Position numbers and translations under genes: made by a program. Positions 1 to 28,648 of a stretch of 28,648 nt of DNA are shown here, one piece after another (within the stretch, counting starts at the first letter, position 1; the number at the start of each line of letters is the position of its first letter). The stretch is from a virus: the IMG/VR virus record IMGVR_UViG_3300045806_000031, positions 1 to 28,648 of that record, one strand, 5' to 3'. Below the pieces are notes generated by a model, which was not told where the DNA came from, made no database searches, and was given only the letters and a program-made list of their open reading frames with translations.

Positions 1-160
1 GATGCGCCTGACCGTCGTCGTCCAAATCGACGTTGATCGCCCGCGCCAGATCGCGGTCACTAAGACGCTCGGCCTTAACAGTGTTCTTCAGACCGTCGAA
101 CCGGGAGAAGACTACGCTCTCCGGTTGGCCCTGAGGTTCAGGTGGCGGCATTGCTGGCAT
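1..160 (-). CDS. Partial phage structural protein, N-terminus only (cut by left window edge)
   Basis: An open frame of 53 codons runs off the left end of the window. It starts at ATG 160 (alternative ATG 151 in the same frame) and overlaps the last codons of the upstream gene by 23 bases, which suggests translational coupling. The visible N-terminus is proline-rich and then reads FSRFDGLKNTVKAERLSD, followed by an acidic stretch, RAINVDLDDDGQ. From memory this resembles the start of conserved phage tail or structural proteins in which 'F.GL.N.v...l......A.NvdiD..G' precedes a beta-propeller-like body. Only the N-terminus is visible, so the function is an inference. The start is uncertain because the ribosome binding site is weak (GAAAGAAG about 7 bases upstream of ATG 160). 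Confidence 0.6.
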   Translation of the reverse strand, partial: MPAMPPPEPQGQPESVVFSRFDGLKNTVKAERLSDRDLARAINVDLDDDGQAH

Positions 161-458
161 TGTGGACTTCTTTCAACTTGCTCTCTGCGACGGACAGGCG
201 CTCTCGTAGGTCTTTCACTTCCATGATCAGATCGTTAATCCGGCGCTCGTACCCATCCATGAGCGTCCTGAACCGTTCGGTGAGCGTGTTCATCTGGGCT
301 TGGTCGTAGGTGAGTTGCACCGCCTCGTGGTCGCCCTCACGCTTTATCGCGTCGCCGCGAGCGCGGGACCAGTCTGAAATTCGTGCGCCCAAGAACCCTA
401 CCAGCAGCCCGACAACCGGAATGGCAACATCCTTCACCCATGCAAATTCTTCCGCCAT
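138..458 (-). CDS. Small membrane protein with C-terminal coiled coil (possible holin/spanin-like)
   Basis: This is a 106-aa protein. It has one predicted membrane span near residues 9-27 (hydrophobic, Gly/Val/Leu-rich), followed by a positively charged segment (DWSRARGDAIKRE) and a long heptad-like charged helix at about residues 55-100. A single N-terminal anchor plus a coiled coil is the architecture of phage inner-membrane spanins and of some small holin-like proteins. No specific family is recognised, and the gene lies about 4.3 kb from the endolysin rather than beside it. The ATG is preceded by GAGGG at good spacing, and its 3' end overlaps the next gene. The frame is a real gene with good confidence; the lysis role is only a possibility. 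Confidence 0.7.
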   Translation of the reverse strand: MAEEFAWVKDVAIPVVGLLVGFLGARISDWSRARGDAIKREGDHEAVQLTYDQAQMNTLTERFRTLMDGYERRINDLIMEVKDLRERLSVAESKLKEVHNASNAAT

Positions 459-467
459 TCCGATCCC

Positions 468-770
468 TCACACGTTGTTTGCTTTATTCGCCTCTATCTG
501 GATGCTCCCCTGCGTCGCCGCCTGCAATGATCCTACACCGAATATCATCCAGTCAACGTTACCATATTTTGCATTCGATGTATCCCATGTACCGATCCAA
601 TCGTCACTCACGCTGTTAAACGTCATCGGCACTTGAACGTTCTGAGTTACGCCTGAGATATCGTTGTAATTCAGCGCCAAGGTCACAGTGCTAGGCTGTG
701 TATTCGTGCCGTCAGCGGCAACAAACGTCGCGGTCGCCACAAGCAAGTTCTTACGGATAAAGACCGTCAT
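468..770 (-). CDS. Small beta-rich structural protein, unknown
   Basis: This 100-aa protein starts MTVFIRKNLLVATATFVAAD and alternates Thr/Val-rich strand-like segments, ending in an Ala-rich tail (GSIQIEANKANNV). It has no signal peptide or membrane span. The pattern suggests a small beta-sandwich, as found in phage tail-associated or decoration proteins, but I do not recognise a family. The start is supported by AGGAG seven to eight bases before the ATG. It lies 10 bases downstream of the long repeat-containing tail protein and 9 bases upstream of the membrane/coiled-coil gene, so it is probably expressed with the tail-fibre group. Confidence 0.7.
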   Translation of the reverse strand: MTVFIRKNLLVATATFVAADGTNTQPSTVTLALNYNDISGVTQNVQVPMTFNSVSDDWIGTWDTSNAKYGNVDWMIFGVGSLQAATQGSIQIEANKANNV

Positions 771-780
771 TTGTGCTCTC

Positions 781-3459
781 CTACGACGTAAACCCTACGA
801 TCACAGAACCTTGCGCTTTTGTATTTGTGGTTACGCTGCCTTGGGGTTTGATCTTCGCATCCAACGCCGCCGCAACGCCTGTGGTCACACCGATTTTACC
901 GCTCACTACCCACGTAACAGAGACCGTCCCCGCTTGCCAGCTATACGTTTCATTGCTAGGAAAACCGAACACGTTCGCCACGCCCGCCGACAGGCCGGTC
1001 ATTTGGGCGATGCTGGTCCACGGCGCGAACACCGCCGAGACGCCCGCCGACAGGCCAACGCCCATCTGGTTCGAAGCGCTCGCCCCGCGCGCTATTGCCG
1101 CACCGCTTGCTCGCGCTTGCGCAAACCGGAGCACCCGGAAGCCTGCCGAGACCGAGGCTGCGCCAGCGCTCGACGCCGTGGCGTTGGCGATCCCTTGGAT
1201 GCGCCCAGAGACGACCGAGAGCCCGGTAGCGCCCGCCCCACTCGCCGCGAGGGCGGCGCTTGCGCCCGACACACAGGATTGCCCCGTCGTGCCGACGCTG
1301 TAGCCGTGGATATAGGTCGCCCGAAACACGGCGACCCCGTAACCCCAGGCCCGGAACGTCGCGGCGAACGGCACCAGAGAGCTACCCAGGACGCCCGACT
1401 GACCTCGCGCCGCACCTACCGACGCCCACGAGGCTGTGCCAACGCCTGAGACTGAAGCCGCGCCAGCGGCGCTCCCCTGCCCGCCTATCGCCGCCATGCC
1501 CGCGCCCGAGACCGTCGCCGCGCCCGTTGCGCTTGCGCCCTGCGCCACGGTCTCGACGCCGCCGCCCGTGACGTGCGCGATACCGTAAACATTGCCGGTC
1601 GCGGCTGCTGACCCAAAGCCGCTACCCAGCGCTTGTGCGTACCCTGATGCTGTGCCGACGCTCGCCGCCGAGGATGCGCTTACGCCCGAGACTGTGGCCG
1701 CGCCCGCCGCGCTCACCACGAGGAAATAGCCGCCGAAGCCAACGCCCGCGACCGTAGCCGCGCCGCCCGCGTAGGCTGGCGACTGCCAGTACACAGGTGT
1801 TTGATACGTCAGAGTACCCATGAACGGCACGGCTGCGAAGGCCATATCGCCGAATGTGGACGTGATGGTGGTCGAGGGCGTCATCGGCGCGGCGATGGTC
1901 GCGGAAGAACCCACCGCGCTCGCCACAGCGTGGAACAGTGACGCACCCGCGCCCGAGACCGTGGACGTACCTACTGCGGCGCTCGTGGTTATGGGGTGAG
2001 CTACAACGCTGGATACGCCTGACGCCGCGCCGACGCCAAACGCATGGTTGGTGCCCGCGCCCGCGACCGTGGATGATCCCGAAGCAGCGCCTACCGCTCG
2101 AAGCAACGCAGCGGAATACCCGAGCACGGTTGCCGCACCAGCAGCGTTCGCCTCAGGATCAAATATCGCGCTCCCGCCTGCGTTGGTTGTCACTACACCC
2201 GTTGCGCTCGCCACCGCCTGCCGCGCCGTCACTGAGTAGCCCACGACGATGGCGCTGCTGGCCGAGCGCGCCGCGACCTGAAACACGGCCAATGTCGGAT
2301 CAAAGATGGACGATCCCGCCGCGCTCGCCACGGCCTGAATGAGCGCTGTGATCCCGCCTGTCACCGTCGCGTTACCAGAAGCGCTCGCCACGCCGGTCTG
2401 CGCGCCCGTGCCGTAAGCCATCACCGTGCCGAAACTGGCGGTGTGCGCTACGGCTTGGTTGAGAGCTTGCTCCCACCATCCAAGACTGGCCGTACCCGCT
2501 GCGCTCGCCGTGGCTCGCACCGCCGCGACGCCGCCGCCTGAAGCGCTCGATGCGCCCGCTGCGCTCGCTGCGGCTCTCGCCACAGACTGCGTGAAGCCCT
2601 GCACGTTGGCGAAGCCGACCGCGCTAGCCGTGGCCTTTATCAGAGACGCGCCGCCACCCAGCACTGTGGCTACGCCGACCGCACCGTCGATAGTCTCCCC
2701 GAGCCCCTGACCGATGCCGAACACCGCCGCTGCGCCCGCCGACAGGCCGGTCGTGGACGCATACGACATGACGCTTGCGCTGGCGACGGGGCCGCTGGCG
2801 ATGGGGCCGCTGGCCAATGGACCTGTGTTGAGGCTCAACGCATACGACATGACGCTTCCGCTGGCGAAGCCGACCGCGCCGCCGGAAGCGCTGGCCGTCG
2901 CCAAACCCTTCAGCGCGGAAAAGCCCGTGGGCGGCGTGTATGCGAACGTCGCGAAGCCCGCCGTGAACGTCGCACCGTACACGCCGCTCACGGTAGGGTA
3001 TAGTGTAAGTCCGCTGCCTACGTACACACCACCCGCGCCGGTCACTGGATTGGCTGTCGTGCGGTTGTTCCACGTACCAGCGCCAACCTTGAACCACGCC
3101 AGCCCATTGACGGTATCAATGGCGACGCAGATACGCCCACCCTTGGCGAACGCCGCCAATGTGATTGCCGAACCGTTGACGAACAGTGTCCCGGTACACT
3201 GATACTCTACGTAGTAAGGTAGAAACGACGAGCCAGCCCAAGCGAAACCTACAGACGGATTGCCGGACGCTACAGCCGGGTTGCCGGACGCTACAGACGG
3301 GTTGCCGGCCGCTACGGTGGCGACGTTTATCTCAAAGTAAACTTTGCCGTACACAGCACCATTGGTTGACGCATACCCGTTGCCATTCATGATCGCAACC
3401 AAGCCGCCACCCGAAATGGTGGCGAACTGATTGAGCGTCGGGCTGAAGACAAGAGACAT
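781..3459 (-). CDS. SPRY-like domain plus long Ala/Gly/Ser/Val repeat protein, probable tail or adhesion protein
   Basis: This gene encodes 892 aa. Residues about 30-190 look like a SPRY/concanavalin-type domain of phage tail proteins: GKVYFEINV, then VGFAW, then RICVAIDTVNGLAWFKVG, then LYPTVSGVYGATF. The rest, to about residue 840, is a long array of imperfect 18-22 residue units of the form A-x-A-S-A-x-G-x-A-x-V-x-G-x-G, broken by a few less regular segments (for example around the SVMSYA and SIFDP motifs). It could fold as a beta-solenoid or a glycine-rich helical sandwich; that is inference. It sits directly downstream of the tail-fibre gene, fitting an adhesin, tailspike or fibre-associated role. 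I prefer the internal ATG at 3459 to the ATG at 3474: a GGA lies at the same distance from it as the AAGGA in front of the neighbouring fibre gene, and both starts share the sequence ATCCTGATG. Confidence 0.85.
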   Translation of the reverse strand: MSLVFSPTLNQFATISGGGLVAIMNGNGYASTNGAVYGKVYFEINVATVAAGNPSVASGNPAVASGNPSVGFAWAGSSFLPYYVEYQCTGTLFVNGSAITLAAFAKGGRICVAIDTVNGLAWFKVGAGTWNNRTTANPVTGAGGVYVGSGLTLYPTVSGVYGATFTAGFATFAYTPPTGFSALKGLATASASGGAVGFASGSVMSYALSLNTGPLASGPIASGPVASASVMSYASTTGLSAGAAAVFGIGQGLGETIDGAVGVATVLGGGASLIKATASAVGFANVQGFTQSVARAAASAAGASSASGGGVAAVRATASAAGTASLGWWEQALNQAVAHTASFGTVMAYGTGAQTGVASASGNATVTGGITALIQAVASAAGSSIFDPTLAVFQVAARSASSAIVVGYSVTARQAVASATGVVTTNAGGSAIFDPEANAAGAATVLGYSAALLRAVGAASGSSTVAGAGTNHAFGVGAASGVSSVVAHPITTSAAVGTSTVSGAGASLFHAVASAVGSSATIAAPMTPSTTITSTFGDMAFAAVPFMGTLTYQTPVYWQSPAYAGGAATVAGVGFGGYFLVVSAAGAATVSGVSASSAASVGTASGYAQALGSGFGSAAATGNVYGIAHVTGGGVETVAQGASATGAATVSGAGMAAIGGQGSAAGAASVSGVGTASWASVGAARGQSGVLGSSLVPFAATFRAWGYGVAVFRATYIHGYSVGTTGQSCVSGASAALAASGAGATGLSVVSGRIQGIANATASSAGAASVSAGFRVLRFAQARASGAAIARGASASNQMGVGLSAGVSAVFAPWTSIAQMTGLSAGVANVFGFPSNETYSWQAGTVSVTWVVSGKIGVTTGVAAALDAKIKPQGSVTTNTKAQGSVIVGFTS

Positions 3460-3488
3460 CAGGATTGCATCCAAGCCAGCAGGGGGAC

Positions 3489-3528
3489 GGCCTGCCCCGA
3501 ATATCGAGCGCGATCTTCGGGGCTGGCC
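3489..3528 (-). other. Strong intergenic hairpin between tail-fibre and SPRY-repeat genes
   Basis: Arms GGCCAGCCCCGAA and TTCGGGGCAGGCC (minus strand) form a 13-bp stem with a single A-A mismatch. A small ATCG/CGAT stem lies inside the 14-base loop. No T-run follows on either strand, so it is not a standard intrinsic terminator. It ends 29 bases before the preferred start of the downstream gene and could act as an RNA processing or stability element between the two genes. Confidence 0.6.
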
Positions 3529-3543
3529 TAAAAGCTAGTCCGA

Positions 3544-4719
3544 TCAGCTCCCGTAATGTGCTGTCGCCGGGTGGTCGGGATCGTCGTAGTATGTGATGAG
3601 CATACCGAAATTCGAAGCGACGAACCCAATCGCTCCGTCCGTCGTCATGTAGTTTTGTCCGCCTATGGCGATATAGGCGTGATCCGACAGGTAGCTTGTT
3701 GCCGCCACCGAAACGGTTTCCCATGTCAGGCCGTCCCATGAAACTCCGAATTTCAGGTTCGTGCCGTCGTAGGCCACCCGCATGAGTTCGGGCGGCGTGT
3801 TCGTCACATGCACGTTGCTCAACAGCGCGCTGTTATAGGTGTTGTTATTCGAATAGGTGTCGAGGGTCAGTCCGGCCGGATTGCTAAAACCGGAGCCGGA
3901 AGCGCCCCAAGAAAGCATACACAGCTTGCCCGCGCTATCTTGCACGCCGATGCCGCAATTAACGTAGGCGCGATTGGCGAGGTTGCCCAGGCGAATGCGG
4001 ACGGTAGCGCTCCATGTGGTTCCCCACGCGGAAGTGCTTCGACGGACGAACTCCCAAGAGCTACTTGTCGATCCCGCTGGTGTCGAAATATAGAGCCCTT
4101 GGTCAGCGTAATTGGTGGCGGTCAGCGTGTCGTGTGCGCCGCTGAGATCGAACCACGACGCCTGCGGTGGCGCGAAGGGCACATACTCGCCACGGAACCG
4201 ACCCAGCGAACCATTGACATTCACCCATGCGGTGCCGTTGTACGTGAGCGCCTGCCCGCTGGATGGCGAAGAGAGTGACACATCGGTGTCGGACGCTAGC
4301 GTGGACGATCCGCCGCCTGAAGGCGTCGCATTCGCCCATGCGGTGCCACTCCACGTCAGCACTTGGCCGGTGGTGGGCGAAGAGATCGTTACATCGTTCA
4401 ATGACGCCAGCGTCGGCTTCACGTCCTCGCCTCGCAGCGTGCATGTCACCACAGCATTGGACGTGAAGCTGATTGCCGAGCCCGTCGAGCTTTGCGTCCT
4501 GGTTGTACGCGAAATCGTCGGACCTGTGGAGTTGTAAGTCCCGATGCCGAACTCCCAACTGGAACCGTCCACGATCAGATACGGGAACGTGTCGCCGTTG
4601 CTCGCTCCCGCCTGCGCGAACGATTGAAACGCCGTGATGGGCGAACTTAGCGCGACAACGCCGGTTCCCGGCGCGCTGGCGACCGTAACCCATACCCGAT
4701 CATAGAACTTGAGAGTCAT
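3544..4719 (-). CDS. Tail fibre protein
   Basis: This 391-aa protein has three parts. Residues 1-98 are a conserved phage fibre N-terminal domain (FYDRVWVTVASAPGTG, then WEFGIGTYNSTGPTISRT, then CTLRGED), a pattern I recognise from many tail-fibre and collar proteins. Residues about 106-128 and 142-166 are two copies of a fibre-shaft repeat of the type L-N-D-V-x-I-S-S-P-x-x-G-Q-x-L-x-W-x-G-x-A-W, which usually trimerises. Residues about 185-391 form a Ser/Thr/Tyr-rich beta domain resembling a concanavalin/laminin-G-like receptor-binding head. The ATG is preceded by AAGGA at about nine bases. It is followed by the SPRY-repeat gene, so the two may form one adsorption apparatus. Host specificity cannot be read from the sequence. 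Confidence 0.87.
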   Translation of the reverse strand: MTLKFYDRVWVTVASAPGTGVVALSSPITAFQSFAQAGASNGDTFPYLIVDGSSWEFGIGTYNSTGPTISRTTRTQSSTGSAISFTSNAVVTCTLRGEDVKPTLASLNDVTISSPTTGQVLTWSGTAWANATPSGGGSSTLASDTDVSLSSPSSGQALTYNGTAWVNVNGSLGRFRGEYVPFAPPQASWFDLSGAHDTLTATNYADQGLYISTPAGSTSSSWEFVRRSTSAWGTTWSATVRIRLGNLANRAYVNCGIGVQDSAGKLCMLSWGASGSGFSNPAGLTLDTYSNNNTYNSALLSNVHVTNTPPELMRVAYDGTNLKFGVSWDGLTWETVSVAATSYLSDHAYIAIGGQNYMTTDGAIGFVASNFGMLITYYDDPDHPATAHYGS

Positions 4720-4731
4720 CAGGATCGTTCC

Positions 4732-5121
4732 TTATTCAACTGCGCCATCGGCTCGCAAGCACTTGCCCTGGGTTCGATCCCAGAGATAGGTCGCGCTGAT
4801 GTTCTTCTCGTAGCAGGCGGTTATCAGGCCGTTGGTTGATTTATACCCGGCGACCTGTGTTTCCGCCGCCTTCACTTTCGCCAGCGCTTCGTTATAACCC
4901 TGATCAATCCAGTGCTGGCGGTAATACACAATAGTGGATAAACCCACTACAGTCAGCACGATGAAAGCGTCCACCTTCCAGTTGGTGAGGTAGCGCATGA
5001 GGAACCCGAAGATGACTACGCCGCCCATGAGGATCAGCCAAACAGTGAGAGGGATATGAATGACGAGATCAAAGAGCGCGCTTGCTGCTCCCGTGGCGAT
5101 CTCGCCGCCGATGTTGCCCAT
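4732..5121 (-). CDS. Two-span membrane protein beside the endolysin, candidate holin or spanin
   Basis: This 129-aa protein has two hydrophobic segments, about residues 18-42 and 50-67, with a short basic connector (RYLTNWK). A soluble C-terminal helix (ALAKVKAAETQVAGYK) and a tail with two cysteines follow. The longer open frame upstream in the same phase lies inside the endolysin gene and looks like shadow coding. The real start is ATG 5121, which shares its first base with the endolysin stop (TAATG overlap), so translation is probably coupled to the endolysin. Position and topology suggest a holin or inner-membrane lysis partner. I do not recognise the family by sequence, so the role is inferred. 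Confidence 0.75.
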   Translation of the reverse strand: MGNIGGEIATGAASALFDLVIHIPLTVWLILMGGVVIFGFLMRYLTNWKVDAFIVLTVVGLSTIVYYRQHWIDQGYNEALAKVKAAETQVAGYKSTNGLITACYEKNISATYLWDRTQGKCLRADGAVE

Positions 5122-6005
5122 TACGCCGCCGCCTTCGTGACGTTCATCCCTGCTTGGTTGTCGGCGTCGAGATTGACGACCGCCGTCGCGGTGCCTGCCA
5201 CCGCAGCGTCGTGCGCCTTGGACGAGAACATCGCCACGAGACCCGCGACGACGCTCAACAGCGTGAGCCCGCCAAACGCATACTTGATCCAACCAAAGGT
5301 GTCCCCCACGACTTGAACCTGTGTGGCGGTCTGCGTTGCGATGGTGGCTGTCGCCGCCGCGCCTGTAGTCATGTGCGCAGTGATCTGCGAGATCATGGGC
5401 GGCTTGACGCCGCCCACGTTGGCCTTGGCCTGACCGCCGAACGTCGACAGATCGGGCGTGAACGGCTCTGGCGCGCTGTCTACCCAGGCTTCGGCAGTCT
5501 TCTGCACGTTGGCGATCCGCGCGTGCCAGCCGACGCCATAGCGCGGCCATGTGCTGAGACGCTGCAACGTCGCCAGCCGATGCGAGCATACCGACGCGAT
5601 CAGATCATCAATCGCGCCGTCGCCCTTGCAGCCGGCGATAGCGTCCAGGGTCTTCGCGCCGAGCACGCCGTCCACTTGTATGCCGTACAGGCACGCCTGA
5701 AGCCACTTGGTCGCCTGCGCCGGTCCCGAGTTCACAGCCGCGTCGAACACCACAAGGTCGAGACCCGTGGGTAGTTCATCGCCGCTGATCCGATCCCAAT
5801 ACTCGCTCTTGTAGATCGCGTCGCGACTGGCGTCAGGGATGTTGTACACGTCCATAGGCGTCTTGCCCTGGCTGCGCAGCCACGCATTGTAGGTGCGCGC
5901 CGTGATCCCCTGATTGGTCTTGCCGCCTGGGTCGTGGGGGTCATTGACCTTGCCGCCCTCGTAAACAAGGATGCGAGCAAGCGCCTTGGCGAAATTTTCC
6001 TGCAT
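5121..6005 (-). CDS. Endolysin, GH108 N-acetylmuramidase with C-terminal membrane segment
   Basis: This is a 294-aa protein. Residues 1-90 match glycoside hydrolase family 108, with the catalytic glutamate in EGG (E16) followed by the family signature DPHDPGGKTNQGIT. Residues about 96-125 resemble the PG_binding_3 domain (VDGVLGAKTLDAI). The enzyme should cleave the glycan backbone of peptidoglycan at host lysis. The C-terminus adds a linker, a hydrophobic segment at about 237-261 (FGWIKYAFGGLTLLSVVAGL) and an Ala/Val-rich tail, so it may be membrane-anchored. The frame is open upstream, but the start is placed at the second of two adjacent ATGs, 7 bases after GGAG; upstream translation lacks family character. 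Its stop overlaps the start of the two-span membrane gene. Confidence 0.9.
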   Translation of the reverse strand: MQENFAKALARILVYEGGKVNDPHDPGGKTNQGITARTYNAWLRSQGKTPMDVYNIPDASRDAIYKSEYWDRISGDELPTGLDLVVFDAAVNSGPAQATKWLQACLYGIQVDGVLGAKTLDAIAGCKGDGAIDDLIASVCSHRLATLQRLSTWPRYGVGWHARIANVQKTAEAWVDSAPEPFTPDLSTFGGQAKANVGGVKPPMISQITAHMTTGAAATATIATQTATQVQVVGDTFGWIKYAFGGLTLLSVVAGLVAMFSSKAHDAAVAGTATAVVNLDADNQAGMNVTKAAA

Positions 6006-6026
6006 CATATCGCTCCATGACCAATA

Positions 6027-6066
6027 TTGTGCGACCCACAATCGAGGCAGTGTACATTCAGTACAC
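6027..6066. promoter_or_regulatory. Two short inverted repeats upstream of the endolysin
   Basis: Two small palindromes, each with a 5-base spacer, lie in the 62-base gap before the endolysin: TTGTG-N5-CACAA at 6027-6041 and GTGTAC-N5-GTACAC at 6050-6066. They could be protein-binding sites or weak RNA hairpins controlling lysis timing. No convincing promoter accompanies them, so this is a low-confidence regulatory call. Confidence 0.3.
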
Positions 6067-6067
6067 G

Positions 6068-6496
6068 TCAAGATTCCGTCACGGTCGAAGCAGTAGTCAA
6101 TTGCGGAGTGACGCCGCTGGCCACGCTGATATTCGGGCTCACCGTGCCCGAATAGAAGATGGAACCCGTGCCGCTCGATGCCGAGCCGATGGAAAAGTTC
6201 GTGATCGTGTTCGATCCGCCCGAACACGCCGGGAAGCTTATTGTGCCAGCCGGGGAAACCGAGTTCGACGTGACCGTCCAGCCCGCCGTCGACCGAGAGA
6301 CCGCTACGCGCGCGTAGCCGGTGTAGGTGGCCTCGCTCGTGCTCTGGTTGCCCGTCGCGCCGGGGTCCGCCGTGTGCAGCGCCGCATAGAGGTTCGTCAG
6401 CGGCGACGTGGCGTTGTTCTGCGCGAGGCCGGTGATGGCTGACGCATTGAAGATCAGCGCCAAGAGGCCGCTGGAAAACGTGGTGTTCTTACCCAT
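6068..6496 (-). CDS. Conserved small phage tail/virion protein
   Basis: This is a 142-aa protein with a pattern I recognise from many phages and prophages: an N-terminal FNASAITGLAQNNATSPLTN, then YAALHTADPG, then TSEATYTGYARVAV, then SVSPAGTISFPA, then FYSGTVSPNISVASGVTP. The family is usually annotated as a phage tail fibre or virion-associated protein of unknown exact role. It looks beta-rich and soluble, with no signal peptide. The ATG is preceded by GGAG seven bases upstream. It lies between the giant virion protein gene and the endolysin, which fits late expression. The identification rests on remembered family pattern, so the functional name is tentative while the gene itself is secure. 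Confidence 0.85.
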   Translation of the reverse strand: MGKNTTFSSGLLALIFNASAITGLAQNNATSPLTNLYAALHTADPGATGNQSTSEATYTGYARVAVSRSTAGWTVTSNSVSPAGTISFPACSGGSNTITNFSIGSASSGTGSIFYSGTVSPNISVASGVTPQLTTASTVTES

Positions 6497-6567
6497 AGGT
6501 TATCTCCGTTTTGGTTAAGCTATCAGTTATTGCGGTTTCAATCCACGTCTCTTTTTTAACGAGACGA

Positions 6568-9500
6568 CTATTTGTTGTGGAAGTTGCCAAACCCTACCAT
6601 ACCCCGCGCTGTAATATCTTTTAGGCTCACACCTATCGGCATTCCGATGCTCTGAGCCTGAGCGGACTGCCTTTGGCTCTTCTGCATGGTGCGGCCCAAG
6701 AGCGCCGCTGGCGGCATGAGCCCTGGGTGCTCTCGCTGGTAGTCCTGGGATTGGTGCAACCAGTATTGCTCGCTAGCCGTGTCGCCACGGTTAAGAGCCA
6801 ACACTAGATGCTGGGTGATGTTCTTCTCACGAAGCTGGCGCATCGTGTTTAGGCCGGTCGCGGTGCGCTTCACTTCATCATATTCGGCTTCCTTTGCTGG
6901 ATCGATACCGAGCACCTTCATGGCGATGTCGAAGGCGTTGGCGGTGATGGGGAGCTTCGCGCCGTTCTTGTCCACGAAGCCGCGATTAGCGATCCTCAGA
7001 GCTTCAGTAGGGCTCTTCAGGATTTCCGGGGCCATCTTGATCAGCCCGTTCATGTAGTCGCCGTTGCCGAAGTCGCGCGCCGCGAAAGTGATGTTGGCAA
7101 GGAAGCCGGTTGCTGAACCCGCCTCGCTCTTCAACCAATCCTTCTCGGCGTCTTCCATGCTGCGCTTCTCAACCAGTGCGTTGACGAACGTGCTTCCGGG
7201 CAGGATGCGGCCTTCGCCGACGTGATCGAAGTCAGCGCCGAACGCGCGCGGAAGCCCGCGAGCGATGATCTCGCCTGTCTGCTTGCCGAACGTGTGCGTA
7301 AGGAAGGTCCGGTACGACGCCTGCACGTCGCTACTATCCCCACCTGTGATCAAGTCCTTCAACCGATCATAGACCGCCGCCGCCGTGGACAGCATGGGGA
7401 GCCCCAGCGTTCCCGCGAACATCGCCACCGCCGCCGCGTGCCCCAGCAAGAACTTGCCTGCTTGCGCGCGTTCTTCCGGCGTGCGACCCTTGCCCGTCAG
7501 ATCAGCAACCTCACGGTACATCTTCTCCGTGAGCCGAATTTGGAAGCCCATGAATTGGTTGATCAGGGGGGACATTGACCCAAACATACCTTGCTTGGTT
7601 GTTTGACGTGCATTGCCTGACGGTGCCCAATCCATTTGCGACTGAGACACCTTATCACTCACGAAATCGTGCAGCGTCATGCCGTTGGCTTTATTCGGCG
7701 CTTTCTCGTAAAGATCGCGCGCCGCAAGCGCCGTCAGGATGCGAGGCATCATTTCCGAGTACAGGCCCATGGCGTTCGCCGCCGCTGTCACCTGACCTAG
7801 CTGCCCATGCGACAGCGGACCATGACCGGCCATCGCCTGAGTGTACGAGCTATGATGGAAGTCACCCCGCATGGCCTGCGTCATGAGGAAGTCTACATCC
7901 TTCTGGGACAGTCCTGCCTTGAGCAAGGTCTCGTCTCGCATACCGAAGCGCGTTGCGTCGGGACCGCTCATCACCGCACGCAGAACCTTGATCGCCAAGG
8001 GAGCCGCGCGCCCCAGAGCCAACGCACTGTTGGCAAACCCGTGCGTCTTCGCCAACTCGGGCAGCGAAAGCGTCGGTATCTGGGTCATCAACGTGAGCAC
8101 GTATGCCGGGGACGATCCCACCTGAAACGTGTGGGTCATCTGGCGCACACCATCCATGAAGTTCTCGGGTGGCGCGGTCGTGCGGTTCTTCTCACGCATG
8201 ATTAGTTCGGACGCCGCCTGTGCGCCGCCAAGGATTTGGTTGGGTCCGAGATCGCGGTTGCCGTTGTTTGCTCGGACCTGATCTTTGATATCCCTCATGG
8301 ATTGAGCCATTTCATCGGCCAGCGACAGCCGCGACGTGCCGCGCGCGTTGGCGATGGACGACTTGCCGAAGCTCTCGATCATGTGTGGGCTGAAGCCCTG
8401 CACGTTCTCACGATGCGCATACAGGCGCGAGAGCGAGTTCTCAGGCGTCATGTTGAGCATCGTGCGCGTCAGATCGTGTATTTGCTGGTGATACGCCTTG
8501 TTTAGCTCCACCTCGGTTTCGGCGCTCGCGCCCTCTGGGATGTCTGGTTGAGCACTACGCGCAGCCTCGATCAGACGCTTCATCCATACGGGTGATATCG
8601 CCTGATAGATGTTGGTGGTTCCTGCTTCGCCAGCCGTGACTTCCTTGTCCTTGGCCAGCACGCCGTCGTCCTGAGCCTTCAAGAACAACTGGCGTAGCTT
8701 CTCCATCTGCGCCGCGTCGCTCACGCGCACGTAGACGTTGGTGTTCTCGCCACCCTTCATGATCGCCGCGTTGTTGAACCCCGCATCCTTCATGCGCTTG
8801 CTCAAGTCCTCGGCGTTCTTCTCGTTGATCTCGCCTGTAGGGTCGACGCTGATATGGCCGGAAACAAAGTGCGAGCCCTCACGGTTCAAGTGGAAGTAAG
8901 TTCCCTCTTGTGCGCGCTTGTCCGCCGCGTCAAAATCGTCGGTCAGGCTCTTGATCGCATCGCCGTTGCGCGTGAGCCGCGTCCGCTCGTTCATCGCGTC
9001 TTTCAGTATAGCCGAGCGCAGTTTGTATGCAGCATCGTCAACTTTGACGCCGTTGCTACGCTCGCCGGCACGCCGCTTCTCTTCGCTCTTCACGATGTTG
9101 TCGTGAACATCCCGCGCGCCGGACAGTTCGCCCCGGAGCTTGGTTAGTCCCTGCTTCTGACTGTCCGTGACGCCCTGCCAGAACTGCAAGGCGCGATGCG
9201 GGTCGTCATGTAAAGCACGGTTCTTTTCGTACTCAGCGAACGGGTCGGAGCGGAAACCATCATACTGACCGTCCAAGCCCTGCGAGTGCATCATGCTACG
9301 CGCGAAGTACGCTTGGTGACGCAGCCGGTCGGCTTCGTTGGACGCCCGTGTGGCTTGGTACGCTTCCAACGCTTTCGGGTTAGTCGCCAACTTACGCCAT
9401 TCGTTGTTAGCCGCCAACACTTCCCGCTGATACACAGCGCTGTTCTTCGAGCCATGCAACCACGTATGTTCCGCCCATGTCTTGGACGGATCAATGTTTT

Positions 9501-12500
9501 GCGCCGTGCGCGCCATCATACCTTCAATGAAGTGCTGAACATCCTTTGGTAGAGACTTCAGCATCATGTAAGCCGCAACCGAGTGCTTCGCCAACGTGTC
9601 CGACCGCACACTATCGTGATGCTGAAGCGCAACCAAGCTCTTCAGCGCAGGCACCAGTTTGCCCCACACCTGTGAGATATGACTGTTCGTCATCCATCCG
9701 AGTGCGTTCTTGCGCCATCCTTCCTGCACGTTGAGAATTTTACCCTTGGCGTCGGCCATCACCGTGTCGGCCATGCGCGCATAAATCGCGTTCGTGCCGT
9801 TGGATATCTGCTTGAGCCCTGCGTCATTGATCTGACTGGGCGTCTCGTGGTTCTCTTGCATCAGGCCGTGCGCTGTGTCGATCACCGCGTCAAACGCCGT
9901 CATCGCGCGCGGCGTCATGCCGAGCATACGGAACACACTATACTTGAAGGCGTTCCACATGGATGTGAGCCGCGAACCGGGCGGTGGCTCTTGGCTCATC
10001 AAGAACTTCTGAAACGTCGGATTGCTGAACGCTTCAGCCACGAACTCTTTTACGTTTGTGAAACCGTAGTGGTCCCCATCCGAGTTGGCTTTCAAATGGT
10101 TGAACAACCGCGTCATTTCGACCGCGTACTGACCGCCCCGGTTCAGCGCGTTAAGCGTAGCGGCGTGCGTCATTTCATGCAGTACGGAGTTCTCTACCTG
10201 ATCCGGCGCATGGATGCCGATGCTGTCTTCGTTGCGCGCGTAGGACGCTGCGACGCGCCCGGATGGGTTCCTCGCCTTCAGATACTCATAATCGCGATCA
10301 CCAGGACCACCCAGGCGCACGCGCGAGTTCACGCCCGCGTCCCTCAGTATGCGCGCCAGTTCCCGCACAGCGGCGTTACTGCCGTTGCGCGTTAGATAAT
10401 CGAGGGTGCCCTTGCCGTTGCGCATACCATCCGTCTCATGGATGAGATACGCGAGGTTCTTGTCGTGCTGCGTGACCACACCGCTCGGGCTCATCAGCGG
10501 GATCGGGCCGGAACCAGTGTGCTCCCGGATGGTGTCCATGAGGCCGCCATCGCCCTGTACATGGTTCTCATAGTCCTCGATCAACTTCTGTGTATCTGGA
10601 CCGACGTTATCTGATTGATTGTCTGTGAGTTCAGAACCAAACATATTCGTCTTGACTGATTTGAAGCCTGACAGGTCGCCCTTATCCATCAGCTTGGCGT
10701 GACCATCCATCGCGTCTAGCACGTTCTCGTGCCGCGCCAACTCAGCCTGAAACGCCGCCTGCTTTGCTTCGATGGGCTGGCGGAAGGTCTTGTATAGCTC
10801 GTCTGGTGTGCGCGCGGGCTTGACTGGCTTTCCCGCCGCTGTCGCCTTCGCGGCGTTACGCGCGTCTGTATTCGCAGCCGTCGCGGCGTATTTCTTAAAC
10901 TCGGGACTTTCCTGTGTCTGATCGTATTTCAGGACTTTGCTCGCCTTCAGTTGGTCAAGCAGATCATACGCCTTCGACAGGCTGTCACGAATGGGTTGCG
11001 ACGGGCGCGGTCCCTTGGATGTATGGGCCTCGACAGGCTTCGCCGCAGCGACGGGCGCTGGGGTCTCGACAGGCGTCTCGACAGCCTGCGCTGCCTTCGC
11101 TGCCTTGGCTTCCGCTTGGTTCTTGAACTTTGGCTTCGCTGGGGTCTCGCCAGCCTGCGCTGCCTTCGCTGCCTTGGCTTCCGCTTGGTTCTTGAACTTC
11201 GGCTTCGCTGGGGTCTCAGCAGCCGCATCGGCCTTGACCTTGGGCGCGCGGGTTTTCTTGATTTTCGCGACCTCCGCAGGCATTTCCGGCGTCGGCATGT
11301 TGCTGTTCGCCGGCTCACTGTAGTGGACCTGATCCTTAGTTAGGTCCACGGTAGGCATGAGCTTCTGCTGGGCGACCTTTCCGTCCACCATGTCCTGAAG
11401 GTTGGATATATCCTTGTTAATCCCCTTCAGACCGGGGGCCTTACCTGACGCCAACCGTGAATTGAGTTGATCCGCTGTCGAGTTGACCAACTGCATGAAG
11501 TCAGGATCAGCCGTGATCTTGTTGCCCAACTGACGAGCGCGTTCGATCATCGCCGACTTATCGGCGTATTTGGTCCCGCTCAAATCAACGGCTTTCGAAG
11601 TACCTGACGGCCTGTTTGCCGTCAGGTACTTCGGATCAATGGTGCCTCCATCCAGCACGCCGAGCTTTTCCGCCAGCGCCGCCACCTTGGGGTGGCCGGT
11701 GCCGCCTGACGCGAAGCTCGACTGAAGGCTGTCCGCCAGCCGCGTCTTCAGGTCCTCCTCGGATGTTACACCATCCGTGATGCTCGTCGGCAGGCCCTTG
11801 TTCTCAGCGCGTACCTGACCCACGTCAAACGGCGGCGTGGTTGACGTGATCGGCTCTTCGAACGGTAGCGTGGCTTGCGGCGGCGGTGCCTGTTCAGCAG
11901 CAGGCTTCACCACTGGTTCTTCAGGAACCGGCTGTGATTGCGGCGCGGGCGGACTTGCCTTCGCGATCTTGTTCCGCTCGGCCTGAACGTCCTGCAACGT
12001 CTTCGTGAGCGGGTCAACCGGCGCGGGAGCCGCTGGGGGAGCCCCTGGCGCTGTCGGCGGCGTTGGCTCTTCGATCTGGCGCGGACCCACGAAGTCGGGC
12101 GGACCCGACTTCTCTTCAGGATGCACCAGCGCGTTGGGGAGCCCCGTGCGCGAGTTCAGTTCGTTGATCATGGCGTCATGCAGCATGCCATCGCCGGGCT
12201 TCAACTGGCCTTCGTTGCGCACTTGCGTGAACTGGTCAACCAAGTTCGATAGGTGCGCTGACGGATATTGCCGCACCATGCTAGCCAACGCCTGAGGCAG
12301 CGACCCCAGGTCTAGCTGGCCATCAGGCGTCGTCGTGGCTCCACCATACTGCTTCAGCAGTTGCGCTTCCTGTTCCGCCGCCGTCTTCGCCGGAACGTCG
12401 CCAAGGTTGAGCGCGCCTTGCTGACCCTGGTTGAAATCAACCGGGGGCGTTGGCTCTTCGATCTGGCGCGGACCCACGAAGTCGGGCGGACCCGACTTCT

Positions 12501-13776
12501 CTTCAGGATGCACCAGCGCGTTGGGGAGCCCCGTGCGCGAGTTCAGTTCGTTGATCATGGCGTCATGCAGCATGCCATCGCCGGGCTTCAACTGGCCTTC
12601 GTTGCGCACTTGCGTGAACTGGTCAACCAAGTTCGATAGGTGCGCTGACGGATATTGCCGCACCATGCTAGCCAACGCCTGAGGCAGCGACCCCAGGTCT
12701 AGCTGGCCATCAGGCGTCGTCGTGGCTCCACCATACTGCTTCAGCAGTTGCGCTTCCTGTTCCGCCGCCGTCTTCGCCGGAACGTCGCCAAGGTTGAGCG
12801 CGCCTTGCTGACCCTGGTTGAAATCAACCGGGGGCGCTACAGGTGCGACAGGCACGTTCTGGGGCGTTTCCACCTGAGGCGTCGTGCCGTTGAGCACCTG
12901 ATCAACGCCTGTGGAAATGGCGTTGTTGTCCACCTTGGCGATGGGCGTCTTCGCCAGCGCGTGGAACGCGCCGCCGAACACCGCGCCCTGAAATGCGCCG
13001 CCAAGCGCCGCCTGCACGACGCTGTTCGCCTTGCTGGCGAAGTCCCTGTTGGGATCGCCCATCTGGCCAGTCAGGTACTCCGTCGCCGCGCCAACGCCCG
13101 CCTGTGTGGCCGCGCCGGTCGCCGCGCCCGTGAAGATGCGGTTGAGCAAATCCCCACCTACGCCCTTGGCCAGCGCGCCTTCGATCTGGTGCGGCAGGAT
13201 GGTCTGCAACGCCGCCTCGGGCACACCCAGACCCAGCGCCTTGGCCGCGCCGCCCTGCGTCAGGTTGCCATCATAGTCCGTTTGGCGCTGGACATTTGCG
13301 CCAACACTCAGCGGGTAAGCCGCTAGGCCGGTCCCCAACAACGATCTCGCGCCCGCCGTCGCCAGCACACCCGCGCCCGCCGCAGCTTCTTCCGGTGCGC
13401 CGATAGCTGAGACAGCGCCGATCCCCAGCATCGCCGCCAGGGATGGCGCACCTTGCGCGATCTGATACCCCATACCCGCTGGCGACCATGGATGGTCCTC
13501 CAAATCCTGACGTGCGTAGGTGGCGGCAGTAGCGCGCTGCCCCGCCGCGTAATCAGCGGCGCTCTGCGCTGTTTGATCCGCGCCTACCAGCTTCGCGCCG
13601 GCCTGCACAGCGCTGCCCACTTGACTGAGAGCGCTGTGAAAGCCGGACCCGAGACCCGCCGTCAACCAGTTGCCTGTACCGGACGCCTGCGGGACATCGT
13701 TGCCTTGCGGGCCTGTGTCCTGAGACGGCGGCAACTGACCGGCGTTGAGATAATCTTGAAAGCTGGGAAGAGCCAT
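6568..13776 (-). CDS. Giant PLxRFG/polyvalent-type virion protein with HExxH motif
   Basis: This 2402-aa protein is the largest in the window. Residues about 60-290 are Ala/Gly-rich with several hydrophobic, possibly membrane-active stretches. Two identical 129-aa units cover about 314-571, followed by Pro/Ala/Lys-rich linkers with a 23-aa repeat (near 850-905) built on AKPKFKNQAEAKAAKAAQA. A zinc-metalloprotease-like HEMTH motif lies at 1200-1204, followed by YGFTNVKEFVAEAF, a pattern seen in phage polyvalent proteins. The C-terminal 500-600 residues (including SPLINQFMGFQIRLTEKMYR and a long AGTLGLP hydrophobic stretch) resemble proteins annotated as PLxRFG-domain. Such proteins are thought to be packaged in the head and ejected with the DNA. 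Here that role is inferred from size, position between neck and lysis genes, and family. AAGGCGGC precedes the ATG. Confidence 0.88.
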   Translation of the reverse strand: MALPSFQDYLNAGQLPPSQDTGPQGNDVPQASGTGNWLTAGLGSGFHSALSQVGSAVQAGAKLVGADQTAQSAADYAAGQRATAATYARQDLEDHPWSPAGMGYQIAQGAPSLAAMLGIGAVSAIGAPEEAAAGAGVLATAGARSLLGTGLAAYPLSVGANVQRQTDYDGNLTQGGAAKALGLGVPEAALQTILPHQIEGALAKGVGGDLLNRIFTGAATGAATQAGVGAATEYLTGQMGDPNRDFASKANSVVQAALGGAFQGAVFGGAFHALAKTPIAKVDNNAISTGVDQVLNGTTPQVETPQNVPVAPVAPPVDFNQGQQGALNLGDVPAKTAAEQEAQLLKQYGGATTTPDGQLDLGSLPQALASMVRQYPSAHLSNLVDQFTQVRNEGQLKPGDGMLHDAMINELNSRTGLPNALVHPEEKSGPPDFVGPRQIEEPTPPVDFNQGQQGALNLGDVPAKTAAEQEAQLLKQYGGATTTPDGQLDLGSLPQALASMVRQYPSAHLSNLVDQFTQVRNEGQLKPGDGMLHDAMINELNSRTGLPNALVHPEEKSGPPDFVGPRQIEEPTPPTAPGAPPAAPAPVDPLTKTLQDVQAERNKIAKASPPAPQSQPVPEEPVVKPAAEQAPPPQATLPFEEPITSTTPPFDVGQVRAENKGLPTSITDGVTSEEDLKTRLADSLQSSFASGGTGHPKVAALAEKLGVLDGGTIDPKYLTANRPSGTSKAVDLSGTKYADKSAMIERARQLGNKITADPDFMQLVNSTADQLNSRLASGKAPGLKGINKDISNLQDMVDGKVAQQKLMPTVDLTKDQVHYSEPANSNMPTPEMPAEVAKIKKTRAPKVKADAAAETPAKPKFKNQAEAKAAKAAQAGETPAKPKFKNQAEAKAAKAAQAVETPVETPAPVAAAKPVEAHTSKGPRPSQPIRDSLSKAYDLLDQLKASKVLKYDQTQESPEFKKYAATAANTDARNAAKATAAGKPVKPARTPDELYKTFRQPIEAKQAAFQAELARHENVLDAMDGHAKLMDKGDLSGFKSVKTNMFGSELTDNQSDNVGPDTQKLIEDYENHVQGDGGLMDTIREHTGSGPIPLMSPSGVVTQHDKNLAYLIHETDGMRNGKGTLDYLTRNGSNAAVRELARILRDAGVNSRVRLGGPGDRDYEYLKARNPSGRVAASYARNEDSIGIHAPDQVENSVLHEMTHAATLNALNRGGQYAVEMTRLFNHLKANSDGDHYGFTNVKEFVAEAFSNPTFQKFLMSQEPPPGSRLTSMWNAFKYSVFRMLGMTPRAMTAFDAVIDTAHGLMQENHETPSQINDAGLKQISNGTNAIYARMADTVMADAKGKILNVQEGWRKNALGWMTNSHISQVWGKLVPALKSLVALQHHDSVRSDTLAKHSVAAYMMLKSLPKDVQHFIEGMMARTAQNIDPSKTWAEHTWLHGSKNSAVYQREVLAANNEWRKLATNPKALEAYQATRASNEADRLRHQAYFARSMMHSQGLDGQYDGFRSDPFAEYEKNRALHDDPHRALQFWQGVTDSQKQGLTKLRGELSGARDVHDNIVKSEEKRRAGERSNGVKVDDAAYKLRSAILKDAMNERTRLTRNGDAIKSLTDDFDAADKRAQEGTYFHLNREGSHFVSGHISVDPTGEINEKNAEDLSKRMKDAGFNNAAIMKGGENTNVYVRVSDAAQMEKLRQLFLKAQDDGVLAKDKEVTAGEAGTTNIYQAISPVWMKRLIEAARSAQPDIPEGASAETEVELNKAYHQQIHDLTRTMLNMTPENSLSRLYAHRENVQGFSPHMIESFGKSSIANARGTSRLSLADEMAQSMRDIKDQVRANNGNRDLGPNQILGGAQAASELIMREKNRTTAPPENFMDGVRQMTHTFQVGSSPAYVLTLMTQIPTLSLPELAKTHGFANSALALGRAAPLAIKVLRAVMSGPDATRFGMRDETLLKAGLSQKDVDFLMTQAMRGDFHHSSYTQAMAGHGPLSHGQLGQVTAAANAMGLYSEMMPRILTALAARDLYEKAPNKANGMTLHDFVSDKVSQSQMDWAPSGNARQTTKQGMFGSMSPLINQFMGFQIRLTEKMYREVADLTGKGRTPEERAQAGKFLLGHAAAVAMFAGTLGLPMLSTAAAVYDRLKDLITGGDSSDVQASYRTFLTHTFGKQTGEIIARGLPRAFGADFDHVGEGRILPGSTFVNALVEKRSMEDAEKDWLKSEAGSATGFLANITFAARDFGNGDYMNGLIKMAPEILKSPTEALRIANRGFVDKNGAKLPITANAFDIAMKVLGIDPAKEAEYDEVKRTATGLNTMRQLREKNITQHLVLALNRGDTASEQYWLHQSQDYQREHPGLMPPAALLGRTMQKSQRQSAQAQSIGMPIGVSLKDITARGMVGFGNFHNK
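11082..11240. repeat. 69-bp tandem repeat (23 codons) inside the giant virion gene
   Basis: Two near-identical copies with a period of 69 bp encode the Lys/Ala/Gln-rich unit AKPKFKNQAEAKAAKAAQA plus a few residues. A partial, diverged third copy follows at the low-coordinate side (VETPVETPAP on the protein). The region is probably a charged, flexible or helical linker. The in-frame period keeps the giant protein open. Confidence 0.85.
12059..12836. repeat. Exact 387-bp tandem duplication inside the giant virion gene
   Basis: The block beginning near 12062 is repeated from 12449 with no difference that I can find, giving a 387-bp (129-codon) period. The predicted protein shows two identical consecutive 129-residue units running from VDFNQGQQGALNLGDVP to PDFVGPRQIEEPTPP. 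A short extra match (about 4 bases and 10 bases) extends past the ends of the units. Exact identity implies a very recent duplication, active homogenisation, or an assembly artefact. Confidence 0.93.
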
Positions 13777-13779
13777 TTT

Positions 13780-15273
13780 TTAGCCGCCTTGGCTGTCGTT
13801 CGTAATGCTCTGATCCGCACCATAGTAGCTTTGCGGCTCAGTGACTTTCTTGCGTGCTCCCGTGCGCGCGTTCAGCGCATCTTGTAGGTTCTTATTATAC
13901 GCATCCAAGGATGTTTTAGTTGATCCCTTGCTGGCGTTCTGCGCGTTCAGCACGCCCTGGTCCAACTGACCGAAATATTGACCCTGAGCGCGTTGGGTCG
14001 GGCTCAGGTAGTGCTGCATCGCCCATAGGCTCTTGGCCATGCCCCAAGGCATGTCCGCCACCGCCGCCTGAAACTGCTCACGAGTGTACTCATGCGGGTT
14101 CAGCAGCGCGTCGACATGGCGGGGGTCCGCGCCCGATAGCTGGACCGCGGTCTGGTTCAAGTTCGGGTCGGTGATCGGCTTGCCTGTAGCCGTGCGCGTG
14201 GCTGGTGCGCTAACCAAGCTCTGGAGCACCGAGCCGAACATCGGATCATTCGCGCCCGCCTGCTGAAAGCCGCCACCCAGCGCTGGTCTGCCTGGAAGCG
14301 ATCCGCCCGGTTGGCCCTGAGGGTTTGCGGGAGCGCCAGCAAACGGGGGGTCAATCTGCTGGTCAGAGGCACGAGTGGTGAAATCGTTCGGGTTGTCAGG
14401 CACGGAGCCCCCAGGTTGGCCACCATAGTTAGGACCAGCGCTAGTTTTGTTGGCCGCCGCCTGCTGACCCCGCGAGAACGGGCCAAGTTGACCGGAGATC
14501 ACTCTATCAGCGGGCGTTACGGTGGTAGGGTTGGTGATCCCCGGCGCACCGCCCAAGTTAAAACCCACGTCGTTGGTTCCACCAGCGAACCCTTGTTCCT
14601 TGGGGGCAAGACCAATCGCTGCGCGCAGATGCGCGACAAAGTGCTGATCGAGCCCCGAGTAGGATGCTGTCTGAGCATCGTAGCCCTGCGCTGGTTGACC
14701 GCCTCCCGCCCCGACGTTGGGGCCGCCCACGTCGCTGGTGCCTTCCGCGAACCGCTTGACGCCCATCCCTAGGGACTGCCGTAGGCCCTGGTTCTGGCCT
14801 GCCGGTGTGGGCGACGGAGGCGGTGGAGGCGCTTCCTGAGGGTTCCACGAGCCACCCATGCCAGGGCGCGTCTGCATCCCTTGAGCATTGGTGTTCACGT
14901 CGTTGGTGCCACCAGCGAAGTGCGGGCCGTTCCCGTAGGTGGCCTGGGCAGATTGTTTGGCGTTCTTGAAGAACCTATCTGCTTCTGCCGCGCCCATGCG
15001 CTGGCCAGCCGCCCACAGATCGGCATGCGACATAGCAGGGTTAATGAACTCTTGGGTCTCACCAGGGCTACCTACGCGGTCCATGCCGCTGCCACCAGCG
15101 TTCAAAGTTACATCGGATGAACCACCAGCAAAGCCGGGAGGCTTGCCCTTCGCCTGGGGAGCGGGCGCAGCCTGCATCTGGGCTGGATGCGGGATCGGGA
15201 AGGGCGGCGGCGCGGGCCGCTTGCCCATAGGCATGGGCATACCCCCGCTGGGTGCTTTGATCGGCTTGGCCAT
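13780..15273 (-). CDS. Unrecognised virion-associated protein with four FAGGT-type motifs
   Basis: This 497-aa protein is rich in Pro, Gly, Gln and Ala and has no membrane span. Its notable feature is a motif repeated four times in the N-terminal half: FAGGSSDV (48), FAGGTNDV (119), FAEGTSDV (175) and FAGGTNDV (229), each followed by an Asn/Gly-rich stretch. Similar 'F-A-x-G-T-x-x-V' motifs occur in other phage virion proteins, but I cannot name the family. The C-terminal part (about 330-497) is less repetitive and helical (REQFQAAVADMPWGMAKSLW). The longer open frame upstream overlaps the adaptor gene; the real start is ATG 15273, preceded by GGGAG at seven bases. It lies 3 bases from the giant virion gene, so an internal-virion or ejection role is plausible. 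Confidence 0.82.
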   Translation of the reverse strand: MAKPIKAPSGGMPMPMGKRPAPPPFPIPHPAQMQAAPAPQAKGKPPGFAGGSSDVTLNAGGSGMDRVGSPGETQEFINPAMSHADLWAAGQRMGAAEADRFFKNAKQSAQATYGNGPHFAGGTNDVNTNAQGMQTRPGMGGSWNPQEAPPPPPSPTPAGQNQGLRQSLGMGVKRFAEGTSDVGGPNVGAGGGQPAQGYDAQTASYSGLDQHFVAHLRAAIGLAPKEQGFAGGTNDVGFNLGGAPGITNPTTVTPADRVISGQLGPFSRGQQAAANKTSAGPNYGGQPGGSVPDNPNDFTTRASDQQIDPPFAGAPANPQGQPGGSLPGRPALGGGFQQAGANDPMFGSVLQSLVSAPATRTATGKPITDPNLNQTAVQLSGADPRHVDALLNPHEYTREQFQAAVADMPWGMAKSLWAMQHYLSPTQRAQGQYFGQLDQGVLNAQNASKGSTKTSLDAYNKNLQDALNARTGARKKVTEPQSYYGADQSITNDSQGG

Positions 15274-15284
15274 GGAGTGCTCCC

Positions 15285-16064
15285 TCAGATATTGGTGTAC
15301 GACCAGCCGTTGCGCCCGAAGGCCCATTGCGGCGGCGTGTAGACTTTCTTGCGTAGGATGTTCTTGGCGTCCGTGCAATGCTGTTCGAAGCTGGTGGCGT
15401 AATCTCTCGCAAGACCGCGTGCGTTGCCACCCGCAATGTCGAGATCGGGCTGTCTGAGCGCCAGATACGCCGCCCAATCCAGCATGTTCAGGTGATAATC
15501 CTCAGGAACCTCAGGTATCGCCGACAGGTTGTTGAGCGTCAGTCGATTGACCGGGTAGCGCACCACGCGGAGCGTGCCTGAGATGCCGCCGTAGGGCGCG
15601 GCAATCACCGGGTACAGCCGAAGGATCACGGACGACCAAGAGCCATAGTCGTCTTGAGCGATAGCCTCATCCGTGGAATATGCGACGGCCTTGCCCGGAA
15701 CAAGCGTAGAAAGCTGCGCCGGGTCGAAATAGTAGCTGTCGGGCTGCGTGTATGTGTCGAACTGCGAATGTCCCGCCCGCGCCAAGTCAGCGTTATCGCC
15801 GGTCATCCTTACAGATAGGATGGAGATCACTGATTTGTGCATCGGATAGAGGTTCTGCCCCACTACTGTGGAGAACTGACACACTTCCGGGGTGGATGTA
15901 TCCCTAATCACTTCCGCGCGCTGCGCGAAGCGCCGCTGCGCCTGATCAATGTAGCGCACAAGCTGGGCGTCAGACCACAACTGGTCTGAAACCCCGGCGA
16001 CTTGATCTGACACGTCTCGCAGCAAACCGCCACGAAGTTCTTCCAACAAGTCGCCGAGGTTCAT
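15285..16064 (-). CDS. Head-tail adaptor/connector-like protein
   Basis: This 259-aa protein begins MNLGDLLEELRGGLLRDVSD and continues with WSDAQLVRYIDQAQRRFAQR. That is the typical opening of phage adaptor proteins that dock under the portal: a helical pair with 'L...I..AQ..fa..a'. Later segments (FDTYTQPDSYYFD, then ILRLYPVI, then LRVVRYPVNRL, then PEDYHLNMLDWAAYLALRQ) match the beta-rich body and final helices of that family (often labelled DUF6682 or phage adaptor). It probably sits at the neck between the portal and the tail tube. It is followed after 11 bases by the FAGGT-motif protein. GGGA lies about nine bases before the ATG. The identification is from remembered family pattern. Confidence 0.8.
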   Translation of the reverse strand: MNLGDLLEELRGGLLRDVSDQVAGVSDQLWSDAQLVRYIDQAQRRFAQRAEVIRDTSTPEVCQFSTVVGQNLYPMHKSVISILSVRMTGDNADLARAGHSQFDTYTQPDSYYFDPAQLSTLVPGKAVAYSTDEAIAQDDYGSWSSVILRLYPVIAAPYGGISGTLRVVRYPVNRLTLNNLSAIPEVPEDYHLNMLDWAAYLALRQPDLDIAGGNARGLARDYATSFEQHCTDAKNILRKKVYTPPQWAFGRNGWSYTNI

Positions 16065-16082
16065 AATCGTAGTCCCTGGTTG

Positions 16083-16454
16083 TTACGCAGCCGCTTTGAT
16101 GAGCCGATACGGATAGCGCAGCTTGTCTTTCCAACCAATGACCTGGAGCGTGTTCGGGTCGCGGTGCGGCACCGTCACGATGGCGTTGTCCAGGATGTCC
16201 ACGATCCCCTGCGGCACCGACGCCATAACGCCCGTGCGTAGGATGTAGCTCTCGCCGTTCAACCCGAAGAACTGGCCGACAGGCGGGATGTCATCATTCT
16301 CTTCGAGGATGATCTGAGGCCACCCAGCCATACGGTTGCGCACCGCGACCTTGGGCTTCGGCGGCTCTTCAACGCGCGTCGACACTACAGTGGTGGCGAA
16401 GCTCACGTCTTCGCCGTCGATCTCTTCGACAATGATTGTTTCTTTCTTAGCCAT
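16083..16454 (-). CDS. Conserved hypothetical phage protein
   Basis: This 123-aa protein is acidic at the N-terminus (KETIIVEEIDGEDV) with a compact C-terminal region (FGLNGESYILRTGVMASVPQ, then VPHRDPNTLQVIGWKDKLRYPYRLI). There is no membrane span or known catalytic motif. The RYPYR-type ending and its position between capsid-associated and adaptor genes suggest a minor virion or assembly protein. I do not recognise a named family. The start is the ATG at 16454, which overlaps the stop of the upstream gene as TAATG and follows AAGGAAG; an in-frame TTG six bases further upstream is less likely. Confidence 0.75.
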   Translation of the reverse strand: MAKKETIIVEEIDGEDVSFATTVVSTRVEEPPKPKVAVRNRMAGWPQIILEENDDIPPVGQFFGLNGESYILRTGVMASVPQGIVDILDNAIVTVPHRDPNTLQVIGWKDKLRYPYRLIKAAA

Positions 16455-16723
16455 TAGCAATCTTCCTTCGATGCGAGGTCAAAACTGGTTTCAAAATCGT
16501 CCGCCTTAGCGGGGACGATCTTCTTCAGGTTCTTGGTAAGGAAGTTCAGCACTTCCTTATCCGTCTTGAACGTGAACTTGCGGGAAGGGTCTCTGTACGG
16601 TGTGTACGGCGTCCCTTCCTTGCGGTTGTCACGCGCATTGTTTTTCTTCACAATCGCCGGATCATCCAACTCGACGGTGTAGCCGTTGTGAAGAGGTTCG
16701 ATACGGATGTATCCAACAGACAT
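16454..16723 (-). CDS. Small basic hypothetical phage protein
   Basis: This 89-aa protein starts MSVGYIRIEPLHNGYTVELD, has a Lys/Asn/Arg-rich middle (KKNNARDNRKEG) and a C-terminal helix (KEVLNFLTKNLKKIVP). The first half suggests a small beta hairpin domain common in short phage proteins found near the adaptor gene; the exact role is unknown. GAGGG precedes the ATG at six to seven bases. Its stop overlaps the start of the next gene, so the two are probably translated together. Confidence 0.75.
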   Translation of the reverse strand: MSVGYIRIEPLHNGYTVELDDPAIVKKNNARDNRKEGTPYTPYRDPSRKFTFKTDKEVLNFLTKNLKKIVPAKADDFETSFDLASKEDC

Positions 16724-16734
16724 GACGCCCTCGC

Positions 16735-17154
16735 TTACTGGAAGATGGCGAAGCCGATCTTGAGGGTGCCGTTGAACGCAGCGCTCGCATGGATGTTCTG
16801 CACCTTGACATTCACCGAGCCGGCGGCCGGGGTGACATGCGACACAACGCCTGCGCCTGTCGTGGAGGTGCCGAGCGTCACCGTGGCCATCACGAGGCTC
16901 GTTGACCTGATCAGGTTGCTGGTGATGGTCAGCGAGTAGGTGCCGCCCGCCGCCGTCGACACGCTCTCAGTGGTAATCATACCCGCCGAAGCGTTGTTCA
17001 GCGTCACCGCGCCCGCCGCACTGGTGGCGGCTGAACCGCTCGCACCACCGATGGACGCTTCCGCAAGAGAACTGGCGTCGATCTCGATGGGTTCGCCGTC
17101 GACCTCGAAGGCGACCGCCTGACCGTGAATATTTCGCGCTACTACGATGTCCAT
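16735..17154 (-). CDS. Beta-rich minor capsid/decoration-like protein
   Basis: This 139-aa protein begins MDIVVARNIHGQAVAFEVDG. The remainder is Ser/Thr/Ala/Gly-rich with clear alternating strand patterns (TYSLTITSNLIRSTSLVMAT, then GVVSHVTPAAGSVNVKVQNI, then NGTLKIGFAIF). The pattern is familiar from phage proteins encoded just downstream of the capsid, which may decorate the head, but I cannot assign a named family. The frame is open further upstream; the preferred start is ATG 17154, seven to eight bases after GAGAGG. The gene follows an intrinsic terminator, so its expression depends on read-through or on an unseen promoter. Confidence 0.78.
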   Translation of the reverse strand: MDIVVARNIHGQAVAFEVDGEPIEIDASSLAEASIGGASGSAATSAAGAVTLNNASAGMITTESVSTAAGGTYSLTITSNLIRSTSLVMATVTLGTSTTGAGVVSHVTPAAGSVNVKVQNIHASAAFNGTLKIGFAIFQ

Positions 17155-17170
17155 GGATGTACCTCTCTGA

Positions 17171-17204
17171 AGAAAAAAGGGGAGCACTCGCACGAGCACT
17201 CCCC
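17171..17204 (-). terminator. Intrinsic terminator in the structural module
   Basis: On the minus strand an 11-bp stem (GGGGAGTGCTC with GAGTGCTCCCC, two G-T pairs) closes a GTGC tetraloop and is followed at once by six T's and CT. This is a well-formed rho-independent terminator. It lies between the 136-aa and 139-aa structural genes, downstream of the capsid/HNH group. Confidence 0.82.
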
Positions 17205-17228
17205 CAGGTCGCCGCCTCGTGGGAGAGA

Positions 17229-17639
17229 TTAGCCTTCGATGTGGAACGCGATGACGTGGGTCGAGACGCAGAGCGCGGCGCTCAACGTCAATATCCAGTT
17301 GCCATCAATGTTGGTGAGGCCGCCTTGATCGGTGGACACGATGGCCGACGTGGTGTCGACCGTGAGCGTGCCTGCCGTGACGACCTTCAAGGTGTCGGTC
17401 GCCGGGAAGCCGTACATCCACTCCCAGACGATGACGCCGGTCACGTCCACGATCTTGGCGTGCATCGGCTGGAAACCGAGGTTGATTTGCACGGCGTTGC
17501 CGGTCGCCGTGAAATAGCCGTGAACATCGGTCTCATCGCCACCCGACTGGATGCAGTTGCCGATCAGGGTTCCGGGGCCAGTGTACGTCGTCGGGAACGA
17601 AGCGACGTGCAGGGAAGCGTCAATAATTTGCGTGGTCAT
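17229..17639 (-). CDS. Small beta-rich virion protein downstream of capsid
   Basis: This 136-aa protein has strand-like alternation throughout (VQINLGFQPMHAKIVDVTGV, then VIVWEWMYGF, then TLTVDTTSAI, then ILTLSAALCVSTHVIAFHIEG). It has no signal peptide or membrane span, and I do not recognise a specific family. Position two genes after the capsid suggests head decoration or a minor capsid role. GGAGC lies six to seven bases before the ATG, and the start overlaps the HNH gene stop as ATGA. This means the HNH gene is embedded directly ahead of it and shares its last bases with this gene's start. An intrinsic terminator follows 25 bases after its stop. Confidence 0.78.
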   Translation of the reverse strand: MTTQIIDASLHVASFPTTYTGPGTLIGNCIQSGGDETDVHGYFTATGNAVQINLGFQPMHAKIVDVTGVIVWEWMYGFPATDTLKVVTAGTLTVDTTSAIVSTDQGGLTNIDGNWILTLSAALCVSTHVIAFHIEG

Positions 17640-18139
17640 GTGGTAGCTCCAGAATTTGCGAACTTTCCGTGGTAGACTTCTGCTGCTGCCACATAAGCCG
17701 CGTGGGCCTCTTGGGGCGTACTGAACCGCCCCAAATGTTTTCGTTTACCATCCAACCTGATGAGTGCCTCATACTTGGTGACGCCATATCGGGTCTTAGC
17801 AATCACACCCTTCAACCCCGACTTGTTCGTGGTAGCTACTTTCCGGTTCGCGGCGTTCTGAGACTTCGTTGCTTCTCGTAGGTTCTTCCACCGATTATCA
17901 AGTCCGTCTCTGTTGTCGTGATCGGTTTCGGGCTCAGGCCATCTACCCTCCATCCATGCAAACGCCAGACGGTGAGCTTGATACCACTTTCCCGCGAACC
18001 GAACCTGAATGTACCGCCCGTTCGACCCTGGAGACCCGGCAACGTCCCCCGCCCTACAAGGCCCTCGTGAGACCTTCCACCGCAAAAGACCCGTCACCGG
18101 ATCGTAGTCGAACAGTTCCCGAACTTCCGACGCTTCCAA
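17636..18139 (-). CDS. Free-standing HNH homing endonuclease with AP2-like domain
   Basis: This is a 167-aa protein. Residues about 52-100 carry an HNH_3-type nuclease: AHRLAF (H56), then TDHDNRDGLDNRWKNLREAT (H74, N76, N82). Residues about 105-165 are an AP2/ERF-like DNA-binding domain (SGLKGVIAKTRYGVTKYEA, then LGRFSTPQEAHAAYVAAA). Such proteins are phage homing endonucleases that cut genomes lacking the insertion and are copied during repair. The start is TTG 18139, strongly supported by GGGAG six bases upstream; there is no better ATG. The Shine-Dalgarno lies inside a stable hairpin (separate entry). The gene sits between the major capsid gene and a small structural gene, and appears less GC-rich than its neighbours. 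Its last bases overlap the next start. Confidence 0.9.
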   Translation of the reverse strand: MEASEVRELFDYDPVTGLLRWKVSRGPCRAGDVAGSPGSNGRYIQVRFAGKWYQAHRLAFAWMEGRWPEPETDHDNRDGLDNRWKNLREATKSQNAANRKVATTNKSGLKGVIAKTRYGVTKYEALIRLDGKRKHLGRFSTPQEAHAAYVAAAEVYHGKFANSGATT

Positions 18140-18142
18140 AAC

Positions 18143-18174
18143 ACACTCCCTTGACTTTTCAGCCTAGAGAGTGT
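18143..18174 (-). promoter_or_regulatory. Hairpin sequestering the HNH ribosome binding site
   Basis: Arms ACACTCTCT and AGGGAGTGT (minus strand) form a 9-bp stem with one G-T pair and a 14-base loop. The GGGAG Shine-Dalgarno of the HNH gene is wholly within the 3' arm, and the TTG start begins three bases after the stem. It should block initiation on transcripts that include the arm. Shorter transcripts starting inside the loop would leave the site free. Confidence 0.65.
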
Positions 18175-18207
18175 AATTTCCTACCACGTTACCTGTCAAG
18201 AGGAAAT

Positions 18208-19278
18208 TTAGGCTGTGCAGCCGACTTCCAAACGGGCCATAAACGCGTCTTGCAGGATCACTGTGGCGGTCCAGAGCTTCCAGCCAACTGTGCCCCTTTG
18301 GCCGAGCGGATCGCCAGCGGCGGGCTTCGGATTGACAACCATCGGCGTCATCGAACTCTTCCCCTTCAGGGGGACGATGCCGAACGCATCCCGCCCGAAG
18401 ATCAGGATCGGGTACACGTCGATATTGACGCCGGCAACCGAGCGCAACGTCGGCGCGCTCGCAATGACCACGCCGCCCGCGAGGAACGGGGAAAACATGG
18501 TGCTGGTCAAGTAGCGCACCTGTTCGACAGACCCGATCTCGCCTTCGAACGGGCTGGTGTGCGGGCCGTAGCTCGCCACTGGAATGAAGCCCGACATATT
18601 GCGGATGTCGCTTTCCAGATCGGGATGGCAGATCGCCATGTAGGCCGCTTCGACCGACTTCGTGTTGAACGCCGTGGTGGATGCGACAACCTGACTGATC
18701 TTTTTCGCGTTCTGGCGGTTCAGACCCGTCGTCACCTTGCGCTGATCGGCCAGCGTGATCGCGCCGGCAACGAGCGAGCGCGACGCCACAGCGCCCTGAT
18801 ACCACACGTTGGTTCCGGCCTTGAGCACGTTGAAGCGCAGCGCCTCGACGGTCTGCGCGGCCTGCTCACCTAAGACTTCCGTCATGGTGGTGAGCACCGG
18901 ATCGGTGTGGGTGTCCTCCACCACGTCGGTGATGACCATGAAGTCCCCGTACTGCTGAAGCTGCACGGTGTAATCTTGGTTCGTCAAGGTGCTGCCAGCC
19001 GGGGTGACGCCCTCAACCAGTGGCGTGGTCGCCAGCGGGTTATAGAACGCGGTGCCCGCGCCGTTGGTGCCCGCGCCGTTGTCAGGACCCGCCGCGCCGG
19101 CCGCGCCGGTCATGAAGTAACGACGAAACTTCGCGGTCTGCGTCGAGTTCGTCGGCAAGGGGTAGGTCTGGCCGAACTTCTCGATATGAAGATACGGCAG
19201 AGCGCGCTTCAGCATCTTCACGACGCTGTAGGCGGCAACTGCCGGGGAAATGTCACCATAACTCGTAATGTTGGCCAT
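18208..19278 (-). CDS. Major capsid protein, N4-gp56-like family
   Basis: This 356-aa protein starts MANITSYGDISPAVAAYSVV. The body has the order expected of the N4-gp56 HK97-fold capsid family: KRALPYLHIEKFGQ with a TAKFRRY segment, then LVEGVTPAGSTLTNQDYTV, then LQQYGDFMVITDVVEDTHTD, then RFNVLKAGTNVWY, then AYMAICHPDLESDIRNM, then FGRDAFGIVPLKGKSSM, and a final VILQDAFMARLEVGC. Length and gene position (after the scaffold and portal) agree. It would assemble the procapsid shell. GGAAG lies about seven bases before the ATG. The only gene between it and the next structural gene is the HNH endonuclease. Confidence 0.93.
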   Translation of the reverse strand: MANITSYGDISPAVAAYSVVKMLKRALPYLHIEKFGQTYPLPTNSTQTAKFRRYFMTGAAGAAGPDNGAGTNGAGTAFYNPLATTPLVEGVTPAGSTLTNQDYTVQLQQYGDFMVITDVVEDTHTDPVLTTMTEVLGEQAAQTVEALRFNVLKAGTNVWYQGAVASRSLVAGAITLADQRKVTTGLNRQNAKKISQVVASTTAFNTKSVEAAYMAICHPDLESDIRNMSGFIPVASYGPHTSPFEGEIGSVEQVRYLTSTMFSPFLAGGVVIASAPTLRSVAGVNIDVYPILIFGRDAFGIVPLKGKSSMTPMVVNPKPAAGDPLGQRGTVGWKLWTATVILQDAFMARLEVGCTA

Positions 19279-19295
19279 CTAGGCTTCCTTTCAGG

Positions 19296-20165
19296 TCAGA
19301 TAGACTTCACGGCCTCTTCGAAAGCGCTGTCGTAGTCTATGGCGGGCGCAATCGCCGTGGTCGTAGCTCTCTTGGAACTGATTGGAGCCAGCCTAGCCGC
19401 CGCTTGTTTAGCAGCCGGGGACAACTCAGTTGCCTGTCTCACAGGCGGCTGAGCGGCTTGCGTCGCCCCGGTCGCCTGCTGGTATCGTCCGATCAGGTCC
19501 AATACCTGATCTTCTGTGCCGCTTTGCATAACACTCAGATAAGCATTACGCAAGTAGTCTGGTTGGCTGTTTACCCAGGGACCAATCTGTTCGGCCACTG
19601 TATCGTAGTTCGGCACCTTCTGTTCGAAGTAGGCAAGCTGGGCGCGGGTCGCCAGCGCGTCGATCATGTCGAGCTTCGGACGCAGCACCGCCGCCATTTC
19701 GGCATAGATCGCCTGCTTCTGCTGGGTCAGCGCCGCCCGGAGCACGACCTCGCTCGCCCTGGCCACGTCTTCCCAATCGGTATAATACCTGCTGATCATC
19801 TCAGCTTCCGCCGCCGTCACAAGCGGCGCAGGGCCTTGCTGGCGCTGCTGCGACTGCTGACGCTCGGGTGGGCGCACCTTCGCCGCTAGACCGGCCAGCA
19901 GGCGGTCCACGGCGGCGTCATCCAGTGCGGGGGTCTGTGGCGTGACGACAGGCTCGGGCGCGACCGCGCCGGGGATCGGCAATTCAAGCTCGTCTGCCGG
20001 AGCCGGGGGTTCGACCGGAGCCGGGGGTTCGACCGGAGCCGGGGGTTCAGCGCTCGCCGGGATCGGCGCGGCGGTCGTCGGGGTTTCCTTGCCGAAGTCC
20101 AGGCTGGGCTCTTCGTCGCCCAACTTCAGGATGTCGTCAAAAGCAGCGCTGAACTCATCGGCCAT
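19296..20165 (-). CDS. Probable capsid scaffolding protein
   Basis: This 289-aa protein has an acidic start (MADEFSAAFDDILKLGDEEP), a proline-rich segment containing three copies of PPAPVE-type repeats (residues about 39-57), and a Gln/Ala-rich helical body (residues about 90-260, for example VLRAALTQQKQAIYAEMAAV). It ends in a short IDYDSAFEEAVKSI tail. This composition, lying between portal and major capsid genes, is what is expected of a phage scaffold, which guides shell assembly and then leaves or is cleaved. There is no protease motif. AGGAG precedes the ATG at about seven bases. Function is inferred from position and composition. Confidence 0.8.
   Translation of the reverse strand: MADEFSAAFDDILKLGDEEPSLDFGKETPTTAAPIPASAEPPAPVEPPAPVEPPAPADELELPIPGAVAPEPVVTPQTPALDDAAVDRLLAGLAAKVRPPERQQSQQRQQGPAPLVTAAEAEMISRYYTDWEDVARASEVVLRAALTQQKQAIYAEMAAVLRPKLDMIDALATRAQLAYFEQKVPNYDTVAEQIGPWVNSQPDYLRNAYLSVMQSGTEDQVLDLIGRYQQATGATQAAQPPVRQATELSPAAKQAAARLAPISSKRATTTAIAPAIDYDSAFEEAVKSI
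19997..20050. repeat. Three tandem 18-bp repeats in the scaffold gene
   Basis: Three consecutive copies of an 18-bp unit (CCGGAGCCGGGGGTTCGA; the last ends AG) encode the Pro/Ala/Val/Glu hexapeptide repeat in the acidic N-terminal segment. They are identical apart from the final bases, so slippage or recombination could change copy number without breaking the frame. Confidence 0.88.
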
Positions 20166-20175
20166 GATTTATCTC

Positions 20176-20397
20176 CTAGGGGTTGATTTTCGTGAGTAAC
20201 CAAGTGAGGCATTGCGCCTCACCCTGAAGCACCGGGAGTTGGTGCGGGGGGTAGTCCATTAGCTTGAGCTTGACCTGTTCCAGTTTGTGGGCCAGCAACT
20301 CCCTGAGGGCTTCCCCCTCCAAGGTCACTTTGCCCCGGATCAGGGTTGCCAGAAGTTCCTGTTCCCTGTCCCGCGTTCTGAGTGATGCTGACAGCAT
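20176..20397 (-). CDS. Small protein overlapping the portal 3' end in another frame
   Basis: This 73-aa protein begins MLSASLRTRDREQELLATLI and ends VLQGEAQCLTWLLTKINP. Its first 178 coding bases lie inside the portal gene, in a different reading frame; only the last 13 residues and stop extend past the portal stop. A good ribosome binding site (GGAGAAGGG about eight bases upstream) and a sensible helix-rich sequence (LEGEALRELLAHKLEQVKLK) argue that it is real. I recognise this type of small protein as common between portal and scaffold in related phages, but do not know its role. The portal C-terminus it overlaps is low-complexity, which would tolerate a second frame. Confidence 0.7.
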   Translation of the reverse strand: MLSASLRTRDREQELLATLIRGKVTLEGEALRELLAHKLEQVKLKLMDYPPHQLPVLQGEAQCLTWLLTKINP

Positions 20398-22480
20398 TTT
20401 GAACGCCCTTCTCCATGAGTTGCAGCGCCGCGTTCACTGTGGCGGCGTCGCCCATCGCTGTGTTCTTCTGCGCCTGCGCGATCTTGTTGAACGCGCTGGC
20501 GAGCATCTCGCGCACTTGCGCTTCGAGCATCTTGGTCTGCTGGTCGGACTGCTGCGCCGCCGCCTGATCCTGCGCCTGCTTGCGCCGCGCCGCCTCATCC
20601 GCCGTGACCAGGATGTCATCCATATCGCGCGCCTTGATCCTCGCCGCCACGAGCTTGCGCCCATCGACGTGGATCATTTCCTCAGGCTTGAGGGTCTGCG
20701 CGAGGCTGTCCGCCGCCATGCCGCGCATTTCCTTGGCCATCAAGGATGTAGCACCGCGCGCGATTACATCATAGTCGCCATCCGGCGCGAGCGTCGGATT
20801 GAGCTTACGGTTGAACTGCACCAACGCATGGATGACGCTCATCGTGAACTTGTCGAACGACCGGATCACGTCCTTGAACGGCAACGCCGCGTCGCCCCGG
20901 AGCATACTCGCGCCAGCAGCGGTGCGCATGGGCTCAGAGGGCGACTTATCCATGTCGCCGCCTGTCGCGGGACCCACGAAGGTCTCGCTGTCGGCAAACT
21001 TGAGCCCAAGCTCAACCACCTTGAGCAGTGGGTCCAGGTGAGCGTCGATCTGCACGTTGCGAACTGCGGGCCACTGTGCGTCGGGTCCTGTGCCCTCGCG
21101 CCGCCATGTCTTGTATGACGATATTGATTGGTCGTCATTCGAGGGAGACAACAGGTCCATGTTGACCTCCAGGTTGGGGCCACACACGACCGAGGCGTTG
21201 TCGAGCAGCATCCGCGTGGCCGCGCTGACCATCATCTGACTGTCGCGCATGGCGTTGGGCAAGCCCTGGCCCATGGGGCTGGTGTCGTCCTCGTCGTAGA
21301 GGAACGTGTGAGCCATCGGCACGTCGACATCAAGCTCGCGCCAGGGATTGATGATCGCCCGGATGACGTTGCTGTCCAACATCCATATCTCAGCGTCAAT
21401 GTCGCGCGCCATCTTCGCTTCCGGCACGTCGCAGCCGACGCTCTGCAACATCCGCCCCGACAGGGGTCCGTTCCAGATCATCACTTCATACTTGAGCGTT
21501 TCGATCTTCATTTCGTTGACGTTGGTCTTGATGCCCATCGTCCGCAAGTCTTGCTCATAGGTCTGCGGCCGGTAGTTGCCGACCGGGTTGGCAGCGATGA
21601 ACTGGTCAATTACATCCTTGAAAAAGTCGCCCCGGTCGCCAAGCTCGCGAAGCTGATTGCGCGTGAGCACGCGGCGCACGAAGAACCCATCCATCTTGTC
21701 GAGCGTCTTCGCGCTCAGATCGGGGTAGAAATCCCAAACGGTCAGGAACTCGAAGAACGGCTTGTACACCTTGGTCTTTTTCGGCGTGAGCTTGCCGTTG
21801 ACCATCCGCCACGTCACGCTCTCGGCCTCTTTGGCGAACGGGCCGTAGAGGACGCCGGGGCCGTACATCACACCTGACACTAGCACTTGCCGGTTGAGCG
21901 ACACGTAGTCGCTGGCCTGCGACCCGCCCAACTCCGCAAGCTGTCCACGGATCAAGTCCTTGAGCACACACGACCGCTTCTCCGCGTAGCGCTGCACAGC
22001 GGCCAGCGCATAGTCGAGATCAACGACCGTCTCCGTGCCGGCAAGCTGATCGGCCTTCGCTGCATCATCCATGGCTTCCTGAACTTCAATCTCAGTGATG
22101 TCCGGCCACGGGCTGGCCTTCAGCGACCAGTTGTCCTCGTTGCCCTGGAACATCAGGTTCATGATGCGCGAGACGACAGAGATCACCTTGGTGCGCGTGA
22201 CTTTGGGATACGCGCGCGACCTGTTGGGTTGCAGCATCGTCTCGACCTCAGGGTCGTATATCCCGAGATACTGCCGCTGGTTGTTGAGCCATCGAAGCTC
22301 AAGGATGCGCCTGTCGGTGGCGTAGCTCATGAAGAGCGTACCCAACTGCTGCCCGAGCGCCTTCAGCGCGTCGGGGCTGATCACCCTCAGGGGCGAGCTA
22401 TCGGGATCGGGGACGCTGACGCTCGGAGGCGTGATGGTCGCGAGGGCCACGGCGGCATTGGATGGCGGCTTGGTGTCCAT
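20219..22480 (-). CDS. Portal protein
   Basis: This 753-aa protein fits a podovirus-type portal in size and in segment order: RRILELRWLNNQRQYLGIYD near residue 60, then YPKVTRTKVISVVSRIMNLM, then a long region with PFFEFLTVWDFYPDL, then VPMAHTFLYDEDDTSPMGQG, then PNAMRDSQMMVSAATRMLLD, then FKDVIRSFDKFTMSVIHALV. A coiled-coil-like Gln/Ala region (about 640-690) is followed by a Gly/Pro/Ser-rich tail. The protein would form the 12-fold ring through which DNA enters and leaves the head. It starts 12 bases after the terminase stop, with a weak GAGAAAAG site, and its 3' end is overlapped by a second gene. Confidence in the portal call is high. Confidence 0.9.
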   Translation of the reverse strand: MDTKPPSNAAVALATITPPSVSVPDPDSSPLRVISPDALKALGQQLGTLFMSYATDRRILELRWLNNQRQYLGIYDPEVETMLQPNRSRAYPKVTRTKVISVVSRIMNLMFQGNEDNWSLKASPWPDITEIEVQEAMDDAAKADQLAGTETVVDLDYALAAVQRYAEKRSCVLKDLIRGQLAELGGSQASDYVSLNRQVLVSGVMYGPGVLYGPFAKEAESVTWRMVNGKLTPKKTKVYKPFFEFLTVWDFYPDLSAKTLDKMDGFFVRRVLTRNQLRELGDRGDFFKDVIDQFIAANPVGNYRPQTYEQDLRTMGIKTNVNEMKIETLKYEVMIWNGPLSGRMLQSVGCDVPEAKMARDIDAEIWMLDSNVIRAIINPWRELDVDVPMAHTFLYDEDDTSPMGQGLPNAMRDSQMMVSAATRMLLDNASVVCGPNLEVNMDLLSPSNDDQSISSYKTWRREGTGPDAQWPAVRNVQIDAHLDPLLKVVELGLKFADSETFVGPATGGDMDKSPSEPMRTAAGASMLRGDAALPFKDVIRSFDKFTMSVIHALVQFNRKLNPTLAPDGDYDVIARGATSLMAKEMRGMAADSLAQTLKPEEMIHVDGRKLVAARIKARDMDDILVTADEAARRKQAQDQAAAQQSDQQTKMLEAQVREMLASAFNKIAQAQKNTAMGDAATVNAALQLMEKGVQNAVSITQNAGQGTGTSGNPDPGQSDLGGGSPQGVAGPQTGTGQAQANGLPPAPTPGASG

Positions 22481-22492
22481 GCGCTTTTCTCG

Positions 22493-25039
22493 CTATCTGA
22501 CGTGGTACGATGACGCAGCCACTATCTGGCGTCCAAAACTGCGTTGCTGTCGTTGCCTACCATACTTCTCTTCTCTTTGCATACCTCTGTGGAAGTATCG
22601 ACATAGATATCCGAAGCCATCACCTACGTGACTGTACTGGTTCTTCTCGGGCTCCGCGCCCTTGAGAGTGTCTTTCTTGGTGTCGACGGCGTAGCGCCAG
22701 CCGCCCTTGAGCGCCCGGATGAGGTCCACGCAAGATGGGTCAATCTGAAGGTTGGGAAACCCCTCTGTATATCCAGATGCGTAGAAGTCTATCGCATCCA
22801 GTCGCAGCGGTAAGCGGTTGTTAGTCTCGATGACTACTCTGAAGTGTTTCTTGAACTCGTCTACCACCGTGCGCTCGTCGGTCTGCGTTCTATTCGCAGC
22901 GGCCGGATCAGGCGCGATAACGACTTCCTGAATGTTGGGGAACCGGATGCGCAGCATGGGCACGAGCCGCTCCTTGATCATCCGCGCCGCACCCATGCCT
23001 TGCTGGCAAAGCTCCGCGAACACCTTCAGCCGCCCGTCGAAGTCCAACTGGCCCAAGAGCATGGCCGACCCTGTAATGCCTGGATCAAGCCCGACCACCA
23101 GTGGCAGGAACGGGTTGTAGACGAGCGACCGCTTGGCCACGTGCGCATCCGCGCGGAAGCCTGACACGACGGACTTGCCGGCGATGCTGAAGCCCCATTC
23201 GGCGTCAACGAACTGTCGAACCCAGGCTTCGCTCTTTCCTTTGGCCGCAGACACATAGTAGCGTCGTCCACCCAGGGGTGTGGCCGCCGACCCGCCCGGA
23301 AGGTTCTCGAGGTTCTCGGCTTCATCGCCCATCCCCGAGGGCTGGTGGAAGTAGGTCGCGTTGGGCAACTGACCCTCGCGCGCTGTGACCTCCGCGTCGT
23401 ACTCCAGTTGGAGCACTCTATCCGCGAAGCCCTTGCGTACTGTGTACTCTCGCGAGTTATGCAGATAGTCGAACCACCAATTGTCTTCCGTGCTTGGGTT
23501 GGATGAGCCCCACATACCCCAAATCGTTACGGGCGTGCCGTCAGGTTGTTTGTAACGCCCTAACCGCGCTGAGAGAGCATCCACGATGGCCCGTGGTATC
23601 TCAACGAACTCATCCAAGATCGCGAAGTTTATTTCGAGCGACAGCACTCGCGAAATATCTTCGGGTGTATCGAGAGCGCGGAACATCACTATGCATTCGA
23701 TGTCGCCGAACCTCAGAGTGAAAATCTTGTCCGTGGCGTTCCAGTGACCGGCTGTACCATCCTTGAACCAGTAGCCCCAGGACACGAGGGTGGTGTCCTT
23801 CAACTGAGGCATCGTGTTTGATGACCAAAATGCCTTGCCGTTTCTTCTAACGTAAATAATGTGCGACGGAACTTCTACGCACCGGACCATACCATCGTAG
23901 TCTACTTCGTAAAAGTCATCTTTATTCTGCGGCTGGGGCCGCGAACGACCATCTGTATACAATGTCACACAATGCAACATCGTCTCAGTATCGTGCAAAG
24001 TGCCTTGCGGATACGTATAAACATCTGATCGCACTCGCGTCGTGACCACAGCCATACTTCCTGAGCGAAAAATTATTTCTTGAAGGTCATCCGCCAACTG
24101 TTTCGAGGCCGTCCACATACGTGTCGTATCTCGCGTCGTCGTCGCACGATGGCCGTCCCCGACCACATAAGCGTCCACCAGCGCCTTCAAGTGGTCGGCA
24201 GGTAGGTTTTTAGCCCAGGCAGGTATGTACCGCCCTAGCTGTGTCCCTAGCGGCCTCAGCCGAGGAAACCAGCGGTCGAATACGTCATTCCGCCGCAACT
24301 GAAAATTAACGCCGCCCCCGCCCGTATCGAACTCACCCCACTCGAACCCAGCCGCCGTCAGCACGTCGCGCACATACTCCTTGTGCTTCGTTTGCGTGAT
24401 TGTGACGTAGCGCCGCCGCCCCACCTCCGCGACACTCCCCTCAGCTAGCCAGAGCCCCAGAAACTCAGCGTCGCTGACGCTGAGCCCCTGGGCATCGCCA
24501 CCGCACCACTCCGCTGTCGTCCTAAATTCGCGGTTGGTCTTGCCATGCATGTCCCGCGCCGGCTCGAACCTGTAAGGACCACGCTCTTTCGTTCGCCCAT
24601 TGACCGTCGCTGTCCACATATTGTGGTCGGGAGTGACGAGATAGTCCAAGTTCTGTTTGCGACAACCGAGCATTTTACCCTTATACGGAGCCTCATGCCT
24701 GAGTGTTGGCGTAACGAAAACGGTCTCATCACCCACCAGAGACGCCACCTTGTCGTCGTCAACCAAGTCTTTGAATAGCCTCCACCCCCGCTTCTCGGTG
24801 AGTATCTCCGTCTCGTCGTCGAAGCAGTTTCGCACGATGACGGCGCGCGTGCGCTTGATCCCGTCTGGGCTCGCAGCCTGTAGGCTCGCCATGAGAATGA
24901 GTTTGAAGAACAGACCTGTGGTCTTCCCAGACCCAACAGGTCCGACAATCCACGAGTAGAACAGATCACCAATGCGGTGATCCTTAATGAATGACCTGAC
25001 AGTCGGTGGCGGCGTATAGCTGACTATACTAGTTGCCAT
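22493..25039 (-). CDS. Terminase large subunit (TerL) interrupted by an intein
   Basis: This 848-aa frame contains a 337-aa intein (residues 72-408); the spliced protein would be 511 aa. Extein motifs are clear: Walker A GPVGSGKT (33-40); the ATPase motif RAVIVRN joined to TMPQLKDTTLVSW after splicing; Walker B FAILDEF (D476, E477); and an RNase H-like nuclease with VVGLDPGITGSAM (D652), VIAPDPAAANRTQ (D711) and NQYSHVGDGFGYL (D807). The enzyme cuts and pumps DNA into the head. The start overlaps the end of the upstream 50-aa gene by 11 bases, and its binding site is weak. The portal follows 12 bases after the stop. Splicing must occur for activity because the intein breaks the conserved RNT motif. 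Confidence 0.95.
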   Translation of the reverse strand: MATSIVSYTPPPTVRSFIKDHRIGDLFYSWIVGPVGSGKTTGLFFKLILMASLQAASPDGIKRTRAVIVRNCFDDETEILTEKRGWRLFKDLVDDDKVASLVGDETVFVTPTLRHEAPYKGKMLGCRKQNLDYLVTPDHNMWTATVNGRTKERGPYRFEPARDMHGKTNREFRTTAEWCGGDAQGLSVSDAEFLGLWLAEGSVAEVGRRRYVTITQTKHKEYVRDVLTAAGFEWGEFDTGGGGVNFQLRRNDVFDRWFPRLRPLGTQLGRYIPAWAKNLPADHLKALVDAYVVGDGHRATTTRDTTRMWTASKQLADDLQEIIFRSGSMAVVTTRVRSDVYTYPQGTLHDTETMLHCVTLYTDGRSRPQPQNKDDFYEVDYDGMVRCVEVPSHIIYVRRNGKAFWSSNTMPQLKDTTLVSWGYWFKDGTAGHWNATDKIFTLRFGDIECIVMFRALDTPEDISRVLSLEINFAILDEFVEIPRAIVDALSARLGRYKQPDGTPVTIWGMWGSSNPSTEDNWWFDYLHNSREYTVRKGFADRVLQLEYDAEVTAREGQLPNATYFHQPSGMGDEAENLENLPGGSAATPLGGRRYYVSAAKGKSEAWVRQFVDAEWGFSIAGKSVVSGFRADAHVAKRSLVYNPFLPLVVGLDPGITGSAMLLGQLDFDGRLKVFAELCQQGMGAARMIKERLVPMLRIRFPNIQEVVIAPDPAAANRTQTDERTVVDEFKKHFRVVIETNNRLPLRLDAIDFYASGYTEGFPNLQIDPSCVDLIRALKGGWRYAVDTKKDTLKGAEPEKNQYSHVGDGFGYLCRYFHRGMQREEKYGRQRQQRSFGRQIVAASSYHVR
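23816..24826 (-). mobile_element. Intein with LAGLIDADG homing endonuclease in TerL
   Basis: The inserted protein begins with Cys72 (block A CFDDETEIL) and carries block B (LDYLVTPDHNMW, with the T-P-D-H motif). Two LAGLIDADG-type motifs follow: FLGLWLAEGSV (E200) and LVDAYVVGDGH (D295). Block F is RCVEVPSHIIYVRRNGK, and the intein ends at Asn408, followed by Thr as the +1 extein residue. The usual penultimate histidine is serine here (WSSN-T). Both endonuclease motifs keep an acidic residue, so homing activity may survive. The insertion splits the invariant R-N-T motif of the terminase ATPase, a classic highly conserved homing site. Confidence 0.93.
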
Positions 25040-25181
25040 GACCGTCTTTCTTTACTTCATCCATGTACCACTTGAGCAGAAGCTCAAGCGCCGCCGCAAG
25101 CAGACCGTCACCCATGGCGCGGCAAGCCTCTGCTTCGTCTTGCAGGCGCTTGAGCGCCTTGGGTGACAGCCGTTTTTTCAT
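25029..25181 (-). CDS. Small basic helical protein upstream of TerL
   Basis: This is a 50-aa protein: MKKRLSPKALKRLQDEAEAC followed by an Ala/Leu-rich helix (LLAAALELLLKWYMDEVKK) and DGHGN. It is a plausible small DNA-packaging or regulatory helper but has no recognisable family. The frame is open further upstream, but the Met25181 start removes an implausible Cys-rich leader; the binding site (GAGG at eleven bases) is weak. Its stop codon overlaps the terminase start, suggesting translational coupling. Confidence 0.6.
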   Translation of the reverse strand: MKKRLSPKALKRLQDEAEACRAMGDGLLAAALELLLKWYMDEVKKDGHGN

Positions 25182-25194
25182 GGTTGGTTGGACC

Positions 25195-25452
25195 TCACAC
25201 CAGCTTCGACAGGTACTTGCCTGCTTCGTTGAGCACTGCAACCAAGTCGGCCTTGACGAGACTTTCGACCCCGCTGAGGTTCTGCATGAAGGTGTGCAGC
25301 TTGCCCACCGCGCCCTTGGCCTGGGCGAGATCGCTCTCTAGTTCATGCGGCAGCGGGTCTTTCTCGATCTCTTGTGTGACGACCGCCGACGCGCCCGAGG
25401 CCGCGCCCGCCGCGCTGGCGATGACGGAGGTCTCGACTGCTTTATCATCCAT
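25195..25452 (-). CDS. Small hypothetical protein in the packaging cluster
   Basis: This 85-aa protein starts MDDKAVETSVIASAAGAASG, with an Ala/Gly-rich N-terminal part and an amphipathic C-terminal helix (VESLVKADLVAVLNEAGKYL). No signal peptide, Zn ligands or catalytic motif are visible, and I do not recognise it. AGGAG lies eight bases before the ATG, so the gene is well supported. It lies one base after the stop of the small-terminase-like gene and before the 50-aa gene, so it is probably co-transcribed with the terminase. Confidence 0.7.
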   Translation of the reverse strand: MDDKAVETSVIASAAGAASGASAVVTQEIEKDPLPHELESDLAQAKGAVGKLHTFMQNLSGVESLVKADLVAVLNEAGKYLSKLV

Positions 25453-25887
25453 CTAAGTGTCTCCTAGGTTCATGATGATCTGGAAGTTCATCGCGTTGCC
25501 TATGGCGCTTCCCTTCTGATCCTGGGAAGCATCCAGGCCCGCCGCGCGCACGGTGAACTTGATCATGTCGGCCTTGACGCTGGGCGGCGTGTCTGGATCG
25601 TGGATGAGCGTGAAGCTAGTCTGCAACAGGACGAGCGCTTGCGCCTTGGCTTTGAACTTGAAACTCGCGCCATCTTTCTTCAGGCTCTCGACGTGATCCT
25701 CGATGGCGCGTAGAAAGGCCGGGTCGGCGCACAGGCGGTCGTAGTCGGGCTTATCCAGGCCGTAGGCTTTGAAGATGGCCTGCACGGGCCTTTCAGCCAT
25801 GGCGACCTCCAAGGCGAGCGACGGCGGAAAGCCGAAGTCCGCAGGGTCTTCAGGCGGGTCTAGGAGGTTATTTGTGCGCGGGGCCAT
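25453..25887 (-). CDS. Terminase small subunit-like protein
   Basis: This 144-aa protein has an N-terminal PPEDPADFGFPPSLALEVAM segment, then AIFKAYGLDKPDYDRLCADP, then AIEDHVESLKKDGASFKFKA, then LIHDPDTPPSVKADMIKFTV, and an RAAGLD region. The layout (helix-rich, a 'Y-G-L...Y..L...P.F' middle and 'HD..TPPSVKADLI') is familiar from proteins encoded directly before phage terminases and thought to be the small, DNA-recognising subunit, but no definite HTH can be pointed to. I prefer ATG 25887 (AGG seven bases upstream) to an in-frame GTG at 25911. The assignment as small terminase is inference from position and pattern. Confidence 0.72.
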   Translation of the reverse strand: MAPRTNNLLDPPEDPADFGFPPSLALEVAMAERPVQAIFKAYGLDKPDYDRLCADPAFLRAIEDHVESLKKDGASFKFKAKAQALVLLQTSFTLIHDPDTPPSVKADMIKFTVRAAGLDASQDQKGSAIGNAMNFQIIMNLGDT

Positions 25888-25907
25888 GAGGGAACCTGTG
25901 AAACTCC

Positions 25908-25944
25908 CCACTGGATAACATAAGAAAGAGAAGCCCGCCAGTGG
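25908..25944 (-). other. Hairpin between the GIY-YIG gene and the small-terminase-like gene
   Basis: Minus-strand arms CCACTGG and CCAGTGG form a perfect 7-bp stem with a 23-base loop. The element begins immediately after the GIY-YIG stop codon. It has no T-run, so it is not a standard terminator; it could partly separate expression of the two genes. Confidence 0.4.
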
Positions 25945-26487
25945 TCAGTTGGGGCGCGTGTGTCCCCACCATTTCCGGTTCTGGTAAGTCTTCCGCGAAG
26001 ATATTAGCTCTCTCCCTCTCACCCCCTGACGTATTCGGTAGCGTATAGCGTCAGGTGTGCGTCCGGCACGAGCAGCGATTTCGTGTATTGTAAGCATGTC
26101 ACCCTCACCTACATCATACTTTTTTCGTGTCAACGTGTGTGGTGCGGCGTACAGGTCATCCCCTGACCATCCAATACTTTTGCGATACGATATGAGCTGC
26201 GATGATGCATCCCCTGTAGGGGCTCGCTTTACGTTGAGCGCCGGGTGTGCTTCACGAATAAGTTCGGCCTCCCGCAGAGCCACTTGGTCCCTAGGGAACG
26301 TCTTCAGTGGGATGAAGTCGAACCCGTCCTCCCCATAGGTGTCCCAGGCGGCTTGGAGCAGCCTAGGCCCTGAGCCCCTTCTGAGCGCGGTACGATGCGC
26401 GGCGAACCGAGACGCGAACGACATGCGCGTCCCTCCCACATACTCCTCACCAGTTGGGCAACAAACAATGACGTAAACACCACACAT
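25945..26487 (-). CDS. GIY-YIG homing endonuclease with HTH domain
   Basis: This is a 180-aa protein. The N-terminal 90 residues are a GIY-YIG nuclease: GVYVI (3-7), EYVGGT (15-20), the catalytic arginine in SFASRFAAHR (R27), the glutamate in LREAELI (E75), and ALNV (N85). Residues about 132-157 form a helix-turn-helix-like DNA-binding segment (TIHEIAARAGRTPDAIRYRI), as in phage homing endonucleases. The start is ATG 26487 with GGAG nine bases upstream; an in-frame TTG at 26502 is less likely because the domain begins right after the ATG. It is the first leftward gene after the divergent promoter region and lies directly before the small-terminase-like gene. It looks less GC-rich than its neighbours. 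Confidence 0.9.
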   Translation of the reverse strand: MCGVYVIVCCPTGEEYVGGTRMSFASRFAAHRTALRRGSGPRLLQAAWDTYGEDGFDFIPLKTFPRDQVALREAELIREAHPALNVKRAPTGDASSQLISYRKSIGWSGDDLYAAPHTLTRKKYDVGEGDMLTIHEIAARAGRTPDAIRYRIRQGVRGRELISSRKTYQNRKWWGHTRPN

Positions 26488-26511
26488 GATTTTCCACTCC
26501 AAACTCTAAAA

Positions 26512-26540
26512 TTTTTATGGCATTTTGTTCTACAAATCAA
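26512..26540 (-). promoter_or_regulatory. Candidate leftward promoter
   Basis: Minus-strand TTGATT, a 17-base spacer and TAAAAA sit about 25 bases upstream of the GIY-YIG start, in an AT-rich patch of an otherwise GC-rich window. The -35 element is reasonable and the -10 is fair (four of six). It could start the packaging/structural transcript. Confidence 0.4.
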
Positions 26541-26570
26541 TCGCAAAATTCGAAAGTTGGCTGTCGTGTA

Positions 26571-26592
26571 TGGGGGACCGTGCAGACCCCCA
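26571..26592. other. GC-rich inverted repeat in the divergent region
   Basis: TGGGGG and CCCCCA flank a 10-base loop, giving a perfect 6-bp GC-rich stem. It lies between the leftward and rightward promoter candidates with no following T-run on either strand. Its role is unknown; it may be a leader hairpin or a protein site. Confidence 0.4.
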
Positions 26593-26679
26593 AGCACGCC
26601 TAAGTAAAACCCCCTTGGTAGGGTCATCCGCAAGAAAAAGAAGTCTCGCGATCGTGTTCTTCCTATGTAACGCGACAGC

Positions 26680-26700
26680 AACGGGACGTCGTGTCCCGTT
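26680..26700. promoter_or_regulatory. Operator-like palindrome 1 (AACGGGAC-N5-GTCCCGTT)
   Basis: Two perfect 8-base half-sites with spacer GTCGT. It lies nine bases upstream of the -35 of the candidate rightward promoter. The same half-sites recur at 27137-27157 and, with one mismatch, at 28287-28307. The shared sequence, symmetry and 5-base spacer argue for a dimeric DNA-binding protein. Confidence 0.75.
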
Positions 26701-26709
26701 CCCTAGCAT

Positions 26710-26737
26710 TTGACAACAAGTAGAGTTCTGCTATTGT
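26710..26737 (+). promoter_or_regulatory. Candidate rightward promoter
   Basis: A perfect -35 TTGACA at 26710-26715 is followed by a 16-base spacer and -10 TATTGT at 26732-26737. Transcription would begin near 26744, about 35 bases before the 110-aa gene. A palindrome lies just upstream of the -35, and a leader hairpin starts at or next to the predicted transcription start. Confidence 0.65.
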
Positions 26738-26744
26738 TGATGGA

Positions 26745-26764
26745 CCGAAGCAACGGCGCTTCGG
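26745..26764 (+). other. 5'-leader hairpin of the rightward transcript
   Basis: CCGAAGC and GCTTCGG form a perfect 7-bp stem with a 6-base loop (AACGGC) almost exactly at the predicted transcription start. A hairpin at the very 5' end can protect an mRNA from degradation. The Shine-Dalgarno (AGGA) follows five bases after it and is not covered. Confidence 0.5.
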
Positions 26765-26778
26765 CATAGGAACGCCAC

Positions 26779-27111
26779 ATGACAATGCACTCAAAAGAAT
26801 ACTGGTTGACGCCCGTCACCTTTGGCGACAATCTCGAAGACTTCAAACGTCGCGTCGACAATACTGTCGAGCAAGCGCTCTCGCTTGCTGATGGCGTCGA
26901 ATACAAGAAGGTCGGCGGCCTGAATTTCCTCAAGGTGGGCGCGCTCCGCTTGCAATGGTCGATCAAGGCCAAGCGCGCCACCAAGCCCGTGAAATTCAAG
27001 CACGTCAAAGAGCGTGAACCGGATATCTCTCACGCCGTCACGCAAGAGACCACCATCCCCAATTGGGAAGCGCGAATGAAGATTGGCACGCGGATGGTTG
27101 CCAACGACTAA
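26779..27111 (+). CDS. Unrecognised 110-aa rightward protein
   Basis: This protein begins MTMHSKEYWLTPVTFGDNLE, then carries LEDFKRRVDNTVEQALSLAD, GVEYKKVGGLNFLKVGALRL and a Lys/Arg-rich middle. The central part resembles a small alpha/beta fold rather than a membrane or virion protein, but I recognise no family. The ATG has AGGA seven bases upstream and the frame is free of competing long ORFs of better quality. It is the first gene of the rightward unit, between operator-like palindromes 1 and 2, and could be regulatory or an early function. Codon use appears similar to the rest of the phage. Confidence 0.75.
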   Translation: MTMHSKEYWLTPVTFGDNLEDFKRRVDNTVEQALSLADGVEYKKVGGLNFLKVGALRLQWSIKAKRATKPVKFKHVKEREPDISHAVTQETTIPNWEARMKIGTRMVAND

Positions 27112-27113
27112 AC

Positions 27114-27119
27114 TATAGT
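27114..27119 (+). promoter_or_regulatory. Candidate -10 element for the second rightward gene
   Basis: TATAGT (five of six matches to TATAAT) directly follows the stop of the 110-aa gene. No good -35 is present at 16-18 bases, so activation by a bound protein would be needed. Palindrome 2 lies about 18 bases downstream, close to where transcription would begin. Confidence 0.3.
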
Positions 27120-27136
27120 GTACTCTACCACTCGTG

Positions 27137-27157
27137 AACGGGACATTGTGTCCCGTT
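27137..27157. promoter_or_regulatory. Operator-like palindrome 2 (AACGGGAC-N5-GTCCCGTT)
   Basis: Perfect 8-base half-sites with spacer ATTGT, in the short gap between the 110-aa and 248-aa genes, 33 bases before the ATG of the latter. It would lie just downstream of the -10-like TATAGT. Half-sites are identical to palindrome 1. Confidence 0.75.
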
Positions 27158-27190
27158 CCACTTAACGTCCAACTTAACGGAGTTTATGTT

Positions 27191-27937
27191 ATGTCTGATC
27201 AAGTTGCTCACACACAAGAAGAACTTGTCGCTATCTCGATCAACACTCGCGCCTTGGTGGACAACGCCGCGACCACATATGACGTGCTCGTCAATGACGT
27301 AGCGGCGCGCTTCAAATGGGACACGGAAACGTCCATCGTCATGGATCTCATGGTTGCTCGCATCGCCTACGTGCTCGCCAAGGCCGCGAACGCCAGCAAA
27401 ACATCGAACGATGCGCTTCCTTCGTCCACGTATATCGACGCCGCGACGGCGATCTATGACAACGATAAGAAAGGTAACACCTACACGTCTCAACTCAAGT
27501 GGGTTAACCGCCTCCGCACGGCGGCGGGGTTCCCCTCCGAAAACCCGCGGGCCTCGGGCAACAAAAACCGCGGCGCTGACCGTAAGACGGAAGAGGCTCC
27601 CGCGCCTATCGCCAGCGCTACAGCGCCTATCGCCAGCGCTACAGCGCCTATCATCAAGCTTAAGGTGACGGAGGCTACCTCGATAGAAGACAATATCCAT
27701 GCGCTTGTCGCCGCTGCAAACAAGCTACTGAGCGAAAACGCTGGCACAATCCATGGTGCGCAGCGTGACTGTCTGGTGGCCATGATGACAGCGGGGCGCG
27801 TCATGGATGAGGCGTTGCGCCTCGAAGCACAGGCGGAAACCGTAACGGCTAAGAAGCCTTCCGGCAAGCGCCGCGAGGCCGTCATTGAGTTGGCGAAGAG
27901 GTTCAATTCCACGCCCGTTGCGGAACTCGCCAACTAA
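27191..27937 (+). CDS. Unrecognised 248-aa rightward protein
   Basis: This protein starts MSDQVAHTQEELVAISINTR. Residues about 1-110 are helical (ALVDNAATTYDVLVNDVAAR, then SIVMDLMVARIAYVLAKAAN). A flexible Pro/Ala-rich linker follows with two tandem copies of APIASAT (27601-27650, near-identical 21-bp units). A helical, basic C-terminus ends in KRREAVIELAKRFNSTPVAE. I recognise no family. The frame is open upstream to a GTG at 27134, but ATG 27191 has GGAG eight bases before it and the upstream part overlaps palindrome 2. The gene ends just before a strong terminator. A DNA- or RNA-binding or recombination-accessory role is possible but not shown. Confidence 0.8.
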   Translation: MSDQVAHTQEELVAISINTRALVDNAATTYDVLVNDVAARFKWDTETSIVMDLMVARIAYVLAKAANASKTSNDALPSSTYIDAATAIYDNDKKGNTYTSQLKWVNRLRTAAGFPSENPRASGNKNRGADRKTEEAPAPIASATAPIASATAPIIKLKVTEATSIEDNIHALVAAANKLLSENAGTIHGAQRDCLVAMMTAGRVMDEALRLEAQAETVTAKKPSGKRREAVIELAKRFNSTPVAELAN

Positions 27938-27945
27938 CCCACAAC

Positions 27946-27970
27946 GGCCCCGGCGAAAGCCGGGGCTTTT
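27946..27970 (+). terminator. Intrinsic terminator after the 248-aa gene
   Basis: An 8-bp all-GC stem (GCCCCGGC and GCCGGGGC) with a GAAA tetraloop is followed by TTTT. It begins nine bases after the gene stop. This is a textbook rho-independent terminator for the rightward unit. Confidence 0.92.
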
Positions 27971-27994
27971 CTCGTCAACTAGGATGTCGCAACC

Positions 27995-28168
27995 ATGTCG
28001 CACACGTTCAAAGACATAACCACCAGAGACCACACGCGCAAGTTGTGCGAAATCCTGGAAACCCGGCGTCGCCTTCAGGCCAAAAGAGAGCGGGATACGA
28101 TAACCAAAAGATTGCCGCCTGGGCATATTTATTTTAGGGGTCGTGTGGTAGAATACATTACCTTCTAG
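27995..28168 (+). CDS. Small basic 57-aa protein
   Basis: A 57-aa open frame starts at ATG 27995 (AGGA ten bases upstream) and reads MSHTFKDITTRDHTRKLCEI, then an Arg/Lys-rich helix (LETRRRLQAKRERDTITKRL), then PPGHIYFRGRVVEYITF. The sequence is credible as a small nucleic-acid-binding protein: an amphipathic basic helix followed by a short beta hairpin. It lies between the strong terminator and the three tandem terminators, and the triple terminators start eight bases after its stop, which fits a separately terminated unit. No promoter is obvious, so it may rely on read-through. Confidence 0.6.
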   Translation: MSHTFKDITTRDHTRKLCEILETRRRLQAKRERDTITKRLPPGHIYFRGRVVEYITF

Positions 28169-28175
28169 CTTATCA

Positions 28176-28264
28176 AGCCGGGCGCAAGCCCGGCTTTTTA
28201 ATTTAAGCTGGGCGCAAGCCTGGCTTTTTAATTTAAGCTGGGCGCAAGCCCGGCTTTTTCTTTT
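28176..28264 (+). terminator. Three tandem near-identical intrinsic terminators
   Basis: Three copies of a 30-bp unit each contain an 8-9 bp hairpin with a GCAA loop and a five-base T-run. Their stems begin at 28176, 28206 and 28236. Copy 1 has a perfect stem (AGCCGGGC/GCCCGGCT). Copy 2 has two wobble pairs (AGCTGGGC/GCCTGGCT) and copy 3 has one. The last ends in TTTTTCTTTT. The repetition should give near-complete termination. Confidence 0.9.
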
Positions 28265-28286
28265 GTCTTGGTTTCCCCTATTGGTT

Positions 28287-28307
28287 AACGGGACACCTTG
28301 TCCCGTG
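28287..28307. promoter_or_regulatory. Operator-like palindrome 3 (one mismatch)
   Basis: AACGGGAC-N5-GTCCCGTG with spacer ACCTT: the left half-site is identical to the other two palindromes and the right half-site differs in its last base. It lies about 23 bases after the last of the three tandem terminators and would control whatever starts to the right. Confidence 0.65.
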
Positions 28308-28310
28308 AGC

Positions 28311-28457
28311 CCAACGCCGACAATGCCAAATTCATGGCGCATATCAATGGGTTATCCCAGATAGGGTGTAAATGAATTGCCTGTTTTACCTTGTGGCCAA
28401 CGTCGTTAATGCCAGCTCCGCAGGCATATATCAATGGGTTACGCGAAGTAGGCTGTC
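28311..28457. repeat. Imperfect 60-bp direct repeat
   Basis: The unit beginning CCAACG (28311) is repeated from 28397. Copies share CCAACG, AATGCCA and the exact 14-base block ATATCAATGGGTTA, then AGG at the end, with scattered mismatches and a one-base length difference. The spacing is 86-87 bp, close to eight DNA turns. Confidence 0.7.
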
Positions 28458-28492
28458 GGCACCGTAGTTTTTTGGGCCGAAAACCAGGTGTT

Positions 28493-28521
28493 TTGGTTAG
28501 AACAAACGGCCAACTAACCAA
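28493..28521. repeat. TTGGTTAG inverted repeat
   Basis: TTGGTTAG and CTAACCAA are perfect 8-base arms separated by 13 bases. A third TTGGTTAG lies at 28566-28573 in a run of TTGG-rich sequence. These could be protein-binding sites or iterons; no gene overlaps them. Confidence 0.6.
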
Positions 28522-28648
28522 GATTGCTTCGCGCTAATCCATCCAAGTTGTTGTTTTTGTTGGTTTTGGTTAGGTTGGTTCATATGGTCTGACTAGAATA
28601 ATTACCCCACGCGAAAAAAATCGAAATTTAGCAAAACAACCATTAGAG

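Follow-up and report, generated by a model that had tools for sequence, protein, structure and literature searches.

Phage-specific palindromes before the early genes of HMO-2011-like podoviruses, probable landing sites of a phage-made control protein

Podoviruses related to phage HMO-2011 carry short interrupted palindromes before their early genes, and each phage has its own version of the palindrome. These repeats form a widespread and undescribed system and, judged from comparative sequence analysis, are probably the landing sites of a control protein made by the phage. A sequence-only reading of one such phage had proposed an undescribed regulon with symmetric half-sites for a dimeric regulator, and the comparative tests described here support the proposal: one relative (L007) has the exact palindrome, and other relatives have arms of their own in the same kinds of place. 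That the palindromes constitute a phage-specific regulon acting at the DNA level is held with good confidence.

Source of the DNA and phage identity

The window, which is the whole stretch of DNA analysed, comprises positions 1 to 28,648 of the IMG/VR record IMGVR_UViG_3300045806_000031 (G000 in the comparisons below), belongs to a bacterial virus and probably represents about half of the phage genome. Gene calls give a long leftward structural operon, with the terminase large subunit (which contains an intein), the portal, the major capsid protein and a 2402-aa virion protein. The rightward early region is short and has genes for proteins of 110 aa and 248 aa. The portal is 38% identical to that of Pseudomonas phage Rollin and 25 to 29% identical to those of HMO-2011, CRP and Rhizobium phages, so the phage is assigned to the HMO-2011-like podoviruses. 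HMO-2011-type phages are described as a dominant marine viral group (PMC9038755), and the text of that comparative paper covered by a term search has no mention of promoters or of such repeats.

The terminase large subunit gene (22493-25039, minus strand) has an intein-like insertion with a LAGLIDADG signature after ...RAVIVRN, and in that of L007 (3949-6315) a different intein-like insertion is placed elsewhere and interrupts the Walker A motif (GPVG/SGKT). The divergent gap that separates the structural operon from the first palindrome has a gene for a GIY-YIG homing endonuclease (25945-26502, minus strand), of which the gap in L007 has no counterpart. The gene of the 2402-aa virion protein includes, at about 12000-12690, a tandem duplication of about 387 bp with two nearly identical copies.

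Palindromes of the window and of its closest counterpart

The palindrome AACGGGAC-N5-GTCCCGTT occurs in three copies in the last 2 kb of the window, two exact and one with one mismatch. A scan of the 28,648 bases with AACGGGACNNNNNGTCCCGTT, allowing up to three mismatches, returns exactly the three copies that the sequence-only reading had listed (chance expectation 0.11) and none in the leftward structural module, where none had been noticed; 0 of 100 dinucleotide shuffles of the window reach three copies. The spacer is partly symmetric, with R...T at its ends, and the site can be written as AACGGGAC(A/G)-N3-TGTCCCGTT, a 9-bp arm around a 3-base centre.

Site 1 (AACGGGACGTCGTGTCCCGTT, 26680..26700, plus strand, exact) lies in the divergent gap, 9 bp upstream of a sigma70-like early promoter, TTGACA-N16-TATTGT (26710..26737, plus strand), which scores 7.8 against a random median of 2.4 and a 90th percentile of 4.7; a near-consensus promoter had been noted at this place. 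The first early gene (26779..27111, plus strand) encodes the 110-aa protein, which has no known family and has homologues in L007 (103 aa) and G010 (91 aa). Site 2 (AACGGGACATTGTGTCCCGTT, 27137..27157, plus strand, exact) stands between the two early genes, within the 79-bp gap before the 248-aa gene as had been read, and the next start codon is 33 nt on. The TATAGT that had been noted beside it is not counted as a promoter, since it lacks a -35 and is found upstream of the site, and site 2 has no promoter of its own. The 248-aa gene (27191..27937, plus strand) is followed by three tandem terminator-like hairpins, read directly from the sequence, at the end of the early transcript (28170..28262, plus strand), and site 3 (AACGGGACACCTTGTCCCGTG, 28287..28307, plus strand, one mismatch, last base G) comes after these terminators, as had been claimed. 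No gene is called inside the window downstream of site 3, and any gene served by it would be outside the window.

The non-coding stretch after the early terminators also has a second repeated motif, ATCAATGGGTTA, at about 28340 and 28430 in the window and at about 820-840 and 440 in L007, which may be part of an origin or serve in packaging.

When viral contigs were scanned for the exact palindrome, ten matched, and one of them, L007 (9,016 bases), is a relative; both copies in contig L015 lie at or in an insertion-sequence transposase, and the remaining matches are single copies. L007 has three copies of the exact palindrome, and its early proteins are 60% (110-aa homologue) and 53% (248-aa homologue) identical to those of the window. 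Its site 1 lies 9 bp before TTGACG-N17-TATAGT, the same gap as in the window, and its third site lies 25 nt before a start codon. Sites 2 and 3 of L007 precede genes that are not counterparts of those in the window, so simple inheritance in place does not account for the sites. In IMG/VR, neither the 110-aa nor the 248-aa protein by itself gave a match, and two-member profiles returned only L007 again. A host regulon was considered and rejected: an exact-pattern scan of bacterial genomes gave at least 117 scattered matches, which were taken as chance.

Each phage has its own palindrome

A portal search gave 80 related contigs; 20 of them, together with the window and Rollin, were read whole (22 contigs). 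When only exact arms of 7 or more are counted, 17 of the 22 contigs have a palindrome family of their own, with 3 to 13 exact copies each, and first-order Markov controls give 0. The architecture and the places are the same across site-bearing contigs, and the arms take at least 12 different sequences, which include AACGGGACA, GTGTTACA, TTTGAGAC, TGTGAACA, CTTGTTAA, AGATGAGA, TTTGTGACA, TTTGTGACG, GATTAACG, GTTGGGACA, TTTGCGACA, CGTCAGAT and AAAGGTAG. The spacer length is 0 to 7 across phages; G017 uses two lengths, 4 and 5, and in G013 the two arms meet in a perfect palindrome without a central loop.

The cultured phage HMO-2011 (NC_021864) has five copies of TTAGTCCG-N4-CGGACTAA, with mismatches allowed, all in the early region and before early genes (positions 58, 1259, 1924, 53876 and 54805). 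Pseudomonas phage Rollin (OR577172) carries AAAGGTAG-N7-CTACCTTT four or five times, grouped in a stretch without annotation (positions 2-496 and 61266), and G012 has two copies of AGTGAGAC-N3-GTCTCACT, with mismatches allowed. The complete-looking contig G011, which has a strong integrase match and several HTH_3 genes, has neither sites nor a member of the first-early-gene family described below; among 21 contigs, which may be incomplete, there are two integrase matches, and the stronger is that of G011. The same scan found no palindrome family in RHph_N3_19, CRP-212, HTVC033P and vB_Pun_Y3, and in CRP-1 a weak four-copy candidate that lies partly inside genes.

Position of the sites

In 16 contigs, 116 of the 139 sites are intergenic, and about 10% of the DNA is intergenic. 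The other 23 sites are in genes: 21 in genes of the same strand, and 2 in genes of the opposite strand, which are mainly structural. Two outcomes had been named in advance as contrary to a regulon, namely copies scattered through coding genes and loss of the palindromes in relatives that keep the genes. The first was looked for and did not occur, and neither did the second, as the gene-keeping relatives keep a site.

One site per phage lies in the divergent gap beside a sigma70-like promoter, and 12 of the 16 first sites exceed the 90th percentile of random positions. Non-first sites are mostly without a promoter (21 of 123 score as high as strong first-site promoters), and most sites are found between a stop codon and the next ribosome-binding site. 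The sites stand before early and replication-region genes, and those with a start codon within 60 nt precede it by a median of 22 nt (interquartile range 18-27). The distance from the first site to the -35 element varies among phages from overlap to 29 bp, so there is no fixed activator or repressor geometry, and the 9-bp spacing of the window and L007, tried as a fixed activator geometry, is not general. A spacer-orientation signal in the six sites of these two contigs was also discarded, being absent in most other phages, where orientation is mixed.

At orthologous early genes the site occupies the same place, with arms particular to each phage. A site is kept at the AAA ATPase gene in 7 of 9 phages and at the DUF2201 metallopeptidase/VWA gene in 4 of 8, and the observed statistic for the sharing of sites at orthologues is 20, compared with a mean of 8.5 and a maximum of 18 in 2000 permutations. 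This concerted replacement of the arms at orthologous genes therefore points to a trans-acting factor that changes along with the sites. The pair G007/G009, tried as a clean swap of the first gene, was weakened as a case, since the early regions of the two have diverged throughout; the sites did nevertheless change in place.

A motif near AAGTAATTCTTTCC, or its complement, is present close to the first palindrome in the divergent gap of L007, G003, G009, G010, G017 and G019. It is nearly the same between phages, unlike the palindrome.

Candidate binder of the sites

In nearly all site-bearing phages, the first long early gene codes for a member of one undescribed family of about 160 to 290 aa. 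These proteins begin with a helical part, followed by a central motif resembling RTxEQ...ARxxWSRxxRxAG, a basic linker and a second helical part at the C terminus. Leave-out profiles, for which each member and its near relatives were removed before the search, recover most other members with E values of 1e-5 to 1e-15 (lowest 1.7e-15). With such a profile the 248-aa protein of the window reaches only E 0.06 and its L007 sister 2.9e-7, and the pair gives 3.7e-7 by profile-profile comparison. Members in G006 and G019 were found by independent matches, while the G017 member is supported by profile-profile comparison only, that of G009 is weak and the first gene of G007 has no family support. In further contigs, a family member has a palindrome 18 to 157 nt upstream.

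These proteins fall in no Pfam or PHROG family and have no recognised DNA-binding domain. Two predicted models are all-helical (pLDDT 69 and 82) and gave no usable fold match, the best Foldseek E values being 0.11 for viral structures and 1.3 for the PDB; a VIA search of the models gave Z scores of at most 6.7, on a helical protein, which is within the noise for helical bundles. A missing fold match does not show a new fold.

Apart from this family, no non-structural gene is common to nearly all of the site-bearing contigs, some of which are fragments with one to three early genes, and in most cases a member adjoins the first site. The comparisons make the product of the first long early gene, in the window the 248-aa protein, the best candidate for the protein that binds the sites. 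Both the 110-aa and the 248-aa proteins had been proposed as candidate regulators; the second is favoured, because its family is in nearly all site-bearing phages and homologues of the 110-aa protein are in only two.

Joint divergence of arms and first-gene proteins would fit G000/G001, G003/G004 and G007/G009. It does not fit G002, which has core arms in common with G003 and G004 and a first-gene protein only 24-29% identical to theirs. HMO-2011, G007 and Rollin have sites and no first gene recognised by the family profile. Because of these two observations, weight has to be given to an alternative, less probable but serious, in which the palindromes are DNA operators of another protein, either a host regulator or the product of a different phage gene, and the first-early-gene family is a mere neighbour; the candidate also has no known DNA-binding fold, as this alternative would allow. 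The nearly general presence of the family and its place beside the first site argue against it. Two further observations count against the favoured explanation, set out below: G019 has a family member and no recognisable site, on a contig that ends 392 nt beyond the gene, and some phages use two spacer lengths (4 and 5 in G017), which is unusual for a rigid dimer.

DNA sites, promoter elements or RNA hairpins

Conservation is limited to the palindrome and a few flanking bases and is symmetric. An improbable explanation is that the palindromes are themselves elements of early or middle promoters, used by a polymerase that the phage modifies or encodes; each would then give a short leader to the gene that begins about 22 nt further on, in the manner of the N4 hairpin promoters or of T7-type promoters. 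Such elements could well be phage-specific and repeated, at a steady short distance from start codons and before early and replication-region genes, as the sites are. However, no directional element stands beside the palindrome and site 1 already has a sigma70 promoter; RNA_pol Pfam matches are 0 in 21 contigs, in a search whose controls also gave no signal, and the 2402-aa virion protein has no RNA polymerase match. The virion RNA polymerase of phage N4 uses hairpin promoters, which are likewise short inverted repeats in a podovirus early region and have a fixed 3-base loop, whereas the spacers of the present sites, from 0 to 7, are unlike a fixed hairpin loop.

It is more improbable still that the palindromes function in RNA, as intercistronic hairpins that a phage protein recognises in antitermination, translation control or mRNA processing. 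The location of most sites between a stop codon and the next ribosome-binding site, the two loop lengths tolerated in G017 and the different hairpin that L007 has at the place of site 2 of the window would agree with RNA hairpins. But the first sites are upstream of the promoter and outside its transcript, unlike RNA sites of the boxB/nut type, and where paired arm bases do not match, the gene strand shows A.C (21) more often than G.T (10), so pairing in RNA is not being preserved. Because conservation is symmetric, wobble pairs are not preferred, the first site is outside the transcript and the G013 site has no loop, a dimer site at the DNA level is favoured, and DNA seems the likelier target; the mixed spacer orientation in most phages also speaks against RNA.

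It is very improbable that the palindromes are short repeats, selfish or promoting recombination, that have spread among gene junctions and regulate nothing, although the positions of sites 2 and 3 differ in part between the window and L007 and recombination between Corndog repeats is reported (PMC4351075), as concerted arm replacement at orthologous positions and symmetric conservation need a recognising factor and the first site is promoter-linked in nearly every phage.

Proposed mechanism

In the favoured explanation, the palindromes would be double-stranded DNA sites for a phage-encoded, phage-specific dimeric regulator of early genes. One site, at the sigma70 promoter from which the first early transcript starts, would serve as operator, and at the internal sites, in the gaps between early genes, the bound protein would block or slow the host RNA polymerase along the operon, so that the early genes would be turned down together after the protein has built up. 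The likeliest binder, the product of the first long early gene, would then control the transcript that encodes it. If arms and protein do diverge together, this protein may silence a second phage of the same type and not phages of other types, and the divergence of arms between phages would fit selection to avoid each other's regulator.

The binding of the sites by the first-gene product, with repression of early genes, is somewhat favoured on balance; the roadblock and exclusion steps are proposed with less confidence than this. A broader interpretation can be offered only tentatively: an undescribed all-helical DNA-binding family and 3 to 14 private palindromes would give a large, apparently non-temperate podovirus group both early-gene shutdown and the exclusion of phages with the same site type, which would be immunity without lysogeny.

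Comparison with known systems

With a private site array at a constant position, the regulator can be sought by co-variation, and early-gene operons and the compatibility of phages may be predictable from the sequence. An undescribed protein family is also gained, the predicted binder, whose DNA-binding specificity appears to evolve fast. Compared with helix-turn-helix phage repressors, this candidate belongs to no Pfam or PHROG family, and its helical models gave no usable fold match.

Cluster K mycobacteriophages have SAS and ESAS repeats just upstream of the start codons of some genes, kept at orthologues; the SAS, which is asymmetric and 13 bp long, lies right at the translation start, and the ESAS part is an inverted repeat (PMC3203893). 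The present sites also precede the start codons of a subset of genes and are kept at orthologues. Unlike SAS, they are symmetric and upstream of the ribosome-binding site (the median of 22 nt before the start), and one of them is at a promoter.

In Cluster A mycobacteriophages, such as L5 with its repressor gp71, an operator at the early promoter is accompanied by many non-promoter stoperators in gaps, which are 13-bp asymmetric sites, oriented with transcription and bound by a monomeric repressor of temperate phages; the consensus of each phage is its own and diverges with its repressor (PMC6550527). The present phages share with Cluster A the single promoter site, the many non-promoter sites in gaps and the phage-specific arms, and a roadblock at internal sites is favoured by analogy with the action of Cluster A repressors at operator and stoperators. 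Unlike stoperators, the present sites are symmetric and unoriented, and most of the phages appear to be without integrase.

The nearest described case is the 17-bp palindrome TGTTCGG-N3-CCGAACA of Cluster O mycobacteriophages (Corndog), which has 34 copies, about one third of them inside genes, and for which a dimeric regulator was proposed, the function being unknown (PMC4351075). The present sites are of the same kind, in an unrelated phage group: interrupted palindromes in multiple copies per genome, with invariant arms and a variable centre within each phage, densest in the non-structural operon, without meaningful orientation, and in phages most of which appear to be without integrase. 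They differ from those of Corndog in their arms, in their number (3 to 14 copies) and in being mostly intergenic, with 23 of 139 in genes. New in comparison with Corndog are the variation of the arms between related phages at orthologous positions and the linked candidate regulator family, and the present sites may offer an explanation for the unexplained Corndog repeats.
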